Source: Brevibacillus laterosporus
Lineage (GTDB): Bacteria > Bacillota > Bacilli > Brevibacillales > Brevibacillaceae
Length of the DNA stretch: 64,000 nt
Assembly (NCBI GenBank): GCA_007833815.1
Contig: CP033464.1
Location: 2,055,501 to 2,119,500 of the forward strand
Direction of reading: 5' to 3'
The translations under genes were made by a program, and so were the position numbers. The notes under the pieces are model-generated. The model ran no database searches. It was given only the letters and a program-made list of their open reading frames with translations, and had not been told where the DNA came from. Below are positions 1 to 64,000 of the stretch, one piece after another. Position 1 is the first letter of the stretch; every line of letters starts with the position of its first letter.

Positions 1-1
1 C

Positions 2-1141
2 TTCTTGGGTATTCATTTGCTACATGAACTACTACAAAAAACAGAAGCAACAATTCATTGCGTGATTCGTGCAAAAGATGATGAGACTGCTATGCAGCGT
101 CTACGCAAAAAAATAGATTTTTACTTTACTTCCCAATACAGTAGCTCACAAATTGATGAATGGTTTAACCGCATCCAGATTATTCACGGTGATATTACGC
201 AAGCCAAATTTGGGTTAGAGGCAAAATATTACGAGTCGTTAGGAACTATTGTTGACACTGTAATCCACACAGCTGCATTGGTGAAGCACTACGGATACTA
301 TGAAGAGTTTGAAAGAGCGAATGTACATGGAACTCAGCATGTAGTTACCTTTTGCTTGAATAATAAATTACCACTGCATTATGTTTCTACCCTAAGCGTT
401 TCGGGAACCAGCGTTGAAGGTGCAACGGAGCTTGTGGAATTTACCGAAAGAGATTTTTATGTTGGTCAAAACTATGAGTCAAATGTATATCTGAGAAGTA
501 AATTTGAAGCAGAAGCCGTGATTGTCAATGGATTGGAAAACGGCCTAGATGCACGTATCTATCGGGTTGGCAACTTAACAGGACGTTTTCAAGACGGATG
601 GTTCCAAGAAAACATTAACGAAAATATGTTTTATCTCCTATCAAAAGCTTTTCTTGAGCTTGGAGGTTTTGATCAGGAGATTATGCAGGGTATGGTTGAT
701 TTAACCCCTATTGATATATGTGCAGAAGCCATTATACACGTGATCACCAGTAAAGGAATTCAGGAAAGAGTGTTCCATTTACAAAATCCACATTTCGTAA
801 CATACGATGATATGTATCGTGTATTTGAAGAGCTTGGTTTTTCAAGACGAATACAGAGTCGTGAGGATGTTACACGTGAACTAGGTGTAATGATGTCTCA
901 GGGTAATGAAAAGCAGTTTTTGGCTGGACTTATGACCATAATGCTGAAGGATGCTAAGCGAGCCGAACAATTTAATGTTACAGTCGATTTTAGTAGGACA
1001 TTGCAGCTATTAGAGGATTCTTCATTTACCTATCCTGTTCCTGATGGTGAGTATATGCGCAAGCTGGCTATGCATATGATCAAAGTTGGGTTTGTTACTG
1101 CTAATCATACTGTTGATGAAAAGATAGGAACTAATCGTTAG
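2..1141 (+). CDS. C-terminal thioester reductase domain of an NRPS (partial at 5' end)
   Basis: The reading frame is already open at base 2 (codons F-L-G-I-H, the tail of a TGATGFLG nucleotide-binding motif), so the true start is left of the window. What remains is an extended short-chain dehydrogenase of the thioester-reductase (Lys2/TD) family: a Ser in VSTLSVSGT and the catalytic pair in YLRSK (Y-x3-K). Such domains end NRPS proteins and release the carrier-bound peptide as an aldehyde using NAD(P)H. It lies 62 bp before an ABC transporter and upstream of an aldo/keto reductase and an NRPS starter protein, which supports an NRPS origin. A free-standing reductase cannot be excluded, because the upstream domains are not in view. 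Confidence 0.85.
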   Translation, partial: FLGIHLLHELLQKTEATIHCVIRAKDDETAMQRLRKKIDFYFTSQYSSSQIDEWFNRIQIIHGDITQAKFGLEAKYYESLGTIVDTVIHTAALVKHYGYYEEFERANVHGTQHVVTFCLNNKLPLHYVSTLSVSGTSVEGATELVEFTERDFYVGQNYESNVYLRSKFEAEAVIVNGLENGLDARIYRVGNLTGRFQDGWFQENINENMFYLLSKAFLELGGFDQEIMQGMVDLTPIDICAEAIIHVITSKGIQERVFHLQNPHFVTYDDMYRVFEELGFSRRIQSREDVTRELGVMMSQGNEKQFLAGLMTIMLKDAKRAEQFNVTVDFSRTLQLLEDSSFTYPVPDGEYMRKLAMHMIKVGFVTANHTVDEKIGTNR

Positions 1142-1203
1142 CGCTATGCTAACGACTGGTTCCCACCCTAAATATGAATAGCTAAAGGAAGGAGAGGGAA
1201 ACC

Positions 1204-1926
1204 ATGGCAGTCATTGAGCTTAAAAACCTTACCAAAAAGTATAATGATGTCTATGCTGTTGATCATCTAAATATAGAAGTACCCGAAGGACATATTTATG
1301 CGTTTCTAGGTAGCAATGGAGCTGGGAAGACAACCACAATTAAAATGATGACAGGCCAATTGAACCCGTCTGAAGGCGAGGTTCTATTTAAAGGGCGCAA
1401 TATCTGGCAGGATCGTGAGGCAAGAAGAATAGCGGGATATGCTCCAGATGTTCCACTTCTTCATGAGGGATTGACAGCCAGAGAGATGGTCCGTTTTGTG
1501 GGGGCTCTTTACGACAGTGAGGAAGATATAAATAAACGTGTAGACACATTGTTAGAACATTTCGAGTTAGCTGACAAGGCAGACCAACTTATCAAAGAAT
1601 ATTCATTGGGAATGAAACGAAAGGTCTCGATTGCTTGCGCATTGATTCATCGCCCAAAGATATTGTTATTAGACGAGGTAACCAATGGATTAGATCCAAA
1701 GGCGACCCGCGAAGTGAAAAATTATATTCGACACTTTGCGAAAGAAGAGGGGGGGACTGTATTTATAACCACCCATATTTTGGATATTGTTGAAGAGCTA
1801 GCTGACACTATATCCATTCTTCATAAAGGAAAAGTCAAAGTAACGGGAAGCATGGAAGAATTGCGTCAAATAGCAGGGAATGAAGAAGGCCGATTGGAAG
1901 ACATCTTTTTATCCGCTATTGAGTAA
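1204..1926 (+). CDS. ABC transporter ATP-binding protein
   Basis: A 240-residue cytoplasmic ATPase subunit. It has Walker A GSNGAGKTTT near residue 37, a signature-like segment YSLGMKRK, Walker B ILLLDEVTNGLD, and the switch His in TTHIL. The ATG follows GGAAGGAGAGGG with normal spacing. The membrane partner starts 19 bp after its stop, so the two are probably co-transcribed. The position just behind the NRPS release domain suggests export of, or self-protection from, the peptide product; the family alone gives no substrate. Confidence 0.9.
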   Translation: MAVIELKNLTKKYNDVYAVDHLNIEVPEGHIYAFLGSNGAGKTTTIKMMTGQLNPSEGEVLFKGRNIWQDREARRIAGYAPDVPLLHEGLTAREMVRFVGALYDSEEDINKRVDTLLEHFELADKADQLIKEYSLGMKRKVSIACALIHRPKILLLDEVTNGLDPKATREVKNYIRHFAKEEGGTVFITTHILDIVEELADTISILHKGKVKVTGSMEELRQIAGNEEGRLEDIFLSAIE

Positions 1927-1945
1927 CAGGAGGTGACAGAATCGT

Positions 1946-3427
1946 ATGTGGAGACAAACGAAATGGATTAGTTTCTTTTACACAAGACCTTTCTTTAATC
2001 GCTTTTTCATCCATAGTCCTTCCAAATGGATCATTTATGTAGGTTTGGCAACCATCGCTATCGCCATGTACTTTTCGGAGAATTTTGGACAGCTCCTTTT
2101 TCATGCCGGTCTTGGTGCGAGACTGATGCTTCTCATAGGGGAATGCATTTTTGTCGGTCTTCTTCGAGGTATGAATACATTAACGCAACAGATGTATTCT
2201 GATCGCTTACTGACTTTGTTTCACGTATCAGGAGTTTCGCCGTTTCGTATGATTATTGGCCAATCTACTTCAAGTCTACCGCTGTATACGTGGTCATCAA
2301 TCATGATTGCCATTCCATTAACGATCGGCTATTCAGCTCTGGAAAGAATTCTGTATGGTGTGTTATTCCTAATCGTTTCACTATTTATGATTTGGTTAAC
2401 AGACATCATGAGTCGGTTTTTAATGGTTCTTACCATGAGATTCGTTCCTATTATTGTAAAAACATTTGTGGGTATTTCCTCACTTGCCTATGTTGCTCTG
2501 ATTAGTTTATTGGTTTGGGCGTTGATCCGTATTGAAACAATTTCAGCAGAGGCGTGGCAAGATTTAGAGCGTGGCATGATATATGTTTTGTGCTTTTTCT
2601 TGGTGGGTCTTGGTGCGTTATTTCTATTTTCCAAACAAATCGGGAAATATTACTATGAAAGCTGGCTGAACCATGCGGAATCACTAGATAGAACGAGACC
2701 AGAAACCCAAGAAAATCTATCTAATTTAGTAAAGAGTGCTTATGATGCTATCGTTTTTAAAGATGTAACGATGCTTATAAGAAACCCTATCACGAAAATT
2801 AGATTTTGGTTTTGGTTGATTGCGATTATCTGTGGAGCAGTAATAGGTAGGTCAGGAATGGCAAGTTCCTTTTTGACTGAAGCGAATCAATCCTTCTATG
2901 TGTTGATGTTCGTTTCCCTGCTGACCGCATTGATTTTTGGTGAAATTGTATCAGCCCTTTATCAATTAGAGGAACAAAATTACATTCTTTATTATGTAGC
3001 TGCTGTAAAAGGGAGCACGATCTTCTGGGCAAAAACGATGACAGCCTCTCTCTTGGTGGTGGGCCCTGCGGTCATCGGTCACCTCGTGTTAGCGATTGTC
3101 CTGCAATTCTCTCTTATGGAGTGGTTAGTAGGAGCGTTACTTGTTCTCGGCTTTACATTTGGTTCTGTGATTGTTCAATTAAGTATTGCTTCACTTGATA
3201 AAAAGGGTAGAGATGGAGTCAATCTCAAAGAGGGCTCAGATGAAGAAGAAATGCTAAAACAGTCCCCTAAAAAGCCAATAGCTATTCTGTCTTCCATTTT
3301 GGGATTGATTTATCTAGGACTGTGTATTTGGTTATATTGGATAAATATTGGAATGTTCATTCTTGTAACAATCGTGTTACTTACCCTGCTGTTGAGCTTG
3401 ATTGGAGTTCGTTATAGCGCGAAATAA
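1946..3427 (+). CDS. ABC transporter permease, multi-spanning
   Basis: A 493-residue membrane protein with about ten hydrophobic segments in two groups, separated by a hydrophilic stretch near residues 235-270. A second hydrophilic loop near residues 415-445 is rich in Lys and Glu. The ATG follows CAGGAGGTGACAGA. It has no ATPase motifs and directly follows the ATPase gene, which makes it the permease half of a two-gene exporter. Its layout resembles bacitracin- or sodium-type exporters rather than an importer; that is inference. A substrate linked to the neighbouring NRPS is likely but not shown. Confidence 0.8.
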   Translation: MWRQTKWISFFYTRPFFNRFFIHSPSKWIIYVGLATIAIAMYFSENFGQLLFHAGLGARLMLLIGECIFVGLLRGMNTLTQQMYSDRLLTLFHVSGVSPFRMIIGQSTSSLPLYTWSSIMIAIPLTIGYSALERILYGVLFLIVSLFMIWLTDIMSRFLMVLTMRFVPIIVKTFVGISSLAYVALISLLVWALIRIETISAEAWQDLERGMIYVLCFFLVGLGALFLFSKQIGKYYYESWLNHAESLDRTRPETQENLSNLVKSAYDAIVFKDVTMLIRNPITKIRFWFWLIAIICGAVIGRSGMASSFLTEANQSFYVLMFVSLLTALIFGEIVSALYQLEEQNYILYYVAAVKGSTIFWAKTMTASLLVVGPAVIGHLVLAIVLQFSLMEWLVGALLVLGFTFGSVIVQLSIASLDKKGRDGVNLKEGSDEEEMLKQSPKKPIAILSSILGLIYLGLCIWLYWINIGMFILVTIVLLTLLLSLIGVRYSAK

Positions 3428-3563
3428 AATGAGACTGATGCATTTTCGTGGTATAAATTGACTTTTGATGATGGAAATGTAAATATTAAAATAAGTTGTT
3501 TTTTTACTCTATTTACATAATTATCATTTGATTATGAAAAAATATGTTAGCGGAGGTCATTTT

Positions 3564-4577
3564 ATGGATTATGTACAATTAGGTTCATCTGAGTTAAAGT
3601 GCTCTCGTATTGGATTAGGAACATGGGCTATTGGTGGTTGGGCTTGGGGAGGTACAAACGAAGAAGATTCCATAAAAGCGATCCATCGTGCTTTTGATAT
3701 AGGGATTAATACGCTAGATACCGCTCCCGTGTATGGTTTTGGTGTATCGGAAGAGATTTGTGGCAAGGCGATTAAACAATATGGCCAGAGAGATAAAATT
3801 CATATTGCTACCAAGGCTGGTGTAGAGTGGGTTGGAGAGGAAGGCGTATACTGGTGCAACGCGACCAAACAGCGAATTATACAAGAATTTGAAGATAGCT
3901 TACGGCGCTTACAAGTAGATTACATTGATCTCTTCCAGCTTCATTGGCCTGATCCGGGAATTCCGCTTGAAGAAACGGCAGAAATTTTTGCGCAGCTCTT
4001 TAAAGAGGGCAAAATTAGAGCGATTGGTGTAAGTAACTTTTCTATTGAACAATTAGAGCAGTGGCAAAAAGTTGCTCCACTTCACAGTAGCCAAACAAGA
4101 CTTAATCTACTTCAATTAGAACATAAGGATACTTTCCGTTATTGCTATGAGAATAACATTAACACAATTACGTGGGGAACATTGGCACAAGGCTTATTGA
4201 CAGGGAAATTCTCAAAAGACTCTACCTTTGCTGAAGATGATTTGCGACATGGATATCCATTGTTTGCAGTTGAATATTTTGATCAGTATCTACAAGCAGT
4301 GGAACGCTTAAAATTGATCGCTCAAGAAAAAGGGAAAACGGTAGCGCAACTAGCTGTACGCTGGACGTTAGATCAACCTGGAGTTAGCTTATCTCTTTGG
4401 GGAGCTAGGAAACCAGCCCAGTTAGACGAAGTATCTGGAGTACTGGGATGGTCTCTTTCTGCACAAGATCTAGACCAAATTGATCAAATCATAAAAGAAT
4501 CCATTCATGATCCATTCTACGATCCAACATTGGGTCCGCCTACTAAAGAAGAGTGGCAGGAAATGGGAGTTCTGTAA
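3564..4577 (+). CDS. Aldo/keto reductase, possible peptide-aldehyde reductase
   Basis: A 337-residue NADPH-dependent oxidoreductase of the AKR superfamily. The start is placed at the ATG behind CGGAGGT (spacing 6) because the frame's earlier TTG lacks a ribosome site. Seen are GLGTWAIGGWAWGG at the N-terminus, the catalytic Asp and Tyr region NTLDTAPVYGFG, Lys in IATKAG and His in FQLHWPDPG. In linear gramicidin synthesis the AKR LgrE reduces the aldehyde left by the terminal reductase domain to an alcohol. The gene lies between a thioester-reductase end and an NRPS protein, so the same role is a reasonable inference. A housekeeping AKR is the alternative. Confidence 0.85.
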   Translation: MDYVQLGSSELKCSRIGLGTWAIGGWAWGGTNEEDSIKAIHRAFDIGINTLDTAPVYGFGVSEEICGKAIKQYGQRDKIHIATKAGVEWVGEEGVYWCNATKQRIIQEFEDSLRRLQVDYIDLFQLHWPDPGIPLEETAEIFAQLFKEGKIRAIGVSNFSIEQLEQWQKVAPLHSSQTRLNLLQLEHKDTFRYCYENNINTITWGTLAQGLLTGKFSKDSTFAEDDLRHGYPLFAVEYFDQYLQAVERLKLIAQEKGKTVAQLAVRWTLDQPGVSLSLWGARKPAQLDEVSGVLGWSLSAQDLDQIDQIIKESIHDPFYDPTLGPPTKEEWQEMGVL

Positions 4578-4585
4578 AAAAAGAA

Positions 4586-4620
4586 AATACCTTAGTTCTT
4601 CTTCTGTGGACTAAGGTATT
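4586..4620 (+). terminator. Rho-independent-like hairpin after the aldo/keto reductase
   Basis: An 11-bp perfect stem (AATACCTTAGT with ACTAAGGTATT) around a 13-nt loop. The T-tract is weak, so read-through into the NRPS gene is possible. Confidence 0.6.
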
Positions 4621-4665
4621 TCTGTATAGAATTTTCATGATACGAGCATAGAGCAGGAGGAGACA

Positions 4666-7600
4666 ATGAGTATACAAAAACAATCTCAGATCATTTTGGA
4701 TATGGAACAGGGTCTCAAAGGTTTAGAATACATCAAAGAAGTTCGTGTAGTACAGGAAGAAAAAAATATAGGAAATAAAATTTTGCATGCAAAAGATTTG
4801 ATTCCAACGATGATGAAAAACAACACAGTAAAAATGGATACACAAAAAACGGAGTTGCTTCGACAAACGGAACGGATAGAAAACTCTCTTCCTTTAGCGA
4901 TTAGTCATGGAGTCGAATTGGAGAGAACGAATAGTAGCCCTATTACTCTCATTGACGTATTGATAAATGTCTCTACTTTGGAAGATAAGGGAATTAGCTA
5001 TATTTTGGATAACGGAGATGAAATCAAATGTAGCTATCGACAATTGTTTGTCCAAGCTAAGCGTATAGTAAAGGGACTACGAAAAATGGGAATCAAGCCT
5101 CAAGATCCCGTAATTTTTCAGTTTCAAAAAAATCAAAATTACGTCCCCATGTTTTGGGCGTGCGTTCTAGGCGGATATATCACTGTACCCATTGCTACGT
5201 CCACCTCGTATGCAGAAAAGAATGCCGATACCACCAAGCTATATAATATTTGGAACATGCTAGATAAGCCAGTTATCATAACTGATGAAGAATTAATCGG
5301 GGAAGTTAAGAAGTTATCGGAAGTTTGGGAAACAGATGAGCTTGTAATTAGCACAGCGGAGCAATTATTGGATAATGAAGAGGAACAAGAGTTTTATGCT
5401 TACAAAGAGGAGGATTTTGTTTTATTTTTGTTAACATCGGGTAGTACGGGCTTACCTAAATGCGTGCAACATAAAAATGCTAGTATTGTGGCGCGCACAA
5501 TGGCGACAGCACAATTTAATCAATTTGACAGTAATGAGGTTCTCTTGTGTTGGATGCCATTAGAGCATGTTGGTGGACTGGTCATGTACCATATCCTAGG
5601 CGTTTATTTATCCTGCCAACAAATTTTGCCACGAGTAGATTCGTTTATCACTCATCCGTTGAATTGGTTACACTGGATGGACAAGTATAGAGCTACGTTA
5701 ACATGGGCTCCTAATTTCGCTTTTTCTCTAATAAATGACCAAGAAAAAGCTATTGAAGAAGGTAACTGGGATTTATCAAGTGTAAGGCACATATTAAATG
5801 GTGGAGAAGCGATTGTTGCTAAAACAGCCAAGCGATTTTTATCTTTACTACGTAAACACCAGCTTCGTGACGATTGCATGTACCCCTCTTTTGGAATGTC
5901 TGAAACATCTTCAGGTATCGTATTTTCCAAAACGTTCCGCAGCGAGCCTCAATCTGGAGTTCATTATGTCGATAAAATTTCATTTGAAGACTTACTTCGC
6001 TTTGTAGATGATACTGAAAAAGAACATATATGCTTTACAGAAGTAGGAGGACCGATACCAGGCGTAAGTGTTCGAATCGTTGATGATAATAATCAATTGT
6101 TACAAGAAAATTATATTGGCAGAGTTCAAGTCACGGGTCCTACTATCATGGCAGGTTATTATCAAAATCAAGAAGCCAATCAAGAAGCTTTTATTGGGGA
6201 TGGCTGGTTCTTTACAGGAGATTTGGGCTTCCTAAATGAAGGAAGATTAACGATTACTGGTCGCCAAAAAGATATTATTATTATGAATGGTAAGAATTAT
6301 TATAATTACGAAATAGAGTCATTAGTAGAAAGCGTCTACGGAGTTCAATCTACGTTCGTGGCCGCCGCAGCGTTCATTGACGCATCCAAAGGTGTAGAAG
6401 AGCTGGCGATTTTCTTTACTCCTATGAATGATATTGATGAAAGATATGAAGGATTTATTATTACGGAAATGAGAAGAACAGTTAGTAGAAACTTAGGTAT
6501 AACACCTAAATATATCATCCCTATTCAGAAGGAAACCTTTTCAAAAACCGAATCTGGTAAAATTCAACGAAATAAGTTCATAGAGAGATTATATGCTGGT
6601 GAATTTAATGAGGTTATAAAGAAGATAGAAACGCAAAATGAGGATGTACATCATACCTTTCCAGAATGGATGTATATCAGAAAATGGGAAAAAAGCTCCA
6701 TTTCAGTGCTTGCTTCTCCACTCCCTCAGGAAACGTATTTGATATTCCGAGACCAACTTGGGTTGGGTGAACAATGGTCTTCCTTGTCCCAAAATGGAAG
6801 TAGCACGATGATTGTAGTTAATCAAGGAGAAAGGTTCAAAAAACTGGGGCGTTTCCACTATGAAATAAACCAGTATGAGCAAAGTGATTATCATTTACTA
6901 TGTGAGGAATTAAAAAAGGAATCATTGACGATTCATCATGTTCTGCATTTATGGACGTATCAAAAAGACTTGGATGAGGCAGAAAAAGGGCTTGCCTATT
7001 TGAAGGAGAGTCAATTTATAGGTAGCTTTAGCCTTATTTTTCTGTTACAGGCATTACATAAACAATCGGTCATGCCAAAAACCTTGACGTTCGTCTCTTC
7101 TAACGTATACTCGTTGGAAAATATGGAAGATTCAGCTTATGAAAAAGCAACAATTCCGGGTATCATTAAGACCATGAAGCATGAATTTCCTCATACTATC
7201 GCTAAATTTGTCGACATAGATACCAATCATCATCCTTATAATGCGCTGCTCGCATTGCAAGCGGAGTTGGGACTTCCAGACGAGGAAAGTGTGGTTATTT
7301 ATTCTAAGGGGCAGCGATATATACCCAAACTACAACAGATAAATCTTCAAGAAGCTAAAAAAACACCATTACCATTGGTACAAAAAGGGTTCTATGTTAT
7401 TACAGGAGGACTTGGTGGAGTAGGCAAACAAGTTGCTCACTATCTCATTCAACAGTTTGATGCAAATGTTTTGCTGCTTGGAAAAACCTCTCTTTCTAGA
7501 AAAAATGACAAGGAGGATGGTATACGGGGGGAACGTTCTCAAGTACTACATGAATTAGAGAAGCTGACTACTCGAAAAGATCAGGTTATTTATAGAAGCA

Positions 7601-9909
7601 CTGATTTATCCGATTTGACGGTAATGGAAGAGGCAGTAAATGAAACAATGTTGTCCATGAATGTTGAAAAAGTGGATGGTATCATTCATTTAGCAGGCAT
7701 TTATTATGAGAAACCCCTAGTAGAAGAATCTATCGAATCAATGGAAAAAATGTTTGAATCCAAAGTAGCTGGCACCTATCTATTGGGAAAATTAGCAGAG
7801 AAATATCCAGAAGCTATTCTGGTAACCTCTTCTTCCTCCAGTGGTTTGTTGTCAGGTTATGGGGTAGGAGCTTATACCTCTGCCAATATGTTTGTGGAGA
7901 CATATACGGATTACTTGGCACACAAACGTGGAGGAGTACATTGTTTTGCATGGAGTTTATGGAATGAGGTTGGCTTGGGCCAACAATTTACAGATATGAA
8001 AGATTTACTGATGAAAAGAGGGCATCAACCGATTTCTCCACAAAAAGGACTTTTCTCATTCGAGTTAGGTTTGATGCTGGAACATAGTATGCTGTATATC
8101 GGGTTGAATAAAGGAGTTTCTGAGATTGCAGCGCTATGTTCTGAGGAGATTGAAAAGGAGACAGTAACAACTGTTTATTTTTCTGCCACCCATAATCATT
8201 TCTCTTTATCTGAAATGTACAGTATGATAAGACCGCACATCGTTGATGAAAAAGAAAATTACACCAAGGTTATTTTTAGGCAAGTCGATCAACTTATCTC
8301 AGATCAGTCTGAGGAACACATCGTAAGCGATACCCGACGAATAGAAGAGGAAATCAGGCACTTGTGGTCCGATATTTTACAAGTAGACCAAATCCAAGTT
8401 TTTGATAGTTTCTTTGATTTAGGAGGAAGTTCGCTTAAAGCCACCCAGTTACTATCATCTGTGCAGTCACGTTTTGGTGTGACGATCTCACTAAAAGTAT
8501 TCTTTGAAAATCCTACAATTAAGGGATTAATTCATCGTATGGGAAGTCTAGCTGAGAGTAAGAGTGGCATTATACGTCTCCATGAACCATCTAAAAAGAA
8601 GGAAAAGGTAATCGACTTATCTTCATCACAAAGAGGCCAATGGTATTTATATCAGACCCTCCCAAAAAGTCCTTTTTACAACATCACGTTTACTCTTACG
8701 TTCGAGGACAATGTAAATAGGCAGTCTTTGTTAAAAAGTATACAGGCAGTTATACAATCGCAAGAAGCCTTACGGGCCGAAATTAGAATGATTGAGGATG
8801 AACCGAAGCTGTTCATCCATGATACCTATGTAGTGGGTATACCGATTATTGACCTGTCTTCGTATCCTTTGGAACAAAGGGAACAGAAACTGGCAGCCTT
8901 GATAGATGCTGAAGCGAACACCCCTTTCCAGATAATGAACGAGTCCCTGTCGAGATTTACTCTTATCCATGTTGGCGACGATGTACACATTTTATTGGGA
9001 AGTATGCATCATATTATCTCGGATGGTTGGTCGATTCATGTTTTTACAAAAGAACTGTTACGTTATTATCAGGAAATACAAGAACAGGGCGTCGTCGATA
9101 TTGGAGAGCTGGATTACTCTTACACAAACTATCTGTTAGATCAAAAAGAGTGGCTGAGAAATGAGAACTCTGAATATGCAGAACAACTGTATTATTGGAA
9201 AGAAACTCTTGCAAATGAAACAGCACCGTTATCATTACCTATACAACTCTCACGTCCAGCTATTCAACGTTACCATGGAAAGACCATTGAGCAGCTTGTG
9301 ACCGAGGACTTAACCGATAAAATCATGGAAGCAAGTAAGAACATGAAATCTACACCGTATATGTTTTTACTGTCTACATTTGCAGCTTTGCTGTTTCGTT
9401 ATTCTGGACAGGATACTTTCCGTCTCGGAACTGTTCTAGCAAATAGAAATGTGCCGCAAACAGAGAAAATAATCGGCTATCTGGCAAATACGGTTATTCT
9501 ATCCTTTGATTTCACAGAAGAGCTTACTTTTGATCAATTACTAGACAAGGTAAGGGGAACAGCGTTAGAGGCCCATGACAATCAAAATGTTCCCTTAGAA
9601 ACGCTACTCCGTGAGATGAATGTAAGACATACTGCGGATATGTCACCTTTGTTCCAGATCGTTTTTACCATGCAAAATGCAGTACAACATCTATACCAGA
9701 CTGATCAAATGAAGACCTACTTGCATATTGTCTCTAATCTGACCTCTAAGTACGATTTAAGTTTACATGTGTATGAAGAGGAGCACCAATTACGATTAAA
9801 GCTGGAATTCAATACAGACTTATTTGAAGAAGAGCAAATGAAAACATTTTTAGGCCATTATCTGAATTTTCTTCAGGTGATAACCAATGATAAGGTTCAC
9901 ACGGGATAA
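4666..9909 (+). CDS. NRPS starter protein: acyl/amino-acid ligase - KR - carrier - condensation
   Basis: A 1747-residue megasynthase subunit. Domains in order: an adenylating ligase (about 85-640; LTSGSTGLPK at 256, FTGDLGF near 516, core Lys in ESGKIQ near 632); a linker and ketoreductase (about 900-1110; ITGGLGGVG at 912, active Tyr and Asn in YTSAN at 1070-1074); a carrier domain with DLGGSS, phosphopantetheine Ser1256; and a condensation domain (about 1300-1745) with intact HHIISDG near 1448. This order matches the start of bacillaene PksJ and is functionally like the ligase-KR-carrier unit of cereulide synthase, where an alpha-keto acid is loaded and reduced to an alpha-hydroxy acid. The inferred job is to make and pass on an alpha-hydroxy-acyl cap. 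Oddly, it ends after condensation with no adenylation domain; the next module must come from another protein. It starts at ATG after GCAGGAGGAG. Confidence 0.9.
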   Translation: MSIQKQSQIILDMEQGLKGLEYIKEVRVVQEEKNIGNKILHAKDLIPTMMKNNTVKMDTQKTELLRQTERIENSLPLAISHGVELERTNSSPITLIDVLINVSTLEDKGISYILDNGDEIKCSYRQLFVQAKRIVKGLRKMGIKPQDPVIFQFQKNQNYVPMFWACVLGGYITVPIATSTSYAEKNADTTKLYNIWNMLDKPVIITDEELIGEVKKLSEVWETDELVISTAEQLLDNEEEQEFYAYKEEDFVLFLLTSGSTGLPKCVQHKNASIVARTMATAQFNQFDSNEVLLCWMPLEHVGGLVMYHILGVYLSCQQILPRVDSFITHPLNWLHWMDKYRATLTWAPNFAFSLINDQEKAIEEGNWDLSSVRHILNGGEAIVAKTAKRFLSLLRKHQLRDDCMYPSFGMSETSSGIVFSKTFRSEPQSGVHYVDKISFEDLLRFVDDTEKEHICFTEVGGPIPGVSVRIVDDNNQLLQENYIGRVQVTGPTIMAGYYQNQEANQEAFIGDGWFFTGDLGFLNEGRLTITGRQKDIIIMNGKNYYNYEIESLVESVYGVQSTFVAAAAFIDASKGVEELAIFFTPMNDIDERYEGFIITEMRRTVSRNLGITPKYIIPIQKETFSKTESGKIQRNKFIERLYAGEFNEVIKKIETQNEDVHHTFPEWMYIRKWEKSSISVLASPLPQETYLIFRDQLGLGEQWSSLSQNGSSTMIVVNQGERFKKLGRFHYEINQYEQSDYHLLCEELKKESLTIHHVLHLWTYQKDLDEAEKGLAYLKESQFIGSFSLIFLLQALHKQSVMPKTLTFVSSNVYSLENMEDSAYEKATIPGIIKTMKHEFPHTIAKFVDIDTNHHPYNALLALQAELGLPDEESVVIYSKGQRYIPKLQQINLQEAKKTPLPLVQKGFYVITGGLGGVGKQVAHYLIQQFDANVLLLGKTSLSRKNDKEDGIRGERSQVLHELEKLTTRKDQVIYRSTDLSDLTVMEEAVNETMLSMNVEKVDGIIHLAGIYYEKPLVEESIESMEKMFESKVAGTYLLGKLAEKYPEAILVTSSSSSGLLSGYGVGAYTSANMFVETYTDYLAHKRGGVHCFAWSLWNEVGLGQQFTDMKDLLMKRGHQPISPQKGLFSFELGLMLEHSMLYIGLNKGVSEIAALCSEEIEKETVTTVYFSATHNHFSLSEMYSMIRPHIVDEKENYTKVIFRQVDQLISDQSEEHIVSDTRRIEEEIRHLWSDILQVDQIQVFDSFFDLGGSSLKATQLLSSVQSRFGVTISLKVFFENPTIKGLIHRMGSLAESKSGIIRLHEPSKKKEKVIDLSSSQRGQWYLYQTLPKSPFYNITFTLTFEDNVNRQSLLKSIQAVIQSQEALRAEIRMIEDEPKLFIHDTYVVGIPIIDLSSYPLEQREQKLAALIDAEANTPFQIMNESLSRFTLIHVGDDVHILLGSMHHIISDGWSIHVFTKELLRYYQEIQEQGVVDIGELDYSYTNYLLDQKEWLRNENSEYAEQLYYWKETLANETAPLSLPIQLSRPAIQRYHGKTIEQLVTEDLTDKIMEASKNMKSTPYMFLLSTFAALLFRYSGQDTFRLGTVLANRNVPQTEKIIGYLANTVILSFDFTEELTFDQLLDKVRGTALEAHDNQNVPLETLLREMNVRHTADMSPLFQIVFTMQNAVQHLYQTDQMKTYLHIVSNLTSKYDLSLHVYEEEHQLRLKLEFNTDLFEEEQMKTFLGHYLNFLQVITNDKVHTG

Positions 9910-9937
9910 TCCAGATCGAACTTCATCATAAATACGT

Positions 9938-9976
9938 AAAAGGCATTTCCTGAGTAGACCAGGAGATGCCTTTTTT
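9938..9976 (+). terminator. Terminator after the NRPS gene, probably bidirectional
   Basis: A stem of about 15 bp (AAAAGGCATTTCCTG with CAGGAGATGCCTTTT, one wobble pair) with an 8-base loop, followed by six T. The A-run on the left arm would also serve the thioesterase gene coming from the right. Confidence 0.85.
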
Positions 9977-10021
9977 ACAGGTATGGTATATGGTATTGAA
10001 CAATAAAAAGGAAAGCGATTT

Positions 10022-10741
10022 TTACGCACGTACGGTAGTAGAGAGTAAGGTTTGATTTACGAGTTTTATAACAGCCTGTTCATGCTCTTGGATGAAGAAG
10101 TGTCCACCATCAAATTCGCAAAAACTGATATCTTTACTTGTATATCTATCCCATTCTTTGATTCTATCAATAGATGCTGTTTGATCTTTTGTGCCAAACA
10201 GAACGGTAACAGGTGAGGTGATGACTTCTCTATTCGGATTAGGTACATACGTTTCTACTAATTTAAAATCTCTTCTAAGGATAGGAGTAAACAATTCCAT
10301 TAATTCTGGACTCTGCATCAGTTCCGATGGAGTCCCACCCATTGTTTTAACCTCTTCCCAAAACGTAAGACCTTCAAGCACGTGACGCTTAGTAGTGGGA
10401 GTGATATGAGGAGGATTCTTTCCAGATAAAAATGAGGTGATTGGCATGGGAGCCTTTTTTTCTTTTAGGGCATGGAGCAGCTCAAAAACGAGTAAGGCCC
10501 CCATGCTATGACCAAACAAAGCATACGGGCTAGAATCTAGCTTACTATCTATGATAGAGAGAATATCTGTCACAGCTTGTTCTATATTTTCGTACAGGGG
10601 TTGGTTAAACCGACTTCCTTTCCCACTAAGTTCAATAGGAATCAGCTCTATATTCGGGAGAAAAGCTTTTTTCCAACTGGAGTATACGCTAGCAGATCCC
10701 CCGGCGTAAGGGATACAAAATAATTTCATTTTGGTTGACAC
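10022..10741 (-). CDS. Type II thioesterase of the NRPS cluster
   Basis: A 239-residue alpha/beta hydrolase. The start is GTG at 10741, chosen because AAGGAGG lies six bases upstream; longer frames have no ribosome site. It begins with MKLFCIPYAGGSASVY-type residues, the classic start of type II thioesterases. The nucleophile is Ser in GHSMG, and the C-terminal His is in DGGHFF. Such enzymes hydrolyse misloaded acyl groups from carrier domains and so keep NRPS or PKS lines running. It is convergent with the NRPS starter gene and shares its terminator. Confidence 0.9.
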   Translation of the reverse strand: MSTKMKLFCIPYAGGSASVYSSWKKAFLPNIELIPIELSGKGSRFNQPLYENIEQAVTDILSIIDSKLDSSPYALFGHSMGALLVFELLHALKEKKAPMPITSFLSGKNPPHITPTTKRHVLEGLTFWEEVKTMGGTPSELMQSPELMELFTPILRRDFKLVETYVPNPNREVITSPVTVLFGTKDQTASIDRIKEWDRYTSKDISFCEFDGGHFFIQEHEQAVIKLVNQTLLSTTVRA

Positions 10742-11074
10742 GTGTAACCTCCTTGTTTTCCTATCAGTTATAATTGATGAATGTATGTTTTGATAAATCA
10801 GTATTATTACATTATACAATAAAATAAGGGTAATTCTTACTTTTTTTACTCTTTTTTTGTTTTTGAAATATTATTCAAAATCGTAGGAGAGAATGTAGTG
10901 AAAATGAATGTTTGAAATTCAATGTAAAGGAGAAGAAATTGTGGATAAAATGTTAGTCGAGGAGGTGTATTTGTAATATCCCTCACCATTCAAGTGAGGG
11001 ATACATCTATGATGAATAGATCCTCTATGGACACAAAATAGTATGACAATCCTATTTACAATTTGTTCAATATA
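10742..11074. other. Intergenic region with a micro-ORF and hairpin
   Basis: An AT-rich stretch between the thioesterase start and the chemoreceptor end. On the plus strand it holds AAGGAG, then an 11-codon frame (10941-10976, GTG start) whose stop abuts a 10-bp hairpin at 10977-11003. No T-tract follows the hairpin on either strand. No longer gene is seen. Confidence 0.4.
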
Positions 11075-12799
11075 TCATCCTTTTTTATCTAAAGTAAATC
11101 GGCTAGTCATTTCCTGTAACTCTTGTGCCATTTTCTCTAGTTCCTGCATAGCTGATGAAACTTTTTCTACTGAGACTAATTGTTCTTGTGAAGCTGCTGC
11201 CACTTGCTGTGCATTATTATGCGACATTTTTGCGCTAATCTCTACCTCTGTTACAGAAGCACTCACCTGCTCCGAACCAGCTGCCATTTGTTGTGAAGCT
11301 GCCGATACGTCTTCAATCTCAGATGCAATACTTCCAATGACTTCTACAATCTGTTTAAATGCTTCTTCGGCTCCCTGTACAGTGGCTGCTCCATTTTCTA
11401 CCTCATAAGTTCCTTTTTCCATGGTAGATACAGCAATAGCCGTTTCCTTTTGGATTTGTTTTATAATTGAAGAAATATTTTCGGCGGATTCTTTTGACTG
11501 TTCAGCTAACTTACGTACTTCATCTGCAACAACAGAGAAACCACGGCCATGCTCACCTGCTCGGACTGCCTCAATAGCTGCGTTTAAAGACAGCAGGTTG
11601 GTTTGAGAGGCGATATTGCTAATTACCTCAACGATTTCACCAATTTCATTTGAACGCAATCCTAATTGTTTAATTACTACTGCTGATTCACCTACAGAAG
11701 CTTGGATATCACGCATTTGCTCCATTGCTCGTTGTACAATTTGATTTCCATTATTGGCTTCTTTCGTTGCTTCATTTGAGGCTTCAGAAACTATTGAAGA
11801 AGACTCGGCAATCTTATTTATTCCAATAGCCATTTCTTCCATTGCTCTTGCGCTCTCTTCCATTCCTTTTACTTGTGTTTCTGCTTCATTAGCCACTTCC
11901 TGAATAGCAGTGGCAATATGTTGTGTTGCCTTTGAGGTTTGTTCACTGCTGACTAGAAGTTCCTGGGCATTTGCTGATAAACGTACAGCATTACTATCTA
12001 CCTCTTTGATTATAGTATGTAGTTGCTCTATCATTTCATTAAAGTACGTCGTTAATCTTCCAATTTCATCTTTTGATTGATACGTTCCATAAGCAGTTAG
12101 ATCTCCTTCTTTAGCCTTATGCATTAGCTTCTCAATATCTTGTAATGGACGAGTAATCATGCGAGAAAGAAATACACCAAGACCCGAACATAAAATTAAT
12201 GATACCAAGGTCAATACTATTATAATCCACGTACTTTGAATAACAGTTTTATCACTTGCTTCATCTGCTTTTTGGGCCATGTCTTGATTGTTTATGGTAA
12301 GTTCCTCTAAAAGATCTTTCGTTTTTTCACTAAGTGGAGTTATTTTTGAGACATATACTTGATATGCTTCTGAATTGAGATTGTTTTCCGCTAAATTCAA
12401 AACTTCTGTTCTTGTATTTTGATATACGCGTAATGCTTGTTTGAAATCCGAAAATATTCTATTTTCTTCTGCATCAGCTACTTTTTGACTTATATTATGT
12501 AACAATTCTTCTGTATTCTTAGCACGTTGGTCTATTAAGTGTAGAAGTTCTTGGTCCTTTTGTGGATCAGTGGTCAACATTGTTTCAAGAATATACGAGT
12601 CAACAGCTCTCAAATTCGTACGAATTTGCCCAATCCATTGTGCGGGTATAAGACGATTGAAATATATTTCATCGACATTTTGATTCATCTTTTGAATAGA
12701 ATAATACCCTACGCTACCAACAGCGATAAGAAAGAAAGCTGCTAACACAATCAAAGAAAATATTTTTTTGCTAACTCTCCAGTTTTTTACAGTGTTCAT
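11075..12799 (-). CDS. Methyl-accepting chemotaxis protein, transmembrane
   Basis: A 574-residue chemoreceptor. One membrane helix lies near residues 13-33 and the second near 188-211. Between them is a helical periplasm-type region of about 150 residues, consistent with a 4HB_MCP sensor rather than Cache. A HAMP segment follows (about 212-265), then the signalling domain with the hairpin tip [20 protein letters not shown]. The ATG follows AAGGAGTTATAGATT. It should pass ligand binding to CheA/CheW; the ligand is unknown. A 39-codon membrane peptide gene lies 25 bp upstream on the same strand. Confidence 0.92.
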
Positions 12800-12824
12800 A
12801 ATCTATAACTCCTTATTTAAGCCC

Positions 12825-12944
12825 CTATTTCTCTGTAAATAGTGCAAAGGTTGATTTTTTGTAAAGAATAGTGTTAAAAGTAGTACGTGCTCCATAATAC
12901 ATAAAATTCCAGAATATTATAACTATTAAAACTGCTAATTTCAT
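12825..12944 (-). CDS. Small single-span membrane peptide, 39 codons, upstream of the chemoreceptor
   Basis: The ATG at 12944 has AAGGAGG five bases upstream, one of the best ribosome sites in the window. The product starts MKLAVLIVIIFWNF, a compact hydrophobic helix, followed by a basic tail with YKK and ending FTEK. It ends 25 bp before the chemoreceptor start on the same strand, so the two are probably one transcript. Its family is not recognised. Roles as a modulator of the receptor, a leader peptide or a small toxin are all possible. A chance frame is unlikely given the ribosome site and hydrophobic profile. Confidence 0.55.
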   Translation of the reverse strand: MKLAVLIVIIFWNFMYYGARTTFNTILYKKSTFALFTEK

Positions 12945-12956
12945 AATCTCCTCCTT

Positions 12957-13407
12957 AGAGACAATACGATAAAATGCCTATTTTTAATGGATTTTTATAA
13001 AAAATTATCCTTAGTTTATATATTAGACTATTTTTTAAAATAAGTAAATAGTACTATATGATAGTTTATTTTTGTTATAAATGTCTATTTTTCACAAACT
13101 TATGTGGAATCTTTGAACGTTAACGCTTATATAAATCTCCTTTTTAGTTGGATCATTCATTGAAAAATAGGTACTCGTTAGAAAATAAGCTAAAGGAACT
13201 ACAGTGATTTTTGGTTGTTCAGACGTTTATTGTGAGTAAAGAACTAGTAGAAATACACTTTTAGTGAAAAAATAGCGGATAAATTAAAAAAAGTACGTTA
13301 TTCTAAAATGATAGGAAAAGGTTGGAGGTTTATATATAAGCGTCTATGCATTTCTTCATGGGAATTCAGTCTCTGTTGCCAAAAGGAAATCTGACCGAAA
13401 ATGAAAA
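12957..13407. other. AT-rich intergenic stretch without a gene
   Basis: About 450 bp, very AT-rich, with no supported frame. It probably contains the promoter for the small peptide and chemoreceptor on the minus strand. Confidence 0.5.
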
Positions 13408-13432
13408 GAAGGGAAATTATTCATCTCCCTTC
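13408..13432 (-). terminator. Terminator overlapping the end of the YdcF-like gene
   Basis: On the minus strand a 7-bp stem GAAGGGA/TCCCTTC is followed by TTTTCATTTT. The stop codon of the gene sits in the loop. Confidence 0.55.
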
Positions 13433-14064
13433 GCTTTTTCTTGAGTAGGTAGTACAAAAAGCTTATGATATGTCCATTTTGTATAAGCAAGAGCTTCTTT
13501 CACACGATAATAGGGGATATACATGTTCGCTGAGTCGGTTCCAACTGGGGACGCATTCATTGATAAAACATTGGCTATCTCCATAGCACGCATCAAGTGA
13601 TAGTGATGGCTTACGATCAATGCTGTATGATAACCGTGCTCCTGCATGATTTGCTGGCTAAAGCTGAGATTTTCTAGCGTATTTACCGCCTTGTTTTCTA
13701 AATAGATGCTGGATGCGGGCACTCCTTTTTTAATAAGATAGGTTTTCATGACATGAGCTTCACTATGTTCTTTGCCGTTTCCAATACCACCACTAACAAT
13801 AATGGATGCTATATACTTCTGTTGGTAAAGCTCGTATGCCTTTTCTAAACGTTCTGCCAAGGCTGGACTGGGTTGATCGCCACGCACGGCAGCTCCAAGG
13901 ACGATAGCGACATCGGCATGTTGTGGCACAGCGGAGCGTTCTACTTGGGCCATTCGGTAAAAAATAAAGCTAAACCATAAGATAATAAGTACAATAACGG
14001 GGATTCCTACGCGGAGCATCCCCTTTTTAAGGAACTGGAACAATTTGCTCGCCTCACTATTCAA
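13417..14064 (-). CDS. YdcF/DUF218-family membrane-anchored protein
   Basis: Up to 215 residues. An N-terminal helix (about 17-37) is followed by the DUF218 fold: ADVAIVLGAAVRGDQPSPAL, then IIVSGGIGNG, SEAHVMKTYL and VSHHYHLMRA. The family (SanA, YdcF, ElyC) is linked to envelope or peptidoglycan maintenance; no reaction is established. The start is uncertain: TTG at 14064 has no ribosome site, while the TTG at 14043 has GAGG eight bases before it. The gene is divergent from the nucleotidyltransferase, with only about 12 bp between the two possible starts. Confidence 0.8.
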   Translation of the reverse strand: MNSEASKLFQFLKKGMLRVGIPVIVLIILWFSFIFYRMAQVERSAVPQHADVAIVLGAAVRGDQPSPALAERLEKAYELYQQKYIASIIVSGGIGNGKEHSEAHVMKTYLIKKGVPASSIYLENKAVNTLENLSFSQQIMQEHGYHTALIVSHHYHLMRAMEIANVLSMNASPVGTDSANMYIPYYRVKEALAYTKWTYHKLFVLPTQEKAKGDE

Positions 14065-14076
14065 AAAGATTGTAGG

Positions 14077-14961
14077 ATGATGGATATGACTTGGTCAAAA
14101 CCTGATAAAACTGCATATGTGACCACAAACGTACTCGGGGACTTGTCCGATCAGCTTGTTACATCTAACCCTCCTGCCGAAAGAGTAAAAAAGCTTCCTA
14201 TTGAAATTGAACGTCCGTTGCAAAGCTTTCTAGAAGGACTGCAAAATCTGATTGGCTCACAGCTTGTCGGGTTTTATTTATATGGTTCCATTGCCTTGGA
14301 TGCGTATATTTCTGGTGAGAGTGATATTGATTTTCTTTGTGTTACAGATGGCGATTTACAAGAGGTGGATATGTGGCTCATCGAAAAGCTATTTTTCGAA
14401 CAGATGGCTATGTATCCAATTCTTGCTAAGTTAGAAGGGAATTTCCTGCCGTTTCATCGGTTACAATTACACAATCGTTGCGAATGCCCCCAATGCTTTG
14501 AGGAGGCTTATTTATTAAAATCGCCACGAGACTGGAATGCCATTACGTTAAAATTGCTACGCAGTCATGGAATTACCTTACTGGGACCAGATGCATCCGA
14601 AATGATACCGGAAGTCTCCTCTCAGGATTTAACTAATAATCTGATTGGGAATCTGCTTTACTTTGAATTAAATATGGAACACTATTTTGACAAAGGTTTA
14701 AATGATCAGGTTTTTGCAGTGCTAACGCTGTGCCGGATTCTACACACGATGCAAACAGGTGAAATTGTTAGCAAAAAAGTAGCCGCAGAATCAGTGTTGC
14801 CTAAGCTTCCAGCGCTCGGAAAAGTAATAACGAAGCGAGCGCTACGTGTATGGGAAAAGCGGGTGGATAGTCTAAAAATAGTAAAATCCGGCACGAATCT
14901 CGCTCCAAAAGACAAATTACTAGAATTTGTTTCGACCATGAAAAAGCTTGCATTGGACTAA
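14077..14961 (+). CDS. AadA-like nucleotidyltransferase (DUF4111 C-terminal type)
   Basis: A 294-residue protein with a polymerase-beta-type nucleotidyltransferase core: YLYGSIALDAY, then GESDIDFL, giving the G-S...D-x-D metal-binding pattern. The C-terminal half is helical, with RALRVWEKRVDSL-like residues as in the DUF4111 part of streptomycin/spectinomycin adenylyltransferases. A resistance role is possible but not shown; many such chromosomal proteins have unknown substrates. Three ATG codons lie close together (14077, 14080, 14086) and none has a clear ribosome site, so the exact start is open. Confidence 0.75.
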   Translation: MMDMTWSKPDKTAYVTTNVLGDLSDQLVTSNPPAERVKKLPIEIERPLQSFLEGLQNLIGSQLVGFYLYGSIALDAYISGESDIDFLCVTDGDLQEVDMWLIEKLFFEQMAMYPILAKLEGNFLPFHRLQLHNRCECPQCFEEAYLLKSPRDWNAITLKLLRSHGITLLGPDASEMIPEVSSQDLTNNLIGNLLYFELNMEHYFDKGLNDQVFAVLTLCRILHTMQTGEIVSKKVAAESVLPKLPALGKVITKRALRVWEKRVDSLKIVKSGTNLAPKDKLLEFVSTMKKLALD

Positions 14962-15050
14962 AAAACACCAACCATCTTACAAATAGTAAGACGAAACATA
15001 GATGATAAACGTAACGTCTATATGTAAAAAACCAATTATTGGGGGTTTGC

Positions 15051-15626
15051 ATGAAGAAGGTACTATTCACATGTATGCTCGTCTTCTTTTTTTCGTTTTG
15101 TTTTGTTATGGGGACGCCTTCAGAAAGTCAAGCATGTTCTTGCGCGATGCCCCCAAGTGTAGGGGAAGCAAAGAATGATTCTACTGCTGTTTTTATGGGA
15201 AGGGCATTGGGGGTAAAGGTTCAAAATCACTTGATTACGCTAAGTGGCCCTATCATGAATAGGCAAGCCACCCTTTTTGAAGTGAAGAGAGTTTGGAAAG
15301 GAGGCTCACAGACTCAACAGATTGTTTATGATCCAGGAGGTGAGACGAGTTGTGGCATAGATTTTATGCCAGGTAAAATGTATCTTGTCTATGCGTATGA
15401 AGACCCGTCTCAAGATGGGATATTGTCTACCAACCTTTGTACGAGGACAAAAGAAATTTCGCAAGCAAGTGAAGATAGTACGGCTCTTGGGCAAGGGATA
15501 GAAGCCACGGAACAGGTGGATTTGTCAAAAGAATTACCGGAAAGCAATACTCTTGAATTAAAAGTGATGATTGTAGTATGGGCAGTTATGAGAAGTATGG
15601 CAGGCTTATTGGCATACGTATGGTAG
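15051..15626 (+). CDS. Secreted TIMP/netrin-like CSC protein with C-terminal anchor
   Basis: A 191-residue exported protein. The ATG at 15051 is preceded by GGGGG at a spacing of five. A signal peptide ends at SQA, so the mature protein would start CSCAMPP, the Cys-Ser-Cys N-terminus typical of tissue-inhibitor-of-metalloproteinase-like proteins in Bacillales. Two further Cys occur (TSCGIDFMPG and TNLCTR), enough for two disulfides. The last about 20 residues are hydrophobic, suggesting membrane anchoring. Metalloprotease inhibition is known only for the animal family; the bacterial role is open. Confidence 0.7.
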   Translation: MKKVLFTCMLVFFFSFCFVMGTPSESQACSCAMPPSVGEAKNDSTAVFMGRALGVKVQNHLITLSGPIMNRQATLFEVKRVWKGGSQTQQIVYDPGGETSCGIDFMPGKMYLVYAYEDPSQDGILSTNLCTRTKEISQASEDSTALGQGIEATEQVDLSKELPESNTLELKVMIVVWAVMRSMAGLLAYVW

Positions 15627-15791
15627 TGCATCATATGAGGGACTTGTAAGTGATGAAATCGAAACGAGAAATGAACGGAGTAGCTGTTTTGAGGAGAAAA
15701 GTGCATAATAATTATTTGAAAAATATACATTACCTTCCAAAAGAGCTATACTTATAATATGCTTCATCCAAATAATGGGAGGTGCTTTTCA

Positions 15792-16829
15792 ATGTTTTTA
15801 AGAGAAAAGGATACGGTCGAAATGTCGGCGGATATGGCTCTTCTTGAGAAACTATTTATGCCCTTCATGTTTCAAGCGATCTATGTTGCAGCAGATTTAC
15901 AACTTGCCGATCATTTAGAAGATGGGTCAAAAAGTGTTGGTGAACTGGCTCGTGTAACACAGACAGATGAAGCAGCTCTTTATCGCGTCCTACGTGCATT
16001 ATCTAGCATGGAAATTTTCAAGGAAAGTGAGAAGGGAGTCTTCCAGCTCACACCAATGGCCGAATATTTGAAAAGTGATGTAGAGGGTTCACTACATTCA
16101 ATGGCTCTCATGCTGGGAGAACATTGGATTTGGCAGACATTGCCGGGATTATCTACGAGTGTAAAAACAGGAGAATCATCCTTCGATAAAACGTTGAAAC
16201 TGCCTTTTTATGAGTATTTAAATCAGACAGAAAACAAAAAAGCTGGGGAAACCTTTAATCTAGCGATGTATCATAATACACAGCGACAAATTGAGCAAAT
16301 CCTAACTAATTATGATTTCTCTGCTTATCACAAAATAGTCGATGTGGCAGGTAATCATGGACAACTGCTCACTGCGATATTAAAGCAAACCCCAGATAGT
16401 GAGGGAGTCTTATTTGACCGACCTTATGCGCGTGAGATGGCTCTTGCTAACCTAGATAAGGAAGAAGTATCCGATCGATGTGAATTCATTGTAGGTGATT
16501 TTTTCAAAGAGATTCCAAAAGGTGGAGATCTATATATCCTAAAGCATATCTTACACAACTGGGATGATGATAAGGCTATTGAGATTCTCAAACAGTGTAG
16601 AGAAGCGATGGGAGAGAACGGAAAGCTCCTAGTTATTGAATCTGTAGTTGCGGAAAGTAACGCTAGAGATATGATTAAATTCCTTGATCTACAAATGCTA
16701 CTTTTACTAGGAGGGAAGGAACGTACGAAGGAAGAATACTCCCAATTGTGCGAGGCAAGTGGGTTGTTTATGCATAGGGTTATTGAGACATCGATGGGGA
16801 TGGCTTTAATGGAGATTTATCGGGTATAG
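15792..16829 (+). CDS. SAM-dependent O-methyltransferase, class I
   Basis: A 345-residue enzyme of the acetylserotonin/hydroxyindole O-methyltransferase family. The start is ATG at 15792 behind GGGAGGTG. An N-terminal winged-helix dimerisation domain carries LADHLEDGSKSVGELA. The SAM-binding loop is VDVAGNHGQLL near residue 185, followed by GDFF and the catalytic His region LKHILHNWDDD. Enzymes of this type methylate small phenolic or polyketide-like substrates. It stands alone with its own terminator, so a link to the NRPS cluster 6 kb away cannot be claimed. Confidence 0.85.
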   Translation: MFLREKDTVEMSADMALLEKLFMPFMFQAIYVAADLQLADHLEDGSKSVGELARVTQTDEAALYRVLRALSSMEIFKESEKGVFQLTPMAEYLKSDVEGSLHSMALMLGEHWIWQTLPGLSTSVKTGESSFDKTLKLPFYEYLNQTENKKAGETFNLAMYHNTQRQIEQILTNYDFSAYHKIVDVAGNHGQLLTAILKQTPDSEGVLFDRPYAREMALANLDKEEVSDRCEFIVGDFFKEIPKGGDLYILKHILHNWDDDKAIEILKQCREAMGENGKLLVIESVVAESNARDMIKFLDLQMLLLLGGKERTKEEYSQLCEASGLFMHRVIETSMGMALMEIYRV

Positions 16830-16871
16830 GGTTCTAGAATGGTTCCTCTGCTATAGAACATAAGGTGCTGC

Positions 16872-16916
16872 ACTGCCTGATGCGAATTAAATTCGTTGTC
16901 AGGCAGTTTTTATTTT
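16872..16916 (+). terminator. Terminator after the O-methyltransferase
   Basis: Stem ACTGCCTGA/TCAGGCAGT, extended by imperfect pairing around GCGAATT/AATTCGT, then TTTTTATTTT. Confidence 0.8.
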
Positions 16917-17040
16917 GTCTAATGTTAATAAAAAGTAAAATAACTAAGTGCTTGCTATTGTGTGTTATAACCTATACAGGTATGCACAAGGTCACCAGCT
17001 TGGGTTTTTAGTGACTTGTCTAATATTCTGATTATTCTGA

Positions 17041-17289
17041 TGTTTTTCTACGATTTCTTGGAACTCAGAAGAAGAGCGAGAGGATGAACTAGGTCAGCTA
17101 ATCACATTCAAAAGTGCAAAGGTTAGTTATTTTGTTCTGATGATTTTCATTTTTATTGTATTTGTAATCGAAGAACTACCGCATTACGCTAATCAGCCTA
17201 TAAAAAATATGCCATTGTTCCTTGTACTTTGCGTATCAACAGTTATTTTACCCGCAGTAGAATTTATCGTTTCTAGAAGATTTCGTTAG
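17041..17289 (+). pseudogene. Remnant of a small two-helix membrane protein
   Basis: An 83-codon open stretch runs from a stop to the TAG at 17287-17289 without any usable start codon. It reads SEEEREDELGQLITFKSAKV, then two hydrophobic helices, and ends FIVSRRFR. This resembles the C-terminal two-thirds of small DUF-type membrane proteins often found next to regulators. In the +1 frame an ATG gives MFFYDFLELRRR before a stop, so a frameshift or deletion removed the start. The rest of the 16830-17473 interval shows no gene. Confidence 0.5.
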
Positions 17290-17473
17290 GTAAAGATTAA
17301 TATGACACCACATATATTAAGTAATGTACTTTTCAGTTTTTACATGAGTGTAGCATCAAGGAATAATTAAGTTATTTTGTATTAGGTTTACCAGGAAAAG
17401 GAAATGCTTTTACTAATAAGCAGGAATGTACGACTTTATTGCCATTCTTTTAAATGCTGGAGGATGATAAAAA

Positions 17474-18919
17474 ATGTTGAGTAAAATTGATCATATTGTG
17501 GTACTGATGTTGGAAAATCGTTCTTTTGATTCCATAGCTGGAAGGCTATATGATCCTCAAAATCCAGCTCCTTTTGATCAAGTACCTCGAAATCAACCTT
17601 TTGAGGGAGTGGCTGGGAAAAACTTATCGAATTCGTTTCCAGTCGGAGAAACAGAGGCGGGGCACAAAAAGGTACCTGTGGGAGAAGCTGGTTCATTTAC
17701 TACTCCAGAGATAGATCCAGGAGAAACCTTTGAACATGTTTTCTTCCAGCTTTATGGTAAACCATTATCTTCTGAGGCCGAATCTTTACCACAATCGGCG
17801 ACAATGGACGGTTTTGTTACGGATTATATACATGTACTACGAGAACAAAACAAGCTAGTAGATTATAGACAATACCAACAGGTGATGGCAGGATACACTC
17901 CTAAGATGCTACCCGTGTTAAGCAGGCTTGCTAATGAATTTGCGATTTGTGACCAATGGTTTTGTTCTGTTCCTAGCCAAACGTGGACGAATCGCTCGTT
18001 TCTACATGCTGCTTCCTCTAGTGGTTGGGTAAATAATGCTCCTTATAAAAAATGGCTCTTGGGAAACCATGCCGAGACGATTTTTGATCGTATACTTGCA
18101 CAGAATAGGGAAGATATCACATGGAGAGTGTATTACGATAAGCTCGATATGGTGTCCTTAACGATGTTAATTCATTTTCCAAGGCTTTCAGGTTATCGGA
18201 AAACTCATTTTTCTTTTATGGAGCAGTTTAAAAAAGATGCGATAAAAGGGAATCTTCCTTCGTATTCCTTTATAGAACCTAGGTATTTTATAGATGCTAA
18301 TGATCAGCATCCCCCTCATAACGTATTGCTTGGGGAAAATCTTATATCGGACGTTTATCAGGCAGTAAGAGAAGGTAAGAATTGGGAACGGACGCTCTTG
18401 ATTGTAACGTATGATGAACACGGGGGGTGTTATGATCATGTTGCTCCTCCAAATGCTGTTCCTCCCACGATTAACCATGAGATAGGAGAAGAGGGATTTA
18501 CCTTTGACCGCTTGGGAGTGCGGGTTTGTACATTACTTATTTCTCCCTATATTGAAAAGGGAACTGTTTTTCGAGCGAGGCAAGTACTAGACGGCGTGGA
18601 GAATGATGTACCTCTGGACCATACCTCTATTATTAAGACGATTACAAACCGTTGGGGATTGGGAAACTTAACAGAGAGAGATAAAGCCGCTTTTGATATT
18701 AGCCAAGTATTAACCAGAGAAGAACCAAGAAATGATTGTCCTGTATTGGAGCCAACTCATGCCGTTGAGACCTTTACTTCTGAGCTTCCTTTAAACGATT
18801 TACAACATGGAATGATCAAAGGCCTTGCTTCATATTATAAGGTGCCTGTGCCTAAATTGAGTAATGTGTCAGAAGCACTGCCTTTCCTAGAGAAACTTGC
18901 CAAAAATATGGACTTATAG
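17474..18919 (+). CDS. Phosphoesterase family protein (phospholipase C / acid phosphatase type)
   Basis: A 481-residue member of the alkaline-phosphatase-like superfamily, family PF04185 in type. ATG follows GGAGGATGATAAAA. Motifs: VLMLENRSFDSIAG at the N-terminus (metal-ligand Glu and Asn), WFCSVPSQTWTNRSF, TYDEHGGCYDHVAPP with Asp, Glu and His ligands, and PLDHTSIIKTI near the C-terminus. Relatives hydrolyse phosphatidylcholine or phosphomonoesters. No signal peptide or Tat motif is present, unlike many homologues of Gram-negative bacteria, so location is uncertain. Confidence 0.8.
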   Translation: MLSKIDHIVVLMLENRSFDSIAGRLYDPQNPAPFDQVPRNQPFEGVAGKNLSNSFPVGETEAGHKKVPVGEAGSFTTPEIDPGETFEHVFFQLYGKPLSSEAESLPQSATMDGFVTDYIHVLREQNKLVDYRQYQQVMAGYTPKMLPVLSRLANEFAICDQWFCSVPSQTWTNRSFLHAASSSGWVNNAPYKKWLLGNHAETIFDRILAQNREDITWRVYYDKLDMVSLTMLIHFPRLSGYRKTHFSFMEQFKKDAIKGNLPSYSFIEPRYFIDANDQHPPHNVLLGENLISDVYQAVREGKNWERTLLIVTYDEHGGCYDHVAPPNAVPPTINHEIGEEGFTFDRLGVRVCTLLISPYIEKGTVFRARQVLDGVENDVPLDHTSIIKTITNRWGLGNLTERDKAAFDISQVLTREEPRNDCPVLEPTHAVETFTSELPLNDLQHGMIKGLASYYKVPVPKLSNVSEALPFLEKLAKNMDL

Positions 18920-18933
18920 AAAAATAAATGACT

Positions 18934-18972
18934 ATATAGAGTCCTCTTTTGAGAAGAACGAGGACTCTATAT
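18934..18972. terminator. Bidirectional terminator between convergent genes
   Basis: A perfect 13-bp stem ATATAGAGTCCTC/GAGGACTCTATAT. On the minus strand it is followed by a T-rich tract, so it fits the small GFGGR protein gene better than the phosphoesterase. Confidence 0.7.
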
Positions 18973-18990
18973 GGTAGATTCCTAAAGGTT

Positions 18991-19230
18991 TTAAAAGAAA
19001 AACGGTGATCCAAAAAATTCACGACGGAAGAAAGGTGATTCGCGGAAGCCTCTGCCGCCAAATCCTCTGCCGCCAAATCCTCTGCCACCAAACCCTCTGC
19101 CACCGAAGCCTCTAGGTGGATCTGGATCGTCATCCCAGTCTTTGTATTCCATAGGTTGTTCATATTTCCTATGCTTAGGGGGACAGCAACATTCACAACA
19201 TTCACAACATTCCCGCTTGCGACGCCTCAT
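18991..19230 (-). CDS. Small Cys-rich, GFGGR-repeat protein, spore-coat type
   Basis: A 79-residue protein; ATG with AAAGGAGG nine bases upstream. It opens with a basic block and a Cys cluster (RECCECCECCC), then an acidic stretch DWDDDPDPP, then four to five copies of a GFGGR unit, and ends in a Phe-rich tail (SPFFRREFFGSPFFF). Compact Gly/Phe/Arg repeats with many Cys are seen in spore-coat and exosporium proteins of Bacillales; this assignment is inference from composition. Loop-rich, self-associating behaviour is likely. Confidence 0.65.
   Translation of the reverse strand: MRRRKRECCECCECCCPPKHRKYEQPMEYKDWDDDPDPPRGFGGRGFGGRGFGGRGFGGRGFRESPFFRREFFGSPFFF
19049..19119 (-). repeat. 15-bp tandem repeat encoding GFGGR units
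   Basis: Four 15-bp units run from 19049 to 19108 (two identical, two with a few changes), then a partial fifth. They lie in frame within the small Cys-rich gene, so copy-number change alters protein length without frameshift. Confidence 0.85.
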
Positions 19231-19351
19231 TTCACATACCTCCTTTATGTCTTATCCTTTAAAGATATGCTGAACCTAATAAACGGGTTTGGATGTATAC
19301 CTACTTTTGATTAATAGAATAAGCCTGTAGTTGGTTTGACAGCCAGTGAAT

Positions 19352-19800
19352 CTATAAAGGTCCAGCTTTGCTTGCTTTATCGCTGGATATGGTATGTCCG
19401 ATCGTGTCATGCAGCTCACGCGCCATACGGTATCTTTCTTCCAGCAACGTCAATCTCTCAATCTGTGAAGAATATTGCTCCAAAATCGTATATTGTTCTT
19501 TAATCAATGCTAGCTTTTCTTTAATGACCTTGATAGATGCTACTCCTTTTTGCAGTGCAAAGCTAATTCCATAAAAGATGAGAGAATCCATTAGACTTTG
19601 CCAAATGAAATGTTGTGCTAGTGATGAGGAAACTGATTCACTCGCACTCAAACAGATTAAAATTACAGAGATGGAGAGTGAAAACCAATGTGCTTTCCCT
19701 CAGCTATAGAAGCCTATCGTAAAGAGAGTCCTGATACATCAAAATGATGACAGAAACAACCCAAATGATACGAATTGCAAATACGGAGCAATCTTACCAA
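19352..19800 (-). pseudogene. Decayed sensor histidine kinase (LytS/DesK-like H-box only)
   Basis: The longest intact piece (19352-19651) reads a hydrophobic segment, a coiled coil, and RMARELHDTIGHTIS, the phospho-acceptor box of HisKA_3 kinases, and then stops; no ATPase domain follows. Upstream on the same strand, frames with helices such as RIIWVVSVIILMY are interrupted by stops. The gene is therefore truncated at the 3' end and broken at the 5' end. Confidence 0.65.
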
Positions 19801-19852
19801 GCCCATCGATTTAAGAAAAAACGCATTTTTACGACTCCGATCAGCATAATAT

Positions 19853-19888
19853 GAACTGAGCTATTCATTGCCTAAAATAGCTCAGTTC
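19853..19888. terminator. Hairpin between kinase remnant and SLH protein
   Basis: A perfect 13-bp stem GAACTGAGCTATT/AATAGCTCAGTTC with a 10-nt loop. The T-tract is weak; it may be left over from a deleted gene. Confidence 0.5.
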
Positions 19889-19924
19889 TCTTTACAATAA
19901 GACGTAACCTAAAGGAGATCATGT

Positions 19925-21949
19925 ATGATAAAACTCCATGTATTACTTCCAATAAAAATGTTTAAAGTACTTTGTTTGGCCATACTGATTTTTTCTCCTA
20001 TTGCAACACCTATGACTTATGCAGCAGAGACGAAAATGAAATCACTTGGACCAACGAATTCAAAAGAAGTGGAGAAGTTTGCTGATCAATTTTTCAATCG
20101 TCCACAAATAAAAGACAAGCTTGCAGGGGCTGCATTTGTTGTGGTAAAAGATGATCAAGTATTGTTCAAGAAAGGCTACGGCTATGCTGATGTGGAGAAG
20201 AAACGACCTGTAGATCCAGACTCTACGGTATTTCGTATGGCTTCTGTTTCCAAAGTATTCACGTCCACAGCAGTCATGCAACTCGTGGAACAAAACAAAA
20301 TAGATCTAAATAAGGACGTTCAAGCGTACTTGAGGGATTTCAACATCAGTAATAAGACGGGAAAAAAGCTCACCATGGAACATTTAATGACACATATGAC
20401 TGGGTTTGACTATCCAGATTCCTCTTTTTCTGATGACAGATCCCCAGAAAAATATTATCCGCTGGACGAATTTGTTAAAGAGACCGCACCTAGCATTGTG
20501 CGCAATCCCGGAGAAGTGTATCGGTACGATAACTATGCTTTCAACTTGCAGGGTTACATTGTGCAGGGCATTTCCGGTGTACCGTTTCATCAGTATGTGG
20601 AAAACCATATTTTTAAACCCTTGGGTATGAGTAGAAGTAGTTTCGTAATGAGACCAGATATACAAGCTAATCTCGCTACTCCGTATGACAGCTTGAGGAA
20701 GCCTATTCCTGAATATGGATCGATTCCGACGGATGCGCCAGATGGGAGCATGTTATCGACTGCAAGTGACATGGCCAAGTTCCTGATTGCTCATCTTAAT
20801 GATGGAAAGTTTGAAGGAAAACGGATTTTGCAAGAAAAGACCGCGAAAACTATGCATCAGATTCGCCATGATCTCCACCCAAAAATCCAAAATGGAGCAT
20901 ATGGTTTCGAAACATTTTACCAAAACAATTACAATAACCAATTTGTGATTGGAAAGGGTGGGGATTTGCCTGGATTCCATTCTTGGATGTGGCTTTTACC
21001 AGAAAAGAAGGTAGGAGGATTTGTCGTTTTTAATGGAGATGGAGCAAATTTTCGTGAAGAGCTGTTCAAAGCGTTCATGGATCATTACTATCCAAAACCA
21101 GTGGAAGCTAAAGCATATTTGAAGACCACCAAAAAGCAGTTGAACCGATTTGCGGGTGTTTATCAAGACTTACGAGCTCCTTTTTGGGTGTTTCGAACGA
21201 CCGTATCGGACGACGGACAACTAATGATTGAAGACCCTTTAGGCAAACATAAGCTTCGGCAAATGGAACCGCTTTTGTTCGAAGATGAGCGAGGAATGAA
21301 GGCCGCTTTTAAAGAAAATCTGGATGGTTCAATCGCCTATTTGTACTACAATCAGATGGATAGTTGGGCACAAAAAAGACCGGAGCCAAAACGATATAGC
21401 GATGTCGATAAAGATCAGAAGTATGCCAAATATATTTACGATATAAAACAGCTTGGGTATCTAAATGAATCTCCCGACAATAAGTTTCGTCCCGAAGAGC
21501 CAATTACCCGTGGAGAATTTATTACTCAATTGCTACGAGTTACAGGAGTTCCACCTTCTAAAAAATCGACCACATTTACTGATCTAACTGGTAACAAATA
21601 CGCTGGACAAATTCAAAGTGCTGCCGATCTCGGCATTGTGCAAAAATCCAATAATCATCGAATAGAGCCGAATAAAGCAATTACCCGAGAAGAGGCGGCA
21701 ATGCTCGTATGGCGATTAGTAGATAAGAAACAGGGGCCTGCCTCCTCGAAAGTGGTTTTGATTGGCGAAACAGACCCCTGGGCTATTGATGGTGTCAAAT
21801 ATGTGGTCTCAAAAGGCATGTACGGCCCAGAAGTTAAACCGAATAGTCGAGGTGAGGTCGATTATAACTCAAAACAGCCAATGCTTCGTCAGGAGGCGGC
21901 TGCACTGTTAAGTTTATTTTCACAACGAATGATTTCGAACGAACACTAA
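19925..21949 (+). CDS. Surface beta-lactamase-fold serine hydrolase with SLH domains
   Basis: A 674-residue exported protein. ATG with AAGGAG seven bases upstream. A signal peptide ends near TYAAE. The first about 390 residues are a class C beta-lactamase/DD-peptidase-type fold: SVSK (S-x-x-K nucleophile motif) near residue 103, YDNYAFN (Y-x-N) and GKGGDLPGFHS as the third motif. A middle domain of about 90 residues follows. The last about 190 residues hold S-layer homology repeats (ITRGEF, ITREEAAML, LRQEAAALL), which bind cell-wall polymers. Likely a wall-attached peptidase or esterase; antibiotic resistance should not be assumed. Confidence 0.85.
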   Translation: MIKLHVLLPIKMFKVLCLAILIFSPIATPMTYAAETKMKSLGPTNSKEVEKFADQFFNRPQIKDKLAGAAFVVVKDDQVLFKKGYGYADVEKKRPVDPDSTVFRMASVSKVFTSTAVMQLVEQNKIDLNKDVQAYLRDFNISNKTGKKLTMEHLMTHMTGFDYPDSSFSDDRSPEKYYPLDEFVKETAPSIVRNPGEVYRYDNYAFNLQGYIVQGISGVPFHQYVENHIFKPLGMSRSSFVMRPDIQANLATPYDSLRKPIPEYGSIPTDAPDGSMLSTASDMAKFLIAHLNDGKFEGKRILQEKTAKTMHQIRHDLHPKIQNGAYGFETFYQNNYNNQFVIGKGGDLPGFHSWMWLLPEKKVGGFVVFNGDGANFREELFKAFMDHYYPKPVEAKAYLKTTKKQLNRFAGVYQDLRAPFWVFRTTVSDDGQLMIEDPLGKHKLRQMEPLLFEDERGMKAAFKENLDGSIAYLYYNQMDSWAQKRPEPKRYSDVDKDQKYAKYIYDIKQLGYLNESPDNKFRPEEPITRGEFITQLLRVTGVPPSKKSTTFTDLTGNKYAGQIQSAADLGIVQKSNNHRIEPNKAITREEAAMLVWRLVDKKQGPASSKVVLIGETDPWAIDGVKYVVSKGMYGPEVKPNSRGEVDYNSKQPMLRQEAAALLSLFSQRMISNEH

Positions 21950-22037
21950 ACAAGAAAATTCGCTTTCACCCGTTTTTGCGATGTTTTATCGCTAGAAAGA
22001 CTGTACGTTAAGGAGCTACTATTTCATAGAATACACT

Positions 22038-22077
22038 ACTCCACAGAGAGAAAGCGGACTCTTTGTGGAGTTTTATT
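22038..22077 (+). terminator. Terminator after the SLH protein
   Basis: Stem ACTCCACA/TGTGGAGT with additional GAG/CTC pairing, followed by TTTTATT. The rest of 21950-22265 shows no gene. Confidence 0.7.
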
Positions 22078-22265
22078 AGATAGTGTTTTTGTTCCGGAAA
22101 AGTCGGGAAAGAAAATTAATATTATTTGGAAAAATAGCTTGTTATAGAGACAGAAATACGTAATAATTTCTTTATCTTTACATTTTTCATTACGAAGGGA
22201 TTGAGTTATGCCAGGTGGGAGATGGTCTTTTCTTACTAACCGTATAAAACATTGGAGGTAAGACC

Positions 22266-22817
22266 ATGAAAACAGAAACAAGTATTGTAACAGAGAGATT
22301 ATTATTAAGAGAAATGACCATTGAAGATGCAGAAGTTCTATACAGCTATTGGTCAGATGATGAAGTAACGAAGTATATGAATGTCTCATCCTTTAGTAGC
22401 GTTGATCAAGCTAAGGAAATGATACAACTCCTACTTGATTTAGGTAAGGAAGACAAAGCATATCGTTATTCCATTGTATTGCAGGAGACAAACGAAGTAA
22501 TTGGAACTTGCGGGTTCAATTATATAGATCGTGAGAATAATCGCGCTGAGGTTGGATTTGATTTGGGGAGACCATTTTGGAGGAAGGGCTTTGCTAAAGA
22601 AGGCTTAGAAGCACTCGTTCGTTATGGATTTGATGTACATGAACTAAATCGAATTGAGGCAAAAGTTGAGCCCGAGAATGTTAATTCAATGATGGTTCTA
22701 AGCAAGCTATCCTTTGTTAACGAAGGGTTGCTAAGAGAATACCAAAAATCGGAAGGGAAGTATGTCGATTTACACATACTTTCGTTACTTAAAAAAGAGT
22801 ATCTTGATAAGCAATAA
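22266..22817 (+). CDS. GNAT N-acetyltransferase, RimJ/RimL type
   Basis: A 183-residue acetyltransferase. ATG after ATTGGAGGTAAGACC. Family signs are TERLLLREMTIEDAEVLYSY at the start, EVIGTCGFNYID in the central strands, and the acetyl-CoA loop region GRPFWRKGFAKEGLEALV, then NRIEAKVEPENVNSM. Related proteins acetylate ribosomal-protein N-termini or small molecules; the substrate here cannot be told. It is a single gene with a strong terminator. Confidence 0.88.
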   Translation: MKTETSIVTERLLLREMTIEDAEVLYSYWSDDEVTKYMNVSSFSSVDQAKEMIQLLLDLGKEDKAYRYSIVLQETNEVIGTCGFNYIDRENNRAEVGFDLGRPFWRKGFAKEGLEALVRYGFDVHELNRIEAKVEPENVNSMMVLSKLSFVNEGLLREYQKSEGKYVDLHILSLLKKEYLDKQ

Positions 22818-22864
22818 AGAGTTTTCAGTTGTATAAAGAGTAAGCCCTGAACAATTGATATTAT

Positions 22865-22922
22865 CCCCTTTAAGTAGACAGTAATAAGAAACACTTTACT
22901 GTCTACTTAAAGGGGAATTTTT
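22865..22922. terminator. Strong bidirectional terminator, 20-bp stem
   Basis: Arms 22865-22884 and 22896-22915 are fully complementary with an 11-nt loop, followed by AATTTTTA. It separates the acetyltransferase from the convergent gene. Confidence 0.85.
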
Positions 22923-22997
22923 ATTTGGAAAATGAAGAAGGCGACCGGAAAGTCGCCAATTTTCTACTCTACAACCATAGAGAATGCTCTAGCTTTA

Positions 22998-23714
22998 TTA
23001 GTTCTCGGTAAGCGTAATTTTACCAGAAGATGCTTTTCCTTTGAAATCATACAAATCTTCATCTTCGTCGGTATCAGTAATGGTACCTGTAATGTCTGCA
23101 TCTTCAAAGTCACTGTCATTCCACACCATCTTGCAGATCTTTGTTACAAAATCCTTTAAGTCATCCTCATCTAATTTGTCGAACAACTTTTTGTCATCGT
23201 AATAATCGAACTCGATTGTGATCTCGACATCATCTTCATCGCCATCTAAGGTAATATCCCAGTCAATATCTTCCCAATCCTCATATTTTTTCTGGATTTT
23301 TTTCTCAAGATCAGCTAAATCGTCGTTTTTGCTTTTTTTCTTATCCAACTTATCTTTTGCATCCCGCAATTCTCTTTCTAGATCAGCAATTTCAGCGTCT
23401 TTGGCATCTAATTGAGATTTGTATGTGTTGAAGGTTGGTTCATTACGGTCTGTTACAGCTATTGTGTAGGTTGCTTGATCCCAATCAATATCTTTTTTGA
23501 ACACATCAGCCATCATACGAATCGGAATGTAAGTTGTGCCATCCACAATAAATGGTTCGATAGTGGTTGGAACTTCATTACCGTTATGCTTTACCTTCAC
23601 ATTATTGTATGTAGCTTGCAAATTTTTCTTTACAACTGCTGCATCAGTTGTCGCAGGTAGTGCTCCAATCAATAGAGCAGACGATAATACTAATATTGCC
23701 TTTTTCTTAAACAT
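22998..23714 (-). CDS. Secreted copper-amine-oxidase-N-like domain protein with coiled coil
   Basis: A 238-residue exported protein. ATG behind GGAGGGATTAAG. A signal peptide ends near TTDAA. Residues about 30-95 are a stalk/Cu_amine_oxidN1-type domain (PFIVDGTTYIPIRMMADVF, then DWDQATYTIAVT), a wall-associated beta module common in Paenibacillaceae. A coiled coil (about 105-145; SQLDAKDAEIADLERELRD) follows, then a very acidic domain with EDDVEITIEFDYYDD and repeated Asp/Glu, which may bind calcium. The function is unknown; a structural or cell-surface role is likely. Confidence 0.75.
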   Translation of the reverse strand: MFKKKAILVLSSALLIGALPATTDAAVVKKNLQATYNNVKVKHNGNEVPTTIEPFIVDGTTYIPIRMMADVFKKDIDWDQATYTIAVTDRNEPTFNTYKSQLDAKDAEIADLERELRDAKDKLDKKKSKNDDLADLEKKIQKKYEDWEDIDWDITLDGDEDDVEITIEFDYYDDKKLFDKLDEDDLKDFVTKICKMVWNDSDFEDADITGTITDTDEDEDLYDFKGKASSGKITLTEN

Positions 23715-23763
23715 CTTAATCCCTCCATGTGGTCCTTCTAGTGATGAAATCTTTGTTTTATAA

Positions 23764-24434
23764 ACGAAGCGACAAGGCTAACTGTTACGAAAACAGAAAT
23801 ATGCTGAAATTCTCTCAAATCTAGAATTTCATTAACTCCTTCGCTAATCTCTGCTAGTTTACAAAAGAAAAAAGTCAGGATGATGTCAAAATGAATATTT
23901 TTTTCAGGGAATTTATGCCACTAAACCTGCAAATTATTTTTTGCGGTACCAAATTTGATCTCAAAAAATCATGAATTTCTCTTCGTAGTCACTTATTGAA
24001 TGGAAATAAGAAAGGAGGTCTTTACTGTATACTGGGAGGAGATTTTTTGGGGAGAGGGATAATAAGAACGACTTTTACAAAGAACATAAAGATTCAAGCA
24101 GTATGAATGTATTATAGGAGAGAGAACGAGTTTTACCCGATCGCTAAAAAACTTGGAATCTCAAGAAGAACCCTTTTCCTCTCGAAGAACGGGTCATAAA
24201 ACTCGAAGCAGAGAGCGAATATCTAAAAAGTGGATCTCCTAGAGCTCTGTAAGGGATTATAACCCTATTAATGAGTCTTAGAGTAGGGAGTTGCTTGAAA
24301 GATGTATATAGAAAAAGGGCTATCCCTCGGCCATTTTTATGTCTATTGGGACAGCCTCCTTTTGAGTTTTGTGTTTCTACGTTAGAGGATTTAGTAGGTC
24401 TCACACAGGAAAAAGTGTAACCAAAATTATTTTT
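23764..24434. other. Intergenic region with degenerate insertion-sequence traces
   Basis: No intact gene. 24125-24245 encodes broken pieces of an IS3-like OrfA (next entry). A hairpin with arms 24312-24326 and 24348-24363 (AGGGCTATCCC/GGGACAGCCTCCT) and a T-rich tail resembles the terminator often found at IS ends in this group. Confidence 0.4.
24125..24245 (+). pseudogene. Remnant of an IS3-family OrfA-like HTH
   Basis: In one frame EFYPIAKKLGISRRTLF, a helix-turn-helix of transposase type, ends at a stop. In the next frame RVIKLEAESEYLK resembles the following coiled coil of OrfA proteins. The two are separated by a frame change and flanked by stops. Weak but specific similarity; no inverted repeats found. 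Confidence 0.4.
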
Positions 24435-27206
24435 TTATGAAAGTGAGGAAGGATTATCTATATTGTTATACAAAATTTGATCCAATTGTAGGCTAATTTT
24501 CTTTTCTTCATCTGAACCTGTAGTTGGTAGCCTTAGTAAGGGTAATTCATATTTTTTTAGAATCGTATCTTTTTTCTTATCTCGTCCAATCTGATCTTCT
24601 TTATTTCTATGAAAAAAACCATCCACCTCAATTATTAAAAGTGGTTGCTTGTTGAGCACATCATAGATAACAAAATCTACCGATGCATTATTCTTCACAA
24701 ATCTTTTTTCCGCTTCATTGAGACGCTTCGTATCATTTAATAAGTCCTTCAGGAAAATTTGAGTACCAAATGTGACGCTTTTATACTGTTCTTTTTTTAA
24801 CAAGTCGGTCAAAACACGCCACATAATATTTTCGGATTTATACCTAAACTTAGAAATCAATCGATTTTGCAAGTAATTTAATTTGGTTGAATACTCGGTA
24901 TAAAGCAAGTCAAATACAGAGACAAGTTCGCTATTTGTAATATGCTCGTGGAGCGTGTTGTACTCTATGTAACGGATCAAATTGCCGATATCTTTACGCG
25001 AATTTCGGAATAAAGCATAATCCGTTACGAGGATAAACTGCTTCTGTGCTCTAGAGACCGCTACATTGACTAAACATGAATTTTCAACAAATTTCCTTCC
25101 GATTTTACCATTCTTAGTCTGATCTAGAACGGTTGATAGAATCATTACTGGTTTCTCACGGCCTTGGTACTTATGAACCGTATCGATTTCAATATTCTTC
25201 TCCGACATCCTACCTGCTTCTTCTACTTGTAAGCGATAAGGTGTCGTAAACCCAATTTCTTCATTTGATATCTCACCCAACTGCAGTTCTTTTAATATCT
25301 CCTCATTAAAGGCATCAATTTCCCTATGATTATAGCTACCTTCTTTACCTTTTAAGGTTACTTTTCTCATATGGTTGCCTGGAGCAGTATAATGCAGCCG
25401 TAAGGGGATATCGTTATCTTTTTCCAAGGTAAAGGGAATTAATTTGTCGTCATAATACTGGTTGTTACAAAACCCAATAATCTTCGGATGGCACCGATAA
25501 TGTTCCTTTAAAATCACTTTGGGAATGCTATCACCATAAACAGACAGCAAGGAAGAAAGTATACTATGTTTAAAATAGTTATACACATCATCTATATTAT
25601 CAGTATTCAGTTTACTTTTAATGTTATTATCAACTATCTGTGGTAATTGCTTGGTATCGCCTACAATTATAGCCTGCTTACAGCAAGATAAAGCCAGTAC
25701 TCCTGTAAGCAAATCGACCTGGGAAGATTCGTCAACGATCACATAATCAAATAAATAGTTGTCACGAACACAAGAGCGTAAAGAATGAGTTGTGCTTAAC
25801 AGTACTGGAAAATGATCGATAAATACGTCGAACATCTCTTTATAATTTTTTTCGTGTCCAGCAAAGGGCTCCTTATCGTGATATTTGTAATGAAGCTTGT
25901 GTTTAAACAAGGCCGAGGAATACGCTTCGTGCTGATCCAACAGTTCCTCAAACGATTCCTGATCCAATTCTAATTGAATCTCATCCTTCTTCCGCTCTAG
26001 TTCAGCTATTTTCGAATCGTAGTACTTCATTTGCAAACCAGAGATTAATTCTAAACGGTTATCCTTCAACTTTTTAAAGTCAATGAATCCATACTTGAAT
26101 AGTAATTTGGCTTTATGTAAAAAATGATCAGCCCGTTCACCGACAAAATACTCATCTGCCAAAAAGGAAATAATCCTTTCGGGTGTTTGTCGACATAAAA
26201 ATAACCTCTCCATTTCTTCTATATTATGTTTATTGTAATGAACCTGAAAATGTCTTTGTTCCAGATGATAGGCAGCTAGCTCTTGATCGATTTTTGCCTT
26301 ATTATTAGCCAACTCCAACAAATGATTAAGTCTCTTGGTTATATTCGAGATTGATTCTATAATTTTCTCTTCTTGAATCTCGCTTTTCCATTCAGCTACA
26401 TTATATTCAGGCAATTTCTGAAAAAATGATCTCCTGTTCTTCATATTGCCTAAGGAAGCAGCAATGAAATCATAACCACTCTTTTGTAGCTTATCCTTTA
26501 CATTTTGTACTGCCGCATTATTGCTTGATACTACTGCTACTGATTTATTCCTCATAATTGCCAAGTTTGCAATGATATTTAGAATGGTTTGTGTTTTCCC
26601 TGTACCAGGAGGACCTTCGATAATCGAGATCTGACTAGTGAGAGCCTGTTCAAGTGCCTGCTTTTGACTCAGATTAAATCGAAAAGGAAATATAACAGGA
26701 ATAGTGCTCGAAGCTACTTGAGTTAAAGGTGCCTGATTTATGTAAGCTTTGAGTACGCTATCAGGGTGTATAGGATGGATCTTGTCAAACTCTTTTTTCA
26801 GGAAAGCTTCAGCCTTATCTTCTATCTTTGTATAATGTGCAATATCAGCCCAATAATTCAATACATTCAGTACCCTTCCCTGGCTACTTTCTTTGCTCTC
26901 TATGCGGATTGAAGAAGAATCGTAAATATTGGTTTTTCCATTCTGGAAGAAAACTTTGAAAGTGCCCTCAAAATCTAGAATTTCTTGGACTTTGCGAAGG
27001 GGCATATTTTGATAACACACATTCTGATTACTTATATCTAGAACTTTTGGATTTTGTTTAATGGTTACTTTTTTTAAAGAATACTTATAGATCTTAGTAT
27101 TATTTTTAAATTGAATATGTACCTGATTTTCAATAAAGTTATAATCAGCAATGTCAGTTGTCTGATCCCCTTTATCAGTTAGGATTAAAATACTGCGTTC
27201 ATCCAT
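24435..27206 (-). CDS. Superfamily 1 helicase fused to a DUF2726-type nuclease domain
   Basis: A 923-residue protein. The start is taken at ATG 27206 with AAAGGA ten bases upstream. After a beta-rich N-terminal region comes an SF1 helicase of the Dna2/Upf1 (AAA_11/AAA_12) type: Walker A EGPPGTGKTQT near residue 196, VDESSQVDLL near 492, GDTKQLPQI, EHYRCHPKIIGF, HKYQGREKPV near 678 and VNVAVSRAQK near 715. An insert of about 200 residues, partly coiled coil, separates motifs I and II. The C-terminus (about 835-923) reads VDFVIYD, LLIIEVDG, a PD-(D/E)xK-like core as in DUF2726. Helicase-nuclease fusions of this kind are often found among phage-defence genes; that role is inference. It stands alone next to a tRNA gene and IS debris. 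Confidence 0.8.
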   Translation of the reverse strand: MDERSILILTDKGDQTTDIADYNFIENQVHIQFKNNTKIYKYSLKKVTIKQNPKVLDISNQNVCYQNMPLRKVQEILDFEGTFKVFFQNGKTNIYDSSSIRIESKESSQGRVLNVLNYWADIAHYTKIEDKAEAFLKKEFDKIHPIHPDSVLKAYINQAPLTQVASSTIPVIFPFRFNLSQKQALEQALTSQISIIEGPPGTGKTQTILNIIANLAIMRNKSVAVVSSNNAAVQNVKDKLQKSGYDFIAASLGNMKNRRSFFQKLPEYNVAEWKSEIQEEKIIESISNITKRLNHLLELANNKAKIDQELAAYHLEQRHFQVHYNKHNIEEMERLFLCRQTPERIISFLADEYFVGERADHFLHKAKLLFKYGFIDFKKLKDNRLELISGLQMKYYDSKIAELERKKDEIQLELDQESFEELLDQHEAYSSALFKHKLHYKYHDKEPFAGHEKNYKEMFDVFIDHFPVLLSTTHSLRSCVRDNYLFDYVIVDESSQVDLLTGVLALSCCKQAIIVGDTKQLPQIVDNNIKSKLNTDNIDDVYNYFKHSILSSLLSVYGDSIPKVILKEHYRCHPKIIGFCNNQYYDDKLIPFTLEKDNDIPLRLHYTAPGNHMRKVTLKGKEGSYNHREIDAFNEEILKELQLGEISNEEIGFTTPYRLQVEEAGRMSEKNIEIDTVHKYQGREKPVMILSTVLDQTKNGKIGRKFVENSCLVNVAVSRAQKQFILVTDYALFRNSRKDIGNLIRYIEYNTLHEHITNSELVSVFDLLYTEYSTKLNYLQNRLISKFRYKSENIMWRVLTDLLKKEQYKSVTFGTQIFLKDLLNDTKRLNEAEKRFVKNNASVDFVIYDVLNKQPLLIIEVDGFFHRNKEDQIGRDKKKDTILKKYELPLLRLPTTGSDEEKKISLQLDQILYNNIDNPSSLS

Positions 27207-27639
27207 TGATTTCAGTTCCTTTGTATATATTGAGTTTGAAGCCAACAATTATACATCAGCTGGTAAACCTTGTAACTTTACGGATAACTTGGTGGTGAGT
27301 GAAAATAAGAACAAAACGGACGTTTTGATCAGAAATCGGCGTCCTTTATAAAGCTAACCATGCGAGATCCAAGTACTTATAACTGTTAATGTTAGCTGTT
27401 TAATATGTTGAAATCTAAAGCCTTTTGTATATTCATTCTAAAAAATTTACAAGGTAGACTGGTAGTTTTATCTTTTCTTCTTCCGAAGTATCATCTATAG
27501 AAGAATGATGGACTATTTGAACGTATTTTATCACATCTCTTTGCAGGATTGACAATTACCATACTGCAGCCTCTGTTACGCTTCTATATTAAATATCCGC
27601 TCAGTCAGAAACACGTACTAAATATAATCCAAAATTAAA
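27207..27639. other. Intergenic stretch between helicase and tRNA
   Basis: About 430 bp without a supported gene. It should hold the helicase promoter; no direct repeat of the tRNA 3' end was noticed. Confidence 0.4.
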
Positions 27640-27667
27640 AACAAAAAACACCGGGAAACCCCGATGT
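27640..27667 (-). terminator. Terminator of the tRNA-Ala gene
   Basis: On the minus strand ACATCGGG-GTTT-CCCGGTGT is followed by TTTTTTGTTTTT, 17 bp after the tRNA 3' end. Confidence 0.85.
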
Positions 27668-27683
27668 TATGTGGTATTTTTTA

Positions 27684-27759
27684 TGGTGGAGCATAACGGG
27701 ATCGAACCGATGACCTCTTCGCTGCCAGCGAAGCGCTCTCCCAGCTGAGCTAATGCCCC
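27684..27759 (-). tRNA. tRNA-Ala (anticodon GGC), CCA encoded
   Basis: A 76-nt cloverleaf on the minus strand: acceptor GGGGCAT/ATGCTCC, D-stem GCTC/GAGC, anticodon stem CTTCG/CGAAG with loop CTGGCAG (anticodon GGC, preceded by T33), and T-loop TTCGATC. The second base pair of the T-stem appears to be a T-T mismatch; all other stems pair. The 3' CCA is encoded. Confidence 0.93.
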
Positions 27760-28040
27760 ATATTTTGTGAAGTTATGGAAAAAGTATAGCATAGCGGTTC
27801 CCATATATGCAACTATGAAAACTTAAAATTTTGCCATTTATCATGATCTCATGGACATATTATAAATATAAGACCAAAATATTCCGATAACAATGATGAT
27901 AACTGGAAAGGAACGGAAACCCATCTCAATGAGAACCTGATGGTTACCGCTGTCCTTAAAATTCCAACTTTCCATTCTATGGTAAAATAAACGTGTTACA
28001 ATCGCATAACGATCATCCCTAAGTCTAAGGAGGAGTCATC

Positions 28041-29390
28041 TTGTTTACAATCTGGCATAAAAAAAACAAATCACCGGCACCTAAAGCATTAATAGTAGAT
28101 AAAAAGCAGACAGTAGGTCCTAGTCCTTCAATCGATTCACCAGCTAAAGCATTTACATACATAGATTCTGATTCCAACACTCAATCGCTTCTGCAAAATT
28201 ACGCACATCACCATCTGCTCACTAGTATTGATCTCTACGAACAAAACATGAAACTAAGCCAAAGCGGCAAGCTCTTGGACGAACTACAAGAGACGACTAA
28301 GTGGGCCATACATGTGAGTAAATCTTCGGAAGAATTAGCTTGTTCGGTAGTGGACGTGGCAGAGAGTACGAGCAAAATGGCGCAGTTTACAGAGGAGACA
28401 ACAGGTAAGGCGTACAAGAGTGGAAAGAGTATAAGTGAATCCCTGTCTGTTTTCCGCGAAGTAGAAAATTCAGTTTCTTCTATGAATCAGACCTTTGATA
28501 GCTTACAACAAGGTATTACCTCAACGCATAGAATTGTGGACACCATTCGGAGTATCTCAGATCAGACACATTTACTGGCGTTGAATGCTTCCATAGAGGC
28601 GGCAAGGTCAGGCGAGCATGGCAGAGGATTTGCTGTCGTTGCGCAGGAAGTGAGAAAGCTCGCAGAAGATACCAAACGTGCTCTTGCGGATATTTCTACT
28701 CATATGGAAGGAGTAATGAAAACATCTCTGACGATGCGTGAGCAGGTGCAGGTAACGCAACAGCAGGTCGCAGTAGGAGCGTATCAGGCTACGGAAGCGG
28801 AAGTTTCTTTGCGGCATATGATTGATGAAATTCGCAGTATAAAGACACAGACCAGCAATATTGCAGCGATTACAGAGGAACAAGCTGCCGCTACTCGGGA
28901 AATTGATGAGTATATACATACTATCGTGGAACAGGTTTCAGAATCTAGTGAATCCTTACGTATTATGGGAACAGAAGTGAATGCGCTTTCGAAAAAGATA
29001 AACAAGAATAGATTACATAACATTGAAGAGTATGGCCAGCAACATGAATGGTATGATCGCCCAGAGTTGCTAAAACGGATCATGATTCAAGATCATCTCT
29101 GGTGGGTATGGAAGGTGTATAATGCCATTTATGGTTTTGAGGTATTAAATCCCCATGATGTCAAAGATCACACGGCATGTCGATTAGGGCATTGGTATAA
29201 GATTGAACAAGATCGTGTATCAGAAGCATTGAAGCCTGGTTTTGAGAAAGCACATCAGAATGTTCATCGTTTAGCAAAAGAGATTGCTGTCGCTCTTCAA
29301 AAAGGGGATAAAAATAGGGCTAAGACTTACCAACAGGAACTGGAACGTGCTTCCCATGAAGTTGTGCAATTTATTGAAAAAATGATGTAG
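28041..29390 (+). CDS. Soluble methyl-accepting protein with C-terminal CZB zinc domain
   Basis: A 449-residue cytoplasmic chemoreceptor. The start is TTG with AAGGAGGA six bases upstream. No membrane helix is found. The signalling hairpin is near residues 180-215 ([19 protein letters not shown]). The last about 125 residues match the chemoreceptor zinc-binding (CZB) domain: His in IQDHLWW, the Cys motif TACRLGHWY, then [15 protein letters not shown] domains bind zinc through three His and one Cys and sense zinc or hypochlorous acid in known cases. The N-terminal 70 residues are unclassified. Confidence 0.88.
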
Positions 29391-29438
29391 CAATAAAAGC
29401 GAAGTTTTGCTCAATATAGTAAATTCTTATTATCATAT

Positions 29439-29478
29439 AAAAAACTCTCTAGACACGAATAACGTCCAGAGAGTTTTT
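29439..29478 (+). terminator. Terminator after the CZB chemoreceptor
   Basis: Stem AAAAACTCTCT/AGAGAGTTTTT plus flanking partial pairs, with a T-run in the right arm; could serve both strands. Confidence 0.75.
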
Positions 29479-29567
29479 CACCTATTACTTCATATTTTAG
29501 TAACTTATCTACCTTCATCTAGCATCGTATACCTATCAATTCACATTTTATCTACACAACCTTTTAT

Positions 29568-29906
29568 TTATGTAGTTGTTATCATGTTGATCATTTTTAC
29601 CTTTTGAATAATAGTTATCTCCAACTGTTCATTAAGCTTATCGATGCGTTTCCCAATTAAGAATACGTCGATAATGATCCAAATGGCAATGGGAACAAAC
29701 AAGAGGAACCAACTGATGAACCAGACGGCAATCATACCAATGGCAATCCCGGTGTCCCCGCTATAAAAACGGTGACCTCCTATGGTACCTAAAAAAATCC
29801 ACAGAAGATAGGCTATTCCTTTTGATCTTTTTCGTTTGTCAAATTCTGCATTTACCATGAGTTGTTGATCAGTAGTTAAATTTTGTCTTGCGGTCAAATT
29901 ATCCAT
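29568..29906 (-). CDS. TM2-domain small membrane protein
   Basis: A 112-residue protein. The start is ATG 29906 behind GGGAGG (spacing six), giving MDNLTARQNLTTDQQ. A basic segment precedes the TM2 domain: two helices joined by a short turn, with the family pattern FLGTIGGHRFYSGDTGIAIG and a second helix ending IIIDVFLIGKR. The function of bacterial TM2 proteins is not settled. A monocistronic gene with a strong ribosome site. Confidence 0.85.
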   Translation of the reverse strand: MDNLTARQNLTTDQQLMVNAEFDKRKRSKGIAYLLWIFLGTIGGHRFYSGDTGIAIGMIAVWFISWFLLFVPIAIWIIIDVFLIGKRIDKLNEQLEITIIQKVKMINMITTT

Positions 29907-30116
29907 GACATTCCTCCCAACAAAATGAGCACATACCCAAAGCTTTTGTAACATGAAAAAGAATTGACAGCTGGTGGCAGTCAAGTCCTTTGGGCATATG
30001 CATTTATTGTATGTTGGAGTCTTACCAAATTTGCTTGTTTGTTGCTTACGTCTAAAAATATTCTAAATCTCAAAATGAATCCCACTAAAACATGAGAAGT
30101 AGTGCTTTACTTGAGC

Positions 30117-32135
30117 CTACACTTTAAATCGCTTCAATTCTTCTTGCATCTGCTTCGTCATGTTAGCTAACGAGCTTGCGGTCCCGTGTACCTCCTGAGC
30201 CGAAGCGGAGGCTTGCTCAGATGTTGCGGCGATTTCTTCTGAGGAAGCAGCTACTTCTTGTGAAATGCTAGAGCTGGATTCCACTTTGGTTAAGATATCT
30301 TCTTTTTGTTTTTGCATGTTCTGTGCAGAGAAGCTAAGTTGCTCTACTTTTGGATTAACGCATTCAATTTCTCGCATGATGTTACGGAAAGAGTCAGTAG
30401 CTATATCCATTTCTGATTTTTGCCCAGTGATAGCTTCTTTCATTGATTGTGCATTCATTAACATTTGATCTGAATCTGTGGACACAGAGGTAATCATGTC
30501 TGCGATCATTTGAGAAGATTGTCGGGATTGCTCTGCTAATTTACGTACCTCATCAGCGACGACAGCGAAGCCCCTGCCTGATTCTCCTGCTCGTGCTGCT
30601 TCAATGGCTGCGTTTAAGGCCAACAGATTCGTTTGTTCAGCAATCTGATTAATGACAGTAGTGATATGATGAACATTTTTTAAATTATCGTTGGCTGTGA
30701 CAATATTCCCGATGAAATCTTGGAATACCTGATTTACTTCATCTACAGATGTGATGAGCTTATTCAAATTTTGGTTACTTTCGTTTGCCAATGTATGGAT
30801 GTTTTTACCATTAGCATTTACCTCTTCAATCGCACATACCATGTCATCTAATTGTGTACCATATGAGGTGAGTGTATCACTGATCTGAATCAATTCTTCT
30901 GTTTGAGATGTAACTCCTGATGCTACATCTTGAATGGAGATAGATACACTTTCTGTAGCGCTACTCATCTCCTGAGAAATGTTACTTAGACTTTGAGAAG
31001 CATGATCGATTTCTGTAGATTGCGTTTGCACGATGCCGATTAAATTACTAAATGAGCCTTTCATATTTTGTAATATATGGGATAACTCACCGAATTCATC
31101 CCTGCGTTGGAGTAATTTGTCGTCGATTGGTGTTGCTAGTTCTCCACCTGCCATGATTCCAAAAATACGTTTAAAAGTGTGCAAAACACGGCTTAGCGAA
31201 TGAGAATACCAATAAGCAATACCAATAGATGCTAACAAGAAGAAACCAGAGATTATCATTAAATAATTACGCATGCTATCAACGCCGCCAAGTAGATCAT
31301 CAGCATTAATATAGATAACAATACCACCACCTGTTAGGGAAAGCGGGGCATATCCAATATATTTTTTTATTCCTTGATACTGATAGGAACCAGAACCACT
31401 ATTTCCAGAAATCAACTTCGAAAAAATGTCAGCTAGCTGTTTTAAGCCGGTGTCGGTTTGTGACATCACTATCAAGTTTTCTTGTTTTTTTATTCTGTCG
31501 ATATCCTCAGTGACGACAATCGTTCCCGTTTTATCTAAAACATATGCTTGTCCTGTTTGGCTAAAGCTAATGTTTGACAGGAACTTTACCAATTCATTGG
31601 CAGATTGGACTATATATACCACACCAATATTCTGATTTTCCGTGCGGATAGGTGCAGCATACACAATAATAGGTTCTTTGGTCTTACTGGATATGAATAC
31701 ATCTGATGTATTTGGAGTTCCAGTCAATGCTTTTTGAAAGTAGGCTGTCTTACTGATATCTTCGCCTACATTACTACCAATCACAGCTTTACCTGTAGTA
31801 TCTGCAATGCCCCAGTTTATAGCACCATGCTCCTTGATCAGGGAACTAAGATTTTTTTCCACGAACTCTGATTCCGTTTGATATTTTTTTACTGCTTCTC
31901 GAGCTGCCAAACTTTCTACAAATGTTATTTCATCTGCCATTTGGGCTTGATAATGCCCAGCTGCTTGTTGGGCAAGAGGAGAAAGCATTTCCTCTGCGCT
32001 TGTAATCATTTGCTTTTGTGCTTCAAAAAAAGCAAGGCTTGTAAGTCCTAAACAAGTGATAGTAAGCAAGGCACAAATCATGAATAGTAGTTGCCCTTTA
32101 ATCGATTTAAACTGAAAGATTTCTTTCAATTTCAA
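30117..32135 (-). CDS. Methyl-accepting chemotaxis protein with dCache-type sensor
   Basis: A 672-residue chemoreceptor. The start is TTG at 32135, six bases behind GGAGGG; an upstream ATG in frame has no ribosome site. Helix 1 lies near 14-37, then an extracellular sensor of about 250 residues of double-Cache type ([54 protein letters not shown]), helix 2 near 295-317, HAMP, and a signalling domain with [20 protein letters not shown]. dCache receptors often bind amino acids or carboxylates; the ligand is unknown here. Confidence 0.92.
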
Positions 32136-32451
32136 AATAATCCCTCCATTTTTACCACTTGTTAAAACAAGCATGTCTTTACATTGTCGTACTTTAACAT
32201 ATAAAAATTTATGTACAATTTGTTACGGATGTGCAAAAAAGGGAAAGATAAAATTATACGCCTATTACATTAAGTTTTATGTATTATAAATTAAGTAAAC
32301 CGATAGGAATTATGAAACTTTTTCGTGCTAGATACGTAAACAAAAAAAGTGATCAGTATATTTGCTAAAAGTAGTGATGTCCGTAAATAAATCGGGTAAA
32401 CTGATTACATATGCAATTTGGGTTATATATAGTGAGGAGGATGTTACAGCA
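32136..32451. other. Regulatory interval between chemoreceptor and khtTU
   Basis: An AT-rich divergent promoter region. The khtT frame is open for 90 bp upstream of the chosen start, but that part has no ribosome site. No riboswitch fold was recognised by eye. Confidence 0.4.
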
Positions 32452-32949
32452 ATGGATATTCGCGAAATTGAACTACCAGGGATTGGGCGGAAATTCGAAA
32501 TGATTACAAGAAATAATGAAAAGGTGGTTATCGTTATTCACGATGATGGTCGAAGAGAGATCTATCAATTTGATGAAGATGATCACGATGAGAGCATATC
32601 TAGTGTTATTTTTAACGATGTCGAAGCTAGAAAAGTGGCTGAAATTCTAGGGGGAGTCGTCTATAAGCCAAAAGCACTTGAGACAGTTGAAATGGCTTTT
32701 CATGATTTAGTGATTGAGTGGTTCAAGGTATCACCAAATGCTGTGGCTGTTAATCGGACGATCTTAGAGGTGGATATTCGCAATAAATACAGTGTGACTG
32801 TGATTGCGATTTTAAAGAAAAATTTGAAAAAAATTCCAAATCCAGGACCAGAAGAGGTCATTGAAGCGGGAGATACGTTAGTGTTGAGTGGGGAAAGAGC
32901 ACATTTAAAGGCGGCGATTCGTGAACTATTATCTAACGGGGGGGAGTAA
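32452..32949 (+). CDS. khtT: K+/H+ antiporter regulatory subunit KhtT
   Basis: A 165-residue cytoplasmic protein, the same length as Bacillus subtilis KhtT. The start ATG gives MDIREIELPGIGRKFEMITR, as in the family; GAGGAGG lies about 11 bases upstream. The N-terminal half is the dimerising domain, and the C-terminal half is an RCK_C (TrkA-C) domain, with VDIRNKYSVTVIAI and VIEAGDTLVLSGE, which in KhtT binds c-di-AMP and inhibits the antiporter. It is seven bases upstream of the antiporter gene. Confidence 0.9.
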   Translation: MDIREIELPGIGRKFEMITRNNEKVVIVIHDDGRREIYQFDEDDHDESISSVIFNDVEARKVAEILGGVVYKPKALETVEMAFHDLVIEWFKVSPNAVAVNRTILEVDIRNKYSVTVIAILKKNLKKIPNPGPEEVIEAGDTLVLSGERAHLKAAIRELLSNGGE

Positions 32950-32956
32950 TATATAG

Positions 32957-34186
32957 ATGGATCATTTGGTATTTGAGGTTGGGACGGCACTTTTGTTGGT
33001 TGCGATTGCAGCATTACTTGCTGGAAGGTTGAAATTCTCGATTATTCCTTTTTTAATTGTTCTGGGTATGATGGTAGGCCCACATGCCCCTACGATTGGA
33101 ATTTTTGATTTCAAATTTATTGAATCCCAAGAGATTATTGATTTTATGGGTAGGATCGGTGTTTTGTTCTTACTGTTCTATCTGGGACTGGAATTCTCGG
33201 TCGGTAAACTCATTAAATCGGGAAGGTCTATCGCCTTTAGCGGGACCGTATATGTAGCTATTAACTTTGTATTGGGGCTTATCTACGGTTTTCTTACGGG
33301 ATTCCCGTTGTTAGAAACCCTTATTATTGCTGGGTTTGTGTCAGTGTCTTCTAGTGCCATTGTAGCCAAAGTCTTGGTTGATTTGAGGCGAACAGGAAAT
33401 TCAGAGACGGAACTTATCCTAGGAATTATTCTCTTTGACGATATTTTCCTTGCAGTATTCCTTTCTATAATGTCAGGACTGTTATTAGGTGGATCAACAT
33501 CGATTGGAGGAAGCATTCTATCTGTGCTGATCGCAATCGGATATATGTTACTGTTTTTTGTAATTGCACGTAAAGGAACTCCTGTATTAAATAAACTACT
33601 AAATATCGCGTCTGATGAAATCTTTATTATTGTGGTATTTGCAGCTTTGTTTTTCGTTGCTGGTTTTTCTGAAACGATCCACGTGGCAGAAGCAATTGGT
33701 GCCTTATTATTCGGATTAGCCTTGTCAGAAACGGAACAAAACAAACGAATTGAAAAGCTTGTTATTCCATTCCGTGATTTCTTTGGAGCCATGTTTTTCT
33801 TTAGTTTTGGGCTCAGTATCGATCCATTAACGCTAGGCGGTGCAGTTTGGCTTGCGTTAGGTGTTGTTATCTTAACCGTAGTGAGTAACTACGTTGCTGG
33901 TATGATTGCAGGCAGACGTTCTGGACTGTCTCATAAAGCATCCAGTAACATTGGATTAACAATCATGGCTCGCGGTGAGTTTACCATTATCGTAGCGAAT
34001 CTTGGTATTGCAGGTGGGCTTATGCCTATTTTAAAGCCATTTTCTGCCTTATACGTGTTGATTCTTGCTATACTAGGACCTTTGCTCACCAAGGAATCTA
34101 AACACGTCTACCAGTTCATGAACAAAATCTTTGGCTGGAATACAAAAGCAGAAAAGAAGGCAGAGAAGAAGACAGATCAGACATAA
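32957..34186 (+). CDS. khtU: K+/H+ antiporter KhtU (CPA2 family)
   Basis: A 409-residue membrane antiporter with about 12 helices. CPA2 signs: LFLLFYLGLEFSVGKL, then SVSSSAIVAKVL with the unwound-helix residues, LFDDIFLAVFLS with the ion-binding Asp pair, and MARGEFTIIVANLG. The C-terminus is short and Lys/Glu-rich, without its own RCK domain, which agrees with a separate KhtT partner. It exports potassium in exchange for protons at alkaline pH or high potassium. It follows khtT after seven bases in one operon. Confidence 0.9.
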   Translation: MDHLVFEVGTALLLVAIAALLAGRLKFSIIPFLIVLGMMVGPHAPTIGIFDFKFIESQEIIDFMGRIGVLFLLFYLGLEFSVGKLIKSGRSIAFSGTVYVAINFVLGLIYGFLTGFPLLETLIIAGFVSVSSSAIVAKVLVDLRRTGNSETELILGIILFDDIFLAVFLSIMSGLLLGGSTSIGGSILSVLIAIGYMLLFFVIARKGTPVLNKLLNIASDEIFIIVVFAALFFVAGFSETIHVAEAIGALLFGLALSETEQNKRIEKLVIPFRDFFGAMFFFSFGLSIDPLTLGGAVWLALGVVILTVVSNYVAGMIAGRRSGLSHKASSNIGLTIMARGEFTIIVANLGIAGGLMPILKPFSALYVLILAILGPLLTKESKHVYQFMNKIFGWNTKAEKKAEKKTDQT

Positions 34187-34238
34187 TGAAGAGAATGTAA
34201 GCTTTGGCTTATGACATATAGAAGTAAAAATAGTGGGG

Positions 34239-34275
34239 CTTAGTTCAGTAAATATTGGACTAAGTTCTTTTTTCT
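34239..34275 (+). terminator. Terminator after khtTU
   Basis: A 9-bp stem CTTAGTTCA/TGGACTAAG followed by TTCTTTTTTCTTT. Confidence 0.75.
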
Positions 34276-34352
34276 TTCATTTTCCACAGCATTTCCACGT
34301 TTATTTGTTAGAATAATAAAGACTAAGACGAAAAGAAATTGGAGACGAATAT

Positions 34353-35384
34353 ATGTACATGGATTCGAGAATAGTAAAATCGTTGTTTATCCTACAACTG
34401 CTCTCGTCGTTTTTAGTGTTTGCTGGACATTACACCGCATTAGTTCTCAACTATAACGATCCTTTTTGGATCGTAGCTTTAAATCAAATTAGCCGCTATG
34501 GAACTGTCTTGTTGGCAATTATCACTGGTTTTTTTACTGCAAGATCACTTGAACGAATAACAGGTAGAGGGTGGAGCTTTTTCTCAGGAAAAATTACTTA
34601 TATCGTTATCCCATTCCTTCTATTTGGTGTTCTGTACCACTATTTATTGACGAAAGAACTCCCTTCTCAAAGGATTGATTTTCTCAATATTATGCTTGGT
34701 AAGACAGGTGGGCAGCTCTACTTTATTTTCATGTTGTGCCAATATTATGTATTTGCTTACTTGTTCCGAAATGTTATTAACAAGAAGAATCTACTTGTGC
34801 TGATATGGGTGTTTATGGCTGTCCAATATGTGTATATTAATTACTTACATTATCCATGGCTTGGTTTGACGACGCGCCATTTTCTGCCTACATGGATTTT
34901 TACATTTTACCTGGGGCATCTCATTTATTGGTACCGAGAGAAAATCATTCTGTTTTTGAAAAATAACCAACTTATTGTTGTAAGCTTTGCTGCGATTTCC
35001 TTGTTTAGCGCAATACTGTTTGTTTTATCTGAAACAACCTATGTAGCGGTTCATATGCGATTTGTATTAGCAACGCTTGTTACGCTTTTGACAAGCTTAC
35101 TATTTCTGGTCGATTGGGCCGAATATATTCCAGTGACTTTCCACAAAGGATTGACCTTCTTTATATACCTTACACACTCGGCTGTCACTATCTTAGTAAA
35201 TAAGACATTGATTGGTTATCTAGGTGACATTGCTTGGATCTTTCAGAGTACGTGGTACACACTGATTTATTTAGTCATTATTTATAGCATTACTTTTGGA
35301 ATTTCCATGCTATTGTCTAAAATGATGAATCTAATGGAAGCAAGTAAGCGGCGGATGAATAGGAAAATAGAGGGCCCTTTGTAA
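34353..35384 (+). CDS. Acyltransferase-3-family membrane protein
   Basis: A 343-residue integral membrane protein with about ten helices. It starts LFILQLLSSFLVFAGHYTAL, where the conserved His of acyltransferase-3 proteins is in AGHYT, followed by an Arg in SRYGTVLLAIITGFF. These enzymes O-acetylate or succinylate polysaccharides and cell-wall polymers. IcaC-like proteins of similar length are close in layout. ATG after ATTGGAGACGAATAT; single gene with a terminator directly after the stop. Confidence 0.75.
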   Translation: MYMDSRIVKSLFILQLLSSFLVFAGHYTALVLNYNDPFWIVALNQISRYGTVLLAIITGFFTARSLERITGRGWSFFSGKITYIVIPFLLFGVLYHYLLTKELPSQRIDFLNIMLGKTGGQLYFIFMLCQYYVFAYLFRNVINKKNLLVLIWVFMAVQYVYINYLHYPWLGLTTRHFLPTWIFTFYLGHLIYWYREKIILFLKNNQLIVVSFAAISLFSAILFVLSETTYVAVHMRFVLATLVTLLTSLLFLVDWAEYIPVTFHKGLTFFIYLTHSAVTILVNKTLIGYLGDIAWIFQSTWYTLIYLVIIYSITFGISMLLSKMMNLMEASKRRMNRKIEGPL

Positions 35385-35594
35385 TAAAACGGTTGATGCA
35401 TGTGATAATACTGCATCAACCGTTTTTATATGCAAATATTTTGCTTTTTTTCCTTGAAAGACAAGACCCCGTTTACGTAGACAGTAAACATCTTCGTCAG
35501 GATAATAGGTGATTCTGATGAGCGATTTGCTGACCGGCTGGTTACCGATGCATTCTGGTGGTAGTTGCTCATGATTCCATACTTTCTTTGACAT
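35331..35594 (-). CDS. Doubtful 87-codon hypothetical frame
   Basis: Starts MSKKVWNHEQLPPEC and has protein-like composition for about 55 residues (ITYYPDEDVYCLRKRGLVF). It has no visible ribosome site and runs through the strong terminator at 35386-35427 into the acyltransferase gene. The first part may be a real small gene whose original stop has been lost, or the whole frame may be chance. Confidence 0.25.
   Translation of the reverse strand: MSKKVWNHEQLPPECIGNQPVSKSLIRITYYPDEDVYCLRKRGLVFQGKKAKYLHIKTVDAVLSHASTVLLQRALYFPIHPPLTCFH
35386..35427. terminator. Bidirectional terminator, 15-bp stem
   Basis: AAAACGGTTGATGCA/TGCATCAACCGTTTT with an 11-nt loop and T-runs on both strands. Confidence 0.85.
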
Positions 35595-35742
35595 TTTTTT
35601 GTTTCACTAGTAACGTTTATAATAGATAAGTGATTTTTGTTTCTCTCTTGTACTGGCAGAATTTCATCTCAACACTTCCTGCCTATTACAATATAGGGTC
35701 GTCATCTTAGACAAAAACATAGTCAAATACATGGAGGTTTTC

Positions 35743-36876
35743 ATGAATAAAAAAGATGTGGCAGCTTGTCTGTCCGCGTTCTTGCTTCTATTATTAATGG
35801 GCTGTCAGGCTGTCGAACAAAATGTACAACAGGCATACTCAGAGCCAAAACAGCTAGAATCTTTAAGCAAAACTGACTTGCAAAATATATGTGCTAATGA
35901 GCAAGATTGCGTAGAGGTAGGTAATAGGTTGGTTCAGGAAATTAATGCAATAATCCCTGAGTTTTCTTCAATGGAAGAGTATGTGGAGGGGGACAGCGCA
36001 CAATCGGAAGCGAAAGAGAAGAGCTTGTCCGACGAAGCAAAGAAGCAAAATGAGATTGAAGCAAATGTACTGATGAGCTACAAGATTAACGATAAAGATG
36101 AACTAGTGGAGCCACAAATGCAAAAGCTGGATTCTAAGAAATGGGGTACATTCTATACAGAAACAGGTATAAAACGAGAAGAGATTGAAAAAATGCAGAA
36201 AGATACCGTGCTACATCAAGAGGTGTGGAATTTCTATAGAGCGTTAATTCCTAAAGAACAACGCAAACAACTTAAAGAATTTACTATCATGACAGATGGT
36301 AAACAAAATATACTGGCTAATGTTGTACAATCAGAGAATACTGATGAACACTGGAAGCTAGAGGTGGATGTGCTAGATGCTAGTACAGACGACCCAGATT
36401 TAATCAAAACATTGATTCATGAAACTGCCCATCTGATCTCACTAGGAGAAGATCAGATTCCCATTAATGAAGAGAGTCAGCAAGAGTTTAAAAAGGAGTG
36501 CGAAAGTCTATTCTTGGATGAAGGATGCACAAGTAAGGATTCGTATCTAAATAAGTTTCATAAACAATTCTGGCCAATGTATGAGGAAGAGTGGGAGCAG
36601 AAGAAAGTAGAGACGGATGAAGAGGAAAAACTAGCTTTTTACGATAAATATAACCAAGAGTTTGTATCCGAATATGCAATAACCAATGTGGTAGAAGACT
36701 GGGCCGAGACGTTTACCATGTTTACGCTATATGATTTTAGTCAAAATGAAACGACGTCAGAGAGTCAGCAGAAATTTGCTAAAATGAAGTCGCTGTATGC
36801 TTATTCTGAACTGGTGAAGGCAAGAACGGAAATATTGTTCCATTTGTATAAGCTGTTGCCAGAGTTAAAGCGATAG
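35743..36876 (+). CDS. Putative lipoprotein with a zincin HExxH motif
   Basis: A 377-residue lipoprotein. The start is ATG 35743 with TGGAGG five bases upstream. The signal sequence ends LLLMGC, a lipobox, so Cys would be lipidated at the outer face. Most of the protein is charged and helical. Near residue 228 is LIHETAHLISLGED, a metalloprotease-type H-E-x-x-H. A downstream Glu in VVEDWAETFTMF could be the third zinc ligand, as in gluzincins. It has two Cys pairs (ICANEQDC, CESLFLDEGC). Proteolysis is inferred from this motif only; no family name is recognised. Confidence 0.65.
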   Translation: MNKKDVAACLSAFLLLLLMGCQAVEQNVQQAYSEPKQLESLSKTDLQNICANEQDCVEVGNRLVQEINAIIPEFSSMEEYVEGDSAQSEAKEKSLSDEAKKQNEIEANVLMSYKINDKDELVEPQMQKLDSKKWGTFYTETGIKREEIEKMQKDTVLHQEVWNFYRALIPKEQRKQLKEFTIMTDGKQNILANVVQSENTDEHWKLEVDVLDASTDDPDLIKTLIHETAHLISLGEDQIPINEESQQEFKKECESLFLDEGCTSKDSYLNKFHKQFWPMYEEEWEQKKVETDEEEKLAFYDKYNQEFVSEYAITNVVEDWAETFTMFTLYDFSQNETTSESQQKFAKMKSLYAYSELVKARTEILFHLYKLLPELKR

Positions 36877-37182
36877 TCGGGAGGGCTTGGAGATAAGCTA
36901 TATAAAATAAAACCAAAAACCAGAAGCCTGTCCCCCATGGGCAATAACGTTTTTCCCTTGTGGAAGCGGCACATCAGGTTTGCCCTTATTCAAAAGCAAC
37001 AAGAGGAAACATTGATGAATGAAAGGCTGTCGAGCGGGTCGATAGCCTTTTGCCGTGTCATAAGTAGAGAGTAAAACATTATAAATCAATCCATTAAATT
37101 TTATTGTTATTTACAGAAATATACATCAGGGTTAAAATTAATAAAAAATGCTACGTTTTATAAATATAGGAAGGGGATTCAT
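36877..37182. other. Intergenic region with one terminator
   Basis: No gene seen. A 12-bp hairpin AAAGGCTGTCGA/TCGATAGCCTTT followed by TTGCC lies at 37022-37054. The 3' part should carry the promoter of the following regulator. Confidence 0.5.
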
Positions 37183-38466
37183 ATGATTGAAAGTTTAACT
37201 TCCCAAACAATCGGGGAACTGATAAGAGCTAAAAGAACAGAATTAGGCATCAGTTTATCAGAAGTATCCAGAGTGACTGGGGTTAGTAAGGGGGTTATTT
37301 CCAAAATAGAAAGTGGCGAGACCAAGCGTCCAGAGTTAAGGACTTTAAAACCAATGGCAGATTTTTTAGACATCCCTTACGAAGATATCATTGAACGCTA
37401 TATTGAGATGGAACAACGCATTGGTATTTTGGACGTTCTTTTATCAGAATCAATCGAAATTTCTAATCTTTCCTTAATTACTAAAGTGGCGAAAAAACTC
37501 CTCGAATCTCCTCACGAGGATACATATACATTATTAGAACATTTATATAAACTTGCGAACACTAACACAAATAAAGAAATCAGGCTAACATTTTACAATA
37601 TCATTATTTCGTACGCCAGAGTTCATGGAGTACCAATGTATATAGCTAAAGGGTTATATCAAAAATACCTCATCGAGAGAGAAGATTTGAAACGTTTGGA
37701 AGAATCGTTTAAAGTAGGAGAAGAATCTTTGCACTATATTGATTTTCTATCTGATGAAGAGAAAATCATTTTCTATTTTAGAATGACCTTACACGCTCAT
37801 AACATTAAAAAATATTCAGAGTGCATTGAGCTATGTAAAATGGGTCTTACAGAAGATACTACAAAAACCGAATTAAAGGCTAGAGCTTACTTAGCAATGA
37901 TTAACTCACTTTTATTTTTAGAAAGATATGATGAAGTAGAACATCATTTAGATATTTTTGAAGAGTACGAATATCGTTTTGTTTTGGACGCAACCAACAT
38001 AACTCGTGCCATTGTAAAAGCTAAAAAGAAGGATTTCGTTTTGGCAATTCCAATGTTAAGAGAGTGCTTAAAGGTGGTTAGTAAGGACCTTAAAATACAT
38101 GTGGCAAATGAATTACTTGATGTATTTTTTCAAACAATGGACATGGACTCAATTGCAGAATTGCTAACCTTAGAAGACGAATGTATGATTATTAATCCTC
38201 AAACACCTTACCAGCATATATCTATTGGAACGTTTTACCGACACAAAGGGAATTTTATGATGGAAACAGGTATCCCTGATCAGGGAAAGGAAAGCTATTT
38301 ACAAAGCTTACGTATTTATAGAAGGATTAATGCTTATCAAGAAATAACAGAGTGTATGAAAAATATTTTTGAATATTTCTCAAAAAATTTAATGTCAGTA
38401 GATATTGAGTATGTAAAAAGATTAAATGAGGTGTATAATGGTGCTGTGAGAAAAAAATGTAATTAA
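37183..38466 (+). CDS. RRNPP-type HTH-TPR peptide-sensing regulator, system 1
   Basis: A 427-residue cytoplasmic regulator. ATG behind GGAAGGGGATTCAT. Residues about 10-70 form an XRE helix-turn-helix (IGELIRAKRTELGISLSEVS, VSKGVISKIESGE). The rest is all-helical with degenerate TPR repeats (for example DTYTLLEHLYKLA, ELKARAYLAMINSLLFLERY, ESYLQSLRIYRRI). This plan is that of PlcR, NprR, PrgX and AimR, where the TPR groove binds a short secreted peptide that re-enters the cell. A 45-codon exported-peptide gene starts 14 bases after the stop, which strongly supports a receptor-signal pair. Target genes are unknown. Confidence 0.85.
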   Translation: MIESLTSQTIGELIRAKRTELGISLSEVSRVTGVSKGVISKIESGETKRPELRTLKPMADFLDIPYEDIIERYIEMEQRIGILDVLLSESIEISNLSLITKVAKKLLESPHEDTYTLLEHLYKLANTNTNKEIRLTFYNIIISYARVHGVPMYIAKGLYQKYLIEREDLKRLEESFKVGEESLHYIDFLSDEEKIIFYFRMTLHAHNIKKYSECIELCKMGLTEDTTKTELKARAYLAMINSLLFLERYDEVEHHLDIFEEYEYRFVLDATNITRAIVKAKKKDFVLAIPMLRECLKVVSKDLKIHVANELLDVFFQTMDMDSIAELLTLEDECMIINPQTPYQHISIGTFYRHKGNFMMETGIPDQGKESYLQSLRIYRRINAYQEITECMKNIFEYFSKNLMSVDIEYVKRLNEVYNGAVRKKCN

Positions 38467-38480
38467 AGGTGGAATGTGGA

Positions 38481-38618
38481 GTGAAAAAGGCTGCTGCTGC
38501 AACGCTATTATCCTTATCTTTACTTGTAACTATGAATTTGGTTCCTTTAAACAAAACAGCAAGCACTAACATTACTGCTCTGAAAATTTATCCAACTGTA
38601 GTTGATCCAGGCCATTAA
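38481..38618 (+). CDS. Secreted signal-peptide precursor (Phr/NprX-like), partner of regulator 1
   Basis: A 45-codon gene with a GTG start. AAAGGTGG is eight bases upstream. The product has two Lys, a hydrophobic export core (ATLLSLSLLVTMNLV), a likely cleavage zone near NKTAS, and a short tail ending IYPTVVDPGH. Precursors of RRNPP signals have this layout, with the active peptide cut from the C-terminus. It lies 14 bases after the regulator stop and is followed 19 bases later by a terminator, so regulator and peptide form a two-gene operon. The mature sequence is not known; YPTVVDPGH or a shorter C-terminal piece is a guess. Confidence 0.75.
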   Translation: MKKAAAATLLSLSLLVTMNLVPLNKTASTNITALKIYPTVVDPGH

Positions 38619-38637
38619 TTAAGGTATTTTTTCTTTG

Positions 38638-38667
38638 AAAGCGCTATTACATTGTAGCGCTTTTTTT
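38638..38667 (+). terminator. Terminator of the regulator 1/peptide operon
   Basis: A 9-bp stem AAAGCGCTA/TAGCGCTTT with an 8-nt loop, then a run of T. Confidence 0.9.
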
Positions 38668-39018
38668 ATTTGCAAGAATCATTGCATAACGAGACATCTT
38701 CCGTAAACGAAACCTAGAAAGAGAGTTGTACAAGGTAGACTTGGTAGTAAATGGAGAAGAAGCTCTTTTGTGTTTCATTCTGGCTTATGCGCAAAAAAGC
38801 TCTCATACAAGAGTGCTAATCGCTTGTTAGATAGCTTAATGTCGAAAAATGGCACATTTTGTAATACGTTTCAACATTTTCATTTGCCATATTCTTAGCG
38901 GAACACTCATTAGAATAAAAAGGTAAAAGCATATTCATTTATCACAGGGAAGTAATGACTAGCTGTAAATGAAAAATTATGGAATACGAAGCTTACAAGA
39001 CGAATGGAGGAATTTATC
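38668..39018. other. Intergenic stretch without a recognised gene
   Basis: About 350 bp, AT-rich, no supported frame except the ribosome site of the next small gene. Confidence 0.4.
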
Positions 39019-39258
39019 ATGGCACTCGTTTGGGCAGATGAACCTACAGATCGGAAAGAAATCTTCCAGAAACCAAAAGAACAAGAAAAAAGAGACGTCC
39101 CTTCCGCCGTCCAAAGCCAAGGAGCATCTCTTCGTTTTAAGCAAAAAACAATCTCTTATCTTAGTGTAAGGGACAGAAAAGCACAAAAGCAACAGGGGAA
39201 TAAAAATTTCCCTAAAAAAGGGAAAAGTGCCGTAGGTAATACTTGGGTATACTTTTAA
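39019..39258 (+). CDS. Small basic hypothetical protein
   Basis: A 79-residue frame. ATG with TGGAGG eight bases upstream. It is rich in Lys, Gln and Arg and has no helix long enough for a membrane span; it begins MALVWADEPTDRKE and ends GNTWVYF. No family recognised. The good ribosome site and lack of overlap with another gene support it as real. Confidence 0.5.
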   Translation: MALVWADEPTDRKEIFQKPKEQEKRDVPSAVQSQGASLRFKQKTISYLSVRDRKAQKQQGNKNFPKKGKSAVGNTWVYF

Positions 39259-39321
39259 CTGGATCAAATTGTCATCGCTAAACAACATAGATAGACAAGC
39301 ATGGAAAGGTAATAACAAAAC

Positions 39322-39474
39322 ATGGATACAGGCAAGAATAATAAGAGGAAGTATGAAGGAAAAAGCGGCACAGGTCGGTTTGTGAAACGGCAACGGGAAC
39401 AGAAACAATTAAATAGAGAGAGTAGCGGGCCGCCTACAAGCGGCCTTTTTGCGATCCATAGGTCAGACACCTAG
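39322..39474 (+). CDS. Doubtful 50-codon basic frame
   Basis: Starts MDTGKNNKRKYEGKSGTG and is strongly basic, like the gene before it. A possible AAAGG lies about 12 bases upstream. The frame runs through the hairpin GGCCGC/GCGGCC plus TTTTT at 39428-39450, so its last 16 codons are suspicious. Confidence 0.25.
   Translation: MDTGKNNKRKYEGKSGTGRFVKRQREQKQLNRESSGPPTSGLFAIHRSDT
39428..39450 (+). terminator. GC-rich hairpin with T-run
   Basis: GGCCGC-CTACAA-GCGGCC followed by TTTTT. The following interval to 39727 shows no gene. Confidence 0.7.
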
Positions 39475-39727
39475 GTAATATCAATCGCTTCTACCTCATT
39501 GGCACTTTGTAGAACAAGCCTTTTTTTGATTCAGATGGATTATTGCTGTGGTAAATAGAACAAATGCGATAAACAAGTTAGAAAGGGAGAGGACTTTTTA
39601 TTATATAATGTTGAAGGCAGTTTTTGGATGGTTACACATTGCATGATTATAATGGTAAAATAAAAGGCATGTTTCATTCAGCAGCTTTCTTGTAGAAGTT
39701 GCAGTCCAAAGAAAGGTGATGAGGAAG

Positions 39728-40324
39728 ATGAAAAAAATGAAAGGGACTCTATTTGTCCTACTAGCTTGTGCTATGTTGACGGCTTGCTCCAATAACACAG
39801 GAGAACAAGCCCAACCTAAAGTGAACCCAGAAGGAGCACCAGCACCAGCAGCCACAGCTGAAACGAATGCTAACAATGATTTCAAAGGTGAACCAGTAAA
39901 GGATAGTAAAGGCTTACCAGCACCTAATCAGATTAACGTATATAAATACGGAAGCAAGAAGACATTAAAATCCACGGATGCGGAATTTAAAAAGATTGTT
40001 GAACTGACCAACAAACGTTTAGGTATCGTGGGAGAAATAGTCCCTACTAATGAAACAGAGTTGAGCATTGAGAAAGCAACTAAATTAGGTCTAGCGATTG
40101 AATACGTATATGATCAGCCGGTAGAACATGAGATTGTGGCGAAAGAAAAGCAAGGCGATAAGAAAGTAAATACTACCGTTAAAATCACTACCAAGAGCGA
40201 TGTCTTTATCTTCTCTGGTAATGATAGTAACAGAATGTACTATAGTGAAGATGGTAAAACCTATACGGACAAGCCTATTCTTCTAACTGAAACAAAACAA
40301 TTGACCGATCTAGTGTCTAAATAA
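39728..40324 (+). CDS. Hypothetical lipoprotein
   Basis: A 198-residue exported protein. ATG 39728 is preferred over the earlier GTG because AAAGGTG then lies nine bases upstream. The signal sequence ends LTAC, a lipobox. A low-complexity Pro/Ala/Asn linker (about 25-50) leads to a compact domain with YKYGSKKTLKSTDAEFKKI and a C-terminal half of alternating beta-type residues. The family is not recognised. Single gene with a strong terminator. Confidence 0.65.
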   Translation: MKKMKGTLFVLLACAMLTACSNNTGEQAQPKVNPEGAPAPAATAETNANNDFKGEPVKDSKGLPAPNQINVYKYGSKKTLKSTDAEFKKIVELTNKRLGIVGEIVPTNETELSIEKATKLGLAIEYVYDQPVEHEIVAKEKQGDKKVNTTVKITTKSDVFIFSGNDSNRMYYSEDGKTYTDKPILLTETKQLTDLVSK

Positions 40325-40354
40325 CAGATCCGATTAAAGAAAAATAACACATCG

Positions 40355-40397
40355 AATGGAACCCGATTGCTAGGTAAGCATGGGTTCCATTTTTTTA
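40355..40397 (+). terminator. Terminator after the lipoprotein
   Basis: A 10-bp stem AATGGAACCC/GGGTTCCATT followed by six T. Confidence 0.88.
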
Positions 40398-40619
40398 TCT
40401 AGATTGCTAGAGTATTTCAGACAAATTAAATAGAGATGCAGGCTAACTGTAGGGTATATCCGATAGCTTGCTGATTATATCGTGCAAAGAACTGTGTAAT
40501 GTATCAAAAATATAGGAGATAACACATGCAACAGATGATAAACAGTTTCACTACATGCTACAATGAAACTGTTACTGTTACATACAGCACTTTTTAAAAA
40601 AGCTGAGGAGGGAACAGCA

Positions 40620-41444
40620 GTGGTAAAACATCTCGCAGATTGTACAGTACTCCAAAATGGAGTGAAAATGCCTTGGATTGGTCTTGGTGTTTGGAGAGTA
40701 GATGATGGAGCTCAGGTTGTTCACGCAGTTAAAACAGCAATTCAGCACGGATACAGAAGTATTGATACTGCAATGATCTATAAGAATGAAGAAGGGGTTG
40801 GCCAAGCGATTGCTGAAGCTGGAGTTCCCCGTGAAGACTTGTTTATTACAACCAAGGTGTGGAATAGCGATCAGGGCTATGACACGACACTAGCTGCTTT
40901 TGATGAAAGCTTGAAAAAACTTGGTTTGGATTACCTTGACTTGTATTTGATCCATTGGCCGGGTACAGACAAATATGTGGATACGTGGAAGGCATTGGAG
41001 AAGCTATACAAAGATGGAAAAGTGCGTGCAATTGGTGTCTGCAATTTCCATAAGCATCATCTGGAAGAATTGATAAAAACGGCAGAAGTGAAGCCGATGG
41101 TTAACCAGATCGAAATGCATCCGCTGTTAACACAGAAAGACCTGCTTACATACTGCAAACAGCAAAACATCCAAGTAGAAGCTTGGAGCCCGCTGATGCA
41201 AGGAAATTTAGATCACCCTGTTTTGGTTAAATTGGCACAAAAGTATGAAAAAACACCTGCCCAAATCGTGCTTCGTTGGCACTTGCAAAATGGTGTTGTT
41301 ATTATTCCAAAATCGATTAATGAGAATCGTATTAAGGAGAACACAGCACTGTTTGGCTTTGAACTGTCAGATGAAGACATGGGCAGAATCAATGATTTGA
41401 ATCAAAACAAACGTTTTGGTCCAAACCCAGACGAATTCTTTTAA
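40620..41444 (+). CDS. Aldo/keto reductase (2,5-diketogluconate reductase / YvgN type)
   Basis: A 274-residue NADPH-dependent oxidoreductase. The start is GTG 40620 with GAGGAGGG seven bases upstream; the upstream part of the frame is not protein-like for the family. Motifs: [15 protein letters not shown], the catalytic Asp and Tyr in [15 protein letters not shown], Lys in TTKVWN, His in LIHWPGTD and the cofactor segment [14 protein letters not shown]. Relatives reduce methylglyoxal and other aldehydes. It is convergent with gapN. Confidence 0.88.
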
Positions 41445-41475
41445 ACCTCCTGTGTATTCCACTTTTGAATAAAGG

Positions 41476-41525
41476 AAAAACGCCTCTTCCGATGAGAATT
41501 GTTTCATCAGAAGAAGCGTTTTTTT
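41476..41525. terminator. Bidirectional terminator between AKR and gapN
   Basis: An approximately 20-bp stem with three wobble pairs (left arm from AAAAACGCC, right arm ending GCGTTTTT). Confidence 0.85.
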
Positions 41526-41539
41526 GTATGTTCTCTCTA

Positions 41540-42994
41540 TTATTGCAAATTTAAGACCGTAACTTTATCACGTGTCATGGATTGCAAGCTTTTTGGAACA
41601 CCTTGCACGCCTACACCAGAACCTTTTACACCGATGAACGGGAAGTGATCTGGACCACGTTCTGTGCGTCCATTAATTTGTACAGAGCCTGTTTCTAATT
41701 TTTTCGCCAGATAGAATGCTTTGTTAATGTCATTCGTAAAGACGCTCGCTTGAAGTCCAAATTCGGATTTGTTAGCAATCTCAATCGCTTCTTCTGCGTC
41801 TTTAATACGGATGATTGGCAAGACAGGACCAAATGGCTCTTCCCACGCCACACGCATATCAAGCGTTACGTCAGCTAACAAGGTTGGATGAATTAAATTG
41901 CCCTCGCGCTTGTTGCCAGTCAGGACTTTGGCACCTTTTGCAATGGCGTCATCAATCAGCCCTTGAATGTAATCAGCTGATTTGGTGTCGATCACTGGTA
42001 CGACAGTTGCCTTGTCTACAGGTGAACCAATGGACAGCTTTGCCACTTCCGCCGCTAGCATATCAGTAAGTTGGTCAGCGACTTCAGTTTGAACTAACAC
42101 GCGCTTGATCGCTGTGCAGCGTTGACCGGAATAGGAGAAGGCACCTGAAATAATTTGACCAGTTGCCAATTTCAGATCAGCGTCTGGGAGTACGATAGCT
42201 GGGTCTTTACCACCAAGCTCCATTACGAGTGGTACCATTTTTGCTTTGCCAGCAATGTGGTAACCAGTCTCTGTTCCACCTGTAAAGGTAATCATGTCAA
42301 TACCTTTATTCTCGACCAAATAATCGCCAATGACAGAACCGCGTCCGGTTACTACATTTACAATGTTTTTCGGAATGCCTGCTTTGTGCAAGGCCTCAAT
42401 CATCTTGATACCGCTCAACGCACCTTGTGTTGCTGGTTTGAAGATCACGGTGTTACCCATCATCAAAGCTGGTGCAATTTTAGCGGAAGACAAGTTGACT
42501 GGATAGTTGAATGGCGAAATAGCTAAAATGACACCAAGAGGTACACGTTCAACAATTGCGATTTTCTGTTTTGAGCCGCCAGGGAAGTTCTCACCATTCA
42601 TGCTCTCGTTATACATATGGATGGCTTCCTCAATGTTGTAGCGAATGAGGTCGGCAGAGCGTTCCACTTCTTTTTGAGCGTCAGCGAAAGTTTTACCCAC
42701 TTCTTGCATCATAATGTCGGCAATTTCGTCCTTCATAGCCAATAGCTCGTCAATCCATTTATAGAGATAGGAAGCACGCTCGCGAATGCTCAACTCTGCC
42801 CAGCCTTTTTGTGCTTCTTTTGCTAAGTGAATGGCTTCATCTACTTCTGCTTGAGTGATGGCTTGTACTTCGCCAACGACTCCGTCTTTATATGGGGAAT
42901 AAATTTTGACGGTTTCATTGGAGGAACTCTTTCTCCACTCGCCGTCGATATAGTAAGGCAGTTGCATATTTTTAGATGTTGTAGCTGTAGTCAT
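41540..42994 (-). CDS. gapN: NADP-dependent glyceraldehyde-3-phosphate dehydrogenase (non-phosphorylating)
   Basis: A 484-residue aldehyde dehydrogenase. The start ATG has GGAGGG eight bases upstream. GapN-type signs: ISPFNYPVNLSSAKIAPALM, the cofactor loop TFTGGTETGYHIAG, catalytic Glu in MELGGKDP and the nucleophile Cys in SYSGQRCTAIKRVLV, a form typical of GapN rather than betaine-aldehyde enzymes. It oxidises glyceraldehyde 3-phosphate to 3-phosphoglycerate and makes NADPH. A MarR/OhrR-type regulator is divergent from it, with palindromes between the genes. Confidence 0.85.
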   Translation of the reverse strand: MTTATTSKNMQLPYYIDGEWRKSSSNETVKIYSPYKDGVVGEVQAITQAEVDEAIHLAKEAQKGWAELSIRERASYLYKWIDELLAMKDEIADIMMQEVGKTFADAQKEVERSADLIRYNIEEAIHMYNESMNGENFPGGSKQKIAIVERVPLGVILAISPFNYPVNLSSAKIAPALMMGNTVIFKPATQGALSGIKMIEALHKAGIPKNIVNVVTGRGSVIGDYLVENKGIDMITFTGGTETGYHIAGKAKMVPLVMELGGKDPAIVLPDADLKLATGQIISGAFSYSGQRCTAIKRVLVQTEVADQLTDMLAAEVAKLSIGSPVDKATVVPVIDTKSADYIQGLIDDAIAKGAKVLTGNKREGNLIHPTLLADVTLDMRVAWEEPFGPVLPIIRIKDAEEAIEIANKSEFGLQASVFTNDINKAFYLAKKLETGSVQINGRTERGPDHFPFIGVKGSGVGVQGVPKSLQSMTRDKVTVLNLQ

Positions 42995-43027
42995 AGTCTG
43001 TACCCTCCATGATGTATTGAATATTTT

Positions 43028-43041
43028 AGTACGTAGGTACT
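43028..43041. promoter_or_regulatory. Inverted repeat upstream of gapN
   Basis: AGTAC-GTAG-GTACT, about 34 bases before the gapN start codon; a possible operator. No match to a known factor is claimed. Confidence 0.35.
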
Positions 43042-43062
43042 CAAAATGTGTTAATGTACAAA

Positions 43063-43092
43063 TTGACATGTTCATTATATTTGACATAAGAT
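43063..43092 (+). promoter_or_regulatory. Likely sigma-A promoter of the MarR-family gene
   Basis: TTGACA, 18-base spacer, TAAGAT. The distance to the ATG leaves a 5' leader of about 55-60 bases that contains the palindrome at 43110. Confidence 0.5.
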
Positions 43093-43109
43093 TAATTTGT
43101 CAAAAATTA

Positions 43110-43123
43110 AATTGCGTGCAATT
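43110..43123. promoter_or_regulatory. Palindromic operator candidate for the MarR/OhrR regulator
   Basis: AATTGCGTGCAATT, a perfect palindrome between promoter and start codon. OhrR operators in Bacillus are AATT-containing palindromes, so autoregulation is plausible. Confidence 0.5.
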
Positions 43124-43156
43124 GAATTGGAAGTGCAAAAAGAGGGGAGACAAACC

Positions 43157-43636
43157 ATGAATAACAAGAAAATGCTAGCGCTTGATCAACAGCTATGTTT
43201 TTCGATTTATGCCTGTTCCCGTGAAATTTGTCGTTTGTATCGCCCGCATTTAGAAGAGATGGGACTTACCTATCCACAATACCTGGTGCTCCTAATTTTA
43301 TGGGATAAACACTCCTGTACTGTGAAGCAGCTGGGGAAGCTACTTTATTTGGATTCGGGTACATTGACGCCGATGCTTAAAAGATTGGAAGCCATGGAGT
43401 TAGTCAAAAGAGAACGCTCTACCACAGATGAGCGAACGGTTAATGTTACCATCACGGATAAAGGAAAGGAACTTCAAGGCAGAGCCGATGGAATTAAAAG
43501 TGCTTTAGTGGAAAGTACTGCGATCTCTATGGAAGAGTTTGGATCGTTACTAGTCCAAATGCAAGCGATGCTAGAGCGTATCCATGAATTAAATCAAAAC
43601 AAAACGTACTGCTGTATTGAAGCTGACAAAGAATAA
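43157..43636 (+). CDS. MarR-family regulator, OhrR type
   Basis: A 159-residue winged-helix repressor. The start ATG has GAGGGGA seven bases upstream. The N-terminal DQQLCFSIYACSREI includes the Cys that OhrR uses to sense organic peroxides; further on are YPQYLVLLILWD, LYLDSGTLTPMLKRLE (recognition helix) and KRERSTTDERTVNVT (wing). Two extra Cys occur near the C-terminus (CCIEAD). OhrR usually controls ohrA, but here the divergent neighbour is gapN, so NADPH supply under peroxide stress may be the target. No ohrA is in the window. Confidence 0.85.
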   Translation: MNNKKMLALDQQLCFSIYACSREICRLYRPHLEEMGLTYPQYLVLLILWDKHSCTVKQLGKLLYLDSGTLTPMLKRLEAMELVKRERSTTDERTVNVTITDKGKELQGRADGIKSALVESTAISMEEFGSLLVQMQAMLERIHELNQNKTYCCIEADKE

Positions 43637-43680
43637 CCTGTATATAAAAACCTGCTAAAAAGCGCAAAGAGGGAGCGACT

Positions 43681-44177
43681 GTGTTAGTTAGTAACTGTTG
43701 CTGCTTTCTTGCGTTTTTTTTTATTTGTTGTAAAAATGTTCCGGAGCTTACTGCAAGCAGTGAGAATGTAGCGAAAGCAGCAAGTCAAACAGCGCAATCA
43801 CAATATAAATCACATGACTTGCTTCAGGGGTTACAACAAGAGATTTACAGCATTTATGCAATGGGTACTTTGATGAAGAATATCTCAGATCAAACCCATT
43901 TGCTAGGGTTAAACGCTGCAATTGAGGCGGCGAGGGCCGAAGCGAGCGGTCGAGGTTTTGAAGTGGTGGCAAACGTGGTTCGTAAATTAGCGGAACATTC
44001 AAAAATATCTGTAGACGAAATCAACAAGGTTTTGAACCATATATGTAGTGTATTAGAAGAAGTACTACTCATTATGCAAAGCAACAGGAAGAAAGCTCTT
44101 CTCAACTAGATACCTTTGTGCATACGATTCAAAAAGTAACGCATGAACTAAAAAATCTCCAATCACGTGTTCAGTAA
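43681..44177 (+). pseudogene. Frameshifted remnant of a soluble chemoreceptor
   Basis: A 142-codon frame contains the MCP hairpin ([30 protein letters not shown]), but its N-terminus is short and hydrophobic Cys-rich residues replace the expected helix. Near 44070 the homology moves to another frame (KQQEESSSQLDTFVHTIQKV) and ends at TAA 44177. It resembles small soluble receptors such as YfmS. Truncation plus a frameshift make a working protein unlikely. Confidence 0.7.
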
Positions 44178-44210
44178 TATTCCCCCCTGCGCATCATTTA
44201 CATACACAAA

Positions 44211-44297
44211 AAAAACCGCTCAAGCTAATGTGTACTGCACCTCCAATTGTTGAATGTGTCTAACAATTGGGGTGCAGTACAATGTTGAGCGGTTTTT
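44211..44297. terminator. Bidirectional terminator interrupted by a mini-element
   Basis: A 13-bp outer stem AAAAACCGCTCAA/TTGAGCGGTTTTT. Its loop contains the 51-bp palindromic element of the next entry. Confidence 0.75.
44231..44281. mobile_element. 51-bp palindromic mini-element, IS3-type ends
   Basis: The ends read TGTACTGCAC...GTGCAGTACA with inverted repeats of 20-21 bases that differ by one base insertion, separated by about 10 bases. A 3-bp direct repeat ATG flanks both sides (44228-44230 and 44282-44284), the target duplication size of many IS3-family elements. It may be an IS reduced to its two joined ends. Confidence 0.5.
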
Positions 44298-44300
44298 CCT

Positions 44301-44555
44301 CTAGATATTCCACTGATGCAATTCCAGACGACGAACGCCTTCCACTACATAAGGATCAGATTCTGCTATCTGCGTGGCCTCTTCTAGCGAGTCAGCTACA
44401 TAAATCACCATTCCGCCTGAACCATCGGCAAAGGGTCCCTTAGCGAAGATTTTGCCTTCTGCCTTTAGCTTTTCCAGATAGTCTAAATGATGAGGACGAA
44501 ACTCTTGATTTTTCTCTGGATTTTTCATATGTAAAATTGCAGCGAAGTGAGCCAT
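44301..44555 (-). CDS. YciI-family protein
   Basis: An 84-residue ferredoxin-like-fold protein. The start is ATG 44555 with AAAGGAG eight bases upstream; the longer frame lacks a ribosome site. It has the family pattern FAAILHMKNPEKNQEFRPHH, then LKAEGKIFAKGPFADGSGGM and ESDPYVVEG, including the His and Asp of the proposed active site. YciI-type proteins may act as small hydrolases or dehydrochlorinase-like enzymes; the true role is unknown. Confidence 0.85.
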   Translation of the reverse strand: MAHFAAILHMKNPEKNQEFRPHHLDYLEKLKAEGKIFAKGPFADGSGGMVIYVADSLEEATQIAESDPYVVEGVRRLELHQWNI

Positions 44556-44767
44556 TCTGAGATCTCCTTTAGCTAACGCATTTCTTTCTATTGTACCAAA
44601 TTTCCGTAGAATCTGCGACGCGATAGCCTTCATTTTCGTATTTACAGGAAAGAAATAGGGAAAACACCTAGTATCAAAAAAGGTAGAAAAATCATGTAAA
44701 ATAATGTAAAATAAAGGCTAAGTTAGTAGATTTATGTTGGAGGAAAAGAGAGCTGGGGGGATGAACT

Positions 44768-46087
44768 GTGTTTCGTTCCGAACTGGAATGGACGCGTGAG
44801 GAATTGCGCGATACGATCCGCAAGCATATGAAACAAAAAAGCTTGACGCAAGCGGAAACGGCCCAGCTGATTTCCATTGAAAGAAGCGGCTTTACCAAAG
44901 CAATTAATGGCAATCATTCGTTTACGCTGGAGAGCTTAGACAAATTGACTGTCGTGTTTGAATTGGAGGAAGGGGCCTTTTATCATCTGTTTTTTGGGGA
45001 ATGCATTGAACAGCGGCTCAAAAGTGTCCATTTGGTTTTTATTAAGGACAAATATGAAAAGTTCTTACGTCGTTGCCTTGAGGTTGGTAAATACGACATA
45101 GCCTTTCAACTATTAGAAATGTTGTTGGAGCAGGACGGTAAAAAACTGGATGTTATTTATACGATTGCTGAATCTATTTTTAAGCTAGCCGCGCTAAAAT
45201 ACCCTGGAGTCCCCACCTACAAAGAACCAGAATATCAGCAAGCTCTTTTTCTCTATAACTACTATGTAAATAATGAAGCTGACTATCATTCTGAGCAACT
45301 AGCCATATGCTATTTTCGAATCTTTTATATCATGCGATTCGATGTAAAAGAATCTTATGAAAAATTAGTTATGCTGTTATCCGTCATTAATCGATTGCCT
45401 TTACAAGAAAAAATAAAGGCGTATGATCGGGTAATGATGTATTTTTATATTGCAAGCGATTGGGACAAGGTCTTGCATTACGCCGATATCCTAGAGAAGC
45501 TAGCGAAGGGGCAGAACATCGACATTTATAATCACTGTCTGATGATTAAGAGTTTTGCTTTAAAGGAAACAGAGGACTATCAGGAGGCTATGCGTCTAAC
45601 AGATATGTACTCTAAATATAAACCCTTTCAAAATGTGGGATACGGAAACCGCATGATGATTGAGATTACTTCGGGTGATTTGCAAAATCTCCTTATTTAT
45701 GTGAGTTGGTTATCTCAGCAGGATCAGCGGGAATCAGGTCTGTCGATTGTGATAAGGAAGTTGCTAGATGCTGATAGAGCCTTGTTAGCACGCTATATTT
45801 TTGAAATGTTTGCTAAGCGCTTGGTTCCAGAAGAAAATATATTAATCAGCAAATACCGATTTAATCTTTTTCAGGTTGCCTCTCAGATGTATTTTGAATT
45901 AGCGTTGTATAAAGAGGGTATTGATCAAGTGTTACAAGCTATAAATAAAGCACTCTATCTCCACAAGCAACATGAATTAGGAGAATTGCTATACATGTTT
46001 GAAACGCATAGAATTCATGCAACTCAAGAACAACAACATCTCTATTGGAAATTGTTAAAAGGGTGGAAGGAGGGTGAATTCGCATGA
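44768..46087 (+). CDS. RRNPP-type HTH-TPR peptide-sensing regulator, system 2
   Basis: A 439-residue cytoplasmic regulator. GTG start with GGGGG seven bases upstream. Residues about 12-70 are an XRE-like helix-turn-helix (KSLTQAETAQLISIERSGFT, AINGNHSFTLESLDKL). The remainder is helical with TPR-like units (KYDIAFQLLEMLLEQDGKKL, DYQEAMRLTDMYSKYK, YKEGIDQVLQAINKAL), a plan shared with AimR and PlcR. Its final codons overlap the start of a secreted-peptide gene by four bases (ATGA). This overlap, as in many rap-phr pairs, makes a receptor-signal pair likely. It is not closely similar by eye to regulator 1, so the two systems are probably distinct. Confidence 0.85.
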   Translation: MFRSELEWTREELRDTIRKHMKQKSLTQAETAQLISIERSGFTKAINGNHSFTLESLDKLTVVFELEEGAFYHLFFGECIEQRLKSVHLVFIKDKYEKFLRRCLEVGKYDIAFQLLEMLLEQDGKKLDVIYTIAESIFKLAALKYPGVPTYKEPEYQQALFLYNYYVNNEADYHSEQLAICYFRIFYIMRFDVKESYEKLVMLLSVINRLPLQEKIKAYDRVMMYFYIASDWDKVLHYADILEKLAKGQNIDIYNHCLMIKSFALKETEDYQEAMRLTDMYSKYKPFQNVGYGNRMMIEITSGDLQNLLIYVSWLSQQDQRESGLSIVIRKLLDADRALLARYIFEMFAKRLVPEENILISKYRFNLFQVASQMYFELALYKEGIDQVLQAINKALYLHKQHELGELLYMFETHRIHATQEQQHLYWKLLKGWKEGEFA

Positions 46088-46281
46088 AAAAAGTGTGGAT
46101 CGTTATTGGAATGATAATGGTGATTGCTACTCCTACAGCAGCGCTGGCTGACAATGGTGCCAAACCGATTGATGTTTACTGCAATGGTACAGAGCAGGAT
46201 AACAACAGTGCAGGGCAGGAAAACAACGATACAGAAGAGGGAGGTATTTGTGATAACGGAGCCAGACCAACAAAGAAGTGA
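46084..46281 (+). CDS. Secreted signal-peptide precursor with duplicated DNGA(K/R)P, partner of regulator 2
   Basis: A 65-codon gene. AAGGAGGG lies nine bases before the ATG, inside the regulator gene, and the start overlaps the regulator stop (ATGA), implying translational coupling. A signal peptide (residues 1-22) ends ALA. The mature part begins DNGAKP (23-28) and the C-terminus has DNGARP (57-62) followed by TKK. Cys33 and Cys56 bracket an acidic, Asn/Gln-rich linker. Either repeat could be the signal; two copies in one precursor would be unusual for this class. The known family layout and position are the basis; the activity is inferred. Confidence 0.75.
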   Translation: MKKVWIVIGMIMVIATPTAALADNGAKPIDVYCNGTEQDNNSAGQENNDTEEGGICDNGARPTKK

Positions 46282-46293
46282 AAAAATAGGTAT

Positions 46294-46329
46294 AGCTGTT
46301 GCCCTTGAAACGGGGTGGCAGCTTTTTTC
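46294..46329 (+). terminator. Terminator of the regulator 2/peptide operon
   Basis: Imperfect stem AGCTGTTGCCC/GGGGTGGCAGCT followed by TTTTTTCTT. Confidence 0.75.
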
Positions 46330-46439
46330 TTCTTTCCTACGAAAAAGTGATAAAAAAATGGAAAACACCTGTAACTTATCACGTTACCTTATCATTAATA
46401 TAAAATTTGAAATTGCCAGAGAAAGGTTTGTGAGATAAG

Positions 46440-46655
46440 GTGAGTGGAATATTGAAGCATGCCCCTCCCATCAAAGATATGGTCATCACATTGCAACAGC
46501 AGTTGGTTGCTCTTGTCCAAGAGAAAGGTAGTTTTTCACATCCAATGGTTGTAGCTCTAAGTAAAGAGCTAGATGAATATGTTGTTCAACTACAGAGTCA
46601 ACGCTTTCAACAATATAAGAAACGCAGACAAATGGATGAGAGAGAACACGGTTGA
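46440..46655 (+). CDS. Spo0E-like sporulation aspartyl-phosphate phosphatase
   Basis: A 71-residue protein. The GTG start has only a weak ribosome site; the start is therefore uncertain. The family pattern is present: VITLQQQLVALVQEKGSF, then VVALSKELDEYVVQLQ, where SKELD matches the S-x-E-L-D signature of Spo0E. These small helical hairpins dephosphorylate Spo0A-P and delay sporulation. It follows the second peptide-sensing operon after a terminator, so it may be a target of that system; this is inference. Confidence 0.75.
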   Translation: MSGILKHAPPIKDMVITLQQQLVALVQEKGSFSHPMVVALSKELDEYVVQLQSQRFQQYKKRRQMDEREHG

Positions 46656-46785
46656 TCCATCCATGAAAAAATCAAATGAGAAATGTTGTATATTTTTAAT
46701 GATAATTCCACATTCCTAACTAAGAACCCAGATGGTGGGATTGTTTAACTACCATTACTGATTCTTAGAGAGGATGTTTTTGTTT

Positions 46786-47547
46786 ATGCCATATAAAGCT
46801 ACATGGGGTTTGATTCTTACTGCTACCACCATATTGTTTAGTGCGAGTTCGGCTTATGCAACTCAAAAAATGCAGATATCTAGTACGACTTATGCCGTTG
46901 ATACTCCTTCCCCCCATCATAATAAGATTATGCACAGAAACCACTTCACAGATAATCCTGCGTTGCAATCCCTATTACATCTATCTAAAGAGCAATTAAT
47001 CTCAGAATTAGACAAAGGAAAAAGCCTGGCAGATATCGCCAATAGTCGCGGTGTAGAGAAAACCAAGGTGATCGAACTGTTAAAAAGGCAGCACATGGCG
47101 ATGCTCGATGAAGCTGTAAAGAATGGTAGCATGACGAAAGAACGAGCGGAGAAAGTAAAGGAACATGCTACTACAAGAGCGACCCGCATTGTGGAAGGTA
47201 CCATGCGCTATCACGAGAGAAACCATGGAATGAGAGGAAAGCTGGTTCCTTGGGAGAATCAGGAACTGCTAACCTTGTTAAAAATGGACAGGGAACAATT
47301 AAAAATAACTTGGACAAGCGGGAAATCTCTAAATGAGATTGCCCAAAACCAAGGAGTGTCTAAACAGGAAGTGGCTGCACTTTTGCAAAAAGCGTATATG
47401 GAACGGATTGAGAAGGCCGTAACGGACGGTCATCTTTCCCAAGAAAAAGCTGATGAAATTAAGAATAAGGTTAGCAGTAAGATTGATAAGATAATGAATA
47501 AGAAATGGGAAGATAAGAACGAACACAAGTATGAAAAAAAGAAGTAA
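46786..47547 (+). CDS. Secreted protein with two LADIA-type helical repeats
   Basis: A 253-residue exported protein. ATG 46786 is chosen because GAGAGG lies upstream; the ATG at 46774 abuts that site. The signal peptide ends near AYA. Two copies of an about 70-residue module follow: LLHLSKEQLISELDKGKSLA, DIANSRGVEK and, later, LLKMDREQLKITWTSGKSLN, EIAQNQGVSK. Each continues with a Lys/Glu-rich helix (MTKERAEKVKE; LSQEKADEIKN). The module is widespread in secreted proteins of Actinobacteria and Bacillota, but its role is unknown. The tail is highly charged and ends KKK. Confidence 0.7.
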   Translation: MPYKATWGLILTATTILFSASSAYATQKMQISSTTYAVDTPSPHHNKIMHRNHFTDNPALQSLLHLSKEQLISELDKGKSLADIANSRGVEKTKVIELLKRQHMAMLDEAVKNGSMTKERAEKVKEHATTRATRIVEGTMRYHERNHGMRGKLVPWENQELLTLLKMDREQLKITWTSGKSLNEIAQNQGVSKQEVAALLQKAYMERIEKAVTDGHLSQEKADEIKNKVSSKIDKIMNKKWEDKNEHKYEKKK

Positions 47548-47553
47548 GGCCAA

Positions 47554-47580
47554 AAGAGAGGATTTCTCATCCTCTCTTCA
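47554..47580. terminator. Bidirectional terminator
   Basis: A 10-bp stem AAGAGAGGAT/ATCCTCTCTT with a 5-nt loop, then CATTTTGCTTT. Confidence 0.75.
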
Positions 47581-47602
47581 TTTTGCTTTAAGGGTATAGT
47601 CA

Positions 47603-47986
47603 TCAATGATAAGTAGAGTAGGATTTTGTCATAAGAGAGGCACTGCGGCAGCTACGACATAGTGGTGGATAAGGATGCATTTTTCTGGCTGCAAGTGAAT
47701 CTAGTAGATGGTACTTCCGACAATGCAGACAAGGTTTGACGCTCTTAGTTACCGTTTGTTCTCCCCATGCCAATACTTGTGCTGAGAAGGGTAAAAAATG
47801 TAACGTTTGATAGTGAAAGGCAGGGCCTGATGGATCAATCCAACGAACGATTTGTCCGTTTTCCCACAGAGATAAGTAGGAGTGATCTTCATAAGGATCA
47901 ATGGTAATATGATAGCGATTTCCCTGCCAGATTTGCGAATGGGTCTTCACAAGCGGATCATCCCAGACAAATTGAAAATGTGCCAT
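47603..47986 (-). CDS. Hypothetical protein with a C-terminal zinc-ribbon-like Cys set
   Basis: A 127-residue protein. ATG behind AAAAGGAG. The first about 75 residues are beta-rich with many Trp and His (FVWDDPLVKTHSQIWQGNRY). The C-terminal part has CLHC and, 25 residues later, CRSC, an arrangement that could bind one zinc. No family recognised. It is divergent from the alpha/beta hydrolase. Confidence 0.65.
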   Translation of the reverse strand: MAHFQFVWDDPLVKTHSQIWQGNRYHITIDPYEDHSYLSLWENGQIVRWIDPSGPAFHYQTLHFLPFSAQVLAWGEQTVTKSVKPCLHCRKYHLLDSLAARKMHPYPPLCRSCRSASLMTKSYSTYH

Positions 47987-48137
47987 GGTGGAAAGCTCCT
48001 TTTAGCCGTTTTGATTTCCAGTATGGTCAAAATTCAGACCGACCATAACAGCTCATTGTTATACGGTCATTCATTTTCGCTTGCTGGAAAAAACTGATAC
48101 ACTAGTGGTAAAGATTACATGGAATGGAGGATCAGAC

Positions 48138-49067
48138 ATGAAGACAGGAACGTTTACTTTTACAGATGAACAAGGCTTTACCCTCTTTGTTTATCAATGG
48201 TCTCCAGACAATCAGGAGGACGTGAAGGGAATCGTGCAAATCGCTCATGGTATGACGGAAACAGCGGAACGCTATGAACGATTTGCTCGATTTTTAACAA
48301 ATGCAGGTTATATTGTTTATGCAAACGATCATCGAGGACATGGGAAAACAGCAGGTAGTGTAGAGAAATTAGGCTATGTGGGGCAGAATGGGTTTGTATG
48401 GATGGTCAAAAATATGGCTCAGCTTAGTCAGATCATTCGAGACGAAAACCCGGAGTATCCGCTGTATTTGTTTTCCCACAGTATGGGATCATTTTTGGGA
48501 CAAAAATATATGTATGAATATCCTGAATTGATCGAAGGTATTATTTTATCAGGGAGTAATGGGAGCCGCGGAGTAGAATTGCAAGCCGGGATAGGTATAA
48601 CTGCATTAATTACAGCCATTCGTGGGGAGCAACATCGCAGTACGTGGATAGATTCGTTAGCTTTTGGCAGTTTTAATCGTCATATTCAGTCACCACGTAC
48701 ACCATTTGATTGGTTGAGCAGAGATGCAACTGAAGTAGATAAATACATTGCCGATCCTTTCTGTGGTGTGGTATCCACCAGCAGTTTTTACCGTGACTTT
48801 TTTAAAATGCTTCATGAGATTCAACAGGAGCCATGCTTGCAGCGGATTCCGAAAAACTTGCCTATCTTCGTTATTGCAGGAGATGAGGACCCGGTTGGAG
48901 TTTGTGGCAAAGGAGTTAAGAGGCTAGTCAAAAGATATGAGGAGCTACAGCTACAACAAGTATCCTATAAATTGTATCCACAAGGTAGACATGAGTTGCT
49001 AAACGACATTAATCGCGAGGAAGTCATGCAGGATTGTTTAGCGTGGCTCAATGAGCAGGTGGAGTAA
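48138..49067 (+). CDS. Alpha/beta hydrolase, monoacylglycerol-lipase-like
   Basis: A 309-residue serine hydrolase. ATG 48138 has TGGAGG seven bases upstream. Family signs: VQIAHGMTETAERYERFA with the oxyanion HGM, ANDHRGHGKT, the nucleophile in FSHSMGSFLG, Asp in AGDEDPVG and His in QGRHELLND. This set is that of lysophospholipase or monoglyceride lipases (PldB-like). No signal peptide, so it acts in the cytoplasm. Confidence 0.88.
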   Translation: MKTGTFTFTDEQGFTLFVYQWSPDNQEDVKGIVQIAHGMTETAERYERFARFLTNAGYIVYANDHRGHGKTAGSVEKLGYVGQNGFVWMVKNMAQLSQIIRDENPEYPLYLFSHSMGSFLGQKYMYEYPELIEGIILSGSNGSRGVELQAGIGITALITAIRGEQHRSTWIDSLAFGSFNRHIQSPRTPFDWLSRDATEVDKYIADPFCGVVSTSSFYRDFFKMLHEIQQEPCLQRIPKNLPIFVIAGDEDPVGVCGKGVKRLVKRYEELQLQQVSYKLYPQGRHELLNDINREEVMQDCLAWLNEQVE

Positions 49068-49120
49068 AAATCCCCTCGATTGTCGCTTGTATGCTCAGCA
49101 AAACATTCGAGAGGATTTCT
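49066..49120. terminator. Bidirectional terminator
   Basis: Imperfect stem of about 14 bp (AAATCCCCTCGATTGT against ACATTCGAGAGGATTT) between convergent genes. Confidence 0.65.
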
Positions 49121-49165
49121 TTAGACTTGAAAGAGCTAAAATTTCTTATCGGAACACCAGCTAGC

Positions 49166-50122
49166 TTATTTCACCACAGAAGCGCGTGTAGGTATTAATC
49201 CTTTTGCTTGCTTTCGTTGATACAGGTTGTTACAAACTAGGGCCATGATGATTAGCGTTGTGCCACCTACATCATATATAGTCATGTCATACCCCTGCAT
49301 GACAGAAATGATAAAAGTCGTAACAGGTACAAAGTTGATAAACAGTGTTCCATTAATTGGTGATAATAGCTTAATTCCAGCGTTCCAACTGATCAGCGCA
49401 ATCACACCCGGAAAAATAATCATAAAAGCAAGTTCGTTGCCAGCAGATAAGATTGAGGTCATGGTAGGGACATGTAAAATGTTTAGCGTGGTTAAAGTCA
49501 AAACAATTAGTCCAGATGTGAGTGTACCTAGGACGCAGCTCAGTGTGGAATAGCGTAAAACGGACCATTCACTAAAATGATTGCCACCAATCGTATAGAT
49601 CACCCAGCCTAACACCCCTATGAAGATTAGGAGAACCGCGAAGATACTACTTCCACCTATTAGAAAAGATTTGACATCTCCTTTAGTAATAACCATAAAT
49701 ACCCCAACTAAAGCCACTGCGATACAACCAATCGTAAACGGTTTTGGTTTATTTGATTTATAAATCCATAGAACCAGTACAGATAACATTGGCATCAATG
49801 CTTCCATGACTGAGGCCAGGATGACACCTGAGGTTCCTAATTGATTTTGTCCCCAAAATACTAATAGATTATAGCAGGTGAATGCCATTGTCCCAAAAAA
49901 CCACAAGGACCATCCACGACCTTCTAAACGTAACGCTTTGAAGCCCTCTTTCCAGACTAGTAAACCGATTAAAATGAGGGAAACAACAGAATAACGAATA
50001 ACAGAGAAGTAAAACGGATCAATAAATTCAAATGCACTTTCTGCTACTGGAAACATGGCTCCCCAAGCCACACTTGCTACTAAGCAAAGGAAGGCTCCCT
50101 TCATGATGTTGTCTGTTTTCAT
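49166..50122 (-). CDS. EamA/DMT-family transporter
   Basis: A 318-residue membrane protein with ten predicted helices in two EamA repeats. The first begins GAFLCLVASVAWGAMFPVAE, with the Trp-Gly of the family. The second starts near residue 160. These are exporters of metabolites or amino acids. It is divergent from a LysR regulator across 145 bp, a classic arrangement in which the regulator controls the exporter. Confidence 0.88.
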   Translation of the reverse strand: MKTDNIMKGAFLCLVASVAWGAMFPVAESAFEFIDPFYFSVIRYSVVSLILIGLLVWKEGFKALRLEGRGWSLWFFGTMAFTCYNLLVFWGQNQLGTSGVILASVMEALMPMLSVLVLWIYKSNKPKPFTIGCIAVALVGVFMVITKGDVKSFLIGGSSIFAVLLIFIGVLGWVIYTIGGNHFSEWSVLRYSTLSCVLGTLTSGLIVLTLTTLNILHVPTMTSILSAGNELAFMIIFPGVIALISWNAGIKLLSPINGTLFINFVPVTTFIISVMQGYDMTIYDVGGTTLIIMALVCNNLYQRKQAKGLIPTRASVVK

Positions 50123-50267
50123 TTTCTCTCTCTACCTTTCTCTCTGTAAAAAATTCTACGTTGAACATCATATGTCGAAACCGGTATCATGTAAAATGAT
50201 TGAAATTGATATTAGCCATCATTATAATTGATAGCAAATGTTGAGATAGGAAAAGAGGATAGAGGGA

Positions 50268-51137
50268 ATGGAAATCAGCGATCTACGTATTTTCCAAACA
50301 GTAGCCGAGGAAGGCAGTGTAAGTCAGGCAGCTAAACGCTTAAATTATGTGCAATCAAACGTCACAGCTCGAATTCAACAAGTAGAAAAGGAACTAGGAA
50401 CATCTCTGTTTTATCGACACCGGCGAGGGGTAACTTTAAATGAAGACGGGCGTAAGCTTTTAGGCTATACCCAAAAGATGTTGGCGTTAATGGAAGAAAT
50501 GCAACAATCGTTTCAAACCAGCGAGGACCCATCTGGACCATTGTTGATTGGCTCTGTTGAGACGGTTTCAGCACTACCGATGATTTTGGCGTCGTATCAT
50601 AAACAGTTCCCACGGGTCGATTTATCATTAGTATCTGGAGTGACACAGCATTTGGTAAGTGATGTGCTGCACTATCAGTTAGATGGGGCCTTTGTAAGCG
50701 GACCCATTCAGCATCCTGATATTGTACAGGAGCATGTCATGGAGGAGGAGCTTGTGCTTGTAGCAGCAAGAGGTATCCACTCTTTAGAGGAATGTAAAAG
50801 GAAACCACTCCTTGTATTCCGGTCAGGATGTGGATATCGAGCAAGGTTGACTCAGTGGCTATCAACACAGGGGATCACTCCCACTAAAATAATGGAGTTT
50901 GGAACATTGGAAACGATCCTGGCTGTGGTGGAGTCTGGACTCGGCATTTCGCTTGTGCCAAAATCAACGGTGTTGCGACTACATTCAGAAGGAAACATCC
51001 GTCATTTTACATTGCCAGAGGGATACAATCAGGTAACGACAGTTTTCATCCGCAGAAAGGACTCCTTTTTAACTAATACAATGCGCTGTTTCTTGAATCA
51101 AATTGATCAGTTCCACGAACAACGCATACATGCATAA
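50268..51137 (+). CDS. LysR-family regulator
   Basis: A 289-residue regulator. ATG after GATAGAGGGA. The helix-turn-helix is at residues 3-60 (DLRIFQTVAEEGSVSQAAKR, VQSNVTARIQQVEKELG), followed by a periplasmic-binding-type effector domain (GPLLIGSVETVSALPMILAS onward, VESGLGISLVPKSTV). The probable target is the divergent EamA exporter and its own promoter in the shared 145-bp region. The effector is unknown. Confidence 0.9.
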   Translation: MEISDLRIFQTVAEEGSVSQAAKRLNYVQSNVTARIQQVEKELGTSLFYRHRRGVTLNEDGRKLLGYTQKMLALMEEMQQSFQTSEDPSGPLLIGSVETVSALPMILASYHKQFPRVDLSLVSGVTQHLVSDVLHYQLDGAFVSGPIQHPDIVQEHVMEEELVLVAARGIHSLEECKRKPLLVFRSGCGYRARLTQWLSTQGITPTKIMEFGTLETILAVVESGLGISLVPKSTVLRLHSEGNIRHFTLPEGYNQVTTVFIRRKDSFLTNTMRCFLNQIDQFHEQRIHA

Positions 51138-51534
51138 AAAAAATAACGTATGGCTAACGTTATTTGTGAGAAGAAATGCAAAATTTATTTTGACAGTATT
51201 GCGACCTATGGCAAATTATATAAGGAAATCATAGAAAAACAATAAAAAACGTGATAATTAAGAATAGTTTTATGTTATTAAGGTTATTTTAAGGTTCAAT
51301 CGCCTATTATATGAATTTTATGCGTTTGGCCATGCCTATTTTCATTTTGAGAAGAACCACTGGAAAATAAGTGGGTAAAAATAAAATTAGGCTTTTGAAC
51401 CAGTATATTTGTCTGTATCGAAGCTGATTCCTCTTGCATTCTATGGTATTGGGGATATTGATTTAGTTTTGGAAGTGATTAGGAAATTAACAATCTCCAC
51501 CGTTCCCCAAAACTACAGATAGAGGTGATCAATC
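51138..51534. other. Intergenic region ahead of the Arg-rich gene
   Basis: About 400 bp. A weak hairpin AATAACGT/ACGTTATT (51141-51165) follows the LysR gene. The rest should hold the promoter of the Arg-rich protein. No further gene seen. Confidence 0.4.
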
Positions 51535-51765
51535 ATGTCATGTTGCAGACGCAGAAGACGCAGACACAGAAATAGAGTCAGTAACAGAGATGTCCGTCGA
51601 GCAAGAAGAAACATCCGTAGAGCTAAACGTTTCTTAAATCGAGCTCTTCGTGATTTGAGAAGAAGAAGACGCCACAGAGACCACGAGAGAGACCACGACA
51701 GAGAATGCAGAAGAAGAAGAAGACGTCGCTGCAGAAGTATCCGTCGCTTCAAAAGTATCTGCTAA
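51535..51765 (+). CDS. Arg-rich, protamine-like small protein, spore type
   Basis: A 76-residue protein in which 36 residues are Arg. ATG after AGAGGTGATCAATC. It begins MSCC, then RRRRRRHRNR, an amphipathic middle (RRAKRFLNRALRDL), an Asp/His/Arg block (HRDHERDHDR) and a second Arg run flanked by Cys (ECRRRRRRRCRS). Composition and Cys suggest binding to nucleic acid or to acidic coat or cortex polymers. Similar Arg/Cys-rich proteins are known from spores of Bacillales; the exact role is unknown. Codons alternate AGA and CGC, which argues against a simple repeat artefact. Confidence 0.7.
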   Translation: MSCCRRRRRRHRNRVSNRDVRRARRNIRRAKRFLNRALRDLRRRRRHRDHERDHDRECRRRRRRRCRSIRRFKSIC

Positions 51766-51908
51766 AAAGGAAGAGAGGGGCGCTCATTATATGGGCGCTT
51801 CTTTCTTCATACATGATGTCTATATCCATGGTAAAATAAACAATACATAAACCCTCATTTGTTGGTATATAAAGGGGCACAATGAGTCATCGGGGGTGTT
51901 AACTACAC

Positions 51909-53354
51909 ATGGGGCCCATCAGCCAAATCTATGTCGTTTTATCCGTCATTAATATTTTCCTTGCTATGGCAATTATCTTTTTAGAGCGACGCAATGCTAC
52001 GGCCACCTGGGCTTGGATTTTGGTACTATTTTTTATCCCTGGTTTGGGCTTTTTGATATACGTTATACTAGGCCGCAATTTAAGTGGTCGCAAACTGTAT
52101 CGTATAGACCAGAGAGAAAATAACACACTCAATGAAATGGTCAGACGACAAAAACAGAAGATCCAGCAGGATAGACTCGTATATCAAGATCCGTCGGTGG
52201 AGACATATCGGGATTTCGTCTATATGAATGCGACCACCAATAAGTCATTACTTTCCCAAGATAATGAAGTAGAGATTTACACGAGTGGGAAAGAAAAGTT
52301 TGAAGCGTTATTTGCAAGCTTGGAACAAGCTACGAATCACATCCATTTGCAGTACTACATCTTTCGTCAGGATACACTAGGTTCTAGTTTAGTTGATCTA
52401 CTAGTGAAAAAAGCAAAACAAGGGGTTCAAGTCCGTGTATTATATGATGATATTGGCTCCCTTGGAATCAAGAAGAAATTTTTTGACGAATTAAAGCAGG
52501 CAGGGGGAGAAGTGGCAGTCTTCTTTTCGTCTCCGATACCATACCTTAATTTCCGCTTGAATTATCGTAATCACCGTAAAATCGTCATTGTTGATGGCAA
52601 AATTGGTTTTGTTGGTGGTTTTAATGTGGGTAATGAGTATCTTGGCTTGGATCAGGTGCTAGGTGATTGGCGTGACACGCATCTTCGGATAGAGGGGCTG
52701 GCAGTATCATCCTTGCAAATCACCTTTTTACTTGACTGGAATTTGGCATCAGGTCAAAACATTCCCTACAAAGAAGAGCATTTTCCTAAATGGAGGGGAT
52801 CTGGAAATGTTGCCTTGCAAGTGGTTACAAGTGGTCCTACTTCCAGATATCAGCGTATCCAATACAATTATTTAAAAATGATTCATTCAGCTAAAAAGAG
52901 TCTATACTTACAAACACCCTATTTTGTTCCAGATGAAAGCTTGTTAAATGATTTAAAGATAGCGGTACTTTCGGGGATTGACGTAAAGATCATGATTCCT
53001 AAACGCTCAGACAATCGTCTGGTTCAATGGGCGTCTTCTTCATACATAGGTGAGTTATTAGGGGTAGGAGCACGTTGTTATCTATACGAGAAAGGTTTTT
53101 TGCATGCGAAAACGATGATGGTGGATGGAAGCCTTGCAACAGTTGGTACAGCTAATCTAGATATTCGCAGTCTCAAACTAAATTTTGAAGTAAATGCGAT
53201 TATCTATGACAGTCAAACAGCCATGAAGCTAGAGGAAATCTTTTTACAGGATATTCCTCATTGCACAGAGCTTACGTTAGAAGAGTATAAAAATCGACCG
53301 CGTTTACTCCGTTTTCAAGAGTCAATTGCGCGGTTATTATCTCCAATTTTATAG
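51909..53354 (+). CDS. cls: Cardiolipin synthase (phospholipase D family)
   Basis: A 481-residue membrane enzyme. Two N-terminal helices (about 5-27 and 36-55) are followed by two HKD motifs: HRKIVIVDGKIGFVGG and HAKTMMVDGSLATVGTAN. Length and order match ClsA/YwnE-type enzymes, which join two phosphatidylglycerol molecules into cardiolipin and glycerol. ATG 51909 has GGGGGTG about 12 bases upstream. Single gene with terminator. Confidence 0.93.
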   Translation: MGPISQIYVVLSVINIFLAMAIIFLERRNATATWAWILVLFFIPGLGFLIYVILGRNLSGRKLYRIDQRENNTLNEMVRRQKQKIQQDRLVYQDPSVETYRDFVYMNATTNKSLLSQDNEVEIYTSGKEKFEALFASLEQATNHIHLQYYIFRQDTLGSSLVDLLVKKAKQGVQVRVLYDDIGSLGIKKKFFDELKQAGGEVAVFFSSPIPYLNFRLNYRNHRKIVIVDGKIGFVGGFNVGNEYLGLDQVLGDWRDTHLRIEGLAVSSLQITFLLDWNLASGQNIPYKEEHFPKWRGSGNVALQVVTSGPTSRYQRIQYNYLKMIHSAKKSLYLQTPYFVPDESLLNDLKIAVLSGIDVKIMIPKRSDNRLVQWASSSYIGELLGVGARCYLYEKGFLHAKTMMVDGSLATVGTANLDIRSLKLNFEVNAIIYDSQTAMKLEEIFLQDIPHCTELTLEEYKNRPRLLRFQESIARLLSPIL

Positions 53355-53365
53355 GCTTATTCCAG

Positions 53366-53401
53366 AGCGTGTTACCTGATTAGAAGGGACACGCTTTTTT
53401 A
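53366..53401 (+). terminator. Terminator after cls
   Basis: Stem AGCGTGT/ACACGCT with a 16-nt loop, followed by TTTTTTATT. Confidence 0.75.
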
Positions 53402-53471
53402 TTGATCAAAATTGATAAGGATAATTTATGTAAAAATTTGTTAAAACAGAAAGACAACTTACCATTATATC

Positions 53472-53648
53472 ATGGAACTGGAATTAACATACGCAGATGG
53501 CAAACCGAATAAAGTGATAAAAACGAATGGACAGATGGATGTGATAAAAGAGGGTGAGCAGTTGAAGATATCTCGTGATCATGATTCCAATCCGCTTATA
53601 GAGGAATACAAAGCAATTCAGTCTGATCAACCTGAGAGCGATTCTTAA
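53472..53648 (+). CDS. Small acidic hypothetical protein, 58 codons
   Basis: Frame MELELTYADGKPNKVIK...SDQPESDS. Hydrophilic, acidic, with protein-like composition and a terminator 26 bases after the stop. No clear ribosome site precedes the ATG, so support is modest. No family recognised. Confidence 0.4.
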   Translation: MELELTYADGKPNKVIKTNGQMDVIKEGEQLKISRDHDSNPLIEEYKAIQSDQPESDS

Positions 53649-53673
53649 CTGATAAGATATAGGATAAAACGCA

Positions 53674-53714
53674 AAATGCTTGGAGACTCTAAGAAGAGCT
53701 TCCAAGCATTTTTT
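53674..53714. terminator. Bidirectional terminator
   Basis: An 11-bp perfect stem AAATGCTTGGA/TCCAAGCATTT followed by TTTT. Confidence 0.85.
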
Positions 53715-53728
53715 TGATGTTTAAAGGT

Positions 53729-54877
53729 CTATTTTTTTTGGTAAGTTGCTCGTTCTGGCTTATTAGTCACATTTGTAGAAGCAGTCTCCGTCCTTCTTTT
53801 TGGAGGCACTCCACCCAACAGATGTACCCAAGAGAAACGGGACAACAGGTAGGTGAACAGGAGAGTGATTAGTACTGTAATCAGATACTGATTTACAATC
53901 CCAAGGTTCCCCTTCCATAAGAATTCTAATTTATTAGCAACAGCTAGTGAGGACAAATAGGATAGCAACAAGGGATGCAACAGAAAGATCAAAAAGGATT
54001 GTTGCGAAATCCAGTTGAAGACAGGTTGTAGCGGATTTGTTTTCTGATAAAACAAGCGCCCCAAATTATAAAAAAGGAAAAAGCAGATGAAGCAGTACAA
54101 AATGATGCTGGGTTTAATAGACAGGGTATAGGTGCGAGACCACATCGTATCTATTACGACCAAACCTAGTGTAAGTATCCAGGCAAGAAGGAGCCAGAAT
54201 GTTTTACCTTTGAGCCAGTTTTCCCAGCGTTCTCTGGATTGTGCTAAGAACATGCCTGCTATGAAAAAGAAAATCCAGATAGGTAATGGGATGCTGTAGG
54301 ACCACCATAACCTCGGCAAGATGAATCCTACCATTGCATGTTGTGAGAGATAGACCAGAGATTGAATGCCTACGGTCAAAATAAAGCTGACTAGGAGTAT
54401 GCTGATAGGTGATCGGTAATACCAAGAGCGCAACCATGGATATAACAAATAAAATTGAAAAACAATCAGCATAAAGTACAAATGGACGTAGCCTTTTCCT
54501 TGCCATAATGTTTTGAATAAATAGTCGGTCCACATCAGATAATTTTCATTTTGAAGCAGGCCACTTTGTGTATAACATGCATAGATGATTGTCCACAAGA
54601 TGTAAGGAATAATCAGCTTTTTTATACGCTTTTTCATAGATGGGCGTTGGTGCAACTGTAGCTGGTGATCCTGATAAAAAAGAAAGAATCCGGATAAAAG
54701 CATAAACATAGGAACAGCAAACCGTGATGATTGGTTCCAGATAAAAGCAAAATCGGTTCGAGTGACAAAATGCGATGTCACATGGATGGCAATTACGCCT
54801 AACACGCACAAGACTCGAATAAAATCATATTCTCTTAATCGATGCTCCACAATAAGTTCCTCTTTCATAACTGTCAT
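53729..54877 (-). CDS. Acyltransferase-3-family membrane protein
   Basis: Up to 382 residues with about ten helices. The family start is clear: LREYDFIRVLCVLGVIAIHV with the catalytic-type His, then SRFAVPMFMLLSGFFLFY. Such proteins O-acylate surface polysaccharides or act as exporters of acylated products. The start is uncertain: ATG at 54877 and ATG at 54868 are both possible and neither has a strong ribosome site. The C-terminal tail is basic and polar. It is a second acyltransferase-3 gene in the window, not a close copy of the first. Confidence 0.8.
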   Translation of the reverse strand: MTVMKEELIVEHRLREYDFIRVLCVLGVIAIHVTSHFVTRTDFAFIWNQSSRFAVPMFMLLSGFFLFYQDHQLQLHQRPSMKKRIKKLIIPYILWTIIYACYTQSGLLQNENYLMWTDYLFKTLWQGKGYVHLYFMLIVFQFYLLYPWLRSWYYRSPISILLVSFILTVGIQSLVYLSQHAMVGFILPRLWWSYSIPLPIWIFFFIAGMFLAQSRERWENWLKGKTFWLLLAWILTLGLVVIDTMWSRTYTLSIKPSIILYCFICFFLFYNLGRLFYQKTNPLQPVFNWISQQSFLIFLLHPLLLSYLSSLAVANKLEFLWKGNLGIVNQYLITVLITLLFTYLLSRFSWVHLLGGVPPKRRTETASTNVTNKPERATYQKK

Positions 54878-55171
54878 ACTTTTCTATTTTACATAAATCA
54901 TCTATCTAAATTCAATATCTACCTAATGGAAAAGCAAAGATACTTTAAAAAAGGCTGTTACCATCTATTTAAAAAGATGCAAGGGGGTATAACTTTATTA
55001 TGTGTGATGTTTTTCACAATATTTCTTGGAGATAAAACTTAAAATGACGAAAGATAGAAAGATAAAAATTAGCGTAGCAGAATGGTTGCCAAACCGTTCT
55101 TTAGATTAGGAAGACAAGGTAATGATATACGTTAAAAGCTTTATATAGAGACAAATGGGAGGGTGTAAGAA

Positions 55172-56191
55172 TTGAATGCACAAACAAGGCTGACGAAGAT
55201 GAATGAGTTGGGCTTATACGAAATCCGTTTGGAATCAATCGGGGGGCTAGGGGCGAATCTAGCTGGTAAAATGCTGGCAGAAGCTGGTGTCATTCACTTA
55301 GGGTTGAATGGTTCTAACTTTTCTTCCTACGGTTCTGAGAAAAAAGGTTCCCCTGTAAAAGCTTTCGTCCGTTTTGCCAACCCTGAAACCAAATTACGAG
55401 CAACTTCCCCCATTGACGAACCACATGTGGTGGGTGTATTTCATGAAGCGATGTTGACGACACAAAACTGTATTTCTGGATTAGGATCAGACGGTATTCT
55501 GATCGTTAATACCACCAAAACGCCTGAAGAAATCAAAGAACGAACAGGACTTATCTCTGGAACCATACTATGTGTGGATGCTTTAGGGATTTCTTTGCGT
55601 GAAAAAACACGTATTAATACAGCGATGATGGGCGCTCTATGCCGAGTTGTGGATTTTCTTCATCCAGAGGCTGTCAAACGGATGATTCGTGAGACCTTTG
55701 AAGCTAAGTACCCTAAGCTAGTCGAGTCTAATCTACGCACATTTGAAGCGGGCTATGCGGAGGGTACCTGCACAACATTTGCACCATCAAATCTACAGGA
55801 AAATAAAACATCTGCTCAAAAAAGTGTGGGTACGTTACTCGGCTATCTAACACAGCCGATCGGTGGTGTTATCACAAACCCAGGTAACTCTGTGTTAAAA
55901 GATCTAAGCGCCTCTCGTCAAGGCTATCTTCCGCATTTTAACGAAGGAACATGTATTCACTGTGCAGCCTGTGAAATGCACTGCCCTGATTATTGTTTTG
56001 TTTGGGAAGAGGGCGAAGATAAACGTGGTCGTGCTCAACAATTTTTACGTGGTATCGACTATCAATATTGTAAGGGCTGTATGAAGTGTGTGGAGGTTTG
56101 TCCAACTGGATCGCTAACTCGTGAAAGAGAAGAAGAACAATATGCACGTGAGCATGCCGTTAAACATTCATTTGCAATGGCAAGAGCGTAA
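55172..56191 (+). CDS. 2-oxoacid:ferredoxin oxidoreductase, gamma subunit fused to 2[4Fe-4S] ferredoxin
   Basis: A 339-residue protein. TTG start with GGGAGGG eight bases upstream. Residues about 15-190 form the gamma domain (ESIGGLGANLAGKMLAEAG, SSYGSEKKGSPVKAFV). The C-terminal part carries two full cluster motifs, CIHCAACEMHCP and CKGCMKCVEVCP, as in the delta subunit. The enzyme oxidises a 2-oxoacid with CoA to acyl-CoA and CO2 and passes electrons to ferredoxin. It lies 16 bases before the alpha-beta gene in one operon. Confidence 0.88.
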   Translation: MNAQTRLTKMNELGLYEIRLESIGGLGANLAGKMLAEAGVIHLGLNGSNFSSYGSEKKGSPVKAFVRFANPETKLRATSPIDEPHVVGVFHEAMLTTQNCISGLGSDGILIVNTTKTPEEIKERTGLISGTILCVDALGISLREKTRINTAMMGALCRVVDFLHPEAVKRMIRETFEAKYPKLVESNLRTFEAGYAEGTCTTFAPSNLQENKTSAQKSVGTLLGYLTQPIGGVITNPGNSVLKDLSASRQGYLPHFNEGTCIHCAACEMHCPDYCFVWEEGEDKRGRAQQFLRGIDYQYCKGCMKCVEVCPTGSLTREREEEQYAREHAVKHSFAMARA

Positions 56192-56207
56192 GGGAGGAGC
56201 TAGGGAC

Positions 56208-58501
56208 ATGAGTATAAATACAACAACGTCACCAGAAATAGAAACCAAAGCCTGTGTAGCGGAGACCGTCGATTTCAGGTCTGGCAATGAAATGGCCGCG
56301 AAAGCTGCTGCTCAGATCAATTATCATGTAATGGGGTATTTTCCGATCACACCTTCTACAGAAATTGCTGAATATCTAGATGAGATGAAAGCAAATGGAG
56401 AACACGATATCGTCTTGATTCCGGCGGACGGGGAGCATGGATCAGCTGGTATCTGTTATGGGGCATCTACAGCAGGTGGACGTGTATTTAATGCTACCTC
56501 AGCCAATGGTTTATTATACATGCTGGAGCAGTTGCCTGTTCAATCTGGCACACGCTTCCCTATGGTCTTAAATCTAGTAACCCGATCTGTGTCGGGGCCA
56601 TTAGATATACGTGGGGATCATTCCGATTTATACTATGCGCTTAATACAGGCTGGCCGATTCTCTTAGCCAAGGACCCACAGGCTGTATATGATATGAATC
56701 TATTTGCACTGCGTGTAGCCGAACATCAAGATGTACGTTTGCCAGTGATAGTGGCATCAGATGGCTTTTTCACTTCACACCAGAAGCGTCGCGTGCAGTA
56801 CTTTACGGATCGAGAGTGCGTTCAGAAATTTGTCGGGGAGAACACTGTCTATGTGGACTCTACCGATGTGAAAAATCCGACTACCATCGGGCCATATATG
56901 AATGATCCCGATTATATTAATAACAAATACCAGCAATCACAAGCCATGTATCAGGCAGAGCAAGTGTTCCTTGATGTAGCCAAAGAATTTGAGAAGCTAA
57001 CGGGACGAAGTTATCCAGTGCTGGATGAATACATGATGGAGGATGCGGAGGTAGCTTTATTTCTACTAAACTCCGCCTCCGATACTGCCCGTGATGTAGT
57101 AGATAGCTTACGTAAAAAGGGGATCAGAGCTGGAGTTGTCTCTCCGAACATCATCCGTCCCTTCCCTAAAAAGGCTGTGCAGGAAGCTCTTCGACATGTA
57201 AAAGTGGTGCTAGTAGGAGAGCGTGCCGATTCTTACGGAGCACATGGCGGTAATCTTAGTCACGAAATCAAGGCAGCGATGCTGGATGCCAAGGCTGATA
57301 CCACGATCCTAACACGGATTTTTGGCTTGGGAGGCAAAGACTTTTACGCTGCAGATGCAGAAGCGTTTTTTACACAGTGCTTACAAAAAATGCAGGGAGA
57401 AGAGATTGCTTCTTTTGACTACCATGGCATTACGGCTGGCGAAGAGCAAAACCGTCCGACACGTGTGATTGAACCTTTGACAAAAGAGCAAACCTCTGGA
57501 TTTATTACAGTTACTCAAGATGCAGAGAGTGGTGACTTGAAAGTAAAAGTACCACCGATGCGTATGCTGACGAAAAAAGCGAAACGTATTGCCCCAGGTC
57601 ACGGTGCTTGCCCTGGTTGTGGAATCTTTTCTGGACTAGAAATGTTCTTTAAAGGAATTGAAGGCGACATCGTGGTTCTCTTCCACACGGGTTGTGCTAT
57701 GGTTGTGACCACAGGTTATCCGTATTCCGCTCATAAGGTCAATTATATCCATAACCTATTCCAGAATGGTTCAGCTACACTTTCTGGGGTCGTGGAGATG
57801 TTCTGGGAGCGTATTCGCCGTGGAGAAGTTGAGGTGGATGAGAGCAATTTGACCTTTATTATGGTTTCTGGTGACGGTGGTATGGACATTGGGATGGGAC
57901 CTGCTATTGGTACAGCTCTACGCAATCATAAGTTAATCATTCTGGAATATGATAACGAGGGCTATATGAATACAGGATCGCAAATGTCATACTCTACTCC
58001 AATGGGGCATATGACATCTACATCCAACCTTGGCGAAGGGCAACATGGAAAGGCTTTTCACCATAAGGACACTGTACAAATCATGGCGGCAACCAACATC
58101 TCATATGTCTTTACAGGAACGGAAGCCTTCCACAAGATCTAATTAAAAAGGCGGCAAAAGCCCAATGGTACGCACAGCATGTAGGTACCGTTTACGGTAA
58201 GATTTTAATTAGTTGTCCACTAAACTGGAAAGCACCAGAACATGAGGGGAAATCCATCGTGGAAACGGCTGTCAATAGTTGTTTCTTCCCGTTATATGAA
58301 GTAGAGAAGGGAATAACCAAGATTACGTTCAATCCAGAAGAGAAAAACAAACGCGTACCAGTGACAGAGTGGCTACAATTATTAGGCAAAACCAGACACT
58401 TGTTGCGACCGGAAAATGAGTCCTCTCTCAATCAGTTTGAACAAGAAGTAGAGCGCCGTTGGAATATGTTGAAAGCAAAGCATGAGAATCCTTATTTATA
58501 A
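56208..58501 (+). pseudogene. 2-oxoacid:ferredoxin oxidoreductase, fused alpha-beta subunits, with a one-base frameshift
   Basis: ATG 56208 follows GGGAGG. The first frame (644 codons) covers the alpha part (FPITPSTEIAEYLDEMKANG, GEHGSAGICYGAST) and most of the beta part (GHGACPGCGIFSG, the thiamine-diphosphate motif GDGGMDIGMG, DNEGYMNTGSQMS). It stops at 58142 after TEAFHKI. The next frame continues at once with DLIKKAAKAQWYAQHVGTVY and goes on to 58501. Adding one C near 58130 would give TEAFPQDLIKKAAK, restoring a protein of about 764 residues. So the break is a single-base deletion in a CC(C) run: a true recent mutation or an assembly error. Beta C-terminal residues would otherwise be lost. 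Confidence 0.85.
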
Positions 58502-58524
58502 AAAGTGAGGATCATAGATGTGTT

Positions 58525-58568
58525 AAGAAAGCCCGTTTCTGGTTGTAATACCAGAGACGGGCTTTCTT
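58525..58568. terminator. Bidirectional terminator after the oxidoreductase operon
   Basis: An approximately 19-bp stem AAGAAAGCCCGTTTCTGGT/ACCAGAGACGGGCTTTCTT with one wobble pair. Confidence 0.85.
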
Positions 58569-58632
58569 ATACTTTCAAAAAAACGATTAAGGCACAGGTC
58601 TATTACATAATTGGTCATTATTATTGGTGTTG

Positions 58633-59214
58633 TTAATTAATTAAGAAACGATTGGCTGAAGACGTTTCTTTTAACATCCCAATAGACACTAGGCGTTTGC
58701 GCAGGATGATACCTACGTAGGCAGCTAGGATTGCTTTAATAACCCCCCCAGCGATAAATGGAGTTACCCCAGTTGCCATTGCACCAGCCCAGCTGAGGTT
58801 TAAAACTAATTTCAGCTGGATTACGCCAAACAGGAAAGTAATAACCATACCAATTAGATTAGCGATCAATGCCATAGTGAAGGTATACTTTGTTTTTTCA
58901 AGAAAATAGCCCATTACAAATGCAGTAGCAATAAAGCCAAAGATGAATCCGCCGGTAGGTCCTATCAATACTTGAGGGCCACCTGAAAAGCTTGCAAACA
59001 CCGGCACGCCAATCGCTCCTAGTATTACATAAAGTACCATGGATACAGTACCATAGCGACTTCCAAGCACAGTTGCCACCAAGCCTACAGCTAAAGTTTG
59101 GCCTGTAATCGGCACAATAGGCAACGGAATAGTAATCTGTGCAAACACAGCGGTAATAGCAGTAAAAATAGCAGTTAAAATATAAGTTCTAAGTTTCTCA
59201 TTGCGATGTTGCAT
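58633..59214 (-). CDS. bioY: Biotin transporter substrate-binding subunit BioY
   Basis: A 193-residue membrane protein with six helices. ATG 59214 with GAGGTG five bases upstream is preferred to the adjacent TTG. Family motifs: ITIPLPIVPITGQTLAVGL, SRYGTVSMVLYVILGAIGVP, GPTGGFIFGFIATAFVMGY. BioY is the S-component of the energy-coupling factor biotin transporter and uses shared EcfAA'T, none of which are in the window. No BirA operator was recognised by eye. Confidence 0.92.
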   Translation of the reverse strand: MQHRNEKLRTYILTAIFTAITAVFAQITIPLPIVPITGQTLAVGLVATVLGSRYGTVSMVLYVILGAIGVPVFASFSGGPQVLIGPTGGFIFGFIATAFVMGYFLEKTKYTFTMALIANLIGMVITFLFGVIQLKLVLNLSWAGAMATGVTPFIAGGVIKAILAAYVGIILRKRLVSIGMLKETSSANRFLIN

Positions 59215-59457
59215 CAAGGCACCTCAATTCTTAAATGTAAACGAATAGTATAGTCGAGTTTACCGAAATTGTATCAAAAGAAGATTTCGTTGTAAATAAT
59301 GCGATGTGATGCAAGAAAAGTTTGAACGTTTCGGGAAGTCACATCACTATGGTCCTCGCTAGTCATGATATGCAAAAAAATATGGTAAACTGGGGAAGGT
59401 AACGAGGTTTCACAAATATGGACAGAATAGCTTTTTTCTAATGATAGGAGTGGGACA

Positions 59458-60435
59458 ATGGCAGACCAAAAACGGTTGTTACTAGATGTAGATACCGGCA
59501 TTGATGATGCATTAGCTATTTTATATGCGTTGCAATCCAAAGAAGCGCGTGTGGAAGGTATCATTACTGGTGCAGGGCATGTCAGCTTGAATCAAGCAAC
59601 TCGTAATACCTTGCAGGTAGTAGAAGCAGCACAAGTAGGGTATGAGGTGCCGGTAATAAAAGGAGCCAGCAAGCCATTGATCCGTAAAGAGATGGGATAT
59701 GGACAAAAAAACGATGCTACTGGACTGGGTAATGCTGTTTTACCTGCACCGATGCAAACAGCTTTGGCAATGTCAGCCAGCGATTTCATTATTTTGAAAG
59801 CGCAAGAATGCGAAGATGAGCTGATCATCGTAACGATGGGACGACTCACAAATCTGGCGAATGCAGTTGCAAAAGCCCCTTCTCTTGGCAAAAAAATAAA
59901 ACAGGTAATTATTGCAGGTGGTGCAATTCGTGGAGCTGGAAATGTAACTGCTGCTGCCGAATTCAATTTCTGGGGAGATCCAGAAGCTGCTTTATTTGTA
60001 TTGGGAGCAGGATTGCCAATTACGTTAGTTAGCTTAGATATAACACAGCCAACCATGTTTACGTCCAGTCATCTAGCTGAATTACTGCATAAGAAAGCAG
60101 AACGGACAGAAAGCATGCTTTCTTTTATAGAAGAGATGGCTCGTTTCCAACTTGGGGCAGGGGGAGATGCTGGGCAGGACAAGCTTGCATTCTCTATGCA
60201 AGGTCCATTAGCTGTCGGGGTGGCCCTGGATAGTACATTGATTCGTACCAAAGAGATTTTGGTTCAAGTGGAATGTAAGGGAGAAGTGTCACGTGGAGCG
60301 CTTATCGCTGATCTACGACAAACAGCAAGCATCGGGCAAAAAGTGTTGGCGGGTGTAGAGGTTGATAGCGAGCGTTTTGTACAACATTGGATTACTACCT
60401 TAACGATGGATGCGAGCGGAGGAATTAACAGATGA
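59458..60435 (+). CDS. Inosine-uridine-preferring nucleoside hydrolase (first of two)
   Basis: A 325-residue enzyme. ATG behind AGGAGTGGGACA. The N-terminal calcium-binding motif is LLLDVDTGIDDALAILYALQ; further signs are VTMGRLTNLANAV, VIIAGGAIRGAGN and EFNFWGDPEAA. It cleaves the N-glycosidic bond of ribonucleosides to base and ribose. Its last four bases overlap the start of a second nucleoside hydrolase. In VTMGRLTNLA an Arg takes the place of the usual Pro, and the second paralogue has VASQTNLA, so both differ slightly from the common VATGPLTNLA. Confidence 0.88.
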   Translation: MADQKRLLLDVDTGIDDALAILYALQSKEARVEGIITGAGHVSLNQATRNTLQVVEAAQVGYEVPVIKGASKPLIRKEMGYGQKNDATGLGNAVLPAPMQTALAMSASDFIILKAQECEDELIIVTMGRLTNLANAVAKAPSLGKKIKQVIIAGGAIRGAGNVTAAAEFNFWGDPEAALFVLGAGLPITLVSLDITQPTMFTSSHLAELLHKKAERTESMLSFIEEMARFQLGAGGDAGQDKLAFSMQGPLAVGVALDSTLIRTKEILVQVECKGEVSRGALIADLRQTASIGQKVLAGVEVDSERFVQHWITTLTMDASGGINR

Positions 60436-61379
60436 AATACGTTATTTTAGATGTTGATACGGGAATTGATGATGCTCTTGCGATTGCTTATGCGATACAA
60501 TCTCCTACGTTACATGTGTTGGGGATAACGACTAGCTTTGGCAATCATATTGTTGATATTACGACTGAGAATACATTAAAAGTGCTAGAGATTTTAGGGG
60601 CAAGTGATATCCCTGTGGCAAAAGGAGCAGGAAAGCCGTTGCTACGTTCCCCTTTAAAAGCGAATGCTACCCATATTCATGGGGAAGATGGCATTGGTAA
60701 TACCCATTTGCCCAAACCAAAAGCAAAGGCAATCGAAATGCATGCCGCCGATTTTATCATTGAACAAATTCGCAAATATCCGAATCAAGTGACCCTCATT
60801 ACCGTTGCCAGCCAAACCAACTTGGCATTAGCTATTATGAAAGATCCTGAGATTGTTTCACTGGCCGAGCGAGTTGTCATTATGGGCGGCGCAGTAACGG
60901 TGCCAGGAAATGTAACTCCTGTAGCGGAAGCCAATATTTATACCGATCCAGAGGCGGCGGAGCTTGTGTTCCAGTCAGGTATACCAATTACCTTAGTAGG
61001 ACTTGATGTTACCATGCAAACTTTGCTGACCAAGGTGCATACACAGATGTGGCGTGAGTCTGGTACAGCAGTAGGAGAGTTCTTAGCGGCATGTTCTGAA
61101 TTCTATATGGATGCCTACGCTAAAATTAACCCATACCTTGGCGGATGCGCCTTACACGATCCTCTTGCAGTAGGGGTGGTTATTGACCCATCTTTTGTCA
61201 AAACAACGCCAATGTACGTGCAAGTAGATACCGAAGGCTCGGCTTCTATCGGCCGAACCATCGGAGACAGGCGGAATGCTCCGGAGCACGCCCCAAATAT
61301 GGATGTATGCATGGAAGTAGACGTCCATCGCTTTGTTTCACATTTTTTAAACCAGGTGATTACGCAAAAAATAATATAA
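60432..61379 (+). CDS. Inosine-uridine-preferring nucleoside hydrolase (second of two)
   Basis: A 315-residue paralogue. The ATG overlaps the previous stop (ATGA), so translation is coupled. It has VILDVDTGIDDALAIAYAIQ, VVIMGGAVTVPGNVTPVAEA, NIYTDPEAAELVF and the C-terminal ALHDPLAVGVVIDP with the conserved His-Asp pair. The first gene has FSMQGPLAVGVALD at this place, lacking the His-Asp, so the two may differ in activity or substrate. A tandem pair suggests gene duplication and heterodimer or split specificity. Confidence 0.88.
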   Translation: MKYVILDVDTGIDDALAIAYAIQSPTLHVLGITTSFGNHIVDITTENTLKVLEILGASDIPVAKGAGKPLLRSPLKANATHIHGEDGIGNTHLPKPKAKAIEMHAADFIIEQIRKYPNQVTLITVASQTNLALAIMKDPEIVSLAERVVIMGGAVTVPGNVTPVAEANIYTDPEAAELVFQSGIPITLVGLDVTMQTLLTKVHTQMWRESGTAVGEFLAACSEFYMDAYAKINPYLGGCALHDPLAVGVVIDPSFVKTTPMYVQVDTEGSASIGRTIGDRRNAPEHAPNMDVCMEVDVHRFVSHFLNQVITQKII

Positions 61380-61383
61380 GAAG

Positions 61384-62244
61384 CTACTCCGGTTTCGCTG
61401 TAAAAGGAACGAGCCAGTAGGAGCTTCCATCCGCTTTGCGATCCATATAGCCGTATTCGATTAGATAGCGACGCAAAATGGCATAATCGTCATAAACGGT
61501 TTTAAGTATTGCATTTACTTCTTTTTCTGTATATAGCTTATTGCGTTCGAAACGGCCAATGATATGATGCAAGATGGCTGCTTTGCGTTTTTCTTTGAGT
61601 GGAAATTCCTTAGCCATTCCATCCAATCCATTAGGAAAGTACGTACGTAAGATTTCTTGATACTCTTCTTCTGTCATAGCAAAACGCTCGTCTTGAAAGC
61701 GAACAGTGGGCGGAATAGTAAGAAAAGGGCTTGTAGCTTCGCGTTTTTTTCTCTTGGTTGATGTAGTTTGGGATGACTGTTCAGAATCAGAGGAAGTGTG
61801 AGTCTTGGAGGAAGACTGACTAGTTTCCCCTAACAATTCCATGATGGCTAGAAATATCTTGGCCTGTTTTTCTTTCTCCCTTAACATAAAGCGATGATTG
61901 CGTATAGTAGAATTGCTACGGCCCTCACTGTTTTGCACAATTTGTGCGTCGGTTTGTCCATCATAAAACTGGGCAAGAAGTTGACGCTGAACATCGGTTA
62001 AGCCTGTCATTTTTTTGTCCAACGATAGAAGAAAGTGAAACATTGAGGTATGGGTGGCATCGATATGCTGTTTCATGGCCCTTTTCGCTTCATACCAATA
62101 TTCACCCTGTGGATAAATAATGCCTTCTTCATAGGACTGACCACAAATCAGACATGTATAGCTCTCTTGTTTTTCATTGTATACATAACCGTTCTTGATC
62201 TCTTCCATGGAGGCTTTCCAAAATAAGTCGGCTAATATGTCCAT
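61384..62244 (-). CDS. DUF2087 regulator with an N-terminal zinc finger and LuxR-like HTH
   Basis: A 286-residue protein. The start is ATG 62244 with GGAG nine bases upstream (the GGAG is part of an earlier in-frame ATGGAG). Residues about 25-65 hold a Cys2-His2-like motif (YTCLICGQSY, then KQHIDATH). Next is a LuxR-type helix-turn-helix (LTDVQRQLLAQFYDGQTDAQ, SNSTIRNHRFML), a Ser/Thr-rich linker, and a C-terminal DUF2087 domain (FPLKEKRKAAILHHIIGRFE, LYTEKEVNAIL, DYAILRRYLIEYGYMDRK). It is probably a DNA-binding regulator; targets and ligand are unknown. Confidence 0.8.
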   Translation of the reverse strand: MDILADLFWKASMEEIKNGYVYNEKQESYTCLICGQSYEEGIIYPQGEYWYEAKRAMKQHIDATHTSMFHFLLSLDKKMTGLTDVQRQLLAQFYDGQTDAQIVQNSEGRSNSTIRNHRFMLREKEKQAKIFLAIMELLGETSQSSSKTHTSSDSEQSSQTTSTKRKKREATSPFLTIPPTVRFQDERFAMTEEEYQEILRTYFPNGLDGMAKEFPLKEKRKAAILHHIIGRFERNKLYTEKEVNAILKTVYDDYAILRRYLIEYGYMDRKADGSSYWLVPFTAKPE

Positions 62245-62320
62245 AGATAAAAACTCCATTCGTCTGTTTATTTATAGACATATTAATATTTCGTTTGTTT
62301 TTAGTCAAGATGAAAGTATG

Positions 62321-62353
62321 AAAACCCACCGGGACTAGGCGCGCTGTGGGCTA
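62321..62353 (-). terminator. Weak terminator after the germination operon
   Basis: On the minus strand AGCCCAC/GTGGGTT flanks a 16-nt loop, followed by TTTTCATACTTTC. Confidence 0.4.
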
Positions 62354-62358
62354 GTAAG

Positions 62359-63660
62359 CTACCGTTTTGACCCTTTTAAACCAAATTCTCTAACATTCAC
62401 CTTTACATGGACGTCAATAGGAATCTTACTAAATTCCTCATCCCAATTATCTTTCATCTTTTCCCAAACATCTGGGTGGTGAACGGATAAAGCTTTGTTG
62501 AATTCCAAAACATCTATTTTCCATTTTTTTTGGAGCTTGTTGAGACTTTTTCTGGTCAATTCCTTTATTTTTTTCTCAAATGCTTTTTCTGTCTTCACAA
62601 GATAGCTGTCATCAAAGCCATTTTCCTCTGGAGACCAGTCTTCGCCAATTCGTCCATTTAACTTAATATGTACGGAAAAAGAGACTTGTCCATTTTGAAC
62701 TTTAGGAGTTATTTTACTTGAAATAGTACGAATCTCATATATGAGTAGGCTATTTGTTGGTGGTAAGACGGTTTTAATAAGACCTGCGTGCTTTTCCCAC
62801 TTTGATTTACCACTACCCAGGAGGAGATTGGCTCCACTTACCTCCTCTTCGTTTAACCACCCAATCATTTTCCCCGTATCACCTTTAATGAGAGAAGCTC
62901 CAGCTATTTTTATTGTCTTTGTGGATACTTCCACTCGAGGAATCATAAAACTTTTTCTTGTAGTCATGTGCTCTGAAATAAACCCAAGTGAAGTCGGGGT
63001 AGCAATAGCTAAATTTTTTCTAACATTATCCAGGATGCTAAGTATTTCGATAGCAGGAAGTGTTTCGTTAAGAGGTTTTTTATTTAATACATCAAGAGCG
63101 CGACCTTTGGCTACAACAACTAGTACGGTTCTACGCAGTTCGGTGTCACGTAAAAAGTACTCCAGCGTTTTTTCGATGCTTAATTTTCTTGCAAAGTCTT
63201 CTCCAATCACCATCGTTTTGACATGCAAAAAGAAGGGCGGTTTGGAGCTTTTAGTAGAAAAATTACGGATTATTTCAAAGAACGAGGTACCTTCGCCTGA
63301 AATATTGAAGTAGGCTTGCTTCTGTGTGCCGGTTACTTTAGCTGTACCGGTAAGGACTTTGGGTACAACATTTTGATGAGTTAAGAGAATGGGGATTTTC
63401 TGTTGAGTACTTTGGTTTGCATTGGATTCATCCCCTTGATGTGCTGATTCAGAGTCAGCATCAGATGAGCTAGCTTCTTCTGAGTCGGCATTCGTTTCCG
63501 AGTCTGAATCGTTTTCCTTTAGAGGAGTGTCAACTCCTACGCCAATTACCATGGCTAGATCTTCTATTTCCTGACGGTCCCAACACCCCGATATCAAGAG
63601 TGTCAAAGAGAGAGTGAGCACGCATGCCAACCAATTATGTTTGTTTGTTTTGTTGGGCAT
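62359..63660 (-). CDS. Ger(x)C-family spore germination lipoprotein
   Basis: A 433-residue lipoprotein, the C subunit of a GerA-type germinant receptor. Signal sequence ends LLISGC (lipobox), followed by WDRQEIEDLAMVIGVGVD, the family's hallmark. An acidic Ser/Glu/Asp insert (about 55-90) is longer than usual. ATG lies about ten bases after GGAGG, inside the upstream gene, which it overlaps by 26 bp. It sits at the spore inner membrane and works with the A and B subunits in sensing germinants. Confidence 0.92.
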   Translation of the reverse strand: MPNKTNKHNWLACVLTLSLTLLISGCWDRQEIEDLAMVIGVGVDTPLKENDSDSETNADSEEASSSDADSESAHQGDESNANQSTQQKIPILLTHQNVVPKVLTGTAKVTGTQKQAYFNISGEGTSFFEIIRNFSTKSSKPPFFLHVKTMVIGEDFARKLSIEKTLEYFLRDTELRRTVLVVVAKGRALDVLNKKPLNETLPAIEILSILDNVRKNLAIATPTSLGFISEHMTTRKSFMIPRVEVSTKTIKIAGASLIKGDTGKMIGWLNEEEVSGANLLLGSGKSKWEKHAGLIKTVLPPTNSLLIYEIRTISSKITPKVQNGQVSFSVHIKLNGRIGEDWSPEENGFDDSYLVKTEKAFEKKIKELTRKSLNKLQKKWKIDVLEFNKALSVHHPDVWEKMKDNWDEEFSKIPIDVHVKVNVREFGLKGSKR

Positions 63661-64000
63661 TGGCAGATTTCCTCCATTTTGAAAAAAGTAGCAATAAAAT
63701 CGGGATGATACCGGATGCTAATACTGAAACGTAGCCAAGATGTGTACCCAAAGAAAATGCTTGATCTAAATTCTTGGGTAGCATGGCGAAAGCGTACAAA
63801 AGGGGAGTCAACAGGACTTGCAACAAACGTAGGCGTATAGGTACAAGTAGACTTAATCCTAGACTTACCAAATAAAAGCAGAATACAAATGTAGTAAAAA
63901 TACTAAGAACCCAGATGACCATAAAAAACAATTCATAGTGTTCAAAGAAGGCACCAGGAAATTCGATCTGTTTCACAAACTCCATCGTTGGCCATGTAAG
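63635..64000 (-). CDS. GerAB-family germination permease, C-terminal part (runs off the window)
   Basis: The frame is open to base 64000 (codons L-T-W-P-T-M-E-F), so the start lies to the right. The visible 120 residues contain WPTMEFVKQIEFPGAFFEHY, typical of the end of GerAB/GerBB/GerKB, followed by four helices. The B subunit is an APC-superfamily transporter-like protein that binds the germinant. A GerA-type subunit gene is expected further right. Confidence 0.88.
   Translation of the reverse strand, partial: LTWPTMEFVKQIEFPGAFFEHYELFFMVIWVLSIFTTFVFCFYLVSLGLSLLVPIRLRLLQVLLTPLLYAFAMLPKNLDQAFSLGTHLGYVSVLASGIIPILLLLFSKWRKSANAQQNKQT

Follow-up and report, generated by a model that had tools for sequence, protein, structure and literature searches.

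We analysed a 64,000-nucleotide stretch of Brevibacillus laterosporus DNA (hereafter the window), in which an RRNPP-type receptor gene is directly followed by a gene for a small, secreted-looking protein with two near-identical hexapeptides and then by a gene for a Spo0E-like phosphatase. The features of the locus are as follows.

44768..46087, + strand: gene for an RRNPP-type receptor (HTH and TPR-like) of 439 aa, starting with GTG, placed in a sister clade of AloR
46084..46281, + strand: gene for the putative secreted two-copy pheromone precursor, ATG start, 65 aa
46084..46149, + strand: signal peptide ending in AALA, predicted cleavage A22/D23, assigned by eye from the sequence
46150..46167, + strand: hexamer copy 1, DNGAKP, residues 23–28, at the predicted mature N-terminus
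46168..46251, + strand: linker, N/E/T-rich, ending in Cys56, variable in sequence and length
46252..46269, + strand: hexamer copy 2, DNGARP, residues 57–62, followed by TKK
46294..46323, + strand: terminator-like hairpin and T run 3' of the precursor gene, on a weak basis
46371..46387, + strand: inverted repeat GTAAC-7-GTTAC, a putative operator or promoter element that precedes the Spo0E-like gene
46440..46655, + strand: Spo0E-like aspartyl-phosphate phosphatase gene, 71 aa (PF09388), a possible output gene

The receptor and precursor reading frames overlap by 4 bp (ATGA), and a GGAGG lies upstream of the precursor frame. Inspection of the sequence and its open reading frames confirmed the layout given by an earlier sequence-only reading, with the four-base overlap, DNGAKP at residues 23–28 right after AALA, and DNGARP at residues 57–62; Cys33 and Cys56 are also where that reading had placed them. 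The window holds a second RRNPP-like pair at 37183–38618, consisting of a 427-aa HTH_3 regulator and, 2 bases further on, a secreted-looking ORF of 49 aa with VVDPGH at its end. This small ORF resembles that of a pair on pBRLA33 of B. laterosporus LMG 15441 (L223, ending in DYDPGY). At 51535–51765, a 76-aa ORF, very rich in Arg and with Cys and His, may be spurious or encode a basic structural protein.

At 439 aa, the receptor lies within the size range of RRNPP receptors (250–500 aa with an N-terminal HTH), and its HTH matches, which fall below the Pfam cut-offs, cover residues 9–66. A Pfam search of the window receptor for TPRs returned no match; among 47 aligned family members, HTH_3 was found in 29 and TPR_2 in 10. 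Searched against the PDB, the receptor-family profile matched general HTH chains and general TPR chains, and no RRNPP receptor was named among the best 60 matches shown for each profile search. The window receptor aligns with an AloR13-type receptor (24% over 471 columns, E = 3e-24). Its Asn294 is at least 90% conserved; in RRNPP receptors an Asn of this kind anchors the backbone of the peptide. The adjacent precursor is 65 aa long, within the 10–100 aa of Sec-exported RRNPP precursors, and its export features (a hydrophobic N-terminus and an AxA site) were recognised by eye. The homology to AloR-AloP, the order of the genes and the conservation of the hexamers all agree with the earlier proposal of an RRNPP-like receptor with a secreted peptide, and from such comparisons the assignment of the two genes as an RRNPP signalling pair is well supported.

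A search of six genomes of the same genus located the pair in the source genome and in three of the five others, with receptors 95% identical. Neither hexamer varies at any of its six residues across the four orthologous precursors, the window's included; synonymous codon changes number three in copy 1 and one in copy 2, and the linker has 13 amino-acid-variable and 12 gapped positions among 39 columns. All four have K in the first copy and R in the second. At the DNA level the two copies differ from each other at 5–6 of 18 bases, yet in the protein only by K/R, a sign that the duplication is probably of long standing and that selection on the protein maintains it. Copy 2 is followed by TKK in the window precursor and by K in the three orthologues. 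None of Pfam, NCBIfam and PHROGs gives a match to the precursor above cut-off. Each of the four precursors contains two Cys residues, of which the one before copy 2 is fixed and the first moves (33 or 48), and, as judged by eye, Cys is absent downstream of the signal peptide from the other printed multi-copy precursors of the receptor family. The sequence-only reading had counted the Cys pair as an element of the format; the shift of the first Cys rules it out as a conserved part.

Homologues of the small protein far from any regulator and lacking conserved DNGA(K/R)P would have put that reading in difficulty. The four good homologues in the six genomes (E = 2e-14 or better) all adjoin a receptor; two further matches, both in genome G002, have E above 1. 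Its other test, on related regulators lacking any secreted ORF, did not refute it either: a candidate precursor adjoins 150 of 203 related receptors, and 53 of 203 are without one by our filters. Among the AloR-like receptors without a recognised downstream secreted ORF, those at L008, L010 and L027 may be orphan receptors.

At E 1e-20 the receptor profile matched 27 of the 40 genomes of the family; for the class, 65 of the 399 genomes matched at E 1e-25. We analysed 174 non-redundant receptors, which later loci raised to 203, and filtered candidate precursors by ribosome-binding motif, hydrophobicity and length. Profile matches were sampled in part, 14 matches of further searches were taken in (H4–H9, H11, H15, H17–H19, H23, H27, H33), and loci L185–L199 and L221–L228 were added for their receptors, not their precursors. 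L192 and L196 failed the precursor filter and were admitted for containing DIGGGW. Receptors shorter than 370 aa were left out of the trees, and L120 also out of the IQ-TREE tree.

The C-terminal hexamer was repeated at 5/6 or better in 10 of 124 distinct candidate precursors against 0.05 expected from 300 shuffles, and at 4/6 in none against 1.67 from shuffles, in a test that considered the C-terminal hexamer only, allowed up to three trailing residues and set no Gly condition. FastTree divided 168 receptors into a large clade of 133 rows, mainly with xHGxGG-like signals, and a smaller clade of 35 rows with the window receptor; with the 203-receptor set, the window clade comprises 48 rows (support 100) and the large clade 155. 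In the window clade, 38 of the 48 receptors have a candidate precursor and 10 have none. With the count confined to repeated hexamers that have Gly at position 3, and with near-identical orthologues kept as separate rows (four of the window's, two of L002/L003), 19 of these 38 precursors are multi-copy, with two to five copies (17 of 36 without the motif-admitted L192 and L196). The large clade has candidate precursors in 112 of its 155 rows, a single one of which is multi-copy (L153). Shuffles predict 0.24 multi-copy precursors in 150; these counts and the 10 in 124 above rule out a chance origin of the repeat.

The published AloP13 signal is SHGRGG, with Gly at position 3 (PMC7425212). All four receptors found beside the SHGRGG pattern (L229–L232; precursor printed for L232) sit in the other, large clade, which rules out the window receptor as AloR proper; because of this placement, and because it shares 24% with one such receptor, it is better described as Alo-related. 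In the IQ-TREE tree of 55 rows, the window's four orthologues, L002, L003 and L046 form one group in which all precursors are two-copy (SH-aLRT 99). The closest relatives of the window's lineage have the same layout with other hexamers (DAGERP twice, SSGDRG twice). The fewest changes of the trait are five in the FastTree tree of 168 receptors, four of them forced by well-supported branches, and seven in the IQ-TREE tree, six of them forced. These five or seven changes, in which gains and losses are not told apart, do not show a single origin of multi-copy precursors. The trees carry a long-branch warning, and owing to long branches the placement of L026, L046, L048, L153 and others is unsure.

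Gly occupies position −4, that is, position 3 of a six-residue unit, in 73 of 87 distinct precursor tails. The tails of the window precursor and of the orthologous precursors belong to the 14 without it, because TKK or K follows copy 2; DNGAKP and DNGARP themselves have Gly at position 3, as in the AloP-type six-residue unit. His precedes the Gly in 44 of the 87 tails and in neither form of DNGA(K/R)P. The source genome holds 14 matches to the receptor, fragments included. Its near-identical paralogues L002 and L003 (G000:C4, about 4.46 and 4.12 Mb), with a precursor carrying DAGERP right after ASA and again at the stop, probably arose by recent duplication.

In eight two-copy lineages (the window group, L002/L003, L046, L048, L026, L076, L187 and L189), copy 1 directly follows AxA or VxA, as judged by eye; one of these lineages is on a phage and two are on plasmids. 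The L048 precursor is identical to that on plasmid NZ_CP085877.1, L187 is on B. borstelensis plasmid NZ_CP150492.1, and L189 is gp60–gp61 of Brevibacillus phage Emery (KC595516.1), a sister-clade receptor with HGGIGW twice (the repeat was computed one residue off, as AHGGIG/FHGGIG, and is HGGIGW twice when read from the sequence). In six other lineages compared with the window's, the two copies are identical in protein. There are two exceptions to the layout. In L153, copy 1 is set back by about nine residues. In one Paenibacillaceae genus (L191–L197, L199), two to five tandem hexamers of the DIGSGW type were counted and no AxA is clear; a single copy is present in L198 of this genus. The residue after copy 1 is I, V, A or K (G in L153), and that before copy 2 is C, M, L, N or Y (F in L187 and L189), which would fit the preferences of neutral and subtilisin-like proteases.

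Two phages provide further observations. An AgrB-family gene, gp55, lies near gp60–gp61 in phage Emery and makes the region a candidate phage communication system; one scan of viral contigs yielded no relative of the Emery receptor. Phage SecTim467 (KT151957.1, L221) has an AloR-like receptor with an annotated Spo0E gene just upstream.

The Spo0E-like gene of the window (PF09388, 32.5 bits over a cut-off of 23) begins 158 bases after the precursor gene, with the hairpin at 46294–46323 between them; evidence for the hairpin is weak because two such sites were found against 1.5 expected from shuffles. A Spo0E-like gene is present at all four orthologous loci, and the GTAAC-7-GTTAC repeat is identical in all four, inside a conserved block upstream of that gene. 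More widely, a regular expression detected a Spo0E-like ORF downstream of 47 of 174 receptors, and among the 11 repeat-bearing rows checked such a neighbour occurs at the window's four orthologues only. An element shared upstream of the receptor and spo0E genes, GAAAACACCT, was considered as an operator and ruled out, as it is not kept upstream of the receptor in any of the three orthologues. In the Alo13 operon of Paenibacillus polymyxa, GFP replacing the Spo0E ORF reported AloR13 activity, according to a figure legend in PMC7425212. By analogy with that operon, and from the neighbourhood and the conserved upstream block, the Spo0E-like gene suggests sporulation timing as the output.

The genes, their layout and conservation, the clade and the hexamer register lead us to propose a scheme for processing, import, binding and targets. 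The precursor would be exported by Sec, and signal peptidase I would cut after AALA to free the N-terminus of DNGAKP. Extracellular proteases, with S8 and neutral proteases as candidates, would then make one cut after copy 1 and one before copy 2. Since TKK or K follows the second hexamer, copy 2 needs trimming, and the terminal Lys residues (of TKK, or the K of the orthologues) would be removed from it. An oligopeptide permease would bring both hexapeptides back into the cell, where they would occupy the putative TPR groove of the receptor. The receptor would then bind DNA differently, at its own operon and perhaps also at the downstream Spo0E-like gene, so that the phosphorelay and the timing of sporulation would follow cell density. 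The source genome has 7 S8 protease and 11 SBP_bac_5 matches, a complement that is permissive only. Several observations speak against the scheme: the residues trailing copy 2, the lack of a Pfam TPR match in the window receptor, the hairpin between the precursor and spo0E genes, the restriction of Spo0E-like neighbours to the window's four orthologues among the 11 repeat-bearing rows, and the 10 clade receptors with no candidate precursor. We consider it probable that the pair is an RRNPP peptide quorum-sensing system in the sister clade of AloR-AloP, that both hexamers are signals and that the whole mechanism operates as proposed. As a tentative extension, which we regard as possible and no better, the sister clade may be a separate RRNPP subfamily carried on chromosomes, plasmids and a Brevibacillus phage, in which two-copy precursors place one copy against the signal-peptidase cut and the other at the stop codon or near it, so that few further cuts would be needed for each; in the window's lineage the fixed K/R difference would then turn the two ends into ligands of graded strength for a single receptor, which would set the timing of sporulation by way of Spo0E.

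Other roles for the two copies were weighed against this proposal. The K/R difference, fixed in the orthologues, fits a reading in which the copies are different messages, giving two ligands that differ in affinity or kinetics and act on one or two receptors. A fourfold difference in affinity between the two similar Phr3T copies (PMC11343458) and paralogous receptors in the source genome with the similar predicted ligand DAGERP point the same way; but the K/R change is conservative and the copies are protein-identical in all six other lineages compared, and we find two messages a doubtful prospect. Should one copy alone work, the other would be a duplication relic or a spacer that presents the signal-peptidase site. 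One copy evidently suffices elsewhere, because 19 of the 38 clade precursors are single-copy, as many as are multi-copy. This reading is nonetheless unlikely in view of the invariance of both copies in the four orthologues despite the 3 + 1 synonymous codons and the 13 changed linker residues, the identity of the copies in six other lineages, and the activity of both Phr3T copies described in PMC11343458.

The two Cys residues in every orthologous precursor and the overlap with the regulator gene might instead indicate a disulfide-bridged secreted peptide, for example an antimicrobial, that is controlled by its neighbour and is not a signal. The mobile first Cys, the other printed multi-copy precursors without Cys after the signal peptide, the concentration of conservation in the hexamers, and the lack of any Pfam, NCBIfam or PHROGs match above cut-off make this very improbable. 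The reading of both hexamers as quorum-sensing signals remains the one we favour. With it, the sister clade supplies natural replicates in which the hexamer changes and the end-to-end layout stays, and what each copy and the signal-peptidase cut contribute is therefore open to direct tests. For Brevibacillus and phage Emery the candidate hexapeptides can be named: DNGAKP, DNGARP, DAGERP, SSGDRG, EDGPGW, NVGEHG, DIGERG, DIGERP and HGGIGW.

AloR-AloP, Spo0E neighbours and hexapeptide signals have been described in P. polymyxa (PMC7425212); the passages of that paper on repeats and duplication make no mention of repeated signals inside one precursor. Our search of the open-access journal literature gave no paper on multi-copy precursors in the Alo group among the matches listed. 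The recurrence of double precursors in the AloR sister clade is thus undescribed in the literature searched, and the receptor family is poorly studied. AloR and a novel candidate RRNPP cluster of Paenibacillaceae, cluster 8, are listed in PMC10075063; the pair at 37183–38618 is possibly that cluster, and it may be closer to cluster 8 than the pair at 44768–46281 is. The latter resembles AloR-AloP (PMC7425212) in its homologous receptor, the precursor immediately downstream, the Sec signal peptide, the six-residue unit with Gly at position 3 and, in part of the systems, a Spo0E-like neighbour. It differs in that its receptor belongs to the sister clade, its precursor is two-copy, and no His precedes the Gly.

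Two near-identical motifs, which the sequence-only reading took for a new format, turn out to have precedent. Passages of PMC5199041 and PMC9765709 describe several pheromone copies per precursor in Rap, NprR, PlcR and AimR systems; the window precursor is like these multi-copy Phr, NprX, PapR and AimP precursors in having more than one copy; those passages do not treat AloR. The maturation of multi-copy precursors is called a fascinating mystery in PMC9765709 and has been studied for two phage Rap systems in PMC11343458. One of them is Phr3T of phage phi3T, in which, according to that paper, an internal hexamer begins where signal peptidase cuts and is separated by 14 residues from a hexamer at the C-terminus (its figure of 24 residues after the cut is not quite consistent with hexamers plus 14 residues); both copies are matured by extracellular proteases and act. 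The window precursor shares this layout: its two hexapeptides are near-identical, signal peptidase is predicted to expose the first, and a spacer leads to the second towards the C-terminus. It differs from Rap3T-Phr3T in that Rap is without an HTH (PMC9765709), hexamer and spacer are unrelated, and a short tail follows copy 2. There is thus precedent both for two copies and for placing them end to end, and what the literature searched does not describe is their recurrence across the Alo sister group.
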